Below are positions 1-64,000 of a stretch of 64,000 nucleotides of DNA, in pieces. Made by a program: the position numbers and the translations under genes. Every line of letters begins with the position of its first letter. The first letter of the stretch is position 1. The stretch lies in NCBI GenBank assembly GCA_945874895.1, contig CAMCIC010000006.1, forward strand, positions 62,001 through 126,000. The letters run 5' to 3'. A model generated the notes under the pieces. That model searched no databases. It was given only the letters and a program-made list of their open reading frames with translations, and was not told the DNA's origin. This DNA is from Akkermansia muciniphila. Lineage in GTDB: Bacteria; Verrucomicrobiota; Verrucomicrobiia; Verrucomicrobiales; Akkermansiaceae.

Positions 1-2543
1 CCAGCGAGGCTGGCGATACCTTCACCTGCTACGCCAACAGCAAAACCACCCCACAGGTCAATGGAAGCACTGTGATCCTCAACCCGGCAAAGACTTATGA
101 CAGCCCCTACTTGTCGATGACCCATGGCACGGATCTGGCTACCGTTTCCTATCCTGGCTATCAAAATCTGTTGCTGAACTTCGACCCTGCCTCCACCCAC
201 TTCATCGGAGTCAATGCCAGCACTGGACGATATCAGAGCACCGCGCAGACCACCAACACCATCACCAACTTCACAGTGCCCAGTGGCAGCAACCGCAAGC
301 TGGTGCTGATGGCCAGTTGGGAAAATGGAAATCAGGGCATCAGTGCAACGTGGAACGGAACCCAGAATTTCACAGCGGCAGTCAGTTCCATTTACGATAG
401 AAACGCGGCCATCCTCTACCTCGATGCCCCGACTGCGGGCACCGGCAATATTGTGGTCACCTTTCCTTCTTCGACTCGGTCACGCGTGGGAGTGCTGAGC
501 TTGGTGGACGTAGCACCAGGCGTAGCGAGAACCGGAACTTCTTCGGGTTTTTCTGGAAGCTTGAACCACCCAGTGGATGGTAGCTTCGTGGCAGGCGTTT
601 ACACCTCCAACGGCTTGCCCTCGATCAGCAGCCCTTTCTCCAGCACTCTTTACAATGGAGATTCGGGTTCATCTGCGGGAAATGCGGGTTACCAAGTGAT
701 GCTAGAAGCGGGTAGCTCCCATTATGCATGGGCGGTCAGCAATCCTGTGGAAGATAGCCACGCGCTTGCTGCCTTTGTGCCTGCAAGTGCCGCACCGGTA
801 ATGATCGCTAGCAGTCCGCCTGACAATGCGACCGCGGTGCCGATTGCAGCCAATCTCGTCCTGAACTTCAGTGAGCCGGTGTTGAAAGGAACTGGCACGA
901 TCACCATCAAGAGAACATCGAACAACAGCACGGTGGAAAGTTTTAACGTAGCTACCTCTACGGCTCTCACTTTTAGTGGCCAAACGCTCACGATTAATCC
1001 TACCGTTAACCTCGATTATCAAACAGAATGTTATGTTTTGATCGATGCAACCGCTGTGATTGATATCTCTGGTAGCAACGCCTTCGCAGGCATTTCCAGC
1101 ACCACCGCATGGAGCTTTACCACCGTCGTCAACCCCGCACCTACGATTGTCTCGCTGACACCAAATGACGAAGCCAATAACGTCACGCCAGAGCAAAATC
1201 TGGTAGCGACTTTCTCCGAAAAAGTGGTCGCGGGTACTGGTTTCATCGAGCTTCGACAGTCCGATGGTTCACTGGTCGAATCCTTTAACGTGGCCAGTTC
1301 GCCACAGCTCACATTCAGCGGCTCGACACTTATCATCAATCCCACCAACGATCTTCTACGCGGCGTCGGGTATCACATCGTCATTCCTGTTACCGCCATC
1401 GTCGACACCACGGGCGGCGATGCCTTCGCAGGTTTCAGCGCTCCGCCAGCTCTCTCCCACTGGAGTTTCACCGTCATCCCGCCCCCTTCCAGAATCAACT
1501 TTCTCAATTCAGCGAATTTTACGACTCCATCGAATTACACGTCGGAAGCTACTCCCAGAACTTACACCCTTGCTTTCGATCCGGACGACGACGCCGATGC
1601 CCTTGTGGTGATATTCACTACCGAAAGTGGTAGCCTCTCTGCCAGCGTCACATGGGGTGGTGTGCCGATGACCCGCGTGTTTCCCCTTTCAGGAAACAAT
1701 CCGGTGGGTGTCTATTACCTCAACAATCCCGCCAATCTCGGTCTGGCCAATCTTGATGTGACCATCTCCTCAGGCTCCGGCGCCAACGTTAGCGGTCTTG
1801 GTTTCAGCGTCATGGCCCTGAGCAATGCTGGTCATTTACCCATCAGACCCACCGCGTATCGGGTGCAAACCGGAGCGGCTGCTAAAGACAACATTCCTCT
1901 CGTCGTCCCTACGGATGCGAGCTTCGTCGTCGCAGGCTTTAGCTCTGGTGATTCCAGCAGCGGTAGCAGCATCACCACCAGTGCCAATCTCACAACCCTC
2001 CTAAGGGGCGACTTCGGCAGCGCGCAAGGATGCTTCGCTTATGATGCGGACGTGGCTGCCGGGACGAACAACTACCAATTCAACTTCTCAGGCACCTCCG
2101 TCTTGGCGACCGCCGTGGCTTTTGCGGTCGATCTTCCCTTCGCGGACTGGATCTCCAATCCCACCTTCGGGCTTGCTGTTGCTGACCGAGATCTCGCTGA
2201 CGACCCCGATGGTGACGGCATCGAAAACGGTGTGGAAAACTTTTTCGGCACCCACCCTGGCATTTTCACACAGGGGCTCGTCGCAGGTAGCAAGAATGGC
2301 AAAACCTTCACCTTCACGCACCCGCAGAACGCCACTCCCGCCCCCGATCTGACCGCCAGCTACAGTTGGTCGAAAGACCTCTCTACTTTTCTGGGCAACG
2401 ACGCCACCGATGGAGCTGGCACTATGGTTCGTTTCACCATCCAGTCTGACACACCCTCGCCTGGCATCACCACCGTCAACGCCACGGCAAGCGGAACGGC
2501 CGCTACCAAACTCTTCATTCGTGTGCATGTGACTCAGCCATGA
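1..2543 (+). CDS. Secreted multidomain Ig-like protein (5' end outside window)
   Basis: The reading frame is open from base 3 to the stop at 2541-2543 with no start in the window, so the N terminus and any signal peptide lie upstream. What is visible is extracytoplasmic in character (Ser/Thr/Asn/Gly-rich, few Lys or Cys). In order: a beta-sandwich segment (nt about 240-770), two tandem Ig-like repeats of the Big_5/SbsA type (nt about 793-1128 and 1138-1476, each with an NFSEPV or TFSEKV core and a W-S-F-T end), a second beta-sandwich resembling the first (nt about 1490-2140), and a C-terminal module opening with an Asp-rich DPDGDG calcium-type loop at nt 2202. The C-terminal module recurs in the next gene. 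No catalytic motif is visible in the retained part. A role in surface attachment or glycan binding is an inference. The stop is certain. Confidence 0.8.
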   Translation, partial: SEAGDTFTCYANSKTTPQVNGSTVILNPAKTYDSPYLSMTHGTDLATVSYPGYQNLLLNFDPASTHFIGVNASTGRYQSTAQTTNTITNFTVPSGSNRKLVLMASWENGNQGISATWNGTQNFTAAVSSIYDRNAAILYLDAPTAGTGNIVVTFPSSTRSRVGVLSLVDVAPGVARTGTSSGFSGSLNHPVDGSFVAGVYTSNGLPSISSPFSSTLYNGDSGSSAGNAGYQVMLEAGSSHYAWAVSNPVEDSHALAAFVPASAAPVMIASSPPDNATAVPIAANLVLNFSEPVLKGTGTITIKRTSNNSTVESFNVATSTALTFSGQTLTINPTVNLDYQTECYVLIDATAVIDISGSNAFAGISSTTAWSFTTVVNPAPTIVSLTPNDEANNVTPEQNLVATFSEKVVAGTGFIELRQSDGSLVESFNVASSPQLTFSGSTLIINPTNDLLRGVGYHIVIPVTAIVDTTGGDAFAGFSAPPALSHWSFTVIPPPSRINFLNSANFTTPSNYTSEATPRTYTLAFDPDDDADALVVIFTTESGSLSASVTWGGVPMTRVFPLSGNNPVGVYYLNNPANLGLANLDVTISSGSGANVSGLGFSVMALSNAGHLPIRPTAYRVQTGAAAKDNIPLVVPTDASFVVAGFSSGDSSSGSSITTSANLTTLLRGDFGSAQGCFAYDADVAAGTNNYQFNFSGTSVLATAVAFAVDLPFADWISNPTFGLAVADRDLADDPDGDGIENGVENFFGTHPGIFTQGLVAGSKNGKTFTFTHPQNATPAPDLTASYSWSKDLSTFLGNDATDGAGTMVRFTIQSDTPSPGITTVNATASGTAATKLFIRVHVTQP
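2198..2326 (+). repeat. Direct repeat copy 1 (C-terminal module)
   Basis: This 129-bp stretch encodes the start of the C-terminal module of the first gene. It aligns without gaps to 4521-4649, with about 12 mismatches by eye (roughly 91% identity). Several mismatches are synonymous, and flanking sequence diverges quickly, so duplication or gene conversion of the module is more likely than whole-gene duplication. Confidence 0.85.
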
Positions 2544-2610
2544 ACCGATTTTCTCGAAGCCCACATTCGCTCGGATGAAAGCATTCCAGAGTCAACCTCA
2601 AATCCATACC

Positions 2611-4860
2611 ATGCATCGTACAAATATCCTTTCCCCTCCCTCCGGTTTGTGTGCGGTATGGTTGTCAGTTCCCGGCTTACTCGCTGTCTTTGTGCTGAAC
2701 CCATTGGCCGCTATGGCGTCCATCGTGCTCTACTCTGCCAATTTCAGTGGATCACCCGGCACCGACCTGAACGGTCAAGCCGTGGATACTTCCGGTGCCA
2801 CCGAGGCCGAACACATGCAGTATGGCACTCGCGCTTCTGCCACTTGGAGCGCTGATGCAAAATTCAAGGCGGATGGATCATACACGGAATCTGGCACCAA
2901 CAATACCCCCACAGGCAATAACAGGAACAGTGCCACACTCGTTTTCTCTCCGCAGGATGGGTATGTCTACTACCTGACCATGACCACGAGTTTTGTGCAG
3001 ATCCCCGTTGCGGCTTTTCATGCTATGGGCTTTTTCGAGACATCTGGCTTCACCGGAAATATCAATTCCGCTACCGGCGCGGGTGTGTGGGCCCTGACAC
3101 GGCCGGGAGACCCAGGGGCCGATGATCAGACGGCTCACTACAACGTGACCGGCGGAGCAGGGAATAAAAATGCCATCCCGACTCTTATGGAGGATGCGTC
3201 CGCGCCCTCAACGCTTCGGATCAAGCTCGACACCACCGGTGGCAGCGGAAACTGGTCGGCCACCTACGATGTGGGCGATGGTTTGGGCGGCTTCATTCGA
3301 TTGGCCTCCGTGGCGGATTTGGATGCAGTGACGATCGGAAGCGCAGGGATCGGGGTTTATAACGCCGATGGATCTGCCAGGTTCCAGTCCTTTGAACTCA
3401 GTGTGGTGAGTGGCGATACCACGCCGCCGATGATCACCCATAAAACTCCGTCCGTCCATGCAACCGGTGTCTCCATCGCGAGTCACATCGTTGCCGTCTT
3501 CGACGACAATCTGGCCTTGGGCAGCGGAAGCATTGTCATCAAGGATTGTTTGGACGGGTCGGCTACCCGTATCATTTCCGTCACTGATAGTTCTCAAGTG
3601 ACCCTGTCCGGCAAAGTGCTCACCATCATTCCCTCCACTCCGCTTGCGGCGGGTCGCACCTATTCGGTTCAGATCGCCGCCGGTACGGTGAAGAATTTGA
3701 GCGATCTGCCCTTCGCCGGCATTTCGGAAACGGACGAAACCACCTGGAATTTTAGCATTCCTGTGAATCCACTGCGCATTATGCCGATGGGCGACTCCAT
3801 CACGGTCGGCTACACCAATGCTGACTGGACTGGAGGTGGATTTGAATTCGGCTATCGTTCAAGTCTTTATACGTTACTGTCGAATAAAAATTATGATTTT
3901 CGCTTCGTTGGAAACTCTACGGAACCGTGGACATTCCGGGATCCCCGCACCACCGACCCCGCATGGCCACCGACCCTCAACCTTGACGCGCTGGGTCAGG
4001 CTGCGAACAATGGCTATGCCGGAAAGGACGCGAACTTCCTCAATGGCGGAATCTCCTCATGGCTCTCGACTCATGACCCAGACATCATTCTGCTGAAAAT
4101 CGGCACCAACGGCTATGCGGCATCGGACCGCTCAGACTTGCAGAAGCTGGTTAACACCATCACTACTACCAAGCCGAACTGCTATCTGATCCTTGCGCAA
4201 ATCATGCCAAGATTCACCTACGTTCAGGAAGTTGTGAATTACAATACCTGGATTCGTGATACTCTCGTGCCAGCGCAGCAGGCCTTAGGTCGCAAAGTCG
4301 TGGTGGTCGATCAATACGCTCCTTTCCTCACCAATCCTGCTGATCTCACAAGCATTGACCAGTTACTGTTTTCCAATGGGATCAATCACCCGAGCCATTT
4401 GGGTTACGACAAGATGGCGCGGGTTTGGTTCGATGCCATCGAGGCACTCGAAATCGGACCGGGAACTTATTCCCATTGGATCCGTGGGTTTTCAGGAGTC
4501 GGTGAGCAGAGAGGCATTCATGACGACCCTGATGGCGATGGCGTGAAGAACGGTGTGGAAAACTTTTTCGGCACCCACCCCGGCAGTTTCACACAGGGGC
4601 TCGTCACAGGTAGCAAGAATGGCAACACCTTCACCTTCACGCACCCGCAAGGCTCGCTTACGAGCGACCTCACCGTCAATTACCGTTGGTCGAGAGATCT
4701 CGCGAATTTTCACCACGGAGGCGCCACAAGTGACGGGACAACAGTGAACTTCACCACCGAGGCAAACACGCCATCACCCGGTATCACCCGCGTCACGGCT
4801 ACCGCTACTGGTAATTTGCCAGATCGCCTCTTCGTCGACGTCAAGGTGACAAATCCTTGA
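2611..4860 (+). CDS. Secreted SGNH-type hydrolase with Ig-like and C-terminal module
   Basis: I start at 2611 (MHRTNIL), not the in-frame ATG at 2575, because it gives a compact signal peptide ending near Ala-Met-Ala-Ser; both remain possible. Order in the 749-residue product: signal peptide, beta-sandwich (about 37-265), Big_5 Ig-like repeat (about 270-382), SGNH/GDSL domain (about 384-625) and a C-terminal module from about 640. SGNH landmarks are the GDSI nucleophile block (Ser396), an IGTNGY block III and an NHPSHLGY block V with His593. The Asp that normally sits three residues before this His is absent, so the charge relay may be altered. Members of the fold are esterases or acetylhydrolases, often acting on decorated glycans; the substrate here is unknown. 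It lies 67 bp after the preceding gene on the same strand. Confidence 0.82.
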   Translation: MHRTNILSPPSGLCAVWLSVPGLLAVFVLNPLAAMASIVLYSANFSGSPGTDLNGQAVDTSGATEAEHMQYGTRASATWSADAKFKADGSYTESGTNNTPTGNNRNSATLVFSPQDGYVYYLTMTTSFVQIPVAAFHAMGFFETSGFTGNINSATGAGVWALTRPGDPGADDQTAHYNVTGGAGNKNAIPTLMEDASAPSTLRIKLDTTGGSGNWSATYDVGDGLGGFIRLASVADLDAVTIGSAGIGVYNADGSARFQSFELSVVSGDTTPPMITHKTPSVHATGVSIASHIVAVFDDNLALGSGSIVIKDCLDGSATRIISVTDSSQVTLSGKVLTIIPSTPLAAGRTYSVQIAAGTVKNLSDLPFAGISETDETTWNFSIPVNPLRIMPMGDSITVGYTNADWTGGGFEFGYRSSLYTLLSNKNYDFRFVGNSTEPWTFRDPRTTDPAWPPTLNLDALGQAANNGYAGKDANFLNGGISSWLSTHDPDIILLKIGTNGYAASDRSDLQKLVNTITTTKPNCYLILAQIMPRFTYVQEVVNYNTWIRDTLVPAQQALGRKVVVVDQYAPFLTNPADLTSIDQLLFSNGINHPSHLGYDKMARVWFDAIEALEIGPGTYSHWIRGFSGVGEQRGIHDDPDGDGVKNGVENFFGTHPGSFTQGLVTGSKNGNTFTFTHPQGSLTSDLTVNYRWSRDLANFHHGGATSDGTTVNFTTEANTPSPGITRVTATATGNLPDRLFVDVKVTNP
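4521..4649 (+). repeat. Direct repeat copy 2 (C-terminal module)
   Basis: Partner of the repeat at 2198-2326, located at the start of the C-terminal module of the SGNH protein. Both copies encode DPDGDG followed by NGVENFFGTHP and a conserved Thr-Phe-Thr-Phe-Thr strand. Confidence 0.85.
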
Positions 4861-4945
4861 GCATTCATTTCACCGTTGCTCTCACACACTGTTCGTCTAC
4901 ATCGATGACCTGTACCCGAGCCCGATTGTTAGGGAAATCCGTAGG

Positions 4946-6382
4946 CTACGACACTGCCCCTAATCCCGGGCCAGTGAGTTCCTTCGTATGCATTTTGCCA
5001 TCGTGACTGGCGAAGATCCCCGGATGCGATTTTTCCCAACCCACGTTTGCTGCTGGGACGTATTGGCGCGAATTGGCTTCGATGGTAGACAAGCCCGGTA
5101 TGTGCGATGCAATGCTCGCCGAGTGCACCAATGAGGCTCCGGGGCAGGTGAGATCCTGCACGCAGAGAAACATGCCGTATTTTTTTCCAGCGGCTGCCAT
5201 GAGCACCGCATGAGATTGTCCCTTGCAGGCTTTCAAGCACGCTCCCGTGTAGCCCGTCTCGCGCGCTAGCAGCAGACTCTCCAGATCAGTGAGAGATTCG
5301 TCAATGACCACGGGATGATCCTTCGCCGCCGCATGCATGACATTGCCGCGATTCTGCTTAAGATCGCGCTGTGTCGGTTGTTCGAGATATAAAATGCTGG
5401 TGTATCCGAGCGGTGCTTGTTCCTTGACCTTGCGCAGGAATTCAATCACGTAATCGACGTTTGGGCATCGTTCGTTAAAGTCGACACAATACTTCCAATC
5501 TGTATCAGGGCCGCACTCACGCGCGACGCGGTCGATGGCCACCGTTCGAGCGATGTCCCACTCCAAATTCTCGCCCTGCAGTTTGATTTTGATGCGTTGC
5601 AGTTTGTCGTGCTTGATCCATTCGCCCAACGTTTCCGGCATGCCGTCATTCAGGCGTGCGGCGAGATCGGATTCGGTCACGGCATCGACGCCGCCCACCG
5701 AGTGAAACATCCAGATCCAGTCGCGCGGGTTGGTTGTCACTGCGTCTGCGAGAGACTCGCCCTTGAAGTCTTGATTCAGGTAGCGTGAGAGATCATGGCC
5801 TAACAATTCGGGCGTGTAGGTTGCGTAACAACTCACGTCTAACGATTTCCCCATTGCGTCATGAAGCGCCGCATCGAATGCGCTGGCGGTGACCTGCGTG
5901 CAGAGTTTGGGAATGGGAGCGACCAATGCCATTTCCTTCGTGAGATCTGCGGCGGCCTTGAGGTATTCGGGTTCGAGTTGGTGATTGATCTCGATGGGGT
6001 GGGCGCGTTCCCGAAATCCTTCGGTGATGCGCGCGATGCGTTTCGACAGTTCCTTCATGGCGCTGAGCGTGGCATCGTAAGTCATTTCTTTCGAGGGATA
6101 GGACCACACGTTGCCTAGGGGCATCGAGCCGAAGCCCTTGACGGTTTTTCCCGCTGCGGTGGACACTTCGATGCTGACATTCAATAGCGTCACTCGGTCG
6201 ACCGCGACACCACCGAATTTGTAGGGACTGCGATAGCGGAACTCTTGGAATTCCGAGCGCACGCTTTCGATCCGGATGCCATGGGCTTTGTTCATGATGA
6301 TGGAGGGCGAGGATCGTCCAGCGGCTGGGAGGGTGCTCAGTGCGCCAAGGGTTATGAACTGACGACGGGAAAATGGTTTCAT
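4946..6382 (-). CDS. Tat-exported enolase-superfamily (mandelate racemase/muconate lactonizing) enzyme
   Basis: The 478-residue product begins with a twin-arginine signal ([11 protein letters not shown]), so a folded metalloenzyme is probably sent to the periplasm. The enolase barrel shows the expected pieces: a Lys pair in the KIK motif (Lys265/Lys267), metal ligands Asp301 (VDFNE), Glu334 (LEQP) and Asp361 (IDES), and a late Lys-rich KACKGQS segment. These residues abstract an alpha-proton from a carboxylate and stabilise the enolate with Mg2+. Family members are racemases, epimerases, lactonizing enzymes or sugar-acid dehydratases; specificity cannot be read here. Export is unusual for the superfamily but is seen in PVC bacteria. 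The gene is convergent with the SGNH gene and divergent from the next. Confidence 0.85.
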
Positions 6383-6539
6383 AATGGTTTTCCCGATTAC
6401 TTAGCAGGGACGGACGCAGCGACAAGGGAAGAATTTTGGATTTCCTCGATAAAGTCGGTGAATTCACGCAATTTTCATGTATCCCTCCTCATGGATTCAC
6501 AGAAGACTGCCATGGTTTTCATGCCTAAGGGCGAACACC

Positions 6540-7325
6540 ATGATGAAAACACAACGAGACGCACATCAGCAAAAATGGATCCGGCATTTTGAAAACAATC
6601 GACTGCATCGTCCAGAGCCGGACTGGAATGCACCTTTCCACATGGAGGAGAAAAAACGTCGCGCATTGGCTTGGTCGCTGGCGGAGTATCAACTGGGCGA
6701 CGGTGGGGGCCCTTGTCGTTTGATCGCACGTGATGCCGAGAGCTACCGGCAAAGTTCGCCTTATACGCAGATGGTGACCGATCACTGGTTTCGCGAGGAA
6801 GCCGAGCATTCGCGATTGCTGAGCGGAGCGGTGCAACGTCTTAGCGGCACTTTCGTCACGGACACTTTTGCCTTCCGTCAATTCCAGCGCGTGCGTCGTT
6901 TGATGGGAGCGCAGTTCGAGATGCTGGTATTGCTTCAGGTGGAAATCATCAGCACGGTCTACTATCGCATCATCCGCAAGCATTGCGGGGATGAGCCGAT
7001 CGCTGCCATGTGCAGGCTGATCTTGCGCGATGAAAGCGGGCATGTGAGCTACCATCGCGATCGTCTGTGCCAAGATCATCCCGGTGGCTGGAATCTCTTG
7101 CAACGCGCGTGGTTTTATTTTCTCGGCTATGCCTGTGCGACGGTGCTGTGGTTGGGTCATGGCTGGGCACTCCGAGCGCTGGGTATGCGCGATGGGGATT
7201 TCGTTGCGCAGGTGCACCGCGGTCTGACGAGTTTCGTGCGTGCTGTTGTGCGTCGTACCAGTGCTGTGAGTGCTGGTTTCATCAGTCCTGCGAGTGCGAA
7301 GACGGATCCCATACCGGCATCGTAG
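6540..7325 (+). CDS. Ferritin-like di-iron protein with hydrophobic C-terminal half
   Basis: I start at the ATG at 6540 because AAGG lies a suitable distance upstream (6527-6530); an in-frame start at 6477 would add an unlikely 21-residue leader, and the ATG at 6543 is equally possible. The 261-residue product has ferritin-like helices with likely iron ligands: Glu49 (LAEYQ), Glu87 and His90 (REEAEH), Glu135 (LQVEII), Glu165 and His168 (RDESGH). After the di-iron region comes a hydrophobic stretch (about residues 187-216) that could anchor it to the membrane, and a basic tail. It most resembles uncharacterised ferritin-like or desaturase-related proteins rather than storage ferritin. A redox or hydroxylase role is possible. 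It diverges from the enolase-superfamily gene. Confidence 0.72.
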   Translation: MMKTQRDAHQQKWIRHFENNRLHRPEPDWNAPFHMEEKKRRALAWSLAEYQLGDGGGPCRLIARDAESYRQSSPYTQMVTDHWFREEAEHSRLLSGAVQRLSGTFVTDTFAFRQFQRVRRLMGAQFEMLVLLQVEIISTVYYRIIRKHCGDEPIAAMCRLILRDESGHVSYHRDRLCQDHPGGWNLLQRAWFYFLGYACATVLWLGHGWALRALGMRDGDFVAQVHRGLTSFVRAVVRRTSAVSAGFISPASAKTDPIPAS

Positions 7326-7392
7326 AAAATCGCTGACATAAGGGAAATCTGCCCTTGCGTTGACGCAGTCATTGCCTAAGTTGGCGGTGATT

Positions 7393-10300
7393 ATGAAACA
7401 CGCATCCCGCACCCTAGCGATTTTTGCCGCTCTCAGCGCGTTACCGGCCGTGGCCGCCACCAAGATTTTCGAATCGTTTGAAGGAGATGGTTTTGGATCT
7501 TGGGAGGAGAAAGGCACCGCTTTCGGCAAGGCTCCCGTTCCCGGCATCACCAAGGGACTGACTTCGGAGCTGACGGCGTATTCGGGCGAGAGTCTCGCTT
7601 GCTCGGCTCATGAGGGAGATGCGGCCACGGGATCCCTCACATCCGCTGAATTCACGATCGAGGAACCCTACATTGTCTTCTTGCTCGCAGGGGGAAATCA
7701 TGCGGGCAAGACTTGCGTGCAATTGCTCGTCGATGGCAAGGTGGAACGGGAGGCCACGGGCAAAGACTCGCTGCGCTGCGAGAGTGCGACATGGGACGTC
7801 ACAGCATGGAAAGGGAAAAAAGCACGCATTCGCCTCGTCGATGAGGAGCGTGGGTCTTGGGGTATGATCGCGGTGGATCACATCATTTTCACCGACTACA
7901 TGAATCAGAAATTCCCTCCTGTGACTAAGGGGCACAAGCCCTACACCAAAGGCCTAGTGTCGTCGCCCGTGTTGCCCGGCGTGACCATTCCCGAAGGCGT
8001 GACGGCCCAGGTCATGGCCGATTACAAAACGCAGAGTGTCACTTCGCCCACCGCGCTTTGTTTCGATGAAAAGGGCAACATCTACGTTTCGGAAACCCAT
8101 CGCTTCCGCTACGGGGTGGAGGATGACCGCGACAATCTTTACTGGTATCTCGATGATCTCGCGGCGCAGAAGGTCGAGGACAGGCGCAAGTTGCACGAGA
8201 AGTGGAAGGAGAAAAAGCCGATCGCCAAGCTCACGGAGAAATCCGAGATCGTGCGTTTGCTCATCGACAAGGACGGCGACGGCGTGTGCGAAACGAACAA
8301 AGTGTTTGCCGATGGATTCAATGACGTGCTCGATGGCACGGCCGCCGGGGTTTTTGCGATGGAGGGCACGGTCTATCTTGCCAGCATTCCCAACATCTGG
8401 ACATTGCGCGACAAGAACGGTGATGGCATTTCCGATGAGAAAAAAATCCTGCAAGGTGGTTTTGGCGTGCGCATTTCCTTGAGTGGTCACGACCTGAACG
8501 GATTTGCGTTAGGCCCGGACGGCATGATCTACGGCACGGTGGGGGATCGCGCACTCAGTTTCACGACGAAGGAGGGGAAATCCTATCATTATCCCAACGA
8601 AGGTGCGGCGTTCCGTTTCGAGCCTGATGGCTCAAACTTCGAACTGATCCATACGGGTCTGCGCAATCCCAAGGAAATCGCATTTGACGCCCAGGGCAAT
8701 GCAATCAGCGTCGATAACAATTCCGACCAAGGCGACAAGGCCCGCGTGGTCTATATTGTGCCCGGTGGTGATAGCGGTTGGCAAATGGAGCACCAGGCGA
8801 TGCACACGTTTTACAAGCAGATCGGTCTCGACGCGCATCCGGTGAACCGCTGGATGGCGGAGCGCATGTGGGAGCCGCAAAATGACGAGCAACCCGCTTT
8901 CATCGTGCCAACGATGGCCAACCTCACCAGCGGCCCCTCCGGACTCACTTATCACCCAGGCGCTGGATTTTTGGAATCGGAGGTGGGACGTTTCCTGATC
9001 TGCGATTATCGCGGCGCTTCCGCCGGCTCGGGAATTTATTCGTTCAGCGTCGCCCCAGCAGGAGCTGGCATGAAGTTGGTCGATGCCCGTGAATTCAACT
9101 GGGGCGTGGCCGCCACTGATGTGGAGTATTCGTATGACGGAAAGCTCGTCGTCGCCGATTACAAGGGCGGTTGGACCTCTCACGAAGATGGTCGTATTTA
9201 TTCGCTTGATGCGGAAAAGAACACGTATCTGCCAGATGCGGTGAAACAAGTGAAACAGTGGTTTGCTGAGGGCTTCCAGAAACGCAGCAATGCCGAACTG
9301 GCGGGCATGTTGGCCCATCCTGACATGCGGGTTCGTCTGCGCGCCCAGGTGGAGCTTTCGCGTCGTCCCGATGGTTTCACGGTGTTCCAAACCGGACTGC
9401 AATCGCGCAAGCCCTTGGAGCGTCTGCATTCCATATGGGGTATGGGCATCATCGCGCGTCGTGGCATTGCGCCAGCGCCCAGTGCCGATGGTCGTGCTGT
9501 TGTTTCCGATGCGAGCAAAATGAAATCGGCCGCCCACTTGTTGATGGAGTTGCTCAAGGATCCCGATGCAGAGATCCGCACGCAGGCTTTGAAAATGCTG
9601 GCGGATGTGAAGGGTCTACCAATGTCGAACACGACGATGAGCTCTTTGCTTAAGGATCAGTCACCCCGTGTGGTATTTTACGCGACCTTGTTGATCGCTC
9701 GTCAGGGTAGCAAGTCCTTCGTGCCGCAAATGGTGGATATGCTGAAAACGAACCAAGACAAAGATCCATTTTTGCGTCACGCGGGATCATATGCCTTTTC
9801 GTTGCTTCTCAAAGATCAGGAACTTAAGGCCCTGCGCGCCGAATCCCATCCCTCTGTGCGTTTGGCGATGGTCGTGGCACTGCGCCGCCAGAAGAGCCCC
9901 TTGTTGCAAGAATTCGTGGTCGATGAAAACTCCCGTGTGGCCGATGAGGCGATTCGCGCCATTCACGATCAGATGCTGGAGGAATCCCGTCCCGCTGTTG
10001 CGGCATTGTTGGATAAGACGAAGGGTGTGAAAAGAACGGAAATGATGTGGCGTCGATTGCTCCACAGCGCCTATCGTTTGGGCTCGGCGAAAAATGCCGA
10101 GCGTCTGCTGAAAGCCGCCAGTGATGAGGAGCTTCCGGTCAACGTTCGTCAGGAAGCGATTCGACTTCTTGCCACGTGGAGCAAACCATTTCCGGTGGAT
10201 CAATCGATCGGTCGCTGGGCTCCGTTGGCCGAGCGTTCGGCGGATGAGATCAAGCCAGTGTTGAGTGCCGGTTTGCCCGCATTGATTCGTGGTGGTGGCG

Positions 10301-11934
10301 CGGTGCTTGCTAAGGCCTTGGGCTTGGTCGAGCAATATCAATTGAATCTCGCCGAGCTGGGTGCTGACGATCTGCAGCAATTGGTCGATAACAAGACTCT
10401 TCTCGGTGCGGCGCGTGCGAAGGCGCTCGAGCTTTACTGCCAGAAGAATCCCACCGCCGTCGATCGCGCGCTGTCCACATGGGCGGAGGATGCGGAGCCG
10501 GTTCTGGCTCTCGCTGCCTTGCAGGAAATGGTGAAGCGCCAGCCACAATCCGCGATTGTGCCATTAAAGAAATGGCTGCAGAGCAAGGATGTGGTGATGG
10601 CGCAGGGCGCTTGGTCGCTGATGGCGAAAATCCCGGGCGATAGCGCGGCTGCGGAAATCGTGCAGGGCCTGGGTGCTCTGACGCAGACCAAGGGGCTACT
10701 GCCCTATGCCATCGAGTTGCTCGAAACCGCCGAGCTTCGGAACGAGGCATCGGTCAAAAAAGCACTGGCCGATTGGAAAGCTTCGTTGCCAGCGGACGAC
10801 ATGCTGGCTCCTTGGAAAATCGCCATGGAAGGCGGCAATGCCAAACGCGGGGAGCAGATCTATCTCTCCCATCCAGCCGAGTGCATGCGATGCCATCGCG
10901 CCGGTCAAGGACACGAGGCGGGCGGCGAAGCCGGTCCCAATCTCGCCGGTGTGGGCGCACGGGGTGACCGCCATTTTATGATCGAATCGATGATGGTTCC
11001 CGGTGCTAAGGTGGCCGCCGGTTATGGCGTGGTTTCCGCGACATTGAACAATGGCAAGTCGGTAGGTGGCATCATGCTGCAGGAAACCAAAGACTTCATT
11101 GATATCGATGTGGGCGAGAGCATCTCGCGGGTGAATCGCACGGACATTAAGGAAATGACGCCACCGCTGTCCGCCATGCCGCCGATGATGGGCTTGCTCA
11201 AGCCACGTGAGGTCAGAGATTTGGTCGAGTGGTTGACCACTTTGAAAAAACAGACACCGGTGAAGAAAAGTCCGAAAAAGGTTGTGCCGATGAAAGTGAG
11301 CCAATCACGCGTCAAGCCCGATCAGGATTCGTCCGGTCTGATGATGGTGTCCACCGCTGAGCCTTCGGAACCCGCGTCTTCCGCATCCACGCTTACGCCA
11401 GAAGTGATGGCCATGGGAAAAACGCAGTTCGCACTATGCATGGCCTGTCATGGTGCCGATGGTGGCGGTGCGCCCGGGGTAGGCCCACCGCTCGCTGGAT
11501 CGGAGTGGGTGACCGGACCTGTGGAAAATCTGATCCGCATCCAACTGCGCGGCCTGATGGGACCGATCAAGGTCAAGGGCAGCGAATACAATCTGGTGAT
11601 GCCACCACAAGCACACCAGAACGATGACCAGATCGCGGCGGTGTTGACCTACATTCGTAACAATTTCGGAAACCAAGCCAGCCCGGTCACTTCCGCTCAA
11701 GTCGCCGCATTGCGCAGCGAGGTCGGCAAGCCCATGCTTACGGCCGCCGATCTGATCACACCACCAACACCGGCGAGCCCGCCTGCAGATGATGCAGGCT
11801 CATCTCCTGCCGCAAAAGGCTCTGATCCCGCGTTGTCTCTCAGTGCTCGCCTAGGTGTTCCGCTGTGGGTCGCTGCCTTGTTTGTCCTGTGGATCGGACT
11901 CTGCCTGCGCATCGCTTTCAAGCCTCGGAATTGA
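7393..11934 (+). CDS. Giant PVC-type haem-binding dehydrogenase (beta-propeller, HEAT repeats, two CxxCH)
   Basis: The start at 7393 gives a clean signal peptide (MKHASRTLAIF...AVAA); a TTG at 7360 would only add an odd leader. Order in the 1513-residue protein: jelly-roll or CBM-like domain (about 25-150), a sorbosone/glucose dehydrogenase-like beta-propeller with NHL-type blades (about 195-610), a long helical HEAT-repeat solenoid (about 620-1150), a cytochrome c motif CMRCH (Cys1164), a low-complexity Lys/Pro linker, a second haem motif CMACH (Cys1349), and a C-terminal hydrophobic helix that would anchor it in the membrane. This is the layout of PVC-type haem-binding membrane dehydrogenases, thought to pass electrons from periplasmic substrates to the respiratory chain. 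Substrate unknown; nearby sulfatases suggest sugars. Confidence 0.9.
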   Translation: MKHASRTLAIFAALSALPAVAATKIFESFEGDGFGSWEEKGTAFGKAPVPGITKGLTSELTAYSGESLACSAHEGDAATGSLTSAEFTIEEPYIVFLLAGGNHAGKTCVQLLVDGKVEREATGKDSLRCESATWDVTAWKGKKARIRLVDEERGSWGMIAVDHIIFTDYMNQKFPPVTKGHKPYTKGLVSSPVLPGVTIPEGVTAQVMADYKTQSVTSPTALCFDEKGNIYVSETHRFRYGVEDDRDNLYWYLDDLAAQKVEDRRKLHEKWKEKKPIAKLTEKSEIVRLLIDKDGDGVCETNKVFADGFNDVLDGTAAGVFAMEGTVYLASIPNIWTLRDKNGDGISDEKKILQGGFGVRISLSGHDLNGFALGPDGMIYGTVGDRALSFTTKEGKSYHYPNEGAAFRFEPDGSNFELIHTGLRNPKEIAFDAQGNAISVDNNSDQGDKARVVYIVPGGDSGWQMEHQAMHTFYKQIGLDAHPVNRWMAERMWEPQNDEQPAFIVPTMANLTSGPSGLTYHPGAGFLESEVGRFLICDYRGASAGSGIYSFSVAPAGAGMKLVDAREFNWGVAATDVEYSYDGKLVVADYKGGWTSHEDGRIYSLDAEKNTYLPDAVKQVKQWFAEGFQKRSNAELAGMLAHPDMRVRLRAQVELSRRPDGFTVFQTGLQSRKPLERLHSIWGMGIIARRGIAPAPSADGRAVVSDASKMKSAAHLLMELLKDPDAEIRTQALKMLADVKGLPMSNTTMSSLLKDQSPRVVFYATLLIARQGSKSFVPQMVDMLKTNQDKDPFLRHAGSYAFSLLLKDQELKALRAESHPSVRLAMVVALRRQKSPLLQEFVVDENSRVADEAIRAIHDQMLEESRPAVAALLDKTKGVKRTEMMWRRLLHSAYRLGSAKNAERLLKAASDEELPVNVRQEAIRLLATWSKPFPVDQSIGRWAPLAERSADEIKPVLSAGLPALIRGGGAVLAKALGLVEQYQLNLAELGADDLQQLVDNKTLLGAARAKALELYCQKNPTAVDRALSTWAEDAEPVLALAALQEMVKRQPQSAIVPLKKWLQSKDVVMAQGAWSLMAKIPGDSAAAEIVQGLGALTQTKGLLPYAIELLETAELRNEASVKKALADWKASLPADDMLAPWKIAMEGGNAKRGEQIYLSHPAECMRCHRAGQGHEAGGEAGPNLAGVGARGDRHFMIESMMVPGAKVAAGYGVVSATLNNGKSVGGIMLQETKDFIDIDVGESISRVNRTDIKEMTPPLSAMPPMMGLLKPREVRDLVEWLTTLKKQTPVKKSPKKVVPMKVSQSRVKPDQDSSGLMMVSTAEPSEPASSASTLTPEVMAMGKTQFALCMACHGADGGGAPGVGPPLAGSEWVTGPVENLIRIQLRGLMGPIKVKGSEYNLVMPPQAHQNDDQIAAVLTYIRNNFGNQASPVTSAQVAALRSEVGKPMLTAADLITPPTPASPPADDAGSSPAAKGSDPALSLSARLGVPLWVAALFVLWIGLCLRIAFKPRN

Positions 11935-12035
11935 GTGCATGATTCGTTCATAAAGCGATGGTGCCTTCGCGAGGCTTTTCCGAATCACTGTCCTGATTTA
12001 CGAACGTTCTTGAGGGTCAACGATCCAGCAACAAG

Positions 12036-12057
12036 CCAGCCCAGCGCAACGGGCTGG
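12036..12057 (+). other. Hairpin in the cytochrome intergenic region
   Basis: The 222 bp between the two giant cytochrome genes (11935-12156) contains a perfect 7-bp stem, CCAGCCC and GGGCTGG, around an 8-nt loop. No T-run follows, so it is not a standard intrinsic terminator; it could be an RNA-processing or pausing element. Nothing else recognisable is seen in this gap. Confidence 0.35.
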
Positions 12058-12156
12058 GTGCGCAATAACAACCGTTTCACGAGGGCTGAACTCATTGACG
12101 ACATCACGATCTCCTTGCGCAAATCTCAGGGACAGGTTACAGACTTTTTTGTGATG

Positions 12157-15100
12157 ATGAAACGTATCTTATGGCTGCTGAGCCTCGCCGTTATCGCTGA
12201 CGCAGCTCCGCCGCGGAATGCGTTGCCGCTTACGGCGGAGCAGTGGCCGGAGAACTATCGGCTGCATGTGGAGGGGGCGAGTAAGATTTCGTGGGGTGAG
12301 GATGTTTCCATTTCGTTGGATCGCGCCGTCTCGCATGACATCGCGCTGGAGCATTCGGCTCAGGGGGATCCTTTGCTGCGGGTGTGGCGTGCGGGGAAGT
12401 TGGTGCGTGGGCCAGAAAAAATTCCTGCACTGGGGAGTCGAGGTGGTGTGTATGCTGATGCGCAGCTCGATCTGGGTGCTGATTTCACGGCGATGGCGGC
12501 CTTTTCCACCACGGCGGATGGCACCTTGTTCGCGATGTGCGATGCCAAAGGCCCGTGGTCGCCGGGAGCCAAGGCTTTGTTTCTGCGTGGGGGGCAACTG
12601 ATCTACGACATTGGCTGGCTGGGTGAGTGCGGTGGTGGTCGCAAAGTCACGGATGGCAAGCCACACACGGTGGTCCTGACATCGCAGAAGGGAGGGGTGC
12701 AGATCTGGCTCGATGGGAAAAAGGTCGTGGAACAAGAGTCGTTCCAGCGGCCCGATGTCAAGGGGCATGTGTGGAAGGTGGGGCAGGCCAGCAAGGACTT
12801 CGGTGGGGCGTTCCAGCGTGGCACCATTTCTGCACTGCGGGTATGGAAACGCGCCATGCCACCTGCGGAGATCGCATTGCTGTTTCAAAACGACGCGAAG
12901 GGAGCGAACACGCCCGACTTCACCTATGTGCCGCAGGCAGCGAAGAAGCCGAAGCTGGAGGGTGATACGGGATGGGTGCAGGCGCTGGAGCGCAGCGATC
13001 ACGCGGAGATCGTGCAATCATGGAATGAGAAATCGCTGAAAGAGGGTGCTGAGATCTATCAGGCGATGTGCATCGTTTGTCATGGCGATAAGGACAAACC
13101 CGGCTCGCTCCCTACGGCGCTGCGTTTTGCGGAAGGCTCGTTCAAGAATGGCGCGGATCCTTACTCGATGTATCTCACGCTCACGCATGGCTACAACCAG
13201 ATGGTCGCGCAGCCGCAATACACCACGGCACAAAAATACGCGGTGATCCAATACATCCGAGATGCCTATCTGAAAGTGCACAATCCCTCGCAATACACGC
13301 CAGTGACGCCGGAGTATCTGGCATCCTTGCCTAAGGCTATGCTTTCGGCGGAGGTGGAAAAAGAGGATCGCTCGCAGCCACCGTTCAAGCGCATGGAACT
13401 GGGGTCCGCGCTGCTGTGGACCTATCAGATCGAAAAAGGCAACATCGCGCAAAAGGGCATCGCCATTCGGCTGGATTCTGGTCCTGGCGGCGTGACGAAA
13501 GGTCGGGCGTGGATGGTGTATGATCATGATACCATGCGTCTCGCCGCTGCGACCACGGGTGACTTCATCGATTGGCGCGGCATTGCGTTTGACGGCAGTC
13601 ACGGCACCCATACGTCTCTCAGTGGCGAAAAACACATCGTGCTGCCGGAGGGACCAGGTTGGACGATGACGGACTTTGAGGACAAACGGGCAACAGCGAA
13701 GGATGGTAGAAAGTATGGCCCGCATCCGGGGTTGAAATATCTGGGCCTTTATTTTCATCAGAACCAGTGTGTGATCGAACAGGAAATCTACGGCGCGCGT
13801 ATGCTGGAATCGCCGTCATGGATCGAGAACGGTGACAAGCCGGTTTTTGTGCGCACGATTCACGGGCTCACGCCATGGCAAATGCTGAAGCTGCGCGTGG
13901 CGCCGGATTCGTTCGAGGTGGTGATGAAAGGTGAGGGCACCCTAAAGAAAGAAGGTGGCTATTGGGTGGCGAGCTTGCCCAGTCAGGCGAAGGTGCGGTT
14001 TTTCCTATCTCGTAGCGATGCGGCATCGATTGCAGCGCTCGCCCGTTCGATGCCTGAAACAATTGATCTTGTCGCCCTGACAAAAGGCGGCCCGGCTCAA
14101 TCCTCCGCCACGGTCACCACCACCTCGGTGGCGGGCAAGGAAGACGCGCCATTTGTCGCCGATGAATTTCCGCTGCCTATCGAAAATCCCTATCACAGCT
14201 GGATGCGGCCCGGTGGCTTTGATTTCACTCCGGATGGAAAAGGTGCGATCGTGGCGATGTGGAATGGCGATGTCTGGCGTGTGGATGGTATCAAAGAGAA
14301 AGCGCCTGCTACGCTGACATGGCGTCGCATCGCGAGTGGCTTATTCCAGCCTCTGGGCGTGAAATTCCGCGGCGAGGAACTGTTCATCACCTGCCGCGAT
14401 CAGATCGCGAAACTCGTGGATCTCAATGGCGATGGGGAGATCGACCAGGTCGCCTGCTTCAATAACGATGCGCAAGTAACGGAACATTTCCATGAATTTG
14501 CGATGGGCTTGCAGACCGACAAGGAAGGCAATTTCTACTATGCCAAATCCGCGCGCCATGCGCTCGATAGCGTGGTGCCGCAGCACGGAACCTTGCTGAA
14601 AGTATCTGCGGATGGAACTACTACGAATATCGTAGCAAATGGATTCCGCGCGGCGAATGGGGTTTGTTTGAATGATGACGGGAGTTTTTTTGTCACCGAT
14701 CAGGAAGGTCACTGGACGCCGAAAAACCGGATCAATCGCGTGAAGCCCGGTGGATTTTACGGGAATATGTATGGATTTTCGGATGTTAAGGATTCCTCGG
14801 ATGCCGCGATGCAGACGCCCATGGTGTGGATGACCAATGCGAAGGACCGCAGTCCCGCCGAGTTGTTGTGGGTGCCGAAAAACGCCTGGGGCAATCTGGG
14901 GGGGAGCCTGCTGAATCTGAGCTACGGCATGGGTCGTGCATTCATTGTGCCGCACGAGGAAGTGAAGGGTCAGTGGCAAGGTGCGATCTGCGAGTTGCCC
15001 CTGCCGGCTTTTGAGTCGGGGCTCATGCGAGGGCGATTTGGTGACGATGGCTCGCTCTACGGTTGCGGGATGTTTGCTTGGGCGGGCAATGCCACATCGC

Positions 15101-15429
15101 CCGGCGGACTCTATCGGATTCGTCGTGGTAGCAAGTCCGTTGCTGTGCCGATCGCCATTCACGCGGCGAAAGGAAGGATGTCGGTGACATTCACCGAGGC
15201 CATCGCCTCCGATGCCTGCTCCTTCAAGATCTGGAGCCTGAAACGATCGGCGCAGTATGGATCCAAGCACTATGACGAAAAGCCGCTGTCCATTGCCAGC
15301 AGCAAACTCAGTGGTGACAAACGTACGATTACGTTGGAGATTCCCGACCTCGCCCCCACGCAATGTTATGAATGGAAAATCGGTGACAGCATTCTGCATG
15401 GCACCATTCACCAACTACAAGAACCATGA
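12157..15429 (+). CDS. PVC-type cytochrome c protein with LamG, DUF6797-like region and beta-propeller
   Basis: The frame is open from 11935, but codons before 12151 look non-coding and a signal peptide (MKRILWLLSLAVIADA) begins at the ATG at 12157; an adjacent ATG at 12154 and GTG at 12151 are alternatives. The 1090-residue product has a LamG-like jelly roll (about 85-240), one haem motif CIVCHGDKD (Cys305), a region resembling DUF6797 (about 395-560; GRAWMVYDHD and FDGSHGTHTS landmarks), and a C-terminal NHL-type beta-propeller (about 660-1000). It is probably a periplasmic dehydrogenase or electron carrier paired with the preceding protein. Its stop overlaps the next sulfatase start (ATGA), implying translational coupling. 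The DUF6797 assignment is from memory of the family. Confidence 0.85.
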   Translation: MKRILWLLSLAVIADAAPPRNALPLTAEQWPENYRLHVEGASKISWGEDVSISLDRAVSHDIALEHSAQGDPLLRVWRAGKLVRGPEKIPALGSRGGVYADAQLDLGADFTAMAAFSTTADGTLFAMCDAKGPWSPGAKALFLRGGQLIYDIGWLGECGGGRKVTDGKPHTVVLTSQKGGVQIWLDGKKVVEQESFQRPDVKGHVWKVGQASKDFGGAFQRGTISALRVWKRAMPPAEIALLFQNDAKGANTPDFTYVPQAAKKPKLEGDTGWVQALERSDHAEIVQSWNEKSLKEGAEIYQAMCIVCHGDKDKPGSLPTALRFAEGSFKNGADPYSMYLTLTHGYNQMVAQPQYTTAQKYAVIQYIRDAYLKVHNPSQYTPVTPEYLASLPKAMLSAEVEKEDRSQPPFKRMELGSALLWTYQIEKGNIAQKGIAIRLDSGPGGVTKGRAWMVYDHDTMRLAAATTGDFIDWRGIAFDGSHGTHTSLSGEKHIVLPEGPGWTMTDFEDKRATAKDGRKYGPHPGLKYLGLYFHQNQCVIEQEIYGARMLESPSWIENGDKPVFVRTIHGLTPWQMLKLRVAPDSFEVVMKGEGTLKKEGGYWVASLPSQAKVRFFLSRSDAASIAALARSMPETIDLVALTKGGPAQSSATVTTTSVAGKEDAPFVADEFPLPIENPYHSWMRPGGFDFTPDGKGAIVAMWNGDVWRVDGIKEKAPATLTWRRIASGLFQPLGVKFRGEELFITCRDQIAKLVDLNGDGEIDQVACFNNDAQVTEHFHEFAMGLQTDKEGNFYYAKSARHALDSVVPQHGTLLKVSADGTTTNIVANGFRAANGVCLNDDGSFFVTDQEGHWTPKNRINRVKPGGFYGNMYGFSDVKDSSDAAMQTPMVWMTNAKDRSPAELLWVPKNAWGNLGGSLLNLSYGMGRAFIVPHEEVKGQWQGAICELPLPAFESGLMRGRFGDDGSLYGCGMFAWAGNATSPGGLYRIRRGSKSVAVPIAIHAAKGRMSVTFTEAIASDACSFKIWSLKRSAQYGSKHYDEKPLSIASSKLSGDKRTITLEIPDLAPTQCYEWKIGDSILHGTIHQLQEP

Positions 15430-16817
15430 AAACGATCAAAAAACTTTCTTTATGGATGCCATTGTTGAGCATCGCCCTGGCTTGCGGATCCGCCCCTGCG
15501 GTTGCAAAACCCAATGTGATTTTGATTTTTGCCGATGACCTTGGCTATGCCGACCTCGGTTGCTACGGAGCGGAAAAAATCCGCACGCCACATCTCGATC
15601 GCATGGCGGCGGAGGGTGTGCGGTTTACGGATTTTTATTCAGCGGCGGAAGTGTGCACTCCCAGTCGTGCGGCCTTGCTCACGGGGCGTTATCCGCTCCG
15701 CAGTGGCATGTGTGGCGATGTGGAACGCGTGCTTTTCCCGAACTCGAAAGGCGGGTTGCCGCCTGCGGAAACAACCCTCGCCGAGGCATTGCGAGGCGAA
15801 GGATACTCCACCATGCACATCGGCAAGTGGCATCTGGGGATTCACGAGGGCTCGCGCCCACTGGATCAGGGTTTTGACCACAGCTTCGGGCTTCCCTACT
15901 CGAACGACATGGATGCGCGGAAAGATTTGCCCAAGGGTGCAACGTCATCGGCAACGCCTCCGGCCGATGGCTGGAATGTCGCTTTGATGCGAGATGGCAA
16001 GGTCATGGAACAACCTGCGGACCAAACAACACTCACCAAACGCTACACGGAGGAGGCGGTGAGGTTCATCGGTGATCACAAAACCAAACCTTTTTTTCTC
16101 TATCTCGCTCACACCTTTCCCCACGTGCCTTTGTTTGCCTCACCAGATTTCCGCGGCAAGAGCAAGGCTGGGATTTACGGCGATACAGTGGAAGAGCTCG
16201 ACTGGAGTGTAGGACAAATTCTGGATGCATTGCGCAAGGAGAAGATGCAGGAAAATACTCTCGTGGTATTTACCAGTGACAATGGTCCTTGGTTGATCAT
16301 GGGATCGCAAGGCGGTTCGGCCGGACCTCTGCGCGATGGCAAAGGCAGCACCTGGGAGGGTGGTATGCGCGTGCCTTGTCTTGCGTGGATGCCCGGTCGG
16401 ATCAAGCCTGCGGTGTCGTCGCAGGTGGTGCAGGCGATGGATTGGTTTCCCACAGCGATCTCGATGGCGGGGGGCAAGCTGCCGGAAGGAGTAGCTTTCG
16501 ATGGCACCAATCTATCAGCGCTTTTGTTTGATCATCAGACATTGCCAGAAAGACCTTATTTTTTCTATCGCGGTCCGCATTTGTTCGCCTGCCGCATCGG
16601 CCCCTGGAAGGCGCATTTTCATACGCAAGGCGGATTCGGCGGAGAGCCTAAGCAATCTCATGAACCGCCGCTGCTCTATCACCTGAGCGATGATCCGGGA
16701 GAACGCGAAAATGTCGCGCCGCGGCACCCGGAAGTGATGAACATGATCCATGAGACCGTGCGCAAGCATAAGGCCGTCATGGTGCCCGGAACAAAACAAC
16801 TCAAGTCCAAGCATTGA
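15426..16817 (+). CDS. Secreted type I sulfatase (arylsulfatase-like)
   Basis: The 463-residue protein has an N-terminal signal peptide (to about residue 27) and a complete alkaline-phosphatase-fold sulfatase domain. The metal-binding start IFADDLGYADLGCYG, the formylglycine motif CTPSR (Cys77) in CTPSRAALLTGRYP, the GKWHLG block and the TSDNG block are all present. Formylglycine sulfatases hydrolyse sulfate esters of sugars in the periplasm or outside; Cys77 would need a maturase, and none is encoded in this window. The start overlaps the preceding cytochrome stop by 4 bp and its own stop overlaps the next sulfatase start by 1 bp. The sulfated substrate cannot be deduced. Confidence 0.94.
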   Translation: MKTIKKLSLWMPLLSIALACGSAPAVAKPNVILIFADDLGYADLGCYGAEKIRTPHLDRMAAEGVRFTDFYSAAEVCTPSRAALLTGRYPLRSGMCGDVERVLFPNSKGGLPPAETTLAEALRGEGYSTMHIGKWHLGIHEGSRPLDQGFDHSFGLPYSNDMDARKDLPKGATSSATPPADGWNVALMRDGKVMEQPADQTTLTKRYTEEAVRFIGDHKTKPFFLYLAHTFPHVPLFASPDFRGKSKAGIYGDTVEELDWSVGQILDALRKEKMQENTLVVFTSDNGPWLIMGSQGGSAGPLRDGKGSTWEGGMRVPCLAWMPGRIKPAVSSQVVQAMDWFPTAISMAGGKLPEGVAFDGTNLSALLFDHQTLPERPYFFYRGPHLFACRIGPWKAHFHTQGGFGGEPKQSHEPPLLYHLSDDPGERENVAPRHPEVMNMIHETVRKHKAVMVPGTKQLKSKH

Positions 16818-18391
16818 TGCATTTTTTCTCCAAAACAATCTTGTTAGGATGGATTGTTCTTTCGGGACTGCATGCCGCATCAAAGCCGAATGTGGTGCTC
16901 ATTCTGGCCGATGATCTCGGCTATTCGGATCTCGGGTGCTACGGTGGCGAGATCGCCACGCCCCATCTCGATGCTCTGTCCAAGGATGGTGTGCGATTCA
17001 CCCAGTTTTACAATACCGCGCGCTGTTGGCCGACGCGTGCCTCATTGCTCACGGGATACTATGCGCAGCAGATCCATCGCGATGCCCTGCCGTCCGTGCG
17101 TGGTGGAGTGGCGGGCAAGCGTCAGGCTTGGGCACCACTTTTGCCGATGTATCTCACAAAAGCCGGCTATCGTAGCTACCATTCGGGAAAGTGGCATATC
17201 GATGGGAAAGTGCTAGAGGGTGGATTTGAAAAATCGTTCAACATCGCGAGCCCAGGGAATTTTTTCACTACGGCCGGTGGCTATCTGAATGATATGGCGG
17301 TAAAGCCGGTGCAAGTGGGTGAGTCACACTACATTACCATCACCACCGCGGATCACGCGATCCAATGTCTCAAAGATCATGCGAAGGAGACCTCAGACCG
17401 ACCATTTTTTCAATACATCGCTTTTCACGCACCACATTTTCCTCTGCATGCCTTGCCGCAGGATATCGCGAAATATCGGGATCACTACCTGGACGGCTGG
17501 GACAAGATGCGTGAGCGGCGTTACCAACGTCAGCGCGAAATGGGTCTCGTGAGCAACGCATTGTCCGCACTGGAAAAAGACGTCGGTCCTCCCGCGCGGT
17601 TTCCTGATTTCCGTGAAAAGCTGGGCGACGGAGAAGTTCTTTTCCCCTTGCCTTGGGTTGAATTGACGGCGGAGCAGCGGCGCTTCCAGGCGACCAAGAT
17701 GGCGATTCACGCGGCAATGGTCGATCGCATGGATCAGGAGATCGGGCGCATCATCGCGCAGCTTAAGGCGATGAATGCCTACGATAACACCCTCATTCTT
17801 TTTGCTTCTGACAACGGAGCGAGTGCTGAGGTCATGGTTAGGGACGGAGGACATGATAAGAATGCAGCACCTGGTAGCGCGGCTTCTTACTTATGCCTCG
17901 GTCCTGGATTTTCCAGTGCCTGCAACACTCCGTTCCGACGCCACAAAACCTGGGTGCATGAGGGCGGCATCAGCACTCCTCTGATTGCCCACTGGCCACG
18001 CGGAATCGCTGCGAAAAACGAACTGCGCCACACGCCCGCACATGTCATCGACATCGTGCCCACCATATTGGAAATCGCAGGAGTCGAAAAGCCGACGGAG
18101 TGGCAGGGAGAAAAAGTTCCGCGCGCGCCCGGCAAAAGTCTCGTGCCCGCGCTGAGAAGCGATGTCACCATCGTACGTGAAGGCCTTTGGTGGATGCATG
18201 AGGGACATCGCGCAGCACGCTGTGGCGATTGGAAAATCGTTTCCCTGCGTGGTAAAGATTGGGAGCTCTACGATCTGAAAAACGATCGGGCGGAGCAACA
18301 CAACCTAGCGGAAAAAGACTCGCTCACACTGCGGAGGCTGAGCGAATACTGGCAGCAAAAGTGCGACGAATTCACTCGGATGGTCCGGTAA
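16817..18391 (+). CDS. Secreted type I sulfatase (CxPTR variant)
   Basis: I place the start at the ATG at 16817, which forms a TGATG junction with the previous stop; a TTG at 16814 is unnecessary. The 524-residue product has a signal peptide (to about residue 21), the LADDLGYSDLGCYGG metal site, and CWPTRASLLTG as the formylglycine motif (Cys70), with Thr in place of the usual Ser. GKWHID and ASDNGAS blocks follow. It is the last gene of the cytochrome-sulfatase run. The CxPTR variant occurs in other PVC sulfatases and should still be convertible to formylglycine, but this was not tested. Substrate unknown. Confidence 0.92.
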   Translation: MHFFSKTILLGWIVLSGLHAASKPNVVLILADDLGYSDLGCYGGEIATPHLDALSKDGVRFTQFYNTARCWPTRASLLTGYYAQQIHRDALPSVRGGVAGKRQAWAPLLPMYLTKAGYRSYHSGKWHIDGKVLEGGFEKSFNIASPGNFFTTAGGYLNDMAVKPVQVGESHYITITTADHAIQCLKDHAKETSDRPFFQYIAFHAPHFPLHALPQDIAKYRDHYLDGWDKMRERRYQRQREMGLVSNALSALEKDVGPPARFPDFREKLGDGEVLFPLPWVELTAEQRRFQATKMAIHAAMVDRMDQEIGRIIAQLKAMNAYDNTLILFASDNGASAEVMVRDGGHDKNAAPGSAASYLCLGPGFSSACNTPFRRHKTWVHEGGISTPLIAHWPRGIAAKNELRHTPAHVIDIVPTILEIAGVEKPTEWQGEKVPRAPGKSLVPALRSDVTIVREGLWWMHEGHRAARCGDWKIVSLRGKDWELYDLKNDRAEQHNLAEKDSLTLRRLSEYWQQKCDEFTRMVR

Positions 18392-18464
18392 ACAGACGGT
18401 GCTGCTATCATGCGTGAGATGAAGCGCACAGAAGTTGCACTATCACCATAGGTCTCATGACATC

Positions 18465-18498
18465 AAAAAAAAGCAGACTTCCCCTAGGGAAAGTCTGC
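18465..18498 (-). terminator. Intrinsic terminator of the small Cys-rich peptide operon
   Basis: An inverted repeat (GCAGACTTCCC with its complement, one bulged A) lies at 18473-18498. On the minus strand it is followed by eight T (the A-run at 18465-18472). It sits 25 bp past the stop of the minus-strand gene at 18523, exactly where that transcript should end. Confidence 0.85.
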
Positions 18499-18522
18499 GT
18501 GCGAAGAAGATCTTCGAGATCC

Positions 18523-18681
18523 TTACTTCTCGTTGGTGACCTCTGGAGCCACAGGGAAATTGCGGAATTGAGGAAGTTTTTTCAGCTTGGGTGCCTTGGA
18601 GTCGCTAGTGCAGCAAAAGCAGCATGAGCTCGAAATCATGGCGGTGGCGGCCAATGCGATGAGGGTAAGGGTGCGGATCAT
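18523..18681 (-). CDS. Small Cys-rich exported peptide
   Basis: This 52-residue frame starts MIRTLTLIALAATAM, a typical short signal or lipoprotein leader, then carries CCFCC followed by a Lys/Pro-rich tail. A longer in-frame start at 18825 would overlap the next gene and lacks coding character. The lipobox is weak (ISSSC), so it may be a lipoprotein or a secreted peptide. It lies 43 bp downstream of a similar gene and directly upstream of a strong terminator, which supports real expression. The clustered cysteines could bind metal or form disulfides; no function is assigned. Confidence 0.6.
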   Translation of the reverse strand: MIRTLTLIALAATAMISSSCCFCCTSDSKAPKLKKLPQFRNFPVAPEVTNEK

Positions 18682-18724
18682 GGTGGTAGTGTTTTTTTGT
18701 TGGTTGAGAGGGTGAAAATTGACG

Positions 18725-18844
18725 TCAGACATGGGGAGCTTGATAAGTGGGCTTTGGCGGCGCCTCGACGGATTTGCTGGCACAGCAGGACTGAATCCCA
18801 CAACAAGCGAGCAGCACAATAGCAAACGAAACGAGGAATTTCAT
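18725..18844 (-). CDS. Small Cys-rich lipoprotein
   Basis: A 39-residue product beginning MKFLVSFAIVLLACC, with a good lipobox (LLAC, Cys14), followed by a second Cys pair and a Pro-rich tail ending PPKPTYQAP. Such tiny lipoproteins are easily missed by gene callers. It forms a two-gene unit with the peptide at 18523-18681, with which it shares size, leader and paired Cys but little other sequence. I see no strong Shine-Dalgarno site. The 142 bp to the next gene (18845-18986) shows no other feature. Confidence 0.55.
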   Translation of the reverse strand: MKFLVSFAIVLLACCGIQSCCASKSVEAPPKPTYQAPHV

Positions 18845-18986
18845 GATGAACCACTCACAAGGAGTCAGAAAAAAACTAGCGGACGCGTCGAGCAGTGCAA
18901 GGCAAAAAATCTTTGGTGGAGAAAAAATCATGATGGCTGCGCTCGGTGCCACGATGGGATAGAGAGGATCAGCGAAGAGTCGTGTT

Positions 18987-20996
18987 CTACGGCGCGAATT
19001 CATCCGCTGCCATGAGTTTCCATACGAGGGCGGTTCGTGAAGGGAGATACAAACGCATGATTCCGCATGGTTCCCCGTGACTTTTTACGTGGCAGACTTG
19101 TTCTGCTTGCACTCTGCCGAAACCACCAAAGTTTGCCGAGTCGCTATCCAGTATCAGTTTCCAGCAACCGGTGGGAACCAAAACCTCCCAATCGACGCAT
19201 GATTGATGACCGTTAAAATTGAAAGCGAAGAGGCAATCCCCCCGTTGCCAGACGAGGATTTGATCGGCATTGTGCTCCGCTAGTAAGTGGCACGGGTGGT
19301 TGGCCCATGATGGCTCTCCGAACAGCGACGTCATGGCGCGATCGAAATCCCCGAGCGCCTGAAATCGCAAATCGCTACGATCCCTCAGGCTCCAAAGGCG
19401 GCGTGCATGGTGATAAGACCAATCGTTTCCCGCACGAGGAAAATCAATCCATTCGGGATGACCGAATTCATTGCCCATAAAATTCAGGTATCCGTGGCCC
19501 GCTGTGGCCATTGTGGCCAGTCGCGCCATTTTGTGCAGAGCCACTGCTCGCTCCACGCGTAAATCACCTGATCCTCGGTGCATGGCGTGATACATCGATT
19601 CATCCGTCAGCGAGAAAAGAAAAGATTTTCCCCCCACCATGGCTTGATCGTGGCTCTCGACGTAGCTGATGGTGCGCTCATCCGGTCGACGGCCGGTGAG
19701 TTCGTTCCACATCCATCCCATGTGCCAGTCTTCTTCACGCATTTCCAAAGCACATCGGAACCACATGTCAGGAATGCCCATGGCGAGCCGATAGTGAAAG
19801 CCACAACCACCTTGTTCACGTGGCGCACAAAGTCCCGGCATGCCGCTGACATCCTCGGCGATGGCAAGAGATCCGGGCTTCCACTCATCCATCAGTTGCG
19901 TTGCTAGGGTCAGATAGGTGATGGCATCTTCATCGGTGCGACCATGGAAATAATCATCGTAGCTGCCGAACCCAGCGCCGAATCCGTGATCGTGATAGAG
20001 CATGGAAGTCACACCATCGAAGCGGAAGCCGTCAAAGCGGAATTCTTCCAGCCAGTAGCGGATGTTGGACAATAGGAAGTGCCGAACTTGTGGCTTTGCG
20101 TAATCAAAGCAACGGGAGTCCCAGATGTCGTGCCTGCCGCGTGGTCCATCGTGAAAGTATTGGTATAAGGTGCCATCGTAGCACGAAATTCCTTCCACTT
20201 CATTTTTGACCGCGTGGGAATGCACCAGATCCATGATGACGCGAAGCCCTAGTCCATGGGCGGCATCGATCAATTCTTTCAACTCCCAGGCTGTTCCGAA
20301 ACGGGAGGATGGGGCGAAAAAAGAGCCGACGTGATAACCGAAAGATCCGTAATAGGGATGTTCCTGCACGGCCATCAGTTGCAAGGTGTTGTAGCCCGCG
20401 GTGACGATGCGCGGTAGCACTTGTTGCCGAAATTCGCTCCATGTTGCGACTTTTTCCTCTTCCGAGGACATTCCCACGTGGGCTTCATAGATCAGAGGGA
20501 AGCTGTGGATTTCTGGCGGCTGGTTTTGCCACGGATACTTGGGCTCGTCCCACACTTGTGCGGTGAATTCCAAACTGTGAGGATCCTGCACCACGCGCCT
20601 GCCCCATGCTGGGAGCCGATCGCCCTGACCTCCTTGCCATTTCATGCGTATCCGATAGTGTTGACCGTGTTGGATGGAGGCTTCCTTCATGCGCAATTCC
20701 CAACAGCCGTCGCCTAGGGCTTGCGCCTGAAAATCCGCGCATTCCTGCCAACAGGAAAAATCGCCGACGAGAAATAAATCGGTCGCGTGCGGGGCCCAGT
20801 CACGGTAAACCCACGAACCGTCCTCTTCTTTTTGCAGGCCGAAGTGGTGGTGACCTTGCGCAAAATCCGCCAAGGATGTTCCGCAGTCTTGCCTCACCTG
20901 ATCTGCGCGTTGGCGTCGATCCTCGAAAATGGGACGCCATGGATCGAGCCATGCATCTTTCGCAAAATCTTGCACAGGCATGCCAGCACGCTTCAT
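18987..20996 (-). CDS. glgB: 1,4-alpha-glucan branching enzyme (GH13)
   Basis: The 669-residue enzyme transfers alpha-1,4-glucan chains to alpha-1,6 positions during glycogen synthesis in the cytoplasm. A CBM48-like N-terminal domain (about 60-150; WVYRDWAPHA and LVGDFSCW) precedes the GH13 barrel. The four conserved regions are visible: VIMDLVHSH, GFRFDGVTSM with nucleophile Asp327, IAEDVSG with acid/base Glu381, and YVESHDQ with Asp450. The wording of these motifs (SCYDGTLYQYFHDG, NFMGNEFGHPEWIDFPR) matches the eukaryote-like GH13_8 branch more than the classical bacterial GH13_9 GlgB. No other glycogen gene is adjacent. It diverges from the methyltransferase gene across about 150 bp. Confidence 0.95.
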   Translation of the reverse strand: MKRAGMPVQDFAKDAWLDPWRPIFEDRRQRADQVRQDCGTSLADFAQGHHHFGLQKEEDGSWVYRDWAPHATDLFLVGDFSCWQECADFQAQALGDGCWELRMKEASIQHGQHYRIRMKWQGGQGDRLPAWGRRVVQDPHSLEFTAQVWDEPKYPWQNQPPEIHSFPLIYEAHVGMSSEEEKVATWSEFRQQVLPRIVTAGYNTLQLMAVQEHPYYGSFGYHVGSFFAPSSRFGTAWELKELIDAAHGLGLRVIMDLVHSHAVKNEVEGISCYDGTLYQYFHDGPRGRHDIWDSRCFDYAKPQVRHFLLSNIRYWLEEFRFDGFRFDGVTSMLYHDHGFGAGFGSYDDYFHGRTDEDAITYLTLATQLMDEWKPGSLAIAEDVSGMPGLCAPREQGGCGFHYRLAMGIPDMWFRCALEMREEDWHMGWMWNELTGRRPDERTISYVESHDQAMVGGKSFLFSLTDESMYHAMHRGSGDLRVERAVALHKMARLATMATAGHGYLNFMGNEFGHPEWIDFPRAGNDWSYHHARRLWSLRDRSDLRFQALGDFDRAMTSLFGEPSWANHPCHLLAEHNADQILVWQRGDCLFAFNFNGHQSCVDWEVLVPTGCWKLILDSDSANFGGFGRVQAEQVCHVKSHGEPCGIMRLYLPSRTALVWKLMAADEFAP

Positions 20997-21144
20997 TGCT
21001 CCACCTTACTCATTTTTGCACGATTCACAATGAAAACCCGCTAAGATGATGGGAAAGACGGCCGAATGTTCATAGGGCCTTTCACAGGCTCACGGGTGTT
21101 TTATGACTTGGATTTCTTTCTCGATGGTTTCAACCTCTGTCTCC

Positions 21145-22191
21145 ATGCAGCGATTGATCCGTATCTCCGAGGTGTTCGCCCCTCTCCACGAGGAAATCCT
21201 CTCGCGTTGCGGCATACGGTCTGCGAAACGATTGGGCCGCGAATACTGGCTATTTTCCTGTGATGAGGCATGGGACGCGGCACAGCATGAGGCAAGCCTC
21301 TGGCTGCGTTGGAATATGCGACTGGATCACGCTTGGCCCTGTGTGCCTGAAAAAACCGAGGATTTTATCGAAAAATCCGCCATGGCTCTGATGAGGAAAT
21401 TTGCTACGGCCCCCCTGCAGCAGGTGATGGTGGGACCCTTGCTCTCAGGTTCCCCTCATCCTTTGTATAAAAAAATGGCAGCGCAATTGCAGCAACGCCT
21501 GCGGATGGAATTTCCGCTGCCCTGTCGAGATCGCGACCCCGAGTTGCAGGATCCTGAGGGTTTGACGATGTTTGTTTTGTTAGGGAAGGAGGGTCTGTTT
21601 GCCTCGGTCTCCACTCCGCGCGAGTGTGGCGGATTTTATGCCGGAGGAAGCAAGCATATCAGCCATCGTGCGGCGCACAGCATCAGTCGTGCGGGAGCCA
21701 AGGTGGCAGAGGCACTCCACTTCCTGCGATTGCATCGACCACCCCTCGCGGAGTCCAGTCAATGGCTGGAACTGGGCGCGAGTCCGGGAGGAATGACTGC
21801 GGAACTCTTGGAACGTGGATTCGAGGTGATAGCGGTGGATCGTGCTCCCATGGATGCGCGCGTGGCTTCTCACCCTCGTCTGCAAAGTTTTGCAGAGAAT
21901 GCCCGGACATTCCAACCTCCGCGAGGAACACTCTACGACGCCCTATTGTGCGATATGAACGGCAGCGCCGAAGAATCCTTGGAAGTCGTAATCAGCAAGA
22001 TCTCCTGTTTGCGCTCGGGCGCGATTGTGGTTTTCACCATGAAAACGCACCGTGCTGCGGATTTGAGCGAGATCCTGGCTCTGCATCAACGCGTTTTGAG
22101 ACAAGCGAAAATAGGTGGCCTGGTCTTTCTCGCGCAGACTCATTTGACCTACAATCGTAACGAATTCACGCTGTTCTGGAAAGTACCCTAG
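21145..22191 (+). CDS. rlmM: RlmM-like 23S rRNA 2'-O-ribose methyltransferase
   Basis: I start at MQRLIRISEVF (348 residues); the in-frame ATG at 21103 adds 14 residues with poor coding character, and no ribosome binding site decides between them. The C-terminal half is an RrmJ/RlmM-type SAM methyltransferase. Motif I reads LELGASPGG (about 209-217), and the K-D-K-E tetrad is recognisable: Lys186 in SRAGAK, Asp in CDMNG, Lys in FTMK and Glu in NEFTLFW. These align one-to-one with E. coli RlmM, which methylates C2498 of 23S rRNA. The N-terminal half is divergent but of similar length to the THUMP-containing part of RlmM. The exact target is inferred. Confidence 0.75.
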   Translation: MQRLIRISEVFAPLHEEILSRCGIRSAKRLGREYWLFSCDEAWDAAQHEASLWLRWNMRLDHAWPCVPEKTEDFIEKSAMALMRKFATAPLQQVMVGPLLSGSPHPLYKKMAAQLQQRLRMEFPLPCRDRDPELQDPEGLTMFVLLGKEGLFASVSTPRECGGFYAGGSKHISHRAAHSISRAGAKVAEALHFLRLHRPPLAESSQWLELGASPGGMTAELLERGFEVIAVDRAPMDARVASHPRLQSFAENARTFQPPRGTLYDALLCDMNGSAEESLEVVISKISCLRSGAIVVFTMKTHRAADLSEILALHQRVLRQAKIGGLVFLAQTHLTYNRNEFTLFWKVP

Positions 22192-22222
22192 AGGTCCCAT
22201 AGCCGATGCCGTGAGTGCGAAC

Positions 22223-23026
22223 TCATTTCTGATCTAACAAAAAATGCCGCATGGCCTCGGCGGCACCGCGACTGTAGGACTCCCGACATTGATATCCACC
22301 TTGTCCGGCAACGTGTTGTGCGATTTCTTCTACCGCATTCGCAGGGCAGGCGATCATACTCGCTGTGTCACGCTGCAACATCTCCATGTCATTGTGACTA
22401 TCGCCGATCGCAAATACCTGCGATGGCTTCAAAGCGAAGTGATTCGCCACATGCGCGAGGCTGCTTCCTTTTTGATAGGCGCGATGACCGAAACGGAGGT
22501 AAATCGAATTGCGTTGCCAACCGAGAAGCGAGGCAGTGGGGACGATGGATTCGACCTGCCCGACAATCCACGCCATTTCTTCCTCGGTTCTGGAGATGAT
22601 GCCTGCGGGCTCGCCGGGTTGCTCCAGCCATTCCGCACCCGTTTTTTCTTCAACCAGAAATCGGATTTTTTTCATTGTGGCTTGAGATTCTCGCAAAAGA
22701 TCAGCGATGGCTCGATCACAAGCTGCATTCCATGAATGATCTGCTTGCCACTCCCCTTTTTTATCGTAGAAAAAAATTTCTCGTTCACGAGCCACAACGA
22801 AGTCGGGCGGATAGGGAACACGGCTTTCCTCCAGCCCCTCGATCAAATGCGGCAAGGATCGACCGGTGTTGATTCCCCAGAGAGCGGCATGGTGGTCGCG
22901 CAGATCGTCTAACACATTCCAGAAATCTGAGGAGATCGGCGGTGTGGATGCCGGATGATGAAGGGTGCCATCAAAATCAAAAGACAGCAGAATGCGCGGG
23001 GGCATGGCGTGATGGGTAAGGTTCAT
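22223..23026 (-). CDS. HAD-superfamily (Cof-type) phosphatase
   Basis: The ATG at 23026 is preceded by AAGAG at good spacing, so I prefer it over the longer frame starting at 23182. The 267-residue product contains HAD motif I SFDFDGTL (Asp17, Asp19), a Thr-containing motif II (INTGRS), a Lys-bearing region and motif IV GDSHNDMEML, typical of subclass IIB (Cof/sucrose-phosphatase-like) enzymes that dephosphorylate sugar phosphates or similar small molecules. It is cytoplasmic. It is convergent with the RlmM-like gene and divergent from the secretion operon. Substrate unknown. Confidence 0.88.
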   Translation of the reverse strand: MNLTHHAMPPRILLSFDFDGTLHHPASTPPISSDFWNVLDDLRDHHAALWGINTGRSLPHLIEGLEESRVPYPPDFVVAREREIFFYDKKGEWQADHSWNAACDRAIADLLRESQATMKKIRFLVEEKTGAEWLEQPGEPAGIISRTEEEMAWIVGQVESIVPTASLLGWQRNSIYLRFGHRAYQKGSSLAHVANHFALKPSQVFAIGDSHNDMEMLQRDTASMIACPANAVEEIAQHVAGQGGYQCRESYSRGAAEAMRHFLLDQK

Positions 23027-23215
23027 CTGATTCTCTTGTAATGCAGGAATGTCGGTCAGGCAATGCCGATTCCCGACAACACGGATGAACCAACTCCATT
23101 CGATCGATGGATTGCTCTGCACATATCTTCCCACAGTTGTGCTCAAAAAATCAATTTTTCTGCCGATTTTGGCGGTTTTCATTTGATGGCATCAAAAATC
23201 GATGTAGATTCGGTC

Positions 23216-23232
23216 TTGCAAGTGAGTTGCAA
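23216..23232. promoter_or_regulatory. Paired TTGCAA palindromes upstream of the secretion operon
   Basis: Two copies of the self-complementary hexamer TTGCAA start 11 bp apart (23216 and 23227), about one helical turn, 40 bp before the ABC gene start. The arrangement suits a dimeric regulator, but the motif is short and could be chance. Confidence 0.2.
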
Positions 23233-23271
23233 CAATGCGCGTACGACACTTGCATCGAAGCGAGAATTTCC

Positions 23272-25374
23272 ATGGCAGTGACAGGCAATTATATCGAGCG
23301 AATCTACCGGGCAATGAATAAGGCAGCGGAGTCCGATCTGCGCGACCCGATGTCCGATTGTGCTTCTGCACTCGATGCGGAGGAATTGCATCTCACTCTA
23401 TCGCGGCTTTCCTTGGCGGAGGCGGTCTGGCATGCGCACCTTGATTCTCCCGTGGTATTGTGGAGTCAGCGTGACAAACGTTTTGCGATGATTCTGCAAG
23501 CCGGCACATTTCGGGTAAGGTTGATATGGCAAGGTGATTCTGTCGATCACTCGACGACCTTGTCGCGCTCCGCTCTTGCCGAGATGCTGGGGATCTCGGG
23601 TGTGCATGACGAGCTAGAAGTCGGCTTGGTGCATCCGAAGCTGATGTCGGAACTGGCCAGTTCGCACACCGAGTCGTTGGAAATGTCGGTCCATCACGCG
23701 CCACATGAGGACCATCAGGGGGTGTTGCATCACATGTTACCGTTTCGGCGACTGCTGAAAATTCTCCGACCCGAGCGACGCGAGATTTTTCTATTGCTCG
23801 TTTTTGCGGTATTTTCCGGCATTCTCTACTTGGCCTTGCCACTGGTGATCGACCGGGTTGTTACCAACCTTGCTTTCGGGGCACAAACGCAGCCATATTT
23901 CCAGGCTCTGGTGATTCTGGGGCAAATGCTTGCCGCGTGTTTGCTGCTGCAGGCATTTATCATTGGCTTTCAATTCTATGTGGCGGAATTGATTCAGCGG
24001 AGGATTTTTGTACGCATCGCGGGGGACTTGGCCTACCGATTGCCGCGTGTGGTTGCCAAGGCGATCGATCGGTTGCACGCGCCCGAATTGGTCAATCGTT
24101 TCATGGATGCGGTGACGGTGCAGAAAAACACAGCGTTTTTTCTTCTGGATGGCATCAATGTGGTGGTGGCTACTCTCATCGGGCTCCTACTCCTGGCATT
24201 GTATCATTTTTATCTGATGATCTTTGTCATCGTGCTGGTTGTCCTCGTGGTTGCCTTTACCTGGCCACAGAGCCGGAAGGCGGTGGACACGGCAATCACG
24301 GAATCTCTATCCAAATACAATCTCGTGGCATGGTTCGAACAGGTAGCCACCTACCCATTCATGTTCAAAGGCCGCGGGGGATTCGAAATGGCCTACCATC
24401 GCACCAACGTATTGGCCACCGATTACATCAACGCGCGTCGCTATCACTTTAGGATTGTCCTGCGCCAGATTGCCGGTCTGTTGGCGGTATCGGTGCTGGC
24501 CAGTGTGGTGCTGTTGATGTTGGGCGTGTATTTGGTGCTGCGCCAGGAGTTGACCTTGGGTCAGTTGGTGGCGAGCGAAATCATCATGAGCGGCATCGTG
24601 GCCTCGGTGATCAAGCTGGGTAAAAAACTCGAGACTTGGTATGATACTCTGGCAGCCACGGATAAACTTGGGCATCTGCTGGACCTCGAAACGGAAGATG
24701 AGGACGGTGAAGTCATCGCACCGCAGGACCCAACGCAGGGCATGAAAGTAGAGGCAAAAGGAGTCAGCTTCGGATACAGCGAAGGCGATCTGTTGTTGAA
24801 TGATCTGAGCTTTGTGCTGCAGCCCGGCAGCCACGCTTGCATTTGCGGCGCCCAGGGCAGTGGAGTCAGTTCCCTCCTCGACCTCTGTTTCGCATTGCGG
24901 GAGACATCGGCGGGATTCATTAGTTTCGATGGATTGGATATGCGCGCATGGCATTTGAAGAGTCTGCGCGACCAGACGCAATTGTTGAGAGCCAACGAGT
25001 TTGTGTCGGGCACCGTGATCGATAATTTGCGGTTGGGCCGCATGGATATCACTTTGGATGAAATCCACAGTGCTCTCAAAACCGTGGGGATTCTCGATGA
25101 CTGCCTGCGTTTTCCCGAGGGCTTGGACACGATGCTGCTGGTGGGTGGATCACCATTTTCACCAAGGCAACGGGTTTCCCTGCTCGTGGCAAGGGCTCTG
25201 GTGCAGAAACCGAGACTCTTACTGATCGATGAAATTTTCGACGGATTGGATGATCAGAGTTTGGCAAAACTCACTCAGATCGTGTTCGACCGTCAGCACA
25301 CTTGGACGGTAGTGGTGGCGACCCGTGCGAACGAGATCCGCGAGATGTGTGATGTATGGATCCGCCTGTCATGA
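23272..25374 (+). CDS. Type I secretion-like ABC exporter with degenerate nucleotide-binding domain
   Basis: I start at 23272 (MAVTGNYIERIY); the upstream extension to 23107 has no coding character. The 700-residue protein has an N-terminal cytosolic domain (about 35-165, possibly C39-like), about six membrane helices (about 185-475) and an ABC ATPase domain. That ATPase is damaged in several key places: Walker A reads GAQGSGVSS, with Val532 where the ATP-binding Lys belongs; the signature is FSPRQ (629-633) instead of LSGGQ; and the H-loop His is replaced by Thr684. Walker B (LLLIDE, Asp653/Glu654) is kept. ATP hydrolysis as in HlyB is therefore doubtful. HlyD- and TolC-like genes follow within 28 bp or by overlap. 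The frame is intact, so this is not a pseudogene. Confidence 0.85.
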   Translation: MAVTGNYIERIYRAMNKAAESDLRDPMSDCASALDAEELHLTLSRLSLAEAVWHAHLDSPVVLWSQRDKRFAMILQAGTFRVRLIWQGDSVDHSTTLSRSALAEMLGISGVHDELEVGLVHPKLMSELASSHTESLEMSVHHAPHEDHQGVLHHMLPFRRLLKILRPERREIFLLLVFAVFSGILYLALPLVIDRVVTNLAFGAQTQPYFQALVILGQMLAACLLLQAFIIGFQFYVAELIQRRIFVRIAGDLAYRLPRVVAKAIDRLHAPELVNRFMDAVTVQKNTAFFLLDGINVVVATLIGLLLLALYHFYLMIFVIVLVVLVVAFTWPQSRKAVDTAITESLSKYNLVAWFEQVATYPFMFKGRGGFEMAYHRTNVLATDYINARRYHFRIVLRQIAGLLAVSVLASVVLLMLGVYLVLRQELTLGQLVASEIIMSGIVASVIKLGKKLETWYDTLAATDKLGHLLDLETEDEDGEVIAPQDPTQGMKVEAKGVSFGYSEGDLLLNDLSFVLQPGSHACICGAQGSGVSSLLDLCFALRETSAGFISFDGLDMRAWHLKSLRDQTQLLRANEFVSGTVIDNLRLGRMDITLDEIHSALKTVGILDDCLRFPEGLDTMLLVGGSPFSPRQRVSLLVARALVQKPRLLLIDEIFDGLDDQSLAKLTQIVFDRQHTWTVVVATRANEIREMCDVWIRLS

Positions 25375-25402
25375 TGGCTTCTTGGAGCTCAATGCAAACG
25401 TG

Positions 25403-26710
25403 ATGAAAACTCAATTCCAGAAACAGAACAAGGACTCGGTCAAGGGCAGACTGCCTTGCATCAATCTTACGGGATCCAACCGCGCGCCTCATTTGTTCTG
25501 CCGGTTTTTGCTCGTTATTTTCGTTTTGCTCATGCTCATGCTCGCCTTTGCGCCGTGGCGACAATTCATCGGCGGTTCGGGGCGGGTGATTGCCTTCGAT
25601 CCTCTGGAACGCCGCATCAATGTCGAGGCACCCGTTTCTGGACGTTGCAGCAAGCTCATGGTCAATGAAGGACAGTTGATCAAACAGGGCGATGTGATTG
25701 CAGAAATTCAAGATAACGATCCCAATCTTTTGGAAAACCTGCGGGCCCAGCGGTCAGCGGCTCGGAGTCGTGTGGATTTGGTACTGACTCGCATCGAGGC
25801 GCTGGAAGCTCAAATCGTCCAGCAAACCATGGCCAAAGAGCAGGCTCTGGATGCGGCACGACAAAAAGTCAGCGGCGATCAGATCGCTGCGGAGACGGCA
25901 GCACTCGACTTCACTCGGGTGGAAACCTTGTTTCAAAAGGGATTGAATTCGCGACGTGAGTATGAGGCTGCGATCTTGCGCCGCGATTCCACGGCAGCTG
26001 CATTGCTTTCCTCGCGCGCCATTCTCAAACGCACGGAAAATGAATTTGATGCGCTGATTTCCGCAACCACAGCGTCGCGGCAATCAGCACGCAGCGATAT
26101 GGCCAAAGCGCAGGAGGAACTTTCTGGTTTGGAAATCCGCGTGAGTCAAAACATGCGTCAGGTCGTCACCGCCCCGCGTGATGGCATCGTGCTGCAGGTG
26201 CCAGTGACCGATGGCAGTTATCTCAAGCCAGGAGACTTGATCTGTGTGGTGATTCCCAATACGCAAAAACGTTTTGTGGAAATCTGGATCGATGGCAACG
26301 ATGTCCCTCTCGTGCGCTCTCGTAAGGAGGAAAATGGTGTGGTGACGCCGGGAAGTCAGGTGCGCTTGGTTTTCGAAGGCTGGCCTGCGGTGCAGATCAT
26401 TGGGTGGCCTCAATTGGCGGTTGGTTCCTTTGGCGGCGAGGTGATGTTTGTGGATGCCACGGACGACGGCATGGGGAAATTCCGGGTGGTCGTGTCGCCT
26501 GTGGATGACGTGGTCGATCGTGGTGATGGCAAGGGGCCTGTGACGGTCAGTTGGCCCTCAGGGGACCGATGGTTGCGACAAGGTGCACTGGCCAACGGCT
26601 GGATACTTCTCGATGAAGTGCCCCTGTGGTTTGAACTGTGGCGTCAGATGAACGGATTTCCCGCCATTGGCAAAGGGCTCAAGGATGAAACGTCAAAACC
26701 GAAGAAGTGA
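25403..26710 (+). CDS. HlyD-family membrane fusion (periplasmic adaptor) protein
   Basis: The start at 25403 lies 28 bp after the ABC gene stop; an earlier in-frame start at 25325 would overlap it. The 435-residue product has one N-terminal membrane helix (about 31-52), a biotinyl-lipoyl half motif (about 72-102), a long alpha-helical hairpin (about 105-260), the second lipoyl half (about 263-295; TAPRDGIVLQV) and a beta-barrel end. This is the adaptor that bridges an inner-membrane exporter and an outer-membrane TolC channel. Its stop overlaps the next start (TGATG), so the three proteins should be made together. Confidence 0.9.
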   Translation: MKTQFQKQNKDSVKGRLPCINLTGSNRAPHLFCRFLLVIFVLLMLMLAFAPWRQFIGGSGRVIAFDPLERRINVEAPVSGRCSKLMVNEGQLIKQGDVIAEIQDNDPNLLENLRAQRSAARSRVDLVLTRIEALEAQIVQQTMAKEQALDAARQKVSGDQIAAETAALDFTRVETLFQKGLNSRREYEAAILRRDSTAAALLSSRAILKRTENEFDALISATTASRQSARSDMAKAQEELSGLEIRVSQNMRQVVTAPRDGIVLQVPVTDGSYLKPGDLICVVIPNTQKRFVEIWIDGNDVPLVRSRKEENGVVTPGSQVRLVFEGWPAVQIIGWPQLAVGSFGGEVMFVDATDDGMGKFRVVVSPVDDVVDRGDGKGPVTVSWPSGDRWLRQGALANGWILLDEVPLWFELWRQMNGFPAIGKGLKDETSKPKK

Positions 26711-28134
26711 TGATCAAGCGCATCCTTGTCTCATGCTTTTGTCTGATGGTCGTGTCGACCCCTTTTCTGGCGCCCGCTGCACCATTGCAGCTGGATGAGG
26801 TATTGGTCACAGTGCGCGGTCAGTATCCTCCTCTGCTTGCGGCTTGGTTGCAGCAGGACATCGCCAACGGTCGCATTCGCCAGGCGGATGGGGCCTTCGA
26901 TCCCATGCTGGTCGCATCGCTCAATTTCCGCCCGTTGGATTACTATGAGGGGGCGAACATGAGCTTTTTGATCGATCAGCCGCTCCTCTCCGGTGGCAGT
27001 GTGTATGCAGGTTATCGACTCAGCACGGGCAGTCTGCCCAGCTACGAGCGCAAGGACCGCACCTCTTCGTCGGGAGAAGGTGTCATGGGCGTGAGGATCC
27101 CGCTGATGAGGGATCGCACGATTGATGCGCGTCGGGCGAATCTTGGCAAAGCCGCCGTTGATCGCGAACTGGCGGATCCGTTGATTTTGCGGCAGTATCT
27201 GACTTTCCATCGTGCGGCACGCATCGCGTATTACAATTGGATCGCGGCAGGGCAGCGGCTGGACGTGGCGGAGGACGTGTTGCGCGTGGCCAGACAGAGG
27301 GATGGATTTTTAAAAAAACAATCGGAAGCGGGAGCCATCGCACCCATCGTATTGGTTGACAATCAGCGTTTGGTGGTGAGCCGCGAAATTGCTGTGCTGA
27401 ATGCCAACCGCCGATTCGAAGCCGCGAGCATCGAGTTGTCCTTGTTTTTGCGCGATACCAAAACCACGGAGCCGATTCTTCCCCTACGCGGTCAATTACC
27501 CGCGGCATTTCCCCAAGCTCAAGCCCCGGACCAATTGCGATTTGTATCCGATCGAGCCCGCGCGACCTTTCGTCGACCCGAGGTTCGCGAAATCGATCTA
27601 TTGGTGCGCAAGGGAGAGATCGACAAACGGTTGGCGAATAACAATCTCAAGCCTAATCTCGATCTGGCTATGGAATTGAATCAAGCCATTGGGAATGATG
27701 TGCCACGGGATATCGAGGAGACGGAGATCAACGGCTTTTTGCGATTTTCTGTTCCGATTGGCCGCAACGAAGCCAAAGGACGCATGCAGGACATCGAGGC
27801 TGGCCTTCGTCAACTCGGGCAAAGGCGACAGTTTGCCTGTGACCAGATCCGTGCCGAATCGAACAATACGTATCAGGAAGTGTGCACGGCATTCACAGCG
27901 CTGGATCAAACCAAGCTCAACGTCAAATTGGCGCGCGAGCTGGAAGCGGCGGAGAGCGATCGTTTCAAAGAAGGAGCCGCCGATCTTCTTGCTTTGCAAA
28001 TCCGCGAGCAGGCCACACTGGATGCGAGGTTTTTGGAGATCGATGCCTTTCTCGCCTTTTACCGAGCTTTGGCCGATTACGAGGCTGCGGTTGCGACCGA
28101 TGCGCCGAACAGTCTTCTTGAGACAAAAAAATAG
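26710..28134 (+). CDS. TolC-like outer membrane efflux protein
   Basis: The ATG at 26710 overlaps the HlyD stop by one base; a GTG at 26707 is the alternative. The 474-residue product has a signal peptide ending near APAAP and two long helical, Gln/Ala/Arg/Glu-rich repeats (about 150-245 and 345-455) of the OEP type, separated by beta-strand stretches. It would form a trimeric channel through the outer membrane and periplasm. With the two upstream genes it completes a tripartite exporter. No RTX-type or other clear type I substrate is encoded nearby. Confidence 0.87.
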   Translation: MIKRILVSCFCLMVVSTPFLAPAAPLQLDEVLVTVRGQYPPLLAAWLQQDIANGRIRQADGAFDPMLVASLNFRPLDYYEGANMSFLIDQPLLSGGSVYAGYRLSTGSLPSYERKDRTSSSGEGVMGVRIPLMRDRTIDARRANLGKAAVDRELADPLILRQYLTFHRAARIAYYNWIAAGQRLDVAEDVLRVARQRDGFLKKQSEAGAIAPIVLVDNQRLVVSREIAVLNANRRFEAASIELSLFLRDTKTTEPILPLRGQLPAAFPQAQAPDQLRFVSDRARATFRRPEVREIDLLVRKGEIDKRLANNNLKPNLDLAMELNQAIGNDVPRDIEETEINGFLRFSVPIGRNEAKGRMQDIEAGLRQLGQRRQFACDQIRAESNNTYQEVCTAFTALDQTKLNVKLARELEAAESDRFKEGAADLLALQIREQATLDARFLEIDAFLAFYRALADYEAAVATDAPNSLLETKK

Positions 28135-28228
28135 TCATCGCATCTTGTCTGATCGGGCAAGTATCGCATCTGTATGGGCTTCATTTTCAAAATGCCAGCG
28201 GTGTCAGTGGAAATCGATCTTTCGACCG

Positions 28229-28261
28229 AAAAAAATCCCCCACGCGCGACCGCGTGAGGGA
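28229..28261 (-). terminator. Intrinsic terminator of the outer-membrane barrel gene
   Basis: A GC-rich hairpin (about 10-bp stem with one mismatch) at 28236-28261 is followed on the minus strand by seven T (A-run at 28229-28235). It lies 29 bp beyond the stop of the minus-strand gene at 28291. No T-run follows it on the plus strand, so it does not obviously serve the TolC gene. Confidence 0.85.
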
Positions 28262-28290
28262 TCTGTAGGTTCGGGGGGAGATTGAGAGAA

Positions 28291-29112
28291 TTAGAACGCG
28301 CAGCTCACGGAGATGCCGCCGAACAGATCGTTGGTGGCCTCAGCGAGGTTTTGACCCTTGCGAGCCTCCAGGGCGTAGTTTCCGGCAACGTAGGGAGTGA
28401 TGGTCACTGTGTCGTTGTACTTGTAAGGAGCATTGAGCGAAGCGCGAACGTGGGTCAAGCCTTCGCCATCCGAGCTGTTGTCTACATAGTAATCGATACC
28501 GTAGCCCATTTGCACCATAGGTACCAAGGACAGCTTCTCGTTTACTTCATAGGTGTAGTCGATGCCTGCTTCGAAATACCAAGCGTCAATCTTGGCGTCG
28601 AACCATGAGCCAAGGTAAACGTTGGTGCTGCCGAAAGCCTTTTTCGCGGTAAGACCGATGTCGATGGCGTTCTTCACTTGAAGGTCGGCATTCACGCCGT
28701 CGGTAACGCCATTGACAGCACCCGAAAAGCTATCGAAGAAGTGATAATTGGTGACAACCAGACCGAATGTCGCCAAGTCAGTTTCATAGGTCAGAGAGCC
28801 GGTGAGGTCGAGCTCGGAATACTCAAGATCAGAGCCAGCAGCGTTGGTCGTGCCACCGTTCTGGGTGTAGAGTGCACCGAAGCCGAGCGTCAGTTTGTCA
28901 GCCAGTGGAGCGGAAAGGCTCACTCCGTTGAAAATATTGTTGTTGGAGAACCACAAACCACGGAAGTAGTAGCTGGTCTCATAAGCGGCAGAGATGCTTC
29001 CGGTGATCCAAGGTTCTGCGCTGGTGGTGGCTGTGCTCGATACTTCGGCTGCTCCTGCCAGTGCGCTGGAAGTGAGAGCGGCTATTGAGGTCAATTTCAA
29101 TAATGATTTCAT
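28291..29112 (-). CDS. Outer-membrane beta-barrel protein (porin-like)
   Basis: The 273-residue product has a signal peptide (MKSLLKLTSIAALTSSALAGA), alternating hydrophobic strands rich in Tyr, Gly and Asn, and a C-terminal Phe (SVSCAF), the usual signal for outer-membrane insertion. An early YYFRGLWFSN segment resembles the YRG strand of small TIGR02001-type outer-membrane proteins. It may be a channel or passive pore. Its upstream region carries a near-consensus sigma-54 promoter and it ends in a strong terminator, so it is a single-gene unit, possibly controlled by nitrogen or another enhancer-binding-protein signal. Confidence 0.8.
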   Translation of the reverse strand: MKSLLKLTSIAALTSSALAGAAEVSSTATTSAEPWITGSISAAYETSYYFRGLWFSNNNIFNGVSLSAPLADKLTLGFGALYTQNGGTTNAAGSDLEYSELDLTGSLTYETDLATFGLVVTNYHFFDSFSGAVNGVTDGVNADLQVKNAIDIGLTAKKAFGSTNVYLGSWFDAKIDAWYFEAGIDYTYEVNEKLSLVPMVQMGYGIDYYVDNSSDGEGLTHVRASLNAPYKYNDTVTITPYVAGNYALEARKGQNLAEATNDLFGGISVSCAF

Positions 29113-29146
29113 GATTGTTGTGTTATTTTGTGGATTTATGGTTGTG

Positions 29147-29174
29147 AGTAACGATGTCGCAAAACAGAGTTACT
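29147..29174 (-). other. 5' leader stem-loop of the barrel gene
   Basis: AGTAAC and GTTACT form a 6-bp stem around a 16-nt loop, starting at the predicted sigma-54 transcription start. It may stabilise the 5' end of the mRNA, or be a binding site; it is short enough to be chance. Confidence 0.3.
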
Positions 29175-29187
29175 GATAAAAAAATAA

Positions 29188-29204
29188 AGCATGAACCGTG
29201 CCAA
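29188..29204 (-). promoter_or_regulatory. Sigma-54 type -24/-12 promoter
   Basis: On the minus strand the 17 bases read TTGGCACGGTTCATGCT. This fits the sigma-54 consensus YTGGCACGRNNNTTGCW at every defined position except one, with the required GG-N10-GC spacing. Transcription would begin near 29175, leaving a leader of about 60 nt before the outer-membrane barrel gene at 29112. Confidence 0.65.
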
Positions 29205-29310
29205 GATCAGGCATCAAATTCATAAAAAGTCATCTTGATGGGCGGAGTGGTTCGCTAAAAATCCCGCCATTGATGCTTTTCTCGGTGCGGTTCCTCGCTA
29301 TGGTGGCGCT

Positions 29311-30294
29311 GTGAAAGCCCTGCAAATTCGCCAGTTCGGCTCCGCTGCTGACGTTCTGGAATATGTGGATCGCGAGCCTTTGCCGCTTCGCAACGGGATG
29401 GTTCGTGTGAAGATTCTTGCATCCCCGATCAATCCCGCGGATTTGAATTGGATCGAAGGAACATATGGCACTCGCCCCCTTCTTCCTGACGTGCCCGGGA
29501 CAGAAGCGGCAGGAGAAGTGATTGAGTCTGCGGATGCCTCTTTCGCCCCAGGCGCCAGAGTCATGTTGCTTTCCTATGCCCATGGTTGGCAGGAGCAGAG
29601 GATCATCCCAGCGGCGGAATTATTGCCATTGCCGCCAGAGCTTTCATGGGCTGATGCCGCGATGCTCAAAGTCAATCCAGCCACGGCGTGGCGCATGCTC
29701 CACGATTACGCGGAGTTGACCGCCGGATCGGTGATTGTACAAAACGCAGCCAATTCCGGAGTCGGTCGCTGTGTCATTCAGCTCGCGCGGATCTGTGGAT
29801 GGCGCACCATCAATTTCGTGAGAAATCCGACCGTTGCGGAGGAATTGCGGGAGTGGGGCGCCGATGTGGTCTGCTCCGATGATGAGAGCGGCAAACAAGA
29901 GGCTCTGGCCTATCTCAGAAAACGAGACGAACGAGCGGTTTTGGCGCTCAATGCGGTGGGTGGGGAGAGTGCTATGCGTCAGTTCGATCTGTTGGCAGAT
30001 GGCGCGGTTCAGGTTACCTATGGTGCCATGGGCAGACGTCCGCTTTCCGTGCCGAACAAGTTTTTGATTTTCCGTGACCTCACTTGTCGGGGTTTTTGGT
30101 TGTCACGTTGGCTTTCCCAGTCTTCATCCGAGGCCATTGTCAGCATGTATGGAAAGCTGATCGAGTGGATGCTAGCAGGTCACTTGAAGCAGCCCGTCGA
30201 TGGCATGGTGGCGCTTTCGGATTACACTCACGCACTGGAGCGGCAGTATGCGCCTGATCGGAGGGGCAAGGTTCTTTTTGTTCCCAGCGCATGA
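29311..30294 (+). CDS. Zinc-free MDR oxidoreductase (quinone/enoyl reductase-like)
   Basis: A GTG start at 29311 begins MKALQIRQFG, typical of the medium-chain dehydrogenase/reductase family. The 327-residue product has the GroES-like N-terminal domain (INPADLNWIEGTYG) and a Rossmann domain whose nucleotide loop reads NAANSGVGR, as in NADPH-dependent quinone oxidoreductases and the 2-enoyl-reductase (MECR/ETR1) branch. The NPATAWRML segment favours the enoyl-reductase-like group. Catalytic-zinc ligands of alcohol dehydrogenases are not evident. Substrate uncertain. The next gene follows in the same direction after 58 bp. Confidence 0.85.
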   Translation: MKALQIRQFGSAADVLEYVDREPLPLRNGMVRVKILASPINPADLNWIEGTYGTRPLLPDVPGTEAAGEVIESADASFAPGARVMLLSYAHGWQEQRIIPAAELLPLPPELSWADAAMLKVNPATAWRMLHDYAELTAGSVIVQNAANSGVGRCVIQLARICGWRTINFVRNPTVAEELREWGADVVCSDDESGKQEALAYLRKRDERAVLALNAVGGESAMRQFDLLADGAVQVTYGAMGRRPLSVPNKFLIFRDLTCRGFWLSRWLSQSSSEAIVSMYGKLIEWMLAGHLKQPVDGMVALSDYTHALERQYAPDRRGKVLFVPSA

Positions 30295-30352
30295 TGGATG
30301 ATCGCTTCTAACGGAAAATACGGGCGATTTTCCTCTCGCACATCGAGCGGAT

Positions 30353-31402
30353 ATGCTACATCCTTTTTCCGTGCTCCATACGACCATCATCAGCGCGAGC
30401 GACGAAAATTACAAAGAGGCAGTTCAGGCTGCGGTCCCCTTGCTGCGTGCGGGTGAGGTCGTGGCCTTGCCTACGGAAACCGTATACGGATTGGCGGGCA
30501 ATGCGTTCGATGAGGCGGCAGTGGCCAAAATTTTCGGCGCCAAGGAGAGGCCTTCCTTTGATCCATTGATCGTCCATGTGGCAACGCGTGCCGATCTTGC
30601 GCGGGTCGCCATCATTCCCGAAGAGATCCAAAACACGGTGGATAAGCTTTTGAATGCTTTTTGGCCCGGGCCGCTGACGATTGTCCTGCCGAAGCATCCT
30701 GACATACCCGACTTAGTGACCAGCGGTCTGGACACAGTGGCTGTTCGGCAAAGTGCCGGTAAAATCTTTCGCGCCATTGGCAAGGAGTTGGGTTCGCCTT
30801 TGGCGGCTCCCAGTGCGAATCGTTTTGGACGCATTTCTCCCACATCGGCGCATGCGGTCATGCGGGAACTTGAGGGGCGCATCCCTTTGATTGTCGATGG
30901 TGGTGCCTGCTCGGAGGGGCTGGAGAGCACCATCATTCATGTGAAGGCAGGGGAAAAACGACCAACCATCACGATCTTGCGTCCTGGACCAGTGACCAAG
31001 GAAATGTTGCAAAACTTTGGTAAAGTCGAGCGTCCCAAGCGCTCTTCCGATGGTGAAGGAATGACGGCTCCTGGCATGTTGCCCAGTCATTATGCGCCAC
31101 GGACACCGCTCCTTTTGCTGGCAGATCCCTCTGATTTTCGTCCAGAGCCAGGCAAAAAATACGGATTGCTTTCATACACTGGCGAACCGGGCAAAGGATA
31201 TGTGTCACTCCATCGCTGGTCGGCGGTCGAGGCCCTCAGCCCGGGAAATGGAAAATTGCCGGAAGCGGCTTTGCGTTTGTTCCACCTGCTGCGTAAGCTG
31301 GACGAGGCGGAATTGGATTTTATCGTTGCCGAACCAGTGAGCGAGGTGGGCCTAGGAGTGGCCATCATGGATCGATTGCGACGTGCCGCAGCCACGGTCT
31401 GA
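30353..31402 (+). CDS. tsaC: L-threonylcarbamoyladenylate synthase (Sua5/YrdC)
   Basis: This enzyme makes threonylcarbamoyl-AMP from threonine, bicarbonate and ATP, the first step of the t6A37 modification of ANN-decoding tRNAs. The 349-residue length is that of the two-domain Sua5 form. The YrdC domain carries GEVVALPTETVYGLAG, KERPSFDPLIVHV and APSANRFGRISPT; a linker with GMLPSHYAPRTPL leads into a smaller C-terminal Sua5 domain. The gene is cytoplasmic housekeeping and has its own terminator just downstream. An in-frame GTG at 30371 is an alternative start. Confidence 0.93.
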   Translation: MLHPFSVLHTTIISASDENYKEAVQAAVPLLRAGEVVALPTETVYGLAGNAFDEAAVAKIFGAKERPSFDPLIVHVATRADLARVAIIPEEIQNTVDKLLNAFWPGPLTIVLPKHPDIPDLVTSGLDTVAVRQSAGKIFRAIGKELGSPLAAPSANRFGRISPTSAHAVMRELEGRIPLIVDGGACSEGLESTIIHVKAGEKRPTITILRPGPVTKEMLQNFGKVERPKRSSDGEGMTAPGMLPSHYAPRTPLLLLADPSDFRPEPGKKYGLLSYTGEPGKGYVSLHRWSAVEALSPGNGKLPEAALRLFHLLRKLDEAELDFIVAEPVSEVGLGVAIMDRLRRAAATV

Positions 31403-31408
31403 GCCCCC

Positions 31409-31430
31409 AAGCCGGTGACGGCTTTTCTTT
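31409..31430 (+). terminator. Intrinsic terminator after the Sua5 gene
   Basis: AAGCCG and CGGCTT pair around a GTGA tetraloop and are followed directly by a T-rich tail (TTCTTTT). It lies 7 bp after the stop of the threonylcarbamoyl-AMP synthase gene. Confidence 0.7.
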
Positions 31431-31464
31431 TCCAATGAAAGATATGAATAAGGTCTCTGAATCC

Positions 31465-31479
31465 GGTGGCAGTGCCACC
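31465..31479. promoter_or_regulatory. Perfect inverted repeat before the zincin gene
   Basis: GGTGGCA and TGCCACC flank a single central base, 14 bp upstream of the start codon at 31494. This could be an operator or a ribosome-occluding hairpin; the one-base centre makes a DNA-binding dimer site more likely than an RNA hairpin. Confidence 0.35.
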
Positions 31480-31493
31480 ATTCCCTTCGCCTC

Positions 31494-33362
31494 ATGAAAA
31501 AGCCCGTCTATTTATTAGTGCCACTCGTGATTTTAGCCGGAATTGTCGCGTTTTTTCTATCGCATCAATCAGCGGATCCACAGCTGCGGAATAGCGGAGA
31601 AGAAGCGTCCGCCGTGAATATCGCCGAGACGAAAATCTCCGAGGCTGTCGTGGAGCGTCCTCGCTTGCAGGTCATCAACGGTAGCGATCAGGACGTGGAG
31701 ATCTTCTGGCTCAAGTCTGCAACCGAGCGCGTGGCCAATGGCGTGGTAAAATCCGGAGATGACACCATTTTCTCCACAAGTCTGGGGCATCGGTTTGAAA
31801 TCGTGGGGCGAGAAGATCACTCGAAAATGACCGTCACGAGCGAGGTTCCGGTGCAAGCGGTCCGCTTTGATCCCAAGGGTAGGGACGGCATTCCAGCATT
31901 TTACACGCAACACGTCAGTGCCAAGGGATTTCCGATTGTGGCTTCCGCCAAGGTCAGCCCTTTTGCACTCAAAGAGGCTGCGTATCTGGTAAACATGATG
32001 CTCGATAAGCGACCTGACGTGCGTGAGGCAATGATCAGGAGTGGTGCCCGCATGTGCGTCATGGCGCATGATGAATATACGACCGATTTGCCCGAGTTTC
32101 AGCGCATGGCGAAGGCTGAGGAAAGCGAAGTTCCTGGCGTGAGCGCTAAGGATTTCTGGGACGCGCGCGCGCGCGGATTGGGGGGCAGTGAGCACGATCC
32201 CCTCTGCTCGGTGGCCGAGGAAAACTTGCTGGCGCTATCAGGCGATCCCTATGAAAAGGAAAACATTCTCATTCACGAACTGGCCCATAACATCCACTTG
32301 CGAGGCCTGTTGAATGTGGACCCGACTTTCGATCGCCGACTTCGCGAAGCCTATGATTCCGCAATGAAGGCGGGACTCTGGAAGGGCAAGTATGCCTCCG
32401 TCAACAGTCGCGAATATTTTGCCGAAGGCGTGCAATCGTGGTTCGATGATAACCGCGTCAACGATCATGATCACAATCATGTGCACCTGCGATCTCAATT
32501 GATCGAGTATGACCCGGCACTGGCCGCACTGTGCCGTGAGGTTTTCGGCGATACCGAATTGAAATACACCAAGCCCACTACGCGATTGGTCGGGCACATG
32601 GAAGGTTATGATCCCAGCAAGGCCCCCGCATTTGAGTGGCCATCGCGATTGGACAAGGTCAAAGCCGCCATCCGCGAGTTGGCCGTGAGCCGCAATGCCA
32701 AAGCCCATGCCAGTGAAAAATATGAGGCGCGAACGATCGAAGGTTGGCCAGTGCTGATCAGTCGTGAGTTGTTAGAAAAACAGCCGGACGATATGGCAAA
32801 AGCTGCCCTGTTACTGCAGCGGCAGCTCGCGGAACTTCATCGCCTGTTACCGAGGGAGGTGGTGGCGAAACTTCAGCAGGTGCGGTTGTATTTCACCTCC
32901 GAGTATCACAACATCGCCCCGTCAGCCGAATACCATCCCGGAGCAGATTGGCTGAGGGCGAACCGCCGCGATCCTGATATGGTGAAAAACGTTGAGTTCA
33001 CCAACGCGCGCTTGTTTGAAGAGGAAATCCGCCGCATGCCACTGCTTGTTTTGCACGAGCTATCACACGCCTATCACGATCGGTTCTTGCCAGACGGTCA
33101 CAACAATGCGGAGATCAAGGAGGCTTTCGGAAAAGCGAAAGCAAGCGGATTGTATGAGCGAGTCGAACGCCGTGACGCAAGAGGAAATACCCGTATGGAT
33201 CGCGCCTATGCGATGACGAATCCTGCCGAATATTTTGCTGAAAGCACGGAAGCCTACTTCGGCACCAACGATTTTTTCCCCTACAACCAGGATGATCTGA
33301 AAAAGCACGATCCGTTTATGCACCAACTGTTGGCAAAACTGTGGGCTCTTCCTTCTCAGTAA
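31494..33362 (+). CDS. Membrane-anchored protein with VHL-like beta domain and two zincin metalloprotease domains
   Basis: The 622-residue product starts with a signal anchor (about 4-23). Residues about 57-125 resemble the von Hippel-Lindau beta domain (RLQVINGSDQDVEIFWL, a Gly/Asp turn, then STSLGHRFEIVG). Two related zinc-metalloprotease regions follow: the first with HELAH (His261, Glu262, His265) and a downstream YFAEG whose Glu311 could be the third ligand, the second with HELSH (His521, Glu522, His525) and YFAES with Glu583. Both have a long helix before the third ligand, as in gluzincins such as the lethal-factor-like family. Protein or peptide cleavage outside the cytoplasm is likely. 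A dipeptidyl peptidase and a prolidase-like gene follow closely. I know of no named protein with this exact architecture. Confidence 0.75.
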   Translation: MKKPVYLLVPLVILAGIVAFFLSHQSADPQLRNSGEEASAVNIAETKISEAVVERPRLQVINGSDQDVEIFWLKSATERVANGVVKSGDDTIFSTSLGHRFEIVGREDHSKMTVTSEVPVQAVRFDPKGRDGIPAFYTQHVSAKGFPIVASAKVSPFALKEAAYLVNMMLDKRPDVREAMIRSGARMCVMAHDEYTTDLPEFQRMAKAEESEVPGVSAKDFWDARARGLGGSEHDPLCSVAEENLLALSGDPYEKENILIHELAHNIHLRGLLNVDPTFDRRLREAYDSAMKAGLWKGKYASVNSREYFAEGVQSWFDDNRVNDHDHNHVHLRSQLIEYDPALAALCREVFGDTELKYTKPTTRLVGHMEGYDPSKAPAFEWPSRLDKVKAAIRELAVSRNAKAHASEKYEARTIEGWPVLISRELLEKQPDDMAKAALLLQRQLAELHRLLPREVVAKLQQVRLYFTSEYHNIAPSAEYHPGADWLRANRRDPDMVKNVEFTNARLFEEEIRRMPLLVLHELSHAYHDRFLPDGHNNAEIKEAFGKAKASGLYERVERRDARGNTRMDRAYAMTNPAEYFAESTEAYFGTNDFFPYNQDDLKKHDPFMHQLLAKLWALPSQ

Positions 33363-33384
33363 ATGATGGATTTTTTTGTAAGGT

Positions 33385-35694
33385 ATGAGTATGTCCCTCT
33401 CCCAAAGTATGAATGCATCTTCCGCTCCCCGTCCATTTGCCTCAGCATCAGTAGGCGGCGTCTCTGGGCTTGATGAATCCTCTGGAGCCGAACCACGATC
33501 GGCCTATCTGACCGTCGAGCGGATCTTTGGCGAGAAAAGCGAGTTTAAGACTCAGAAGTGGGGGCCGGCGTATTGGCTCAAGGATGGAACAGGCTACACC
33601 ACCTTAGAAAAATCAGCCGCGTTCGATGACGACGAGGTGAGAGATTTGGTGTGCTACGATCCCGCTACGGGAGTGCGCGAAGTCATGATTGCTGCGGCAA
33701 ACCTCATTCCCCCGGGGCAGACGAAACCTTTGATCATTGAGAATTATGCCATCTCTCGGGATGGAACCCGGATGCTGGTGTTTGTCAACGCTGTCCGAGT
33801 CTGGCGTGAAAAGACCCGTGGCGATTATTGGCTGTTAGAGAGGGCAACCGGAGCACTCACCCAACTCGGTGGTGATGCTGATCCCGCGATGATGATGTTT
33901 GCCACTTTTTCTCCCGACGACCAGAACGTTGCCTATGTGTATCGCAACAATCTTTTTGTCCAATCATTGCATTCCGGTGAAATCACCCAACTCACGCAAG
34001 ATGGAAACGAACACGTGATCAACGGCACGGCTGACTGGGTGAATGAGGAGGAATTCCATTTGCGTCACGGTTTTCGCTGGAGTCCCGATAGCCGCATGAT
34101 TGCTTATTGGCAGTTCGATACCGTCGGCGTGAAGGAGTTTCCTTTGGTCAATTACATCGATACCACCTATCCGAAGATGCAACACATCGCCTACCCGAAA
34201 GTGGGCGAGATGAATTCCGCCTGCCGGCTGGGAGTGGTGAACGCGAGTGGCGGCGAGACGAAATGGATCAGATCCCATTCCGATCCGCGCAATCATTACA
34301 TTCCGCGCATGGAGTGGGCGAGCGATTCACGACACGTTTTTTTCCAGCAACTCAATCGCTTACAAAATATCAACCAAGTGATGGCGGCTGATCCACAGAC
34401 CGGACTGGCGGAAGTGATATTTACCGATTCCGATGATGCCTGGGTTGATGTCATGAATGAATGGATCTGGATCGATGGCGGTTCACGTTTTCTGTGGCTC
34501 AGTGATCGTGATGGATGGCGGCATCTGTATGCCGTTTCTGTTCATGATCTATCAGTGAAACGGCTTACTCCGGGAGAATTCGATGTGATCCATGTGGCCG
34601 GAGTGGATGAGAAAAACGGCTGGGTGTATTTCACGGCATCGCCTGATCATCCAACGCAACGACACCTTTATCGGACGAGTCTCGACGGATCCGGCGCCAT
34701 CTGCCAGATCAATCCAGCTGGGCAGCGCGGCACGCACTCCTATCAATTTTCGGCGGATGCCCAATGGGCATTCCATACTTACTCGAGCTTTGGCTGCCCG
34801 CCCATCGTCGAGCTGATCCGCCTGCCCGATCACCAGGTGAAGCAGGTGATGGTGACAAACGAGACCTTGCGAGAGAAGTTGCAGCACTTGAAGCTAGGAT
34901 CGCGTGAAATGTTCCAGGTCGATCTCGGCGGCGGACTGTCGGCGGATGCATGGTGCATCAAACCGCCGAATTTTGATGAGACGCGGAAGTATCCTCTGTT
35001 CCTTCATGTATATGGCGAACCCGCTGGCAGCACGGTGCTCGACACGTGGGGTGGCGACAATGATCTTTGGCACTCGATGATGGCGCAGCAGGGGTATGTG
35101 GTGATGAGCATCGACAACCGTGGCACGCCCATGCCGCGAGGCCGTGCCTGGCGCAAGAGCGTTTATCGAAAAATCGGCATGATCGCCCCTGTGGATCAAG
35201 CTCATGCGACGCGTGAGATTCTGCGCACTCGCCCTTATCTGGATGCTTCTCGCGTCGGAATTTGGGGCTGGAGTGGCGGAGGATCCATGAGTCTCAACGC
35301 CATTTTTCGTTATCCCGATCTCTATCACACCGCCATGGCCATTGCCTTCGTAGCTCATCAGCGGATGTATGACACCATCTATCAGGAACGCTACATGGGA
35401 TTGCCCGATGACAATGAGGAGGGATTTCGCGATGGATCACCCATCACTCATGCCCATAGATTGCAAGGAAATCTGCTGCTGGTTTATGGCACAGGCGATG
35501 ACAATTGCCATTACCAGAATTGTGAGCTTTTGGTGCACGAGTTGATCAAGCAGAACAAGTATTTCTCCCAGGTCGTCTATCCTAACCGTTCCCATTCGAT
35601 CGAAGAGGGACCGAATACCCGTTGCCATCTCTATGGCACTCTGACACGATACTTGCTCGATCATCTGCCTTCCCATTCGATTTCTCAAAGCTAA
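33385..35694 (+). CDS. Dipeptidyl peptidase IV-like serine peptidase (S9B)
   Basis: The 769-residue enzyme has an N-terminal beta-propeller (DPPIV_N, about 60-500) and a C-terminal alpha/beta hydrolase domain. The catalytic triad is visible: Ser630 in GWSGGGSMS, Asp705 in GTGDDNCHYQN and His737 in PNRSHSIEEG. A double-Glu EE motif at NEEEFHLRHGF in the propeller matches the S9B signature that binds the substrate amino terminus. Such enzymes release X-Pro dipeptides. No obvious signal peptide is seen, so location is unclear. AAGG at 33379-33382 would fit the Met codon at 33391 better than the ATG at 33385. The M24 gene begins 6 bp downstream. Confidence 0.93.
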   Translation: MSMSLSQSMNASSAPRPFASASVGGVSGLDESSGAEPRSAYLTVERIFGEKSEFKTQKWGPAYWLKDGTGYTTLEKSAAFDDDEVRDLVCYDPATGVREVMIAAANLIPPGQTKPLIIENYAISRDGTRMLVFVNAVRVWREKTRGDYWLLERATGALTQLGGDADPAMMMFATFSPDDQNVAYVYRNNLFVQSLHSGEITQLTQDGNEHVINGTADWVNEEEFHLRHGFRWSPDSRMIAYWQFDTVGVKEFPLVNYIDTTYPKMQHIAYPKVGEMNSACRLGVVNASGGETKWIRSHSDPRNHYIPRMEWASDSRHVFFQQLNRLQNINQVMAADPQTGLAEVIFTDSDDAWVDVMNEWIWIDGGSRFLWLSDRDGWRHLYAVSVHDLSVKRLTPGEFDVIHVAGVDEKNGWVYFTASPDHPTQRHLYRTSLDGSGAICQINPAGQRGTHSYQFSADAQWAFHTYSSFGCPPIVELIRLPDHQVKQVMVTNETLREKLQHLKLGSREMFQVDLGGGLSADAWCIKPPNFDETRKYPLFLHVYGEPAGSTVLDTWGGDNDLWHSMMAQQGYVVMSIDNRGTPMPRGRAWRKSVYRKIGMIAPVDQAHATREILRTRPYLDASRVGIWGWSGGGSMSLNAIFRYPDLYHTAMAIAFVAHQRMYDTIYQERYMGLPDDNEEGFRDGSPITHAHRLQGNLLLVYGTGDDNCHYQNCELLVHELIKQNKYFSQVVYPNRSHSIEEGPNTRCHLYGTLTRYLLDHLPSHSISQS

Positions 35695-35700
35695 TTCAAC

Positions 35701-36876
35701 ATGTCACTGGCATCCGCATCATCGAAGGTGGTCGCACGCATTGCGGCCGGAGTTCCTGGGGTTCACAGCAGCCTATTTTGGCGCATTCGCTTCGCCGTAG
35801 GTGATCAAGTGGTTCTGTTAGAAATTCCGAACGGGGAAAAGACCGAGTCTACACTTCTCCTCCGTGACATTGAAATGGAGCGCGCCAAACAGTATGCCCG
35901 CGTCGATCACGTCGGTTGTCCACCCATGTTCGCGCCCGAAGGCGGACTGTCTGGCGACCGTGAAACGGCCAACGCGCAAGCCGCGATCGAGTTTCTACGC
36001 CGTGCGGGTGTGACGCATGTGTATGGCGATAGAACTTTGCCCCTGATTTTCGCCGATTTTGCCCGCAAGGCCGGCATTGCCATCGAGTGCGATGTCGATA
36101 TGTGGGTGAATGAAAGACGTCAGAAATCCGAAGAAGAAATCGAACATCTGCGTGAGGCGCAACGCGTGACTGAGGGGGCGATCCAGTTGGCCTGTGAACT
36201 CATTGCACGTGCCGATGTCCGCGCCGATGGTGTGCTTTTGCATCAGGGCGTGGTCTTGACTTCGGAACGAGTGCGCACCGCGGTGGACCATTGGCTGCTC
36301 GATCAAGGATTCTCTAATCCCAAGGCCATCATCGCCGGCGGCCCCATGGCATCGGATTGTCACAATTACGGAACCGGTGAACTTCGTACTAGCGAGCCCG
36401 TGATCGTTGATATCTTTCCCTGCGACCGCAGGTCCCGCTACAATGGCGACTGCACACGCACAGTGGTGAACGGAGAGATTCCCGATGAGGTCATGCGCAT
36501 GCATGCCGCCGTGCGAGCTGCAAAAGCCGCTGCGGAAGCAAAAATCCGCGCCGGCGTCACGGGGGAAGATGTCCATTTCGCCACCATTGCCGCTTTGTCC
36601 GATCACGGATACCCCTTTGGTCTTCCGTCTGATGACACACCATGGTCTTACTGCGCCATGACTCATGGCACGGGGCATGGAATCGGACTCGATGTGCATG
36701 AACCTCCCTTGCTGGATCGCAAAGGTCCGCCTTTGCTCAAAGGCGAGGCGCTCACCGTCGAACCCGGACTTTACCGCCGCGATCTCGGCGCTGTGCGCAT
36801 TGAGGATATGGTCATTGTCACCGAGAATGGTTGCCTCAACCTCAATCAACTGCATGACGGACTGAGTTGGAAATAA
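35701..36876 (+). CDS. M24-family Xaa-Pro aminopeptidase/dipeptidase
   Basis: The 391-residue cytoplasmic metallopeptidase has the creatinase-like N-terminal domain and the pita-bread catalytic domain. The dinuclear metal site is readable: Asp in VDIFP, Asp in GDCTRT, His in THGTGHGIGLDVHE, Glu in VEPGLY and Glu in VRIEDM. Family members cleave Xaa-Pro bonds, complementing the dipeptidyl peptidase encoded 6 bp upstream, so the two probably work together on proline-containing peptides. No signal peptide is present. Confidence 0.9.
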   Translation: MSLASASSKVVARIAAGVPGVHSSLFWRIRFAVGDQVVLLEIPNGEKTESTLLLRDIEMERAKQYARVDHVGCPPMFAPEGGLSGDRETANAQAAIEFLRRAGVTHVYGDRTLPLIFADFARKAGIAIECDVDMWVNERRQKSEEEIEHLREAQRVTEGAIQLACELIARADVRADGVLLHQGVVLTSERVRTAVDHWLLDQGFSNPKAIIAGGPMASDCHNYGTGELRTSEPVIVDIFPCDRRSRYNGDCTRTVVNGEIPDEVMRMHAAVRAAKAAAEAKIRAGVTGEDVHFATIAALSDHGYPFGLPSDDTPWSYCAMTHGTGHGIGLDVHEPPLLDRKGPPLLKGEALTVEPGLYRRDLGAVRIEDMVIVTENGCLNLNQLHDGLSWK

Positions 36877-36915
36877 TGTGTCGCGCGGGGACTAGGACTC
36901 CGCTATTGGGTGGTC

Positions 36916-37740
36916 ATGAAAATTCTATTTCTGACTCTCACTCTTGCTGCGGCGCAAGAGATTCCCCCGAACGGTTTGATCCTTGATCTCGATGCGGCCA
37001 AGGGCGTTACAGTCGTGGAGGGCGGCAAGGTTGTTTCTTGGCAAAATCAAATAGCTTCATCTCCCGCCAAAGAATTCATCCTTCAGGACAAGGGTCGCAA
37101 GGAAGCGCGCAGCGGATGCCCCACGCTTCGTAAGAACATTCCCTCTCTTCAGCAACATCCCTCGCTGGTGTTCCGTCAACAGGAACTGGTTTGCATGGAT
37201 GAGGATGTTTTCGACTCACTCACCACCGGCCATGGTCACACGTGGATGGCGATCATCGCCGTGCACGAGCAGCGCGCGGGTCTGAAGGATGTGAATTCGT
37301 TTTTCGGGAACTTGCGCAACGGCGGCAAATACGAAGGAGTCTGGGGCTGCTTGAATGATGATAACACGTTATGGTGGGGCACACGAAACGGAATCACCTT
37401 CGGTCGATTTGATGGAAACAACCCACGCATGCTTGGCCCGAAACTGGAGACCGATCAGTTTTATCTCGTCGCCGGACGCATGGGCGCTGGGAAAGGAACG
37501 GTTGCTTTGGAGCTCTTTGTGAATGTCGCCAAAGCCCATGCTACTGTGCCATTTCCCGTCAATCCGATGGCTAACCCATCACGCATGGCCGTTGGTCAGG
37601 AGCGCGACGCCATAGAACATCCAGGCCACGAATCCTTCGACGGCGAAATCGCCCGTTTTTTGATCTGGAATCATCCCCTCGATGATGATGCATTGAGAAA
37701 AACGATGGATGATTTGCGGAAAAAATATCTCGAGCCCTAG
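36916..37740 (+). CDS. Secreted LamG-like (concanavalin-fold) protein
   Basis: I start at 36916 (MKILFLTLTLAAAQ), which gives a short signal peptide; the GTG at 36910 is unnecessary. The 274-residue product resembles the LamG/laminin-G-like domains common in PVC exported proteins: an opening LILDLDAAKGV strand, a central WMAIIAV strand, and a closing GEIARFLIWNHPL strand followed by a helix (LRKTMDDLRKKY). No catalytic motif is visible. It probably binds a carbohydrate or protein surface. It precedes the esterase-sulfatase genes on the same strand, separated by 95 bp. Confidence 0.72.
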   Translation: MKILFLTLTLAAAQEIPPNGLILDLDAAKGVTVVEGGKVVSWQNQIASSPAKEFILQDKGRKEARSGCPTLRKNIPSLQQHPSLVFRQQELVCMDEDVFDSLTTGHGHTWMAIIAVHEQRAGLKDVNSFFGNLRNGGKYEGVWGCLNDDNTLWWGTRNGITFGRFDGNNPRMLGPKLETDQFYLVAGRMGAGKGTVALELFVNVAKAHATVPFPVNPMANPSRMAVGQERDAIEHPGHESFDGEIARFLIWNHPLDDDALRKTMDDLRKKYLEP

Positions 37741-37835
37741 TCTGCTTTTGTATGCAAGTTGGATCATGCTCGGGCCGGTGCTGCGTATGCGATTGACACC
37801 CTTTGTCCCTTGTCTCATCGTTGACTCATCGCAAC

Positions 37836-39392
37836 ATGAAAACCTTATTTCTCGCTTTCAGTCTCGCGCCGGCCGCTCTCTTGGCCGACCTCGCGGTGCC
37901 TCACTTTTTCTCTGATCACATGATCCTTCAGCGGGATCGAGCTGCCGCGATCTGGGGGAAAGCGGATCCCCATGCTGAGGTGACCGTCTCGTTCAAAGGA
38001 AAAAAAGTTCATGCCAAAGCTGCGGCTGATGGCAAGTGGCGGACGAATATCGAGACGGGCCAAGCTGATGCCTCAGGAGCCATCCTGACCATCAGTTCTG
38101 CAGGAAAAAACATCGCCATTCAGGATGTGCTTGTGGGTGAAGTCTGGTTCGCCTCAGGGCAATCCAACATGTCTTTCACCATGAGCGGCAGCCCCATGTA
38201 TCAGCCGCTGGTCGAGGCATCCACGGATCCTGCCTTGCGCATGTTCACCGCCCCCCGCATCGCAACGCTCGAAGCCATGGAGGATATCGATGGTTCCTGG
38301 CAATCGGCGGACCCCAAAAATGTTCCGCGCTTTTCCGCCGTGGCATATTTTTTTGCGCGAAAACTGCGACAGGAACTGGGCGTCCCTGTTGGCGTGATTC
38401 ATAGTTCCTGGGGTGGCAAGCCGATCGAAACATTTACCAGTCGTGAGGCGTTGAACACTCTGCCTGCGACCAAAAAACTCGTCGAGACGGCCATCAAGGA
38501 CGATGCGGCGTTTGATCGGAATCAAGCAAAAGTAAACTATGAAAAGCAACTCGCGCAATGGGAGGCGGCGATGGCATCGGCAAAACAAAAGCCGGCTGCC
38601 GAACGTGGTCGGTTGCCTGTGAAGCCAGTGATGGGACGGCGTGCGCTGGCCACCGATGGCAAACCGGGCGTGCTGTTCAACTCGATGATTCATCCATTTA
38701 TCGGTTACACCATGCGTGGTGCGATTTGGTATCAAGGTGAGGCGAACCGGAACGCAACATCAGCACCCTACGAGCAGACTTTGCCCTTGATGATCGCGGA
38801 CTGGCGCAAGCGCTGGAATGATTCGTTTTCCTTTTACTACGTTCAGTTGGCCAATTTTGGCAAGCCGACCACCGAGCCAGGTGGAGAAGATGGCTGGGTA
38901 AACGTCCAAGACGCGATGCGTCGCGTTCTGCAGAAGGTGCCTCAAACGGGAATGGCTGTGATCAATGAAGTGGGGGAGGCGGGCGACATTCATCCGAAAA
39001 ACAAAAAGGATCCCGGAGAACGTCTCGCATTGTGGGCTTTGGCCAAGGACTACGGCAAACAACTCGTTTATTCAGGTCCTCTCTATCAGAAACACGAGAT
39101 GATGAAGGATGTCGTCCGCATTACTTTTGCCCACGCGGGAAATGGTTTGAAAACCCGTGGCCCAGAGCCATTGGCAAGATTCGAAATCTGTGGCGCGGAT
39201 GGGAAATGGCATTGGGCTCAAGCGAAAATCTCAGGCAAGGACTCGATTGACGTTAGCTGCAAAGATGTGAGCAAACCCGTCGCCGTGCGCTACGCTTGGG
39301 CGGCTAATCCCGAGGGAGCCAACTTGATCAACAGCGAAGGTTTGCCTGCATCGGTTTTCACGACACAGCCTACAAAAAAAGATGAATCATGA
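37836..39392 (+). CDS. Secreted sialate O-acetylesterase-type carbohydrate esterase
   Basis: The start at 37836 gives a signal peptide (MKTLFLAFSLAPAALLA). The 518-residue protein follows the SASA family plan: an N-terminal beta domain (FFSDHMILQRD), then an SGNH-fold esterase with Ser110 in FASGQSNMSF, the SSWGGKPIE block, IWYQGEAN, and a late GDIHPKNKKDPGERLA block containing the catalytic Asp-His. These enzymes remove acetyl groups from sialic acids or other acetylated glycans. The stop overlaps the following sulfatase start (ATGA), so deacetylation and desulfation of the same polymer is plausible. Confidence 0.93.
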   Translation: MKTLFLAFSLAPAALLADLAVPHFFSDHMILQRDRAAAIWGKADPHAEVTVSFKGKKVHAKAAADGKWRTNIETGQADASGAILTISSAGKNIAIQDVLVGEVWFASGQSNMSFTMSGSPMYQPLVEASTDPALRMFTAPRIATLEAMEDIDGSWQSADPKNVPRFSAVAYFFARKLRQELGVPVGVIHSSWGGKPIETFTSREALNTLPATKKLVETAIKDDAAFDRNQAKVNYEKQLAQWEAAMASAKQKPAAERGRLPVKPVMGRRALATDGKPGVLFNSMIHPFIGYTMRGAIWYQGEANRNATSAPYEQTLPLMIADWRKRWNDSFSFYYVQLANFGKPTTEPGGEDGWVNVQDAMRRVLQKVPQTGMAVINEVGEAGDIHPKNKKDPGERLALWALAKDYGKQLVYSGPLYQKHEMMKDVVRITFAHAGNGLKTRGPEPLARFEICGADGKWHWAQAKISGKDSIDVSCKDVSKPVAVRYAWAANPEGANLINSEGLPASVFTTQPTKKDES

Positions 39393-40894
39393 AAAACGTG
39401 CCATCATGGTTGCTTGTTCTGTTCGCAACTGCAGGGGGCATCATCGCATTTGCGGAGGAAAAGCCGAGGCCGAACATCTTGTTCATCGCCATCGATGATC
39501 AGAATGATTGGGTCGGTCACATGGGCGGTCATTCCTTGGTGAAGACACCGCATCTCGATCGACTGGCCGCACGTGGCACCAGCTTTCTCAATGCACATTG
39601 CCAGTCCCCCTTATGCAATCCATCGCGCACCAGTCTTCTCTTCGGCCGCCGCGCCACATCCACGGGCATTTATGGACTGGCGCCCTTGCCGCGTGATTTG
39701 CCCCTGTTGCGCGATGCCATTTCGTTGCCACAGCATTTTGCTGCGCAGGGTTATCGCACCTATGCCAGCGGGAAGATTTTTCACAGCGGAACCAACGCAG
39801 GTTCTGGGAAAAAAGCTGCTCGGGAGTTTCAGGTGACGGCCGCTCTCGGGGGAGTCGGTTCGATGCCTCCAAAAAAATTGGTGGGAGAAACCCCGATGGG
39901 TAACAATCGTCTCGTCGATTGGGGGGTGTGGCCGCTCGACGATGACGATACATCCAAAGGCGATGATAAGGTGGCGTCATGGACCGTGGAGCAGATCAAA
40001 TCCGCGCCGAGGGATCAGCCTTTTTTCATCGCTGCCGGATTTTTTCTTCCGCATGTGCCCTGTTACGCCACGCAGAAGTGGTTTGATCTATATCCCGATG
40101 ACGACAGCGTTTTGCCGAAGATTGAGGAGTCTGATCGCGATGACACTCCGCGTTTTTCCTGGTATCTTCACTGGTCGCTGCCGGAACCGCGGTTGGCATG
40201 GCTCAAAGAGAAAAATCAATGGCGTAACCTTGTCCGCAGCTATCTCGCTTGTACGAGTTTTGTTGACTCACAGGTAGGTCGTCTCATGACTGCCTTGGAG
40301 GAAGCTGATCTAACAGAAAATACGATTGTGGTTGTCTGGAGTGATCACGGTTGGCATCTAGGCGAGAAAGGCATCAGTGGCAAAAATACCTTATGGGAGC
40401 GCAGCACCAGAGTGCCCCTTATCTTTGCTGGTCCCGGCGTCAAAGGGGGGCAGCGCTGCACTCAACCCGCTGAGTTGCTGGATTTGTATCCGACTCTGAT
40501 CGAGCTTGCTGGTTTGCCACCCAAGCAGGATCTCGAGGGCTTGAGTCTGATGCCTCAGCTCAAGGAGGTAACGACGAAACGCCTTCGTCCGGCTATCACG
40601 AGCCATAATCAGGGAAATCACGCCATCCGCAGCGAACGCTGGCGCTACATTCGATATGCCGATGCCAGCGAGGAGCTTTACGATATGATCGCGGATCCCC
40701 ACGAATGGAACAATCTCGCGGCCAAGCCCGAGCATGCCGCCGTGATTGCCGAGCACAAAAAATGGTTGCCGCGGCCAGATTTGCCACTGGCTGCGAAAAG
40801 TGCCGCTCGCATTCTCACATACGACCCGAAAACCGATACGGCGACGTGGGAAGCCAAGACAACCATCCGACGCAGTGATCCTCTTCCTCCATGA
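39389..40894 (+). CDS. Secreted type I sulfatase (iduronate/choline-sulfatase-like)
   Basis: The 501-residue protein has a signal peptide (to about residue 22) and a sulfatase domain. Its metal-binding start reads IAIDDQND, a form typical of the iduronate-2-sulfatase branch; the formylglycine motif is CNPSR (Cys76), followed by SDHGWHLGEKG. It overlaps both neighbours by 4 bp, so it is the middle gene of a tightly coupled esterase-sulfatase-sulfatase operon. Substrate not determinable from sequence. Confidence 0.92.
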   Translation: MKNVPSWLLVLFATAGGIIAFAEEKPRPNILFIAIDDQNDWVGHMGGHSLVKTPHLDRLAARGTSFLNAHCQSPLCNPSRTSLLFGRRATSTGIYGLAPLPRDLPLLRDAISLPQHFAAQGYRTYASGKIFHSGTNAGSGKKAAREFQVTAALGGVGSMPPKKLVGETPMGNNRLVDWGVWPLDDDDTSKGDDKVASWTVEQIKSAPRDQPFFIAAGFFLPHVPCYATQKWFDLYPDDDSVLPKIEESDRDDTPRFSWYLHWSLPEPRLAWLKEKNQWRNLVRSYLACTSFVDSQVGRLMTALEEADLTENTIVVVWSDHGWHLGEKGISGKNTLWERSTRVPLIFAGPGVKGGQRCTQPAELLDLYPTLIELAGLPPKQDLEGLSLMPQLKEVTTKRLRPAITSHNQGNHAIRSERWRYIRYADASEELYDMIADPHEWNNLAAKPEHAAVIAEHKKWLPRPDLPLAAKSAARILTYDPKTDTATWEAKTTIRRSDPLPP

Positions 40895-43125
40895 AACATC
40901 TCATCCTCTTTCTCCTTAGTTTTTACGCGGCTCACGCTGCAACGAAGCCGAACCTTCTTTTGGTCATGGTCGATGATCTGGGATTTTCCGATTTAGGTTG
41001 TTACGGTAGCGAAATTGACACACCGAATCTCGATCGTCTTGCGGCCAACGGCTTGCGGATGACGCAGTTTTACAACACGGCGAAGTGCCATTCCTCGCGG
41101 GTGTCTCTGCTTACAGGGCGCTGGTGCCGTCAAGCTGGCGATGAAAGCATGAAGCGCGCAGTCACCATTCCGGAAGTGTTGGCTCCGGCAGGGTATTTCA
41201 CGGCGATGACAGGAAAATGGCATCTCGATCAACAGCCCACGGACTTCGGTTTTCAGCGTTACTTCGGCCACCTCTCGGGTGTGACAAATTATTATTGGGG
41301 TGACAAAACATTCAGACTCAACGGTCAGCCGTGGACCGTGCCTGACCATGGATTTTACACCACTACCGCCAACGTTGATCAGGCGATCCGATTTCTCGGC
41401 GAGGCCCGTGCGGAAAAGAAGCCCTGGTTTCTCTATATTGCCTTCAATGCACCTCATGCGCCGCTGCAACCCTTGGAAGCGGATTACAAAAAATACCTCG
41501 GTCGCTATGACGTCGGATGGGACACCATTCGCTCGACTCGTGTGGCAAAACAAAAGTCCATCGGATTGCTGCCCCAGGACCTTCCCGTTTCGCCAAGACC
41601 CGATCACATCCGGCCTTGGGACATGCTCAGCCCCGAGCAGCGCGATTGGGAATCAAAGCGCATGGCTGCCTACGCGGCGCTCATCGATCGCGTTGACCAA
41701 GAGCTCGGGCGCCTCATTGTCGATCTCCAAACGTCCCGAGAGTTGGATAACACCCTGATTCTTTTTGTGTCAGACAACGGCGCATGTCCCTACGACCGTG
41801 CAAACGTTCATACGGACAAAGAGCCGTATGATCCCGAAACGCATTGGACCGATAGCACCGGTTGGGCATGGGCCCGCAATGCTCCTTTCCGTTATTACAA
41901 ACAGAATCAGTTCGAGGGCGGAATTTCCTCACCGGCCATTCTCCACTGGCCCGCAGGATTGAAAACCAAAGCGGGCTCGATCGTGGATGGTCCCGCACAT
42001 CTGGTCGATGTCCTTCCCAGCTTTGCTGCGGTTGCCGCTGCCGCGATCCCCAACGAATTTTCGGGTCGCGATCTTACTCCTCTCGCAGGCTGCTCTCTGG
42101 CGCCGATGCTCGCGGGGGAGAAGCTCACGAAGCGCCCACCCATTCACCTGCTCTATGGAAGTGACCGCGGACTTCGTGATGGAGAGTGGAAAATCGTGAG
42201 TTTCCAAAGCCAACCGTGGGAGCTCTATCACATTCCTAGCGACCGTGCGGAGACCCGCAATGTTGCCGCGCGGTATCCGGATATCGTAGAACGCATGGTG
42301 AAAACATGGCATGCGATGACCAAGGATGTTCTGATGTCACCCGCTGCTGAAAACAAGCCTGCTGCGGCGGAAGCCACTGAGAAAATCCATCGCGAATGGA
42401 CAAAATACGACAAGATCGTTTCCTCTACGAAAAACAAACAAGTTGGAGAACTGAAGCCTTTCACACCTGCCACCGACTTAGCAGGAGATTGGGCGATGAA
42501 GCCTGATCCATTATTGCCGAACGTGCTGATCCTCGGTGATTCCATTTCGATTGCCTACACTCGTGATGTTCGCGCTTTGATGAAAGATACGGCGAACGTC
42601 TATCGTCCCATGTCGGCAAATCAAAAAAATCCCGCGAACTGCGGGGATACTACGATCGGTCTTGCGAATATAGATGCCTGGCTTGCGGGAAAAAAGTGGG
42701 ACGTCATTCATTTCAATTGGGGACTTTGGGACTTGTGTTACCGAAATCCCGCATCCAAAGCTCAGGGCAACCGCGATAAGTTGAATGGTAAGGTTTCCAC
42801 GCCGCCCGATGTCTATCGCCGCAATCTCGAAACACTGGTGGGGAAACTCAAGGCGACGGGTGCAAGATTGGTCTGGGCCAGCACCACGCTCGTGCCCGAT
42901 GGTGAGGTAGGACGATGCGTGGGCGACGATGTCAAGTACAACGCAATCGCCGCCGAGGTCATGAAACAACATGACATCCGCATCGACGACCTCTTTGCTG
43001 CAAGCAGGAAGTTTGAATCCAGTATGTTTGTCAAACCGGGTGATGTGCATTTCACTCCCGAGGCTTCCCGCATTCTTGCCACGCAAGTGGCGCAACATCT
43101 CACAGAGTTGTTAGGGAAAAAATGA
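40891..43125 (+). CDS. Secreted sulfatase fused to an SGNH hydrolase domain
   Basis: The 744-residue product has a signal peptide (to about residue 17), an N-terminal sulfatase domain (about 19-470) and a C-terminal SGNH domain (about 545-744). In the sulfatase half the metal start is VMVDDLGFSDLGCYG and the expected formylglycine motif reads CHSSR (Cys66), with Ser replacing the usual Pro. In the SGNH half the GDSI block carries Ser551, FNWGLWDL is the likely block III, and GDVHFTPEASR holds Asp718 and His720. One polypeptide could therefore remove both sulfate and an acyl group from a glycan. It ends the operon; a regulator gene lies convergent 39 bp further on. Confidence 0.88.
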   Translation: MKHLILFLLSFYAAHAATKPNLLLVMVDDLGFSDLGCYGSEIDTPNLDRLAANGLRMTQFYNTAKCHSSRVSLLTGRWCRQAGDESMKRAVTIPEVLAPAGYFTAMTGKWHLDQQPTDFGFQRYFGHLSGVTNYYWGDKTFRLNGQPWTVPDHGFYTTTANVDQAIRFLGEARAEKKPWFLYIAFNAPHAPLQPLEADYKKYLGRYDVGWDTIRSTRVAKQKSIGLLPQDLPVSPRPDHIRPWDMLSPEQRDWESKRMAAYAALIDRVDQELGRLIVDLQTSRELDNTLILFVSDNGACPYDRANVHTDKEPYDPETHWTDSTGWAWARNAPFRYYKQNQFEGGISSPAILHWPAGLKTKAGSIVDGPAHLVDVLPSFAAVAAAAIPNEFSGRDLTPLAGCSLAPMLAGEKLTKRPPIHLLYGSDRGLRDGEWKIVSFQSQPWELYHIPSDRAETRNVAARYPDIVERMVKTWHAMTKDVLMSPAAENKPAAAEATEKIHREWTKYDKIVSSTKNKQVGELKPFTPATDLAGDWAMKPDPLLPNVLILGDSISIAYTRDVRALMKDTANVYRPMSANQKNPANCGDTTIGLANIDAWLAGKKWDVIHFNWGLWDLCYRNPASKAQGNRDKLNGKVSTPPDVYRRNLETLVGKLKATGARLVWASTTLVPDGEVGRCVGDDVKYNAIAAEVMKQHDIRIDDLFAASRKFESSMFVKPGDVHFTPEASRILATQVAQHLTELLGKK

Positions 43126-43164
43126 TCGCAAAGGGGTGAAGGGTTCTTGCAAGATCAGATCCCC

Positions 43165-44247
43165 TCAGGTGATACGATCGAGGTGTTTCCTTGCCGGACC
43201 GATGGTGTTTCCCACGATGAACTTGGCTGGCGTGAGTGTCTGTCTCTGGTCTTTTTTGCCCTGACTGACCCAGTTGGACCAGCGGATCATGCGACGCACT
43301 ACGGGAGTCACATCCCACGTGATTCTTGAAACTTCCTGCAGACACCAGTCGAAGCAAGGATCAGAATCCGTGCAGATCAGCGATACATCGTCCGGCACGC
43401 GGATCCGCTGTCGCGCGAGGAACTGCATGGTCGCCACATAAAAAACCACCTCGTCCACAATGATGGCTGTGGGTGGGGTGGAACGGAACAAGGTGTCGAG
43501 ACGTGCGTGAAAATCCGTGATGGATTCATTCCATGATGGTAGATTGTATTCTCCTGTGGAAAAACCATGAGAAGCAAGTTCCGTGAGAAAAGCGCTCTCT
43601 GGCCCGCCGGGCACTGGCAATCGACGGCGCGGCCGAACCATCAATACGATCCTTGAATGTCCCAATCGTATCAGTTTGCGTGTGGCTTCAACCATTGGGG
43701 GAATCTTATCCGGGCCGACCGATGCGATCGGCAATCCATGACGGCGACCAAAGAGGGCGAAGGACGGGAAGGATTGTTGGGAGAACCACTCCAACACTTC
43801 GTGGGATCCCGCAACGATGATCCATGCATCCGCCTCGGTGTTCTTCACCATGCGGGCCACTTTTTTCACATCCATATTCATGTCATTGAGATATCTGGGC
43901 GCGAAGAAGGCACGGTGCCCCTCATCGAGCAAACCATGATAGAGAGCAACGATGAAATTCGCGCTTCGGTCCGATTTTTCACAAATCAGAATCGCCATCC
44001 GCAAGGAGGGTGCGACCTGATGCTTGGGGAGATGAATTTTTCGTCTCTTGCCGGGACCGCGTGGAATCAGTAGGCCGTCGTCTTCCAGTTGCTGCATTGC
44101 GGCTTCCACCGTCTTTCGATCGATGCCGAAATCTTCTGCCAACTGCGGTGCGCCCGGCATGAGCTGAGTCCAAGTGCCTCGCAGAAGTTGTTCACGCAGA
44201 TACTCTGCGACTTGTTGTGAGGGTGATTGTAGATTCAGTTGGGGCAT
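43165..44247 (-). CDS. GntR-type winged-helix regulator with LacI-like sensor domain
   Basis: The ATG at 44247 has an AGG about 9 nt upstream and is preferred over 44274. The 360-residue product has an N-terminal winged helix of the GntR class (about 8-75: QQVAEYLREQLLRG and ALAED-like QLAEDFGIDRKTVEAAM) followed by a periplasmic-binding-protein-like domain of the LacI/GalR type (about 80-340), which usually binds sugars. This chimera occurs in verrucomicrobial and planctomycete regulators. Its position convergent to the esterase-sulfatase operon makes control of that operon plausible but unproven. It may also regulate itself. Confidence 0.85.
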   Translation of the reverse strand: MPQLNLQSPSQQVAEYLREQLLRGTWTQLMPGAPQLAEDFGIDRKTVEAAMQQLEDDGLLIPRGPGKRRKIHLPKHQVAPSLRMAILICEKSDRSANFIVALYHGLLDEGHRAFFAPRYLNDMNMDVKKVARMVKNTEADAWIIVAGSHEVLEWFSQQSFPSFALFGRRHGLPIASVGPDKIPPMVEATRKLIRLGHSRIVLMVRPRRRLPVPGGPESAFLTELASHGFSTGEYNLPSWNESITDFHARLDTLFRSTPPTAIIVDEVVFYVATMQFLARQRIRVPDDVSLICTDSDPCFDWCLQEVSRITWDVTPVVRRMIRWSNWVSQGKKDQRQTLTPAKFIVGNTIGPARKHLDRIT

Positions 44248-44340
44248 TGCAAAAACCTGCCCACTTTTGGTCAAGTTGCAATAAAATAAATGATTGTGCT
44301 CCCCTACCTCATTGACAATTTTCTGCGTAGGTAATGGTGC

Positions 44341-44440
44341 GAGTCACTGTTGCAGGCAATTTCCCTTAGGGGGACAGAGTCGTGTCTCCGGACACGGTTC
44401 GGGCGGGAAGCATTAAGGGGTTTCTGCTTCCCGCCTTTTT
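44341..44440 (+). ncRNA. Candidate small RNA ending at an orphan terminator
   Basis: The 316-bp gap between two minus-strand genes (44248-44563) has no coding frame of quality but holds plus-strand RNA structure: a CGTGTC/GACACG hairpin with a TCCG loop at 44381-44396, then a strong terminator. A TTGACA box lies at 44312-44317, although no good -10 follows at the right distance. The 5' end given is only an estimate. It matches no RNA family I recognise. The alternative is the end of a long transcript from the sulfatase operon running antisense to the regulator. Confidence 0.3.
44402..44440 (+). terminator. Strong orphan intrinsic terminator
   Basis: A perfect 11-bp stem (GGCGGGAAGCA with its complement) closes a 12-nt loop and is followed by five T at 44436-44440. 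Both flanking genes are on the minus strand, and the nearest plus-strand gene ends 1.3 kb upstream, so the transcript it terminates is unknown. Confidence 0.85.
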
Positions 44441-44563
44441 GTTGCCTGAAGACGGTCAGGGCAGGCAGATCTTGATGAAAACCGTTCGGCCGAGATGGCG
44501 GCGGCACATCGTGGCATCACTCTAGGACGGATCATCCACTGGTCCCAGCTGCGTGATCCACGT

Positions 44564-47122
44564 TCAAAGATTCCGCTCCGTAAGGATCCGAATTTGCAAG
44601 GGTTTGCCGATCTGAATGCTTCCATTGGCATCGCGCGGAGGTGCTATTTCCACGATGAACTCGCGCATCCGGCGGCCGAGGATGGCGCCGTTTTTTCCGA
44701 GTGCTTGACCTGTGACCACGATACGGAATGTTTTGCTTTGGAAACTAACGAGTGGAATCACGCGTTGCATCAGTTCCTCGCGCCCTGCGTCATCCCATGT
44801 ATTACCTGGTTGGTTGGCAATGGGATACTGCAGTGGGCTGCCGAAAAATGGATCGGTGTCCGCCGCTGGATTGCTGTAATTCCTTGGAGATGAAGGATTT
44901 TTTCGGATCATGTTGAGATCGGATAGTCCGCGCAGTGGCGCGCGATTGCGGCTTGCTATGACGGCATCGGCAAAACGATCCCCCACGATCGATTCCTTCG
45001 GCGCATACATCAGCCCCTGCTGGGGGTCATTGTTCAGCGCCTGAGCGGCGACCAGAGTGCGGAGCACTTCACGCGGAGCGGTATTCAGGTTCACGCGCGA
45101 CGTGGGGGGGAGCACACTGGCTGGAGTCAGCGTGAAAAGATCCATCAACTGAGCGGCGCGCTGGCCATCGCGATCGAACACCGCGTATTCGGGGCGCCCG
45201 ATCGCGAGAGTAAAACCACCCCCCGCGTTGGCGGATGGAGTGCCAAATGTTTCAACGGCAGTCCATTGGGAAGGGTCAAACACGTTGCCCATTTCCGCCA
45301 GCGACAACATCGGGCGATTGGCGATGTAGGCAGGAGCCATGTTGGGCTGGTTGCTGGGCAGAGCCAATGCGGTCGGAAGTCGTGAGTCAGATCCGGCCAC
45401 TGTTCCTGTGACCGACTCAGGCCCGCGATCGGGCCAGCGGGTGATGCGCACTTCCCGATAGTTTGTATTCGATATCGAAGGTTTCAAAGCGCGGCCACCC
45501 CAATTACTATTGACATCGTAGTTGTTCGCAAAGATCCAAGTATTGATGTAATAAGAAGCACGCGGGTCTCCGTGTTGTCCTATGCTGTGATCATGAGCGG
45601 GTGAAGCATTCCCCTTCCATTTGGCTTGATTCGCTCCTGCTCCCAGAGTTCCCGAGGTGCGCTGTGCATTGCCACGGGCCCAATCAATCAATATCCCGTT
45701 CCAGCGGAGGCGATAGCTGCTAGTGGTGGTAGTGGAGGAGAAATTGAGCGTGCTGGGTGGAAAGGCACCGACAGGAAATGTGTATTCTCGAGATCCGCAC
45801 AAGCGCACTGCGAAACCATTGGCTGGCAAGGAGAGTGCCTCGGGAGGGAAAGTGACTGCCGTAAAGTTTTGCACGCCCACCAGTGGAATGGTGATGCTGT
45901 GAAGATTGATGTTTTCCAGTTGATACGTGCCGTTGACGCTTTGATTGCTGGGATTCCACAGCTCGACATAGGTTGTCACACGGATCGTGAGGGAGCTGGC
46001 CGTGCTACCAGTCCATTCGTAGCGATCGAAGATTTCATTGACAAAAGGATAGCTGTCCACACCCCGATAACCCGTGCCGACGGTGGCATCGCCATCGGGA
46101 TCGGCGTAGTCGATGATACTAGCCGCGATGGTTTTTGAGTAGTTTTCTCCTGTGGGGAATCCACCTTTGCGAGCCTCGAACAAGGGGAGGTTGCGAGTGA
46201 TGTGGCTCGCAATGCCATCAACATTTTTTTGTTGGATGAGTTCCGTCAGATTTTTTGCCGGTTGTCCTGCGTCTGCATATCCGAACCCATGCGGAATGAG
46301 CGGCGTGAAACGAGAGTTTTTCGGCAATTGATAGGTGATGTAGGGTTCGATTTTCGCTGCTTCGGTTTCTCCGATGAGTGGGCGAATGCTGGCTGCGCTG
46401 CGCAGTTTGTCCCTTCGGGCGATGAGAGAGTCGTGAGGACCGGCGGTGACGGTGTCAGAGTTTGGCTTAAAAATCGTGTAGTATTGAATTTCTCGCGGTG
46501 AGAGTCCTTGATTGCGGGGTTCTGCCCCCGCGTTTGCGCCATCGATGCGCCCCCTCAGATCTTCGACCCACCAGGCATAGCGGGTGGTGTAGGTAGAGTC
46601 GGGAGAGGAGACATCGATCCAGGCGCCACGGGGAACCTGACGGTCGTAATGGCCCAAAGAAATCAGCTGTTCGGTCGAAAAGTTGCGGAGTTGGTTGCTG
46701 ATGGCCGCCCCGTCGATCTGTGAAGCCCCGCCGGAGATTTCGCGCAATCCACTGACGAAGGGAAGCACGCGCCAGAGCTTACGAGTCGTATCGTATTGGG
46801 CGCCGAAGGTGAAAAATTGCTCGCGTGAAGGCTGGCTCGTGGAGGCGGGAATGAGTGGAGAGAAGGGGTCGTCGATGCGAAAGACCAGAGTGTCATCACG
46901 TCCGGCCACGGGGCTGATGGTGGCGATGGCATCGGCGAGACCGCTTTGCACTGCCATATCGGCGCGAGTGGCATCGGAATACGAACGTGCGGTTTTTCGT
47001 TCAAGTGTTAGCAAGCCGAGCAAGCTCATGAGCAAGAGCAGCATGCCGGCGATGGCCATGATCGTCATGGGCAAAGCGAATCCTCGCAGGTGCAGATGGG
47101 AGTTTGTGGTGGCGTTGGTCAT
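44564..47122 (-). CDS. Verru_Chthon cassette protein A-like (PilX/GspK-type)
   Basis: The ATG at 47122 overlaps the previous stop (TGATG); a start at 47206 would lie inside that gene. The 852-residue product begins with a short basic leader and a prepilin-like RGFALPMTIMAIAGMLLLLMSL helix that lacks the usual Glu at +5, as in PilX/GspK minor pseudopilins. A long Ser/Thr/Asn-rich extracytoplasmic region follows. The arrangement with three small pseudopilin genes matches the cassette defined from Verrucomicrobium spinosum and Chthoniobacter flavus (protein A, TIGR02600, from memory). Function of the cassette is unknown; a tip complex of a pilus-like secretion device is a reasonable guess. Confidence 0.8.
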   Translation of the reverse strand: MTNATTNSHLHLRGFALPMTIMAIAGMLLLLMSLLGLLTLERKTARSYSDATRADMAVQSGLADAIATISPVAGRDDTLVFRIDDPFSPLIPASTSQPSREQFFTFGAQYDTTRKLWRVLPFVSGLREISGGASQIDGAAISNQLRNFSTEQLISLGHYDRQVPRGAWIDVSSPDSTYTTRYAWWVEDLRGRIDGANAGAEPRNQGLSPREIQYYTIFKPNSDTVTAGPHDSLIARRDKLRSAASIRPLIGETEAAKIEPYITYQLPKNSRFTPLIPHGFGYADAGQPAKNLTELIQQKNVDGIASHITRNLPLFEARKGGFPTGENYSKTIAASIIDYADPDGDATVGTGYRGVDSYPFVNEIFDRYEWTGSTASSLTIRVTTYVELWNPSNQSVNGTYQLENINLHSITIPLVGVQNFTAVTFPPEALSLPANGFAVRLCGSREYTFPVGAFPPSTLNFSSTTTTSSYRLRWNGILIDWARGNAQRTSGTLGAGANQAKWKGNASPAHDHSIGQHGDPRASYYINTWIFANNYDVNSNWGGRALKPSISNTNYREVRITRWPDRGPESVTGTVAGSDSRLPTALALPSNQPNMAPAYIANRPMLSLAEMGNVFDPSQWTAVETFGTPSANAGGGFTLAIGRPEYAVFDRDGQRAAQLMDLFTLTPASVLPPTSRVNLNTAPREVLRTLVAAQALNNDPQQGLMYAPKESIVGDRFADAVIASRNRAPLRGLSDLNMIRKNPSSPRNYSNPAADTDPFFGSPLQYPIANQPGNTWDDAGREELMQRVIPLVSFQSKTFRIVVTGQALGKNGAILGRRMREFIVEIAPPRDANGSIQIGKPLQIRILTERNL

Positions 47123-47868
47123 CAGGGGTTCAGAACGATGCGGTGAACATGACGTTTTACGGCCTCCCGTTGCTTGAGATCCGTGCTGCGGGATAAGGCG
47201 AGCCATTGGCTTTCAGTGTTCAGCCGTTGGGCGGTGAAGTCATCGATGAGATCGAGCGTGATCTCGATGCGTTCGGGAGTCGTTTCCAACTGCGGGTTCC
47301 AGGTTTGCCAGTTGCCTTTGGCATCGCGTTGCTGACCGATGACCTGGAAGTTGAGGATGTTGTAGGCGATGGGATCATCGGTAGCGGGATCATACGAAGG
47401 AAAAGGAGCGGTTTGTCCTCCGTCCAGCAGTTGTTGGGTGGCGGCACCACTGAGAGTGCGGCGAAACAATTTAGGCGACGAGCTATTGCGATCATCAGCG
47501 GAGAATGAGATGTAATACACACATGCCATCAGATCGCCGGTGGCATTGCTTTCTTGGGAATCACGCGTGCGGATGAAGCAGAATTCCGATTGTTGGGCAG
47601 GATTCGTTCGTAGAAAAAAGCGAGTGCCTTCCAAACGAGAGGAAAGATCGTTATCCATGAAGTGGAAAAGCGATCGCAGATCGGCGAGAGTGGTGACCTT
47701 GCGCTGGGAAATGCGGTAATTGGTGCTGGATTGACCCACTAAGCTGAAAAGTGCGATCATGAGCATCGACGTCACCGCCATGGCGGTGAGCAATTCCACC
47801 AAGGAAAACCCCGCGATCCAGAGGGGCGAACGCGGCGACTTTGACTTTGGTGGGAGAGAAAGCTTCAT
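47122..47868 (-). CDS. Verru_Chthon cassette protein C-like pseudopilin
   Basis: The 248-residue product has a basic leader and a type IV prepilin motif: GFSLVELL (cleavage after Gly20, Glu at +5) with a hydrophobic helix, then a globular beta-rich domain. It resembles GspJ-sized minor pseudopilins and corresponds to cassette protein C by size and order. The start overlaps the cassette B stop by 4 bp (ATGA) and its stop overlaps cassette A's start by one base. Confidence 0.8.
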   Translation of the reverse strand: MKLSLPPKSKSPRSPLWIAGFSLVELLTAMAVTSMLMIALFSLVGQSSTNYRISQRKVTTLADLRSLFHFMDNDLSSRLEGTRFFLRTNPAQQSEFCFIRTRDSQESNATGDLMACVYYISFSADDRNSSSPKLFRRTLSGAATQQLLDGGQTAPFPSYDPATDDPIAYNILNFQVIGQQRDAKGNWQTWNPQLETTPERIEITLDLIDDFTAQRLNTESQWLALSRSTDLKQREAVKRHVHRIVLNP

Positions 47869-48401
47869 GGCGTGATCTGTCTCGGGATAAGCACGGTGTA
47901 GGCGCAGGGATTTCTTTTGGCCAATGGAGCCTTGGCATTGTGAGCTACGGTGATTTGTACTCTCGCCAGAAGGTTTTCGGTGGTCGTGATATTGGCGGGA
48001 TTTTGCCTTTGGGAATGAACGCTGACCAGATAGACCGCTTGGGGATGGCGAGATCCGTTGAGATAATCATGGCTAGTGCCACGAAAGAGGAAACGGCCCT
48101 CGGCATCGAAAAGCAGGACTTCAGGCGCATTGGCCGAGGCGAAATTCGGAAACGATGGAGCCGGCGTGAACATGGCCGAGGGGAGATTGCGCCAGGCATC
48201 GGTGAGTTCCCGTTGTATGGTGCGTGCCAACCATGCCGAGCGGGTGTCGGTTTCTGCATGGATGCGACTGCGGGTGCTGACGGCAGTGGCGGAAAGCACC
48301 AGCGGTACTGCGACAGCGATGACGCCTAATGCGATGACTGTCTCCATCAACGTGAGTCCGCGACGGTGCAGTCGTTTGATCTGGGGGAGATGCAGCTTCA
48401 T
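47865..48401 (-). CDS. Verru_Chthon cassette protein B-like pseudopilin
   Basis: A 178-residue protein with a basic leader and prepilin motif RGLTLMETVIALGVIAVA (cleavage after Gly15, Glu20 at +5), then a small globular domain. It fits a GspI-like minor pseudopilin and cassette protein B. Both ends overlap neighbours by 4 bp, so the cassette is translated as a coupled unit. Confidence 0.8.
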   Translation of the reverse strand: MKLHLPQIKRLHRRGLTLMETVIALGVIAVAVPLVLSATAVSTRSRIHAETDTRSAWLARTIQRELTDAWRNLPSAMFTPAPSFPNFASANAPEVLLFDAEGRFLFRGTSHDYLNGSRHPQAVYLVSVHSQRQNPANITTTENLLARVQITVAHNAKAPLAKRNPCAYTVLIPRQITP

Positions 48402-49087
48402 GGCGGGTCAAGTTGTCGGGCTCGGCCTGTGAGGCGATTGATCTGCAGCACATCATACGAGACCTTGCCGCCGTTTTTTTCCGTGGCCGTGAGTTGGCCT
48501 CCACTGACTTTGCCTTGACCGAGTGTGATTTCCATCACCCCGTTCGCAGGAGAGACGATCTGACCGGTAGGAGAAAAAACAATTACGGCACCCGTGATGG
48601 ATCGCCGAGAGATCGTCATGGGTGAGCGCAGGGATTGTTCCATAATCGTGGGTCGCGGATGGCGTGATGCTGCCTGAGACATCACCAGAACATTTCCGGG
48701 CAGCGATTCCCACCGCTGTAGCAACTGAGTGATTTGGTAGCTGCCAGCGGAATGGCCGGGAGTGGCAACCCACTTCACCTCGGCGAGCCCCAGCATTTTT
48801 CCGCCCAAATCCGCACCAGCGGCGTAGTCGGGAATGATCACGGCAGTGGCATTTCCCGTCGCGATTGCATGGGAGCGCGCGCGTTGCAGATGCCCCTTCA
48901 CCAATTCCCTCGCGCCTTGGCGGGCACGCTGGTTGGATTTCATAAAAACCGGTGCGGTTGCCAGCATGAGAATCATCAAAATGACCATCACCACCATCAA
49001 CTCGGTCAGTGAAAAACCCTGCCTCGTGCCAATCCATCTTCTAGGCAGGGGCAAACGGAATTTCAACTGGAGGGCTCGTATTGCCAT
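48398..49087 (-). CDS. Verru_Chthon cassette protein D-like pseudopilin
   Basis: The ATG at 49087 gives a 229-residue protein with a basic leader of usual length; the frame stays open to 49156 but the extra residues look non-coding. The prepilin motif is GFSLTELMVVMVILMIL (cleavage after Gly24, Glu29 at +5), followed by a GspH-like globular domain. It is the first gene of the cassette. The 91-bp gap upstream (49088-49178) contains a small CCGTG/CACGG hairpin without a usable T-run. Confidence 0.8.
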   Translation of the reverse strand: MAIRALQLKFRLPLPRRWIGTRQGFSLTELMVVMVILMILMLATAPVFMKSNQRARQGARELVKGHLQRARSHAIATGNATAVIIPDYAAGADLGGKMLGLAEVKWVATPGHSAGSYQITQLLQRWESLPGNVLVMSQAASRHPRPTIMEQSLRSPMTISRRSITGAVIVFSPTGQIVSPANGVMEITLGQGKVSGGQLTATEKNGGKVSYDVLQINRLTGRARQLDPP

Positions 49088-49178
49088 GGATACCAATGGG
49101 CTGGTAGCAGAATTAATGCCAGCACCATGTAAATACGATACGTGCCGTGTCGCCACGGTTATTATTGTGACCGATCCG

Positions 49179-50717
49179 TCACTCGGAGCGCGACAGTGTT
49201 TGCAATCCGCGTTGTAGGAGACTCTGGTCGATCATGTTCGACATTTCGTCATTCAGATAGATCACCAGATTTTCGTCTATGAATTCAATGCTATGAGCAT
49301 CACTGGAAATTGGCAGGGCCTGGAAGGCGCGAATCAATTCCTTCATGTTACGTACTGGCTTGCCATTGACCTTTTTGATCATGAGGTTGCGCATGCTTTC
49401 GTAGCCCATCGTTGCCTGGGTAGGGATCACGCCAGTCAGGCAGATCATGCGGTCGTGCTCCGCTTGATAGGCCTCCGGATTGGCAAAGGCATCCAGGAAA
49501 TTCAATGGCGCCCGTGCTTCCCATTCCTCGCCATAGGCCTCCAATAGCGGGCGTGTGAGTTCTTGGAACATCATGCCACCCTTGATGAGGAAATTCGGCG
49601 CTTTGCCAAATTGGTAGTTTGGCACAAGGCGGGTGCTTTCCTCTTGTCGTGACAAGGTCACGTCCGCCGTTAGGGCTTGTCCACCACGCCACAGAGCGAG
49701 TCGAATGACATCACCCGCTGATTTGTTCCCTCGAACCAATTGCACCCAAGGCAGCGATCCGTAGGTTTCATCTTTGTAGAATCCACGCCGATCGATGGTC
49801 TTGCCATCGATGGACAGAATGACATCGCCAGGTGCGATTTTGGCCACGTCGGCCGCTGATCCCTTGCGCACTTTGCTGACGTATATGCCGCCTTCCGTAT
49901 CGGGGATTTTTAAGTAGGAGCGGAAATGCAAATCCTCAGTCGCACTGATGCTGACACCCAAATTAGGAAAGCCCTGATAGGTTTCTTTCTGAGATTCCAT
50001 TACGAAACGCGAAATCAGAGGCGTTGCGATCACATCACTGATTTGATCTTTGGCGTCATAGGAACTGAGAATGCCAGCAAGCTTCCCGTCATTGAAGACG
50101 GGCAGAGAAAAGGAGGATGCGGATGATTGCATGGAGGCCTTGACGCGGAAGGTGAGAAACAGTTGTCCGGGCAAAAAGGTGGCTCGCACATCTGCCGATA
50201 GAAGTTGCCCACTGGTGATCAGGCTTTGCCCATTATCCTCGACTTGCACGATTTCAAGGGTATCGCGCAGAGGGGGGCTGTCAGCAATCTCGAGGGATTT
50301 CATTCCATCGAAAAATTTTGGCACCTCGCCTTCATCGGCCAATCGCAGCAGAGCGAGGTTTGCCTCGTAGTCCACATTTGCCACCTCGGCGCGTGCGCGC
50401 CGGGTGCCATCGGTGGATTCGAGTTCCACCAAAGTCGCATCGGCCACCATCTCGGCCGTGGTGATGACGTGGTGATCGTTTACAATGGCTGCTAACGAGC
50501 GGCGGCGACGCGGCGGGTTTTTTTCCCAGGGTTGGGTAATGCTCCAGTTTTGCAGGGTGGAATTGACACGGACTACAGAGAGGTGCGTTTCGTCGCTGAC
50601 GCCCGACTGTGAGGACGCGATCTCTTGATCGGAAGGAGATGTCTTTCCTGCAGATGGGGAACCGGATCTTTCGCAAGCGACCAGCACGAAGAGCAGTAGG
50701 AATGGGAGTATTTTCAT
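49179..50717 (-). CDS. Lipoprotein trypsin-like PDZ pseudoprotease (HtrA paralogue)
   Basis: The 512-residue product starts with a lipobox (VLVAC, Cys15). Its middle part aligns with the trypsin-like domain of the upstream paralogue, but every catalytic residue is replaced: the His site is Glu89 (TTAEMV), the Asp site Asn120 (EANLALL) and the Ser site Phe203 (in SSFSLP instead of GNSGGP). A PDZ domain follows (about 265-350; VRKGSAADVAKIAPGDVILSIDG), then a second region with a degenerate PDZ-like end. It is probably a binding or regulatory partner rather than a protease. It lies 14 bp after the active paralogue, in the same transcript. Confidence 0.82.
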   Translation of the reverse strand: MKILPFLLLFVLVACERSGSPSAGKTSPSDQEIASSQSGVSDETHLSVVRVNSTLQNWSITQPWEKNPPRRRRSLAAIVNDHHVITTAEMVADATLVELESTDGTRRARAEVANVDYEANLALLRLADEGEVPKFFDGMKSLEIADSPPLRDTLEIVQVEDNGQSLITSGQLLSADVRATFLPGQLFLTFRVKASMQSSASSFSLPVFNDGKLAGILSSYDAKDQISDVIATPLISRFVMESQKETYQGFPNLGVSISATEDLHFRSYLKIPDTEGGIYVSKVRKGSAADVAKIAPGDVILSIDGKTIDRRGFYKDETYGSLPWVQLVRGNKSAGDVIRLALWRGGQALTADVTLSRQEESTRLVPNYQFGKAPNFLIKGGMMFQELTRPLLEAYGEEWEARAPLNFLDAFANPEAYQAEHDRMICLTGVIPTQATMGYESMRNLMIKKVNGKPVRNMKELIRAFQALPISSDAHSIEFIDENLVIYLNDEMSNMIDQSLLQRGLQTLSRSE

Positions 50718-50731
50718 GGGAAGTCGTTCGG

Positions 50732-52216
50732 TTAGCGTGCGTTCAAATTGCTGAGGCGGGGGATGTTGTAGTTTTTCTTCACTCGCTCGTTAGCGGCGGG
50801 GATTTGCGCCGCTGGGAGAACCAGTGGTCGATCCACGCCCATTAGCTCGATGACAAAATATTCAGGAGTCGTTTTGGGATGAAGCAGTTCCTCGACCTGC
50901 GCGAGAGAAGTCACTTTATTGCCATTGATGGATTTCACCGCTCTCCCGGTATAACTGGGCAAGGAGCTGTTCAGTTCATCTGCCAATACATCGGTGAGAA
51001 TCACAACGTCCTCATATTCTTGAAACAGCCCTTTGGATACGTAATCGGAATAAAGACGTCGCACCGTCACATCGCGAAATGAGGCCGTGGCGAAAAGGTT
51101 GGTGTCGAGAGGCTGAAACAGCAGGCCTGCGAAGATGATGTAGCGTGGTTTTTCCTCATACTTGATCGCATACATGCGCGACTGGGGCAGTGTCTTGAGG
51201 GTTGCCGCTAGTTCGAGATTTTTGCCATCGCGAATGACTCTCAACTTGACCTGATCCCCAGCGAATTTTCTTTCCACGATTTCATGCATGTTGACCTTTT
51301 CCCCATCGATCAGGATCGAGCCATTGGCATCAATGCTGTGATCGTCGATGGAGAGCAGAACATCTCCTGGTTTCAATTGTCCGTCACAACTCCCGGTGGC
51401 CGTGACGCTGGTAACCAATACTCCATTGCTGTTGTTGGGCAGTTTGAGTGCCTCGCGCATCGCGGGGTTGATCAGCGGAAATTCAGAGATCCCGAGGTCA
51501 GTGTATTCATCGTAGCGTCCGTCCTGCACATCCTTCAAAAAACGGTTCACGACGGGGGTGGGAATGATGTATCCGGTGTTGTCAGCCTCGGTGAGTCCTT
51601 GGAAGGCCACTCCCACCACTTTGTTGTCTTGCAATACCGGACCACCCGAGTTGCCGGGATTGATGGCGGCATCGATTTGCACGATGAGATGAGAGTCGGC
51701 GCGCGAGTGAGAGTAGGGTTGGAAGTCGATGCGTGATACCACACCGCGGGTCACGGACAACCTTTCGCCACCGATGGGATAGCCGATGACCCTGACCTGT
51801 GATTCCAATTGCGGAACTGCCTGACTGATCGAGAAAACCGGAAGTTTTTCAAATGGGGTGAAGTCGTCCACTGACAGGATGGCGAGGTCGCAATCGTGTG
51901 CGATGTGTTCCACCTTGGCCCGGTGTTTTTCCGGTGATCCATAAATGTTGATGAGAAATCGTTGGCCATTGGACACCACGTGGGCATTCGTGAGAAACTT
52001 GTTGGGCCCTATCAAGAAGCCGGTGCCGATGCCACCGCCGAAACGGCCCGCATTCCAGGGAGTGCTGTAGTTGGGCACTTGGGTGGCGACTTCGATGCGG
52101 ACAACGGAACGGTAGATTTCCGAGGCCGTGGGCGCGGCATTTGTGGGAGTTGCGGGCGCGGCTTCTTGCCCGAGAGCAGATAGGCAGAGGATGAGGCAGA
52201 GAGGAAGAAATTTCAT
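50732..52216 (-). CDS. HtrA/Deg-like serine protease with PDZ domains
   Basis: The 494-residue protein has a signal peptide (MKFLPLCLILCLSALG) and a trypsin-like domain with an intact triad: His79 (FLTNAHVV), Asp110 (HDCDLAIL) and Ser190 (NPGNSGGPV). A PDZ domain follows (about 265-345), then a longer C-terminal region ending in a second PDZ-like unit. The order resembles plant Deg9-type proteases more than DegP. A periplasmic role in degrading or checking misfolded exported proteins is expected. It is the first gene of the pair with the pseudoprotease. Confidence 0.9.
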   Translation of the reverse strand: MKFLPLCLILCLSALGQEAAPATPTNAAPTASEIYRSVVRIEVATQVPNYSTPWNAGRFGGGIGTGFLIGPNKFLTNAHVVSNGQRFLINIYGSPEKHRAKVEHIAHDCDLAILSVDDFTPFEKLPVFSISQAVPQLESQVRVIGYPIGGERLSVTRGVVSRIDFQPYSHSRADSHLIVQIDAAINPGNSGGPVLQDNKVVGVAFQGLTEADNTGYIIPTPVVNRFLKDVQDGRYDEYTDLGISEFPLINPAMREALKLPNNSNGVLVTSVTATGSCDGQLKPGDVLLSIDDHSIDANGSILIDGEKVNMHEIVERKFAGDQVKLRVIRDGKNLELAATLKTLPQSRMYAIKYEEKPRYIIFAGLLFQPLDTNLFATASFRDVTVRRLYSDYVSKGLFQEYEDVVILTDVLADELNSSLPSYTGRAVKSINGNKVTSLAQVEELLHPKTTPEYFVIELMGVDRPLVLPAAQIPAANERVKKNYNIPRLSNLNAR

Positions 52217-52698
52217 GGTTGTTAGAAAAAAGCGGGATCAAAAAGCGATAAGGCTAGGCTGAGGATCGGGAGTGCCATGGAGCGACAAAGTCAAATTCCG
52301 TGACGCCGATCGTATCAGGCCATGTCACCAAGCCTGTCATTCATTCTTGTGAGAGTCAGATTTTTTGATGGGAGATTGCCACTTGTAGCCATTTTCGCGC
52401 GCCGCACATCCAGCCGCCGCTCCTACCTCGAGAGGCGCATCGGAACTTGCGATGATTGGAAAAAGGGTCATCGCGTTGCGCGAGAAGTTCGAATGCTGTG
52501 TCATAAGACACCCATAGCGGAACAGCGCGCGGTGTCAATGGCGAAGCAAGTGGTGAGAGGAATCCATGGATGTGTGGGGAGATGTCACAGGGCTGCTTGA
52601 TAAGTCAGTTCCATGATTTTAGGAGATTCCATGCGATGGCCGCGAGCATCTGGGGACGCGGCATTGACAGCGGGTTGGTGGATTTTTAGACTGTGGTC
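52217..52698. other. 482-bp intergenic region with no recognised feature
   Basis: The gap separates the divergent HtrA-like gene (minus) and flavoprotein gene (plus), so both promoters should lie here. One short frame (52322-52600) shows an Arg/Cys-rich, low-quality translation and is not called. I see no tRNA, terminator or clear operator. Confidence 0.6.
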
Positions 52699-53934
52699 AT
52701 GGATCGTGATTCGCCGCCGCATGTGGTTGTAATTGGCGGCGGCCCTGCAGGCTTGTTCGCGGCGGAAACCGCATCGGCAGCAGGTGCGCGTGTGAGTCTT
52801 TATGAAGCGAAAGCGTCGGTGGGAAGAAAATTGCTAGTGGCAGGAAGAGGCGGTTTGAATCTCACACATGGCGAGGTTCCTGAGCGATTTGTTTCTCGTT
52901 ATGATGGCAACGGTATGCCTGAAACCTGGTGGCGCAATTGCTTGACGGACTTTACACCGGAAATGTTGCGTGCTTGGGCGAAAGGGCTCGGCATCGAAAC
53001 ATTTCAGCAACGCACTGGCCGGGTCTATCCCCGAGAAATGAAGGCCGCGCCATTGCTGCGACGCTGGGTTGAGCGCTTGCGCGCGCAGAAAGTGACATTG
53101 TTTGTCAAGCATCGGTGGGTGGGATGGGGCGAGGGAACTTCGCCTGAGTTGCGATTTTCCTCTCCCGATGGTGAGGTTCGGGTCGTGGCGGATGCGGTCA
53201 TTCTCGCGCTGGGTGGAGCCTCTTGGTCGATCACGGGTTCGGATGGTCGATGGGTAGGCATAATGCAAGATGCCGCGGTCAAGGTCAGCCCTTGGCAGCC
53301 TGCAAATTGCGGGTGGGAAGTCGCATGGCCAGAGAAATTGATCCCGGAGATCGAGGGGCAGCCCATGAAAAACCTTGCGGCTGCGGCGGGTGAAAAGCGT
53401 GTCGTGGGCGAGTTGATGCTCACGCGATATGGGCTAGAAGGGGGCATCCTGTATCAGCTGGGCCCGGCCCTGCGGGCCATGCCTGTGCCGGAAATCGTTC
53501 TCGATGCAAAACCGGATTTTTCCGAGGCCGTGCTGTTGCGGAAGATCGAATCAGTAAAGAAAAACTTTTTATCGGAAGCGGTTACTCGCTGGCGATTGTC
53601 TCCCTCCACTCATGCTCTGTTGCGATGGGCGGCGGAGCGCGATGGATGCGAACGTGCGGAGGATTTTGTGCGACTGGTGAAATGCCTGAGGTTGCCGCTT
53701 TTGCGACCACGTCCCATCGAAGAGGCGATTTCCTCGGCTGGCGGTGTGGCGTGGAGCGAGTTGAATGATGATTTGTCGCTGCGAAAGATTCCCTCTGTTT
53801 TTATGGCGGGAGAAATGATCGATTGGGAAGCGCCTACCGGTGGTTATTTGATGCAAGGCTGTTTCGCGATGGGTCGCCTTGCGGCGATGGGGGCGCTTGC
53901 TTTCTGCGATAAAGCCCGTAGGATGCCTCTCTGA
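52699..53934 (+). CDS. HI0933-family NAD(P)/FAD-dependent flavoprotein
   Basis: I start at the ATG at 52699; a GTG at 52693 is possible. The 411-residue product opens with the FAD-binding VVVIGGGPAGLFAAETA motif, followed by GRKLLVAGRGGLNLTH, a variant of the family signature GxGRCN, and ends with GGYLMQGCFAMGRLAAMGA, the second dinucleotide-contacting region. It matches the TIGR03862/HI0933 (BaiN-like) flavoproteins, which are cytoplasmic oxidoreductases of mostly unknown substrate. The next gene begins immediately after its stop. Confidence 0.88.
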   Translation: MDRDSPPHVVVIGGGPAGLFAAETASAAGARVSLYEAKASVGRKLLVAGRGGLNLTHGEVPERFVSRYDGNGMPETWWRNCLTDFTPEMLRAWAKGLGIETFQQRTGRVYPREMKAAPLLRRWVERLRAQKVTLFVKHRWVGWGEGTSPELRFSSPDGEVRVVADAVILALGGASWSITGSDGRWVGIMQDAAVKVSPWQPANCGWEVAWPEKLIPEIEGQPMKNLAAAAGEKRVVGELMLTRYGLEGGILYQLGPALRAMPVPEIVLDAKPDFSEAVLLRKIESVKKNFLSEAVTRWRLSPSTHALLRWAAERDGCERAEDFVRLVKCLRLPLLRPRPIEEAISSAGGVAWSELNDDLSLRKIPSVFMAGEMIDWEAPTGGYLMQGCFAMGRLAAMGALAFCDKARRMPL

Positions 53935-54471
53935 ATGCCTTGGAAAATCATCATTCTGATCGGACTTTTGCCGATGGCAGCGTATTGGCTGGGACGATAT
54001 GTGTTTTATCAAAAATCACAGCGTCGCTGGGGTGACCTTGATTGTCGACTTAGCGTGGAAGACTACGCAAGCAAGATCGCCTATCAGGGAAAAATCCCTC
54101 GTTCCCTTGCGGGGCGTCGGACGGCATCGGCCTTGGCGGAATTGTCCATGATGGCCTCCTATCAGGTCTTGCGTGTGGATCATCCGCAACCAGTGCGCAT
54201 TCGTCAGCGGGCCGATGCGTGGGCGCAGATCGTTGCTCCCTTCAGCATCATGATCGCGGTGTTTGCCATTTTGGTACATCGTCCAGCAGGGGTGAGCATC
54301 GCCATCGCCGTTCTCGCGAATGCTGGGGTGGCCGTGATGAAATTCACTTCTCGTGGTGTAGCCAAGCACGCAGCGGACCGTGCGCTGATCCTGCTGCGCA
54401 GCGCTCGTATCCCACGTGCGGAGGACGAACGTTCGATCGAGCATTGCATCCGTTCATTGACATGGCGTTGA
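53935..54471 (+). CDS. Small membrane protein of unknown function
   Basis: The start codon follows the flavoprotein stop with no gap. The 178-residue product has an N-terminal helix (about 4-20), a soluble part, two more hydrophobic helices (about 98-136) and a basic helical tail. The size, helix order and late RALILLRSARI segment faintly recall YugP-type zinc peptidases, but no HExxH motif is present. I do not recognise it with confidence. A CTTCAG/CTGAAG hairpin lies at 54479-54494 just after the stop, without a T-run. Confidence 0.65.
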   Translation: MPWKIIILIGLLPMAAYWLGRYVFYQKSQRRWGDLDCRLSVEDYASKIAYQGKIPRSLAGRRTASALAELSMMASYQVLRVDHPQPVRIRQRADAWAQIVAPFSIMIAVFAILVHRPAGVSIAIAVLANAGVAVMKFTSRGVAKHAADRALILLRSARIPRAEDERSIEHCIRSLTWR

Positions 54472-54724
54472 AAGGATACTTCAGATGACTGAAGAGAAAA
54501 ATGCGATCAGTGCTGCGGCGGGATGAAATTTTTCTTATTTGTAAATACGCCGATTTATCAATCATCAGCCCGCATTCCACCGCATTTTTTTCCGGTGCGA
54601 AGAGATTTTCTTGCGCGCCCATCGTTCTCGTCAGTTGACATTTGGAAGCAGTCCGATCAAAATTCCGCTCCCCACCGTGGAAAACTTGATTTTCCATCAT
54701 TCATCAACCAATAAAACCATTCCC

Positions 54725-56374
54725 GTGTTTTCCAACGAAGACTACATTTTGCAATTGCTCACCGAAGCTGGCATGGTCAGCGAGCAAACCGTTGACTCGG
54801 CACGCCAGTCGTCCGGTTCTGGTTCCGTCATCGAAAAACTCGTGCAGTCCGGCCAGATCACGGAGGAGGGGGTTGCAGGCTTGCTGGCATCCAGCAATGC
54901 TCTGGACTTTTTCGATCTCTCCCACGCATCCATAGCACCCGAGGTCGCGAATGCGATCACCGATGAATTGGCGCGGCGCTACAAAGCCATTCCCGTTTAC
55001 GATGATGGTTATGCCCTTACCGTAGCCATTGCGGATCCCTTTGATTTCGAGACTCTCGATGCCCTGCCGCACGTATTGTCGCGAGAATTAAACTTCGTCG
55101 TCGCCACACCATCGGCCATCGATTATGTGCTCAAAGCAGTCTATGGCTCAGCGGAAATGTCCACGCAGTCGGCCGATGATTCGATCGAGACCACCGAGGG
55201 AGATGCTCCTATCATCAAATTGGTGATCAACATGCTGGTCGAGGCCTTCAATCACCGCGCCTCCGACATTCACATCGAGCCCTTGGAAACCAGCGTCCGC
55301 ATACGATATCGCGTCGACGGCAGATTGATCGAGGTTGCCAATCACCCGAAAAAACTCCTGCCTGCCATCATCGCTCGTCTCAAGGTGATGAGCACCAGTA
55401 TGAGCATTGCGGAAAAGCGTCTTCCCCAAGACGGCCGCATCCAGATCAAGGTTGCGGGAAAAGAGGTGGACCTTCGTGTTTCCTCCGTGCCATCGAACCA
55501 CGGCGAGTCCATCGTCATGCGGATTCTCGACAAGTCGGGTCTTGTGCTGGGATTGCCAGAGTTGGGATTTTTCTCGGACGATCAGACAACCTTCGAGCGC
55601 TTGCTTTCACTGCCTGATGGCATCTTGCTGGTGACCGGCCCCACTGGTTCCGGAAAAACCACCACGCTCTATGGCTGCTTGAACGTAATCAACCGCCCAG
55701 ACAAAAAAATCATCACCGTGGAAGACCCAGTTGAGTATGAACTCGCTGGCATCAACCAAGTGATGGTCAAGGCGGATATCGGCATGACCTTCTCCAATGC
55801 CTTGCGTGCGATGTTGCGTCAGGCGCCGAACATCATCATGATCGGTGAGATTCGTGACGCGGAAACAGCCAACATTGCCATCAATGCCTCGCTCACAGGT
55901 CACTTGGTTTTCTCCACACTCCATACCAATGATGCTCCCTCTGCTGTGGCTCGTTTGGCCGATATCGGCATCAAGCGCTTCCTCATTGCCTCCGCCGTTC
56001 GCGCCGTGCTGGCCCAACGACTGGTGCGCAAACTCTGCCCCGCTTGCAAAACGGAAATGCCCATGACAGACAAAGAGCTGCGCGCCCTTCGCCTGGATGC
56101 ATCGCGCATGGCAGATGCCACCATTTACGGTCCCGCAGGATGCGAAAAATGCCGCAAGAAAGGATTCCGCGGCCGTATGGGCATCTTTGAGATTTTCGAA
56201 ATCGACGATGAGGTCCGCCATCTCATCAATGCGGACCTTTCCTCCTCCCAGTTGCGTAAAAGAGCCCGGGAAATGGGCATGCGTTCGATGCGTGAAGACG
56301 GAATCCGCAAGGTACTCGCCGGACTCACCACCGCCGAGGAGGTGATCCACGTCACCATGGCCGACTTCGATTGA
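54725..56374 (+). CDS. Type IV pilus/type II secretion assembly ATPase (first copy)
   Basis: No ATG fits well. I choose the GTG at 54725, because the protein from there (549 residues) aligns at its N terminus with the next ATPase; the frame is open to a TTG at 54611. The GspE_N domain is followed by the secretion ATPase core: the DIHIEP motif, Walker A GPTGSGKTTT (Lys311), VEDPVEYEL, the IGEIRDAETA Asp/Glu box and STLHTNDAPSA His box. A tetracysteine zinc site (CPACK and CEKC) is present. It powers pilus or pseudopilus assembly from the cytoplasm. It overlaps the upstream leader of the second copy and belongs to one operon. Confidence 0.88.
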   Translation: MFSNEDYILQLLTEAGMVSEQTVDSARQSSGSGSVIEKLVQSGQITEEGVAGLLASSNALDFFDLSHASIAPEVANAITDELARRYKAIPVYDDGYALTVAIADPFDFETLDALPHVLSRELNFVVATPSAIDYVLKAVYGSAEMSTQSADDSIETTEGDAPIIKLVINMLVEAFNHRASDIHIEPLETSVRIRYRVDGRLIEVANHPKKLLPAIIARLKVMSTSMSIAEKRLPQDGRIQIKVAGKEVDLRVSSVPSNHGESIVMRILDKSGLVLGLPELGFFSDDQTTFERLLSLPDGILLVTGPTGSGKTTTLYGCLNVINRPDKKIITVEDPVEYELAGINQVMVKADIGMTFSNALRAMLRQAPNIIMIGEIRDAETANIAINASLTGHLVFSTLHTNDAPSAVARLADIGIKRFLIASAVRAVLAQRLVRKLCPACKTEMPMTDKELRALRLDASRMADATIYGPAGCEKCRKKGFRGRMGIFEIFEIDDEVRHLINADLSSSQLRKRAREMGMRSMREDGIRKVLAGLTTAEEVIHVTMADFD

Positions 56375-56418
56375 TCATCCTTCCAGAATTTTTACTCGTC
56401 TTAAAAAAACTTTATATC

Positions 56419-58092
56419 ATGGACAACCAACAGGTTCTCGACCTTTTCATCAATCGCGGCATGATCGATCATGCCCTGGCGAACGATATTCTCGCGGAAA
56501 TCGATCACAGCGGCAAGGAGATCGGAGAAATTCTCGCCGATTATCAGGTCATTCATCATCGCGACGACATCTGGCCTATGGTGGCTGCGGAACTCTCCAC
56601 GGAGTTGGTCGATTTAACCGGCTGGTCGCCATCCTTTGAAGTGCTCGCCATGCTGCCTGCTGGCTTGGCCCGCTTGCATGGCGCGCTGCCCATCGCGGTC
56701 ACCAACGAGGGCTTGCAAGTGTGCCTCGTAGATCCTCTCAATCCACAAACCGTCGAGGACCTGCGCTTTGCCATCGGTCGCGATATCCAAGTTCTGGTGG
56801 CTCCGGACTACATCGTGGAAGACCGGATCAGCCAAGTATACGGTGGCGACGGCAAGGCCATGGAGGACATTCTCGGCCAGTTGGAATTTGGCGGTGACGC
56901 TGATCCGAGCGCCATGGATGTCGAGGCCGAGGCGAATTCCGCACCCATCATCCGCTACGTCGATCTCGTGCTCTATCAGGCGATTAAGGAAAAGGCCTCG
57001 GACATTCACTTTGAGCCTTTCGAAAAAGAGTTCAAGATTCGTTACCGCATCGATGGAGCACTTTACGAGATGGCTCCGCCTCCGGTTCATCTGGCGCTTC
57101 CCATCATTTCCCGCGTCAAGGTGATGTCGAACATGAACATCGCCGAGCGACGCATCCCGCAGGACGGTCGTATCGTCAAGCAGTTTGGTGACAAACAGGT
57201 GGACATGCGCGTATCCTCGCTGCCCACGCAGTATGGCGAATCCGTGGTGCTCCGCGTGCTCGACCGCTCGTCGGTCAATCTTTCTCTCGAAAACCTGGGA
57301 TTGCCGCCGCACATTTACGAATACATCGGTGAAACGATTGAGAAGCCAAACGGCATTTTCATCGTCACCGGTCCTACCGGTGCAGGGAAGACCACGACAC
57401 TTTACGCCGCGCTACGTCGCATCAATACGATTGATTCGAAATTGCTCACGGCCGAAGACCCCGTCGAGTATGACATCGATGGCATCGTGCAAATTCCCGT
57501 GCAAGAGAGCATCGGCCTCGATTTCCCGCGCATCCTCCGCGCATTTTTGCGTCAGGATCCGGATCGTATTATGATCGGGGAGATGCGTGACATCGATACC
57601 GCCCAGATCGCCATTCAAGCAGCGCTCACGGGGCACTTGGTGTTGTCCACCTTGCACACGAACGATGCTCCCGGCGCGGTGACGCGTTTGATCGACATGG
57701 GCTGCGAGCCCTTCTTGGTCGCGGCCTCGCTCGAAGGGGTGCTCGCGCAGCGTCTCGTGAGGACGATCTGCAAAGATTGCAAATCTCCTTACGAACCCAA
57801 CGAGGCGATTCTCACCCAACTCGGGGTCTCTTCGCATGAGATCGGCGACAAGAGTTTCTACACCGGTCGTGGCTGTGATTCCTGCGGACAATCCGGCTAC
57901 CGCGGCCGTCAGGGACTCTATGAGTTGCTCGACATTACCGATCCCATTCGCGATCTGATCATCGAGCGTGCCCCATCTGTGGTCATTAAGCAAAAAGCGG
58001 TGGAGCTGGGTATGCAAACGCTGCGTGAGGATGGCCTCCGCAACATTTATTTGGGTAACACGACCATTGAGGAAGTGCTCAAGTATACCTAA
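56419..58092 (+). CDS. Type IV pilus/type II secretion assembly ATPase (second copy)
   Basis: I start at 56419 (MDNQQVLDLF), 45 bp after the first ATPase; the open frame from 56371 overlaps that gene. The 557-residue product is a paralogue of the first: GspE_N domain, DIHFEP, Walker A GPTGAGKTTT (Lys324), AEDPVEYDI, IGEMRDIDTA, STLHTNDAPGA, and a tetracysteine site (CKDC and CDSC). Both copies have the long N-terminal domain of assembly ATPases rather than the short PilT retraction form. Two such genes in tandem suggest a hetero-oligomer or two machines sharing one PilC. Confidence 0.9.
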   Translation: MDNQQVLDLFINRGMIDHALANDILAEIDHSGKEIGEILADYQVIHHRDDIWPMVAAELSTELVDLTGWSPSFEVLAMLPAGLARLHGALPIAVTNEGLQVCLVDPLNPQTVEDLRFAIGRDIQVLVAPDYIVEDRISQVYGGDGKAMEDILGQLEFGGDADPSAMDVEAEANSAPIIRYVDLVLYQAIKEKASDIHFEPFEKEFKIRYRIDGALYEMAPPPVHLALPIISRVKVMSNMNIAERRIPQDGRIVKQFGDKQVDMRVSSLPTQYGESVVLRVLDRSSVNLSLENLGLPPHIYEYIGETIEKPNGIFIVTGPTGAGKTTTLYAALRRINTIDSKLLTAEDPVEYDIDGIVQIPVQESIGLDFPRILRAFLRQDPDRIMIGEMRDIDTAQIAIQAALTGHLVLSTLHTNDAPGAVTRLIDMGCEPFLVAASLEGVLAQRLVRTICKDCKSPYEPNEAILTQLGVSSHEIGDKSFYTGRGCDSCGQSGYRGRQGLYELLDITDPIRDLIIERAPSVVIKQKAVELGMQTLREDGLRNIYLGNTTIEEVLKYT

Positions 58093-58200
58093 CAACCGCT
58101 TGTCAAAAAATCCTACCTTGCAAAAAAATTCATCGCCAATCCTCTAACTTTTGTTTTAACTCGCTCTGACTTCGAATCACGATAAACCCGTTGCCCCATC

Positions 58201-59472
58201 ATGCCGAATTTCCAATACATTGCCATGGATGCCAAAGGTGAACAGACCTCTGGCACAATCGAAGCTTCCAATGAGTCCGACGCTCTTGCCAAGCTGCGCC
58301 AAAACGGGCTCTATCCCACCCAGATTGCCGCAACCGGACAGCCAGCCAAAAAAGGTGCGAAAAAAACCACTGCCGGCAAAGCAGCTCCAAAAGCAAAAAC
58401 CGGTGGCCGCATCAAGCCCAAGGTGCTGATGATTTTCACTCGTCAGTTGGCCACTCTGATTGACTCCGGTCTGCCCTTGCTGCGCGGTCTTAACGTATTG
58501 GGCAAGCAGGAGCCGAATCCGGTTTTGAAAAGCACCATCGACGCTCTGGGGGACTCGGTGCAGGGCGGTTCTACTTTCTCTGAATCTCTCGCCCAGCATC
58601 CCAAGATTTTCAATAAGCTCTATGTCAATATGGTGAAAGCCGGTGAGCTGGGTGGTGTGCTGGAAGTGGTGCTCAACCGTCTGGCTGAATACCAAGAGAA
58701 AGCCCACAAGCTGAAAAACAAGATTGTTTCCGCCATGGTCTATCCAGTGATCGTGATGTTCATCGCTGTTTCGATCTTGCTGTTCTTGATGGTGTTCATC
58801 GTGCCAAAATTCAAGGACATGTTCTCAGAAATGGGTGACGCAGAACTACCGCTGATTTCCAAAGTGGTCTTCGGCTTCTCCGATTTCCTGATCAAGCCCT
58901 CCATCTGGATCATTCCCAACATCGTCTGGATTCTCTTGGCTTTCACGGGCATCTATCTAGGATTCGCATCTTGGGGCCGCACGCCGAAAGGACGCAATTT
59001 CCTCGATGCCCTCAAGCTGAAGCTGCCGATTTTCGGAGACATTCAGCGCAAGAGTGCCGTGTCGCGCTTCTCCCGCACATTGGGAACCTTGGTGACTTCG
59101 GGTGTGCCGATTCTGCAAGCCCTCAATATTACCAAAGAAACCGCAGGCAATGTGGTCATTTCACAAGCCATCGGCCAGGTGCATGAGGCGGTCAAAGAGG
59201 GGGAATCGATCGTGACTCCTCTCCAGGCCTCCGGTGTATTCCCAAGCATGGTAATCTCCATGGTGGACGTCGGCGAAGAAACCGGTCAACTTCCCGAAAT
59301 GTTGCTGAAAATCGCTGACGTGTATGACGATGAGGTCGACAATGCGGTTACCGCTCTCACCAGCATCCTCGAGCCTATCATGATTGTGTTCCTCGCCTTG
59401 GTCGTTGGCTCGGTCGTGTTCGCTCTATTCCTGCCGCTCATCAAGATCATCAACCAAATGGGCCAGCAGTAA
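58201..59472 (+). CDS. PilC/GspF-like inner-membrane platform protein
   Basis: The 423-residue protein has the classical layout: an N-terminal PilN-interacting FxYxAxDxxG start (FQYIAMDAKGE), a Lys/Ala-rich linker (about 48-75), and two T2SSF repeats (about 78-200 and 280-400), each followed by membrane helices. It anchors the assembly ATPase at the inner membrane. It lies 108 bp after the second ATPase and 28 bp before the pilin gene, consistent with one operon. Confidence 0.93.
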   Translation: MPNFQYIAMDAKGEQTSGTIEASNESDALAKLRQNGLYPTQIAATGQPAKKGAKKTTAGKAAPKAKTGGRIKPKVLMIFTRQLATLIDSGLPLLRGLNVLGKQEPNPVLKSTIDALGDSVQGGSTFSESLAQHPKIFNKLYVNMVKAGELGGVLEVVLNRLAEYQEKAHKLKNKIVSAMVYPVIVMFIAVSILLFLMVFIVPKFKDMFSEMGDAELPLISKVVFGFSDFLIKPSIWIIPNIVWILLAFTGIYLGFASWGRTPKGRNFLDALKLKLPIFGDIQRKSAVSRFSRTLGTLVTSGVPILQALNITKETAGNVVISQAIGQVHEAVKEGESIVTPLQASGVFPSMVISMVDVGEETGQLPEMLLKIADVYDDEVDNAVTALTSILEPIMIVFLALVVGSVVFALFLPLIKIINQMGQQ

Positions 59473-59500
59473 TGCGGCCCTCGGTCAACCACTCGAAGTT

Positions 59501-60085
59501 ATGAATGTCTCGTTGTCGTCCTCGTCCCGGAGTCGCGGTTTTTCGCTCATGGAATTGTTGGTGGTGATCACCATCATCGTGATCCTCGCCGCCCTGACCA
59601 TGGGTGGTCTGGGATACATGCAGCGCAATCAGGCGGTGCAGAAATGCAAGGCCCAAATCGGTATGCTCTCCTCTGGTCTGGAGGAATACAAATTGGACTT
59701 CGGTCGCTATCCAGTGGCTAATGACACGGGTGCCGCTGGTGATCAAGGTTCGAACGTGTTGTTTCTCGCCCTGTATTGGGACAGTGACAGCAACGCTGCG
59801 GGTGTAGGGGCCGACCCGAACCAGCGCATTTACCTTGCCGAGTTGGACCCCTCCAGCAACAAGCAAGGCTGGAGCAGCAACTCGATGGCTTCTGCACAGA
59901 ATACCATCCGCGACCCATGGGGGCAAAATTACCGATATCGCTCGGGTGTGAATGCCACTGGTGCAGTCAACACGGATTGCAGAAATCCGGACTTCGATTT
60001 GTGGTCCTTGGGTCCTGATAGCATGAGTGGCAACAGTGCTGGCACGGATTCCCAGGCTCAGGACAACATCTCGAACTGGAAGTAA
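59501..60085 (+). CDS. GspG/PilA-like major pseudopilin
   Basis: The ATG at 59501 gives a 194-residue protein with a short Ser/Arg leader and a strong prepilin motif, RGFSLMELLVVITIIVILAAL (cleavage after Gly13, Glu18 at +5). The globular domain has KCKAQIGMLSSGLEEYKLDFGRYP and a late FDLWSLGPDSMSG, the Ca2+-loop region of GspG. It may be the major pseudopilin of a type II-like secretion system. Peptidase PilD, secretin and other Gsp genes are not in the window. Confidence 0.9.
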   Translation: MNVSLSSSSRSRGFSLMELLVVITIIVILAALTMGGLGYMQRNQAVQKCKAQIGMLSSGLEEYKLDFGRYPVANDTGAAGDQGSNVLFLALYWDSDSNAAGVGADPNQRIYLAELDPSSNKQGWSSNSMASAQNTIRDPWGQNYRYRSGVNATGAVNTDCRNPDFDLWSLGPDSMSGNSAGTDSQAQDNISNWK

Positions 60086-60093
60086 GGGCAATG

Positions 60094-60112
60094 CGGTGAG
60101 ACTCGCCGTTTT
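60094..60112 (+). terminator. Probable intrinsic terminator after the pilin gene
   Basis: A 6-bp stem with one G-U pair (60094-60108) is followed by TTTT (60109-60112), 9 bp past the pilin stop. The stem is short, so this is moderate evidence. Confidence 0.5.
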
Positions 60113-60178
60113 GACAGGAATCATTTGGCAAATGCGCATCTACCGAGAGGTATAGCACTGCGGTGCTTGGCGAAACGT

Positions 60179-60937
60179 TCAGCCAAAACTTCCGGTGATG
60201 TATTGCTCAGTTTGTTTCTCCGTAGGGTGGGAGAAAAGGGCGGTAGTGTCCCCAAATTCGATCACTTTTCCCTGATGCATGAAAGCGGTCTTGTCCGAGC
60301 AACGGCTCGCTTGGGCCATATTGTGGGTTACGATGACGATGGTGAAACTTTTTTTCAAACCTTGAATCAGTTGTTCGATTTTCAGAGTGGCGAGCGGATC
60401 AAGAGCACCGCAAGGTTCGTCCATGAGAAGAATTTCCGGGCGATTGGCGATCGCGCGGGCGATGCAGAGGCGCTGCTGTTGCCCCACAGAGAGCCCAAGA
60501 GCACTGTCTTGCAGTCGGTCCTTCACGTCCTCCCATAGCGCTGCATCGCGGAGCGAAGTCTCTACAATCTCATTGAGCTTCGCCTTGTCCTTGATGCCAG
60601 CAATTCGGGAACTGTAAGCGACATTTTCGAAAATCGATTTGGGGAAGGGATTGTATTTTTGGAATACCATGCCGACGTGGCGTCGCAGTTGCAGCAAGTC
60701 GATGTCGGGCCGCATGATATCGATGCCGTGAATTTTGATCGATCCCGAAGTAACTCGCGCATCACTGCTGCGGTCATTGATGCGATTGAGGCAGCGCAGC
60801 AAGGTCGATTTACCGCAACCGGATGGTCCGATGAGGGCGGTGACCTGGAGCGCGGGGATATTCATGGAAACATCAAACAGCACTTGTTGGGTGCCGTAGC
60901 AGAAATCCAAGTGTTCGATCTGAATGGCGTGATTCAT
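60179..60937 (-). CDS. pstB: Phosphate ABC transporter ATP-binding protein
   Basis: The ATG at 60937 gives a 252-residue PstB of normal size; the open frame continues to 61165 inside pstA and is not used. Walker [12 protein letters not shown], signature LSVGQQQRL (a Val in the third position), Walker B LLMDEP and the H-loop THNM are all present, as are the PstB-specific CLNRIND and [11 protein letters not shown] segments. It drives phosphate uptake through PstC and PstA, encoded just upstream. An AGCAC/GTGCT hairpin beyond the stop (60154-60167) lacks a T-run. Confidence 0.95.
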
Positions 60938-60951
60938 GGAGAGAGAAGGAG

Positions 60952-62079
60952 TCACCACTGGAGTTTTGCGCGCATTTTGGAGCGCAAATACATGGAGCCG
61001 AAAGACATCATGGCGACCAGTAGCAGGAACACAAAGACCGAACCGAACTGGGCCCGCTGAGTGTATTCTGAGTTGGGGATGCGAGCGGCGAGGGTGTAAA
61101 TGTGATAGGGAAGTGCTTGTACTTGGGACGACAGGACTTCCAAGGGATGACGAATGCCTTCCCAAGGCAATTCATCCTTTGCTGCTACGGCGGCGGTGAA
61201 CATGATGGGCGCTGTTTCTCCAGCAACGCGGGTGATGGCGAGCAAGGATGAAGTGAGAATGCCGGGCACTGAGTAAGGTAAGACACTGGTGCGGATGGTT
61301 TGCCAGCGGGTGGCTCCAAGGGCCGATGAAGCATCGCGGAAACCTTGGGGTACGGATTTCAGTGCTTCTTCCGCAGCGGTGATGATTACCGGGAGAATCA
61401 TGCAGGCGAGAGTGGCGCATCCAGCCAGTAGCGAGGAATTCCAGCCCTGGAAGCTGAAGAAATAATCGGTCCCGGGCAATGGGATCGCCAGCAGCGAGCG
61501 GCTGGCTGGATCTTCGGTGATGATAGGAACGGCGAGCACGAAAACAGAGAATCCGAACAACCCGAAAACGATCGAGGGGACTCCCGCGAGATTCAAAATG
61601 GCCACGCGCACCGCGCGGATAAAGGGGCTATCCTTGGCGTATTCCGATAGATAGATCGCCGCGCTCACTCCGAAAAAAAGCGCAATCAGGATGGAGCCCG
61701 TCGTCAGCAACAGCGTTCCTGCGATGGGACCGATGATGCCGCCACCGGAATAAGAAAAGCTCTGGTGATTGTATACGGAATCTTCTCCCTTCTCTTTGAC
61801 ATAGGCCATGAATTCCGTGGCAGCCAATTGCAGTCGCTCGCCCTGAGCGGTATCGAACACGTGCAAAGTCTCGTTTTTATCCAACAGGAATGACAGATTG
61901 AGATACGGTGCCTTGCTAGAAAAAAGGGTGGGTGCCCCATCCCAGCAAATTTTGGCAAAGATCAAGATGGCGACGAATACGACGAGGTAAGTCAGGCCGC
62001 CAAAGAGCGACCGAATGGCAAGGTCCGCGCGTCTGTGTCGCGTAGAGCCCTTGCGAATCAGCATTTCCTCAGAAATCAT
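60952..62079 (-). CDS. pstA: Phosphate ABC transporter permease PstA
   Basis: I start at 62079 ([10 protein letters not shown]), one base after the pstC stop; a start at 62136 would overlap pstC. The 375-residue permease has six helices and the EAA loop ([27 protein letters not shown]) that contacts PstB. Between the first and second helices there is an extra segment of about 70 residues (about 45-113) compared with the usual PstA of about 290. Part of the pstC-pstA-pstB operon. Confidence 0.94.
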
Positions 62080-62080
62080 G

Positions 62081-63982
62081 TTAGTGCTTGATGTTGCGGG
62101 TGAAGTGACGTGCGGTGGAATTGATTCCCATGACAATGGCGAAGAGCAGCATGGCTACCATGAAGAGAGCGCGGTAGTGAACGCTGCCAGCGGGCACTTC
62201 TCCCAATTCTTGGGCGATGATCCCCGTCATGGTATGCACAGGTTGGAAGAAGGCACCGATTCCCGCCGTGAAGTCTGGGATGTTGATGCGATTTCCCGCT
62301 ACCAGCAACACGACCATGGTTTCGCCGATGACGCGACCGAATCCTAGCAGAACTGCGGCGAGGATACCAGAGAATGCAGCTGGCACGACCACGCCAAAGG
62401 TGGTTTGCAACTTGGTGGCACCCAGCGCTTCAGAGGCCTCGGCATAGGCCGATGGTACATGATGGAGGGCATCCTCTGCTAGGGAAAAAATGGTGGGCAT
62501 GCTCATGAGAGCCAATAAGCAGCCCGCCGTGAAAATATTGAGGCGTTCCTCGATGGGAAAGCCAGGCATCCATGACAAAAAGGGCATGGTGGAGAGTTCG
62601 CGCAATGGCTCGCCGATGATGAAAATGCCGATGAATCCGAGAACCACCGAAGGGATCGCTTGAATAAATTCGATCACCGGCTTGATGATTTTTTTTTCCC
62701 GCTTGCTGGCAAATTGATTGGTATAGATCGCGGCACCTATGCCCATGGGAATGGCGATGGTGAGGGCGACGATCCCAATCATTAGGGAGCCAATCAGCAG
62801 GGGAAGTATGCCGTAAAAATCTTGCCATTCTCCGCCCGTAAGCCAGCGCTTGTCAGTGAGAAACGAGATCACGGCATCGCTGAGCGGAACGGGCCGAGAA
62901 GCATCCCATGCTCTCAATCTTTCCGGCGTGGTCTCGAGTTCGCTCAGATAGACGGGCATGGCTTTTCCGATCGCGAGCTGGAGTTTCCTCGCCTCCGCTT
63001 GCTGGTAGTCGAATGACAAGTCAGCCTGCATCGCGCTCAGGACATCTCTCAAGTGCTTGTGAGCCTGCTCACATTCGGCTTTTTTTTCCATGAGTGCGGC
63101 GGTGATGGGATGAATATCCGTCACGACAACCACTTTTTTTTCGGCTTCTTTTAACAATTTTTCCCGTTCAGCCGGATTTTTGTTTTCCGCTGCCGCTTCC
63201 AGCAATGTAGCACGATCGCGCTCGAGCCGATCCGCTTTTGCCAGTGCTTGCTGGGACGCTTTGACCTTGGCTGTGAGATCATCCACGATGCGGCTTACGA
63301 TATGGCCAGCCTCTTCGAAAGCGTCAATCCTCGCTCTCGCCTGACGCAAAGGTTGCGCATAGGTTTCTCTTGCGATCGCGTATTCATCGGCAAGTTGAGC
63401 GGCAAGAGCGGGAACCTTGTCATTTTCGATTTCTCGCGAGAGCAGATCATCGATGATACTGCGACGCTCATCCGCACTCAGGCTGGGGGTGGGCGGAAGC
63501 ATCGATACCGCTTTAGGGAGCAGTTCTTGGTAGCGCTCTTTGATGCGTTTCATCACTTCCTGCGTGACGGACCCTTTTTTCACCACAGCTAAGTAGGAAT
63601 CGCGGGGGGGAGCTGTGAAATCCTCGAAGTCCGCCACCAGTGACATCGACTCAGTGGTGCGCCGCAATTCGCGATCCGCCCGGCCGTTGATTTCGGCGTA
63701 GTAAGCGCGATTGAATAAAGAGGCGAGTTGTTCGTGGGAAGATTGATTGACTCGTGAAAGATCGACAAATTCCATGCCGGATAGTCGATAGATTTCCAGT
63801 TCTCGACGGTAGCCAGGGAAAAATCCCAGTCCCTCTTTGAGCAAGAATGCAATGATGAGCAGCAGGATCACCAGCGTAAGTCCTGCGTTGGAGGCGAAAA
63901 AGTAGCGGATCAGCCGATCGGCAGAAAAGCCCCTGCGCAGCAGTGTGGTCGGAGGAGTCTCAGCTGGGGACAAGTCGGGCAT
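62081..63982 (-). CDS. pstC: Phosphate ABC transporter permease PstC with giant extracytoplasmic loop
   Basis: The 633-residue product is about twice the usual PstC length (about 300-330). The C-terminal half (about 392-633) is a standard permease with the EAA loop (EASEALGATKLQTTFGVVVPA). After the first helix (about 30-55) comes an insert of about 335 residues, largely helical and probably coiled-coil (about 140-345; many Ala/Glu/Arg/Lys), predicted to lie in the periplasm. The frame is intact. It is the first gene of the operon in the window; the start of its promoter region is cut off at 64000, so any phosphate-box or PstS gene is out of view. Confidence 0.92.
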   Translation of the reverse strand: MPDLSPAETPPTTLLRRGFSADRLIRYFFASNAGLTLVILLLIIAFLLKEGLGFFPGYRRELEIYRLSGMEFVDLSRVNQSSHEQLASLFNRAYYAEINGRADRELRRTTESMSLVADFEDFTAPPRDSYLAVVKKGSVTQEVMKRIKERYQELLPKAVSMLPPTPSLSADERRSIIDDLLSREIENDKVPALAAQLADEYAIARETYAQPLRQARARIDAFEEAGHIVSRIVDDLTAKVKASQQALAKADRLERDRATLLEAAAENKNPAEREKLLKEAEKKVVVVTDIHPITAALMEKKAECEQAHKHLRDVLSAMQADLSFDYQQAEARKLQLAIGKAMPVYLSELETTPERLRAWDASRPVPLSDAVISFLTDKRWLTGGEWQDFYGILPLLIGSLMIGIVALTIAIPMGIGAAIYTNQFASKREKKIIKPVIEFIQAIPSVVLGFIGIFIIGEPLRELSTMPFLSWMPGFPIEERLNIFTAGCLLALMSMPTIFSLAEDALHHVPSAYAEASEALGATKLQTTFGVVVPAAFSGILAAVLLGFGRVIGETMVVLLVAGNRINIPDFTAGIGAFFQPVHTMTGIIAQELGEVPAGSVHYRALFMVAMLLFAIVMGINSTARHFTRNIKH

Positions 63983-64000
63983 GAAGGCAGGAATCAGTTC

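Follow-up and report, generated by a model that had tools for sequence, protein, structure and literature searches.

What would a relative of the von Hippel-Lindau (VHL) domain do on a bacterial protease? In animals, pVHL is the substrate receptor of a CUL2 E3 ligase and the hydroxyproline reader in oxygen sensing. The question is raised by one gene in the window, the whole stretch of 64,000 nucleotides that was analysed, whose host is a bacterium of Verrucomicrobiota. A first-pass annotation had noticed in this gene a VHL-like stretch together with tandem HExxH domains; both are confirmed here, and their order, a VHL-type beta domain N-terminal to two related metalloprotease domains, is borne out (Table 1).

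Table 1. Features of the VHL-metalloprotease gene and of the genes downstream (positions in the window)
Feature	Position	Strand	Basis or remark
Whole gene, VHL-like domain and two PPEP/M34-like metalloprotease domains	31494..33362	+	622 aa; translation, relatives, model
N-terminal hydrophobic segment, aa 1-26	31494..31571	+	Putative signal peptide or membrane anchor, from sequence alone
VHL-like beta domain, aa 53-129	31650..31880	+	Profile comparison, AlphaFold2 model, fold searches
M1, first metalloprotease domain, aa 130-400	31881..32693	+	Pro-Pro endopeptidase fold (predicted); alone below Pfam cut-off
HELAH zinc motif of M1, aa 261-265	32274..32288	+	H261, E262, H265 invariant in 31/31
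Y300-x6-E307 of M1	32391..32414	+	Predicted oxyanion tyrosine and third zinc ligand
NDHDHNHV, aa 323-330	32460..32483	+	Near-invariant; in M1 only
M2, second metalloprotease domain, aa 405-620	32706..33353	+	Alignment to M1, model
HELSH zinc motif of M2, aa 521-525	33054..33068	+	H521, E522, H525 invariant in 14/14
Y572-x6-E579 of M2	33207..33230	+	Predicted oxyanion tyrosine and third zinc ligand
Dipeptidyl peptidase IV (DPPIV) family gene (DPPIV_N and Peptidase_S9)	33385..35694	+	Pfam; VHL domain not found
M24 metallopeptidase, prolidase/aminopeptidase P type	35701..36876	+	Pfam, NCBIfam
Sulfatase gene pair; the second gene also encodes a GDSL-type domain	39389..43125	+	Farther downstream, same strand

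The VHL-like domain and its hydroxyproline pocket

The VHL region was aligned in 46 rows (alignment A1, drawn from 50 distinct rows with both VHL and M1; L032, L045, L048 and L065 are omitted, and the window protein stands in for L001) and compared with 19 bacterial domains recognized by Pfam VHL (alignment A4, drawn from 20 loci; L111, whose domain lies near the chain end, is omitted). By hhalign, the two alignments matched with a probability of 98.1%, an E value of 6.5e-14 and a score of 75.5, whereas reversed A4 scored 12.5 and none of 100 column shuffles scored above 22.1; the A4 domains also retrieved human VHL at 2e-13. Modelled alone by AlphaFold2, residues 54-130 reached a pLDDT of 94.8, and VHL chains made up all 50 matches listed by Foldseek (best E 1.9e-4) and all 50 listed by VIA (Z 9.4-10.9), in which the listed superpositions on VHL covered 75-77 residues with an rmsd of 2.1-2.5 Å. 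A chance beta sandwich is ruled out by the shuffle and reversal controls and by the fold searches. Residues 53-129 are thus a homologue of the VHL beta domain, which the first-pass annotation had placed at about residues 57-125, and the structure prediction and Foldseek search that it had suggested returned a VHL-type beta sandwich. The domain lies beneath direct detection: the window protein did not match VHL in Pfam at E ≤ 10, i.e., below the gathering cut-off of PF01847, the Pfam VHL model gave weak matches in 7 of the 46 A1 regions (best E 0.011), VHL was absent when the A1 profile was searched directly against PDB sequences (best match E 0.14), and Pfam VHL found nothing in the host's own genome or in control genomes.

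Similarity to pVHL extends over the beta-domain fold across VHL residues 70-156. The match stops at VHL 154-156, where the protease domain begins, and the alpha domain, which binds elongin C, is missing, which leaves a functional tie to a ubiquitin ligase unsupported. Elongin and cullin partners are not known from bacteria. The window protein further differs from pVHL in being fused to proteases and in having a hydrophobic N-terminus that suggests export.

The hydroxyproline pocket of VHL is defined by Trp88, Tyr98, Ser111, His115 and Trp117 (PMC9528729), whose equivalents in the window protein are W72, N82, T95, H99 and F101. Three of the five are identical or conservatively replaced (W, S to T, H), while Asn takes the place of Tyr98 and Phe that of Trp117, and the window protein's own pocket is therefore incomplete. 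Among the A1 rows, W72 and T95 are retained in 39 of 46 and H99 in 38 of 46. Seven sequences of a planctomycete clade keep the domain and have lost the pocket; in the other 39 rows, W72, T95 and F101 never vary, and all but one (38) have H99. The 19 aligned bacterial VHL domains, 18 of them fused to DPPIV and one in a free protein, have the Trp88, Tyr98, Ser111 (S/T) and His115 equivalents in all 19 and that of Trp117 in 18; four of the six columns that are at least 90% conserved are pocket residues (P 5e-5). VHL-sulfatase sequences have Ala at the His115 position in five of seven by our reading. By these alignments, the 19 domains, mostly from VHL-DPPIV proteins, have an almost complete hydroxyproline pocket, and the window protein, whose own VHL domain may bind hydroxyproline, has a partial one.

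Two related metalloprotease domains

The protein halves align with one another at E 1e-6 and, as profiles, with a probability of 97.9% and an E value of 4.8e-13, which upholds the reading of the HELAH and HELSH regions as two related domains. All 31 M1 domains and all 14 M2 domains in the alignments have the full catalytic set of H, E, H, Y and E, Y300/E307 and Y572/E579 being invariant in these same rows. The third zinc ligand had been assigned to the glutamates of YFAE (residues 308-311 in M1 and 580-583 in M2), of which E311 is present in 29 of 31 M1 and E583 in 14 of 14 M2 domains. For PPEP-3, Tyr190 and the third ligand Glu197 are reported, i.e., Tyr-x6-Glu spacing (PMC12828418). Because both domains have this spacing, E307 and E579, four residues N-terminal of the YFAE glutamates, are more likely to be the third ligands, and E311 and E583 were set aside as first choices on spacing and conservation.

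In its predicted fold, M1 is closest to Pro-Pro endopeptidases. PPEP-3 is the first-ranked Foldseek match (E 3.8e-5), VIA places PPEP-1, PPEP-2 and PPEP-3 (the Zmp1 group) at Z 12.8-14.5 and 14-17% identity over residues 127-354, and all nine weak matches of the M1 profile among PDB sequences are PPEP-1 (E 0.098-0.15). M1 shares HExxH and Tyr-x6-Glu with these enzymes, which have a single protease domain in contrast to the VHL domain and tandem of the window protein, for which Pro-Pro specificity is putative. Fold relatives differ in specificity, the PPEP-like CD1597 being reported as without Pro-Pro cleavage (PMC11460543; PMC12828418). The M2 profile had only two PDB matches, both weak: one to a putative metal-dependent hydrolase (E 0.47) and one to Mlc titration factor A (E 0.72).

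The whole protein exceeds the Pfam cut-offs of ATLF (34.7 vs 27.4 bits) and Peptidase_M90 (33.7 vs 26.2 bits), whereas M1 alone scores 17.1 and 17.0 and M2 alone 21.7 with both models. Consequently, the earlier statement that the architecture belongs to no named family holds only in part: no name was found for the domain combination and each protease half alone falls under the Pfam cut-offs, but the whole protein lies above two of them and the predicted M1 fold is closest to that of Pro-Pro endopeptidases. The 622-residue protein matched no NCBIfam family at E ≤ 1 and, by phmmer, a single PDB protein at E about 0.2; a structure search of viral proteins gave two matches at E ≤ 0.001, both with an rmsd above 20 Å. 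Anthrax lethal factor likewise has two ATLF-type domains per chain and a similar fold (Z 10.8-12.3), at 10-15% identity, but the window protein has a VHL domain in place of its other domains. One of the two domains of lethal factor is inactive, whereas both zinc sites of the window protein have complete motifs. MtfA, the Peptidase_M90 relative, is a single-domain cytosolic regulator of Mlc, in contrast to a tandem with a hydrophobic N-terminus. In the whole-protein model, residues 1-51 have a pLDDT below 50. Four M2-only fragments in the alignment behind the structure model (A3) are 23-27% identical to the query there and 49-54% identical in BLAST, and were thus probably misaligned to M1.

Neighbouring genes and hydroxyproline catabolism

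The DPPIV gene follows the window gene after 22 bases and the M24 gene follows after six more, so that the dipeptidyl peptidase and prolidase-type genes reported downstream are indeed there by coordinates and Pfam. The order window gene-DPPIV-M24 is retained in two relatives (L031 and L032), and the full-length gene adjoins DPPIV solely in three closely related genomes. A VHL+M1 gene is also present in a cultured relative, Roseibacillus persicicus (L085).

In other Verrucomicrobiota, too, a VHL domain can share one chain with a peptidase. Among 20 VHL loci sampled at one per genome (26 places exceed the cut-off, six of them outside the sample), 19 are DPPIV fusions (Pfam VHL, DPPIV_N and Peptidase_S9), which resemble the window protein in joining a homologous domain to a peptidase within the same phylum and differ in that the peptidase is of the serine prolyl type rather than zinc-dependent and the pocket is nearly complete. 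In four of the 21 VHL-DPPIV regions that were examined (L165, L169, L172 and L179), the gene has genes for hydroxyproline degradation around it; they encode DAO, the 4-hydroxyproline epimerase HypE and DHDPS, with aldehyde dehydrogenase in L165 and L179. Pfam or NCBIfam names support HypE in L158, L165 (G033) and L179 and, solely in L179, DAO and aldehyde dehydrogenase; the remaining assignments, and DHDPS outside L158, are BLAST-based. HypE also adjoins M1 genes without VHL in L029, L179, L180 and L181.

In a draw across the phylum, HypE occurs in 3 of 19 VHL-DPPIV regions against 0.07 expected (P 5e-5, or 4e-4 if two copies per genome are assumed), an expectation that uses rounded genome sizes, with some fetched regions ending early at contig ends. 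In a draw within the family, HypE is no more than 10 kb away from two of five VHL-DPPIV hits but from none of 78 other DPPIV hits (Fisher 0.003), where the HypE set is 71 of 85 listed rows (14 weaker paralogues omitted), the DPPIV set is 83 of 84 rows (one short fragment omitted), 50 rows of a further search at E ≤ 1e-90 were also used, and the searches are assumed to cover the same 117 genomes because their parameters, counts and handles agree. One non-VHL DPPIV (G043:C112) adjoins a weaker HypE paralogue, and counting it gives 1 of 78. HypE co-occurs with VHL in 32 of 33 VHL genomes vs 70 of 117 overall, a comparison that is confounded by lineage and uncorrected for kinship.

These observations link part of the sister VHL-DPPIV and M1 genes to hydroxyproline catabolism genes, and the position of the sister VHL domains hints at a role of bacterial VHL domains. 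HypE was found in none of six regions of VHL-sulfatase genes and in none of 20 VHL+M1 neighbourhoods; of the latter, one contains a neighbouring DAO gene and one a neighbouring aldehyde dehydrogenase gene. The host's own genome has a HypE-like gene on a different contig from the window gene, next to a DHDPS-family gene; among NCBIfam models it scores highest with 4-hydroxyproline epimerase (409.7 bits, vs 222.8 for proline racemase), under the 450-bit cut-off of the epimerase model, which none of the 117 in the family draw exceeds.

A proposed function and its alternatives

Judging from the architecture, the first-pass reading of a targeting domain coupled to a protease appears sound. Alongside the domain identities, intact catalytic motifs and gene order established by computation, we propose with moderate confidence that the window protein is an exported protease for proline- and hydroxyproline-rich proteins, with the VHL domain as its substrate-binding module. 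The endopeptidase would be exported and probably membrane-anchored, and its substrates may be extracellular glycoproteins that are rich in proline, hydroxylated in part and perhaps sulfated; a first guess is the hydroxyproline-rich glycoproteins of algae or plants, and collagen is possible. The VHL-homologous domain would bind Pro/Hyp stretches much as carbohydrate-binding modules serve glycanases, M1 and M2, as zinc domains of the Pro-Pro-endopeptidase type, would cut the chain, with a putative division of labour between them, DPPIV and M24, whose genes come next, would trim X-Pro pieces, and the epimerase-like enzyme encoded elsewhere in the genome would handle free hydroxyproline.

The VHL-like domain could instead be a glycan- or glycoprotein-binding module of a protein that clips heavily glycosylated proteins (sulfated, mucin-like or algal), with hydroxyproline irrelevant. 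We consider this unlikely, although VHL-type domains also occur on sulfatases, relatives of the window sulfatase at 39389-40894 are present in 16 of the 96 loci holding relatives and sulfatase relatives in 8 of 20 VHL+M1 regions, M1 is fused to a sulfatase in L051 and to an acetylesterase domain in L052, and the pocket Tyr and Trp are substituted in the window-protein subfamily; the near-invariance of W72, T95, F101 and H99 outside the pocket-less clade and the location of part of the sister domains among hydroxyproline catabolism genes speak against it. Somewhat more doubtful still is that the domain is a ligand-free structural or pro-domain and that the protein is an M34/M90-type peptidase of a general kind, secreted or periplasmic, with its specificity in M1 and M2 only. 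Many M1 relatives have no matching VHL part (e.g., L070-L084 and L090-L094), and the planctomycete clade keeps the domain and not the pocket, both of which favour this reading, but the retention of W72, T95 and H99 in most A1 rows seems to go beyond the needs of a pure scaffold. A regulatory or sensory peptidase like MtfA/M90, rather than a nutrient-degrading enzyme, is very improbable: the nearly equal Pfam scores for M90 and ATLF and the weak M2 match to Mlc titration factor A would fit it, whereas the hydrophobic N-terminus, the operon-like run with DPPIV and M24, the sulfatases close by and the PPEP-like fold of M1 do not.

A literature search brought up papers on PPEP, hydroxyproline epimerase, the VHL pocket and algal-polysaccharide sulfatases but did not find a paper on bacterial VHL domains, with subscription journals mostly outside its coverage; the prevalence of VHL-DPPIV, the conservation of the pocket and the hydroxyproline-gene neighbourhoods of the sister VHL-DPPIV genes are new here. 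Bacterial relatives thus appear to share the pocket of VHL to differing degrees, and they sit on proline-directed peptidases, in some genomes among hydroxyproline catabolism genes. If binding is confirmed, it would provide a candidate function for bacterial VHL domains with the same ligand, suggest how bacteria break down proteins rich in hydroxyproline and offer new hydroxyproline-binding domains as tools. More tentatively, and with less confidence than we place in the window protein's proposed role, the VHL beta domain may be an old bacterial hydroxyproline-binding module on exported Verrucomicrobiota enzymes (prolyl peptidases, Pro-Pro-type metalloproteases and sulfatases) for eating hydroxyproline-rich glycoproteins. 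If so, the hydroxyproline recognition of animal oxygen sensing would re-use a nutrient-capture domain or have a common origin with one.

Domain architecture and genomic surroundings

The protein encoded at 31494-33362, hereafter the window protein, is modeled by AlphaFold2 as a beta domain followed by two zinc domains, M1 and M2 (mean pLDDT 86.3 and pTM 0.68, with residues 1-51 under 50). Downstream of its gene lie a dipeptidyl peptidase IV (DPPIV) family gene after 22 bases, an M24 peptidase gene after another 6 and, slightly further, two sulfatase genes. As a query against its own 2.9-Mb genome, the window protein retrieves itself alone, and no further copies are found there. A search of 97 relatives' genomes found matches in 60, and the named relatives are mostly from Verrucomicrobiota and Planctomycetota MAGs. 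For 66 loci taken from the genome collection, architectures were read off the BLAST table: 13 encode VHL, M1 and M2 in one frame, 27 encode VHL and M1 without M2, and five (L071 and L072 being the same protein) place M2 before M1 and show no matching VHL part. This reversed order is seen in L021, L023, L070, L071, L072, L076 and L089, and represents domain shuffling within the family. The relatives in L012, L022 and L027 contain in-frame stops and look degraded.

Features of the window protein and of related loci (DAO, D-amino-acid-oxidase type oxidase; HypE, 4-hydroxyproline epimerase; DHDPS, DHDPS-type deaminase)
Feature	Location	Description
Gene of the window protein	31494-33362 (+)	ORF of 622 residues
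N-terminus of the window protein		Hydrophobic segment, then linker without confident structure (AlphaFold2 model)
VHL-like beta domain	residues 53-129	AlphaFold2 model
First zinc domain, M1	residues about 130-400	AlphaFold2 model
Second zinc domain, M2	residues about 405-620	AlphaFold2 model
NDHDHNHV motif	32460-32483 (aa 323-330)	Near-invariant in M1, absent from M2
Separate ORF in the window	44564-47206 (-)	880 aa, no Pfam match at E 1e-5
L163, free-standing VHL-domain protein	L101:1435-1815	127 aa, hydrophobic N-terminus
L158, own-genome cluster	G000:C4:135000-149000	Clustered genes: HypE-like, DHDPS-family, amine oxidase, sulfatase
L165, gene order		DAO, HypE, DHDPS, aldehyde dehydrogenase, VHL-DPPIV
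L169, gene order		VHL-DPPIV, DHDPS, HypE, DAO
L172, gene order		DHDPS, HypE, VHL-DPPIV, DAO
L179, gene order		DAO, HypE, M1, DHDPS, aldehyde dehydrogenase, VHL-DPPIV
Pocket-less planctomycete clade		L062, L063, L064, L067, L069, L087, L088

Relationship of the beta domain to VHL

Pfam VHL does not match the window protein even at E 10, and a direct search of PDB sequences with a profile of the window-family regions retrieved no VHL. Among the corresponding regions of 46 relatives, VHL is the commonest of the 12 Pfam families matched, weakly and in seven regions (best E 0.011). Pfam VHL is found above its cut-off in 20 of the 387 genomes sampled from the phylum, and 19 VHL domains of those genomes were aligned as A4, which retrieves human VHL at E 2e-13, with VHL accounting for 24 of its 26 matches. 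The first-pass annotation had placed a VHL-like beta domain before the proteases, and this is borne out by comparison of A4 with A1, the profile of the 46 window-family regions: the probability is 98.1% and the score 75.5, against 12.5 for reversed A4 and 22.1 for the best of 100 shuffles. Searched against the 117 genomes of the family draw, the A1 profile also recovers proteins with VHL fused to DPPIV (VHL-DPPIV; e.g., E 3.6e-8 in genome G021). Fold searches agree, with VHL chains at Foldseek ranks 2-50 for the whole predicted model and in all 50 matches listed for the beta domain alone. Homology between the beta domain and that of VHL is nearly certain, and the beta domain is a VHL homologue, though not a Pfam-level member. 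The window protein does not qualify as a pVHL-type E3 receptor, as it lacks the alpha domain of pVHL.

Fusion to DPPIV_N and/or Peptidase_S9 is found at 19 of the 20 VHL loci examined, the remaining one being L163. In a second survey, a VHL-type domain was found C-terminal to a sulfatase in L149, L150, L152, L153, L155, L156 and L157, where the L155 frame includes the C-terminal sulfatase part only; four of these seven proteins match Pfam VHL at E <= 0.001.

Zinc-metalloprotease domains

The whole window protein exceeds the Pfam cut-offs of ATLF (34.7 vs 27.4 bits) and Peptidase_M90 (33.7 vs 26.2 bits), and each protease half scanned alone falls under them. Foldseek ranks the Pro-Pro endopeptidase PPEP-3 first for the whole model (E 3.8e-5), and VIA Z values for M1 are 12.8-14.5 with PPEP-1/2/3 and 10.8-12.3 with anthrax lethal factor; in the predicted model, M1 is nearest in fold to the Pro-Pro endopeptidases. 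Against PDB sequences, the M1 profile gives nine matches, all to PPEP-1 at non-significant E values (0.098-0.15), while the M2 profile gives two weak matches only, one being Mlc titration factor A. PPEP-3 is described as using His153, Glu154, His157, Tyr190 and Glu197 (PMC12828418, in excerpt). The same Tyr-x6-Glu spacing is found at Y300/E307 in M1 and Y572/E579 in M2, invariant in the aligned rows, and therefore the YFAE motif, previously proposed as the third zinc ligand, lies beside the probable ligand rather than at it. The zinc sites are very probably working ones. The likeness to Pro-Pro endopeptidases is one of fold (predicted, for M1) and catalytic motif (for M1 and M2), not of activity; in CD1597, itself PPEP-like, Pro-Pro activity was reportedly not detected (PMC11460543, in excerpt). 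The NDHDHNHV motif falls where the model is less certain, and may be an additional site for metal or substrate.

Hydroxyproline pocket, catabolic gene clusters and proposed role

Human VHL binds hydroxyproline (Hyp) through Trp88, Tyr98, His110, Ser111, His115 and Trp117, of which Ser111 and His115 engage the hydroxyl group (PMC9528729, in excerpt), and the six residues are reported as near-invariant across vertebrates and invertebrates (PMC6650433, in excerpt). Across the 19 aligned bacterial VHL domains, of which 18 come from DPPIV fusions and one from a free protein, the pocket equivalents are W in 19, Y in 19, T/S in 19, H in 19 and W in 18. Six alignment columns are conserved at >=90%, and four of them belong to the pocket (P 5e-5). 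The 46 window-family rows have W in 39, T in 39, H in 38 and F/Y in 46, with N replacing Tyr98 in 31. The seven rows without the pocket W and T form a single planctomycete clade, which keeps the VHL-like domain and has lost the pocket except for the aromatic residue; other planctomycete relatives (e.g., L056) retain it. In five of the seven VHL-sulfatases, read by eye, the His115 position is Ala. Because of N82 and F101, we consider Hyp binding by the window protein's own VHL-like domain possible but somewhat doubtful.

The trans-4-hydroxy-L-proline pathway comprises an epimerase, a D-amino-acid-oxidase type oxidase, a DHDPS-type deaminase and an aldehyde dehydrogenase (PMC4113996, in excerpt). 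The analysis covered 21 VHL-DPPIV regions, namely 19 phylum-draw regions together with L179 and L182 of the family draw. Genes resembling this pathway occur in four of them (L165, L169, L172 and L179), and these four span three bacterial families (f1 twice, f9 and f4). HypE is found in three of the 19 phylum-draw regions against 0.07 expected (P 5e-5), and within 10 kb of two of five VHL-DPPIV genes in the family draw against none of 78 other DPPIV matches (Fisher 0.003). Counting against a Hyp link, HypE is absent from all 20 neighborhoods of VHL+M1 genes and from all six VHL-sulfatase regions. Among those 20 neighborhoods, a DAO gene lies directly upstream in L189 and an aldehyde dehydrogenase gene adjoins in L204. 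HypE neighbors VHL-less M1 genes in L029, L179, L180 and L181; in L179, the two genes are directly adjacent and share a strand. On another contig of the window protein's own genome, a HypE-type gene lies beside a DHDPS-family gene with a sulfatase gene near; this epimerase scores 409.7 bits, below the curated 450, and its score with the model for proline racemase is far lower (222.8).

The metalloprotease and the VHL domain are known kinds when each is taken singly. Our literature search over open-licence papers found no publication on their combination, nor on bacterial VHL domains serving enzymes as modules with a link to hydroxyproline catabolism. We propose, as the likeliest mechanism, that the window protein is an exported protease whose VHL-like module would hold a proline/hydroxyproline-rich chain for M1 and M2 to cut; the DPPIV and M24 exopeptidases and the catabolism of hydroxyproline would act downstream of it. 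Enzymes of the DPPIV and prolidase types probably accept Hyp. That its substrates are Pro/Hyp-rich is a putative reading to which we give an even chance. With or without VHL and M2, M1 is also fused to other Pfam families, namely DUF885 (L034), sulfatase (L051), SASA acetylesterase (L052) and DUF6797 (L073 and L074), and its fusions to DUFs may offer clues to the role of these domains of unknown function.
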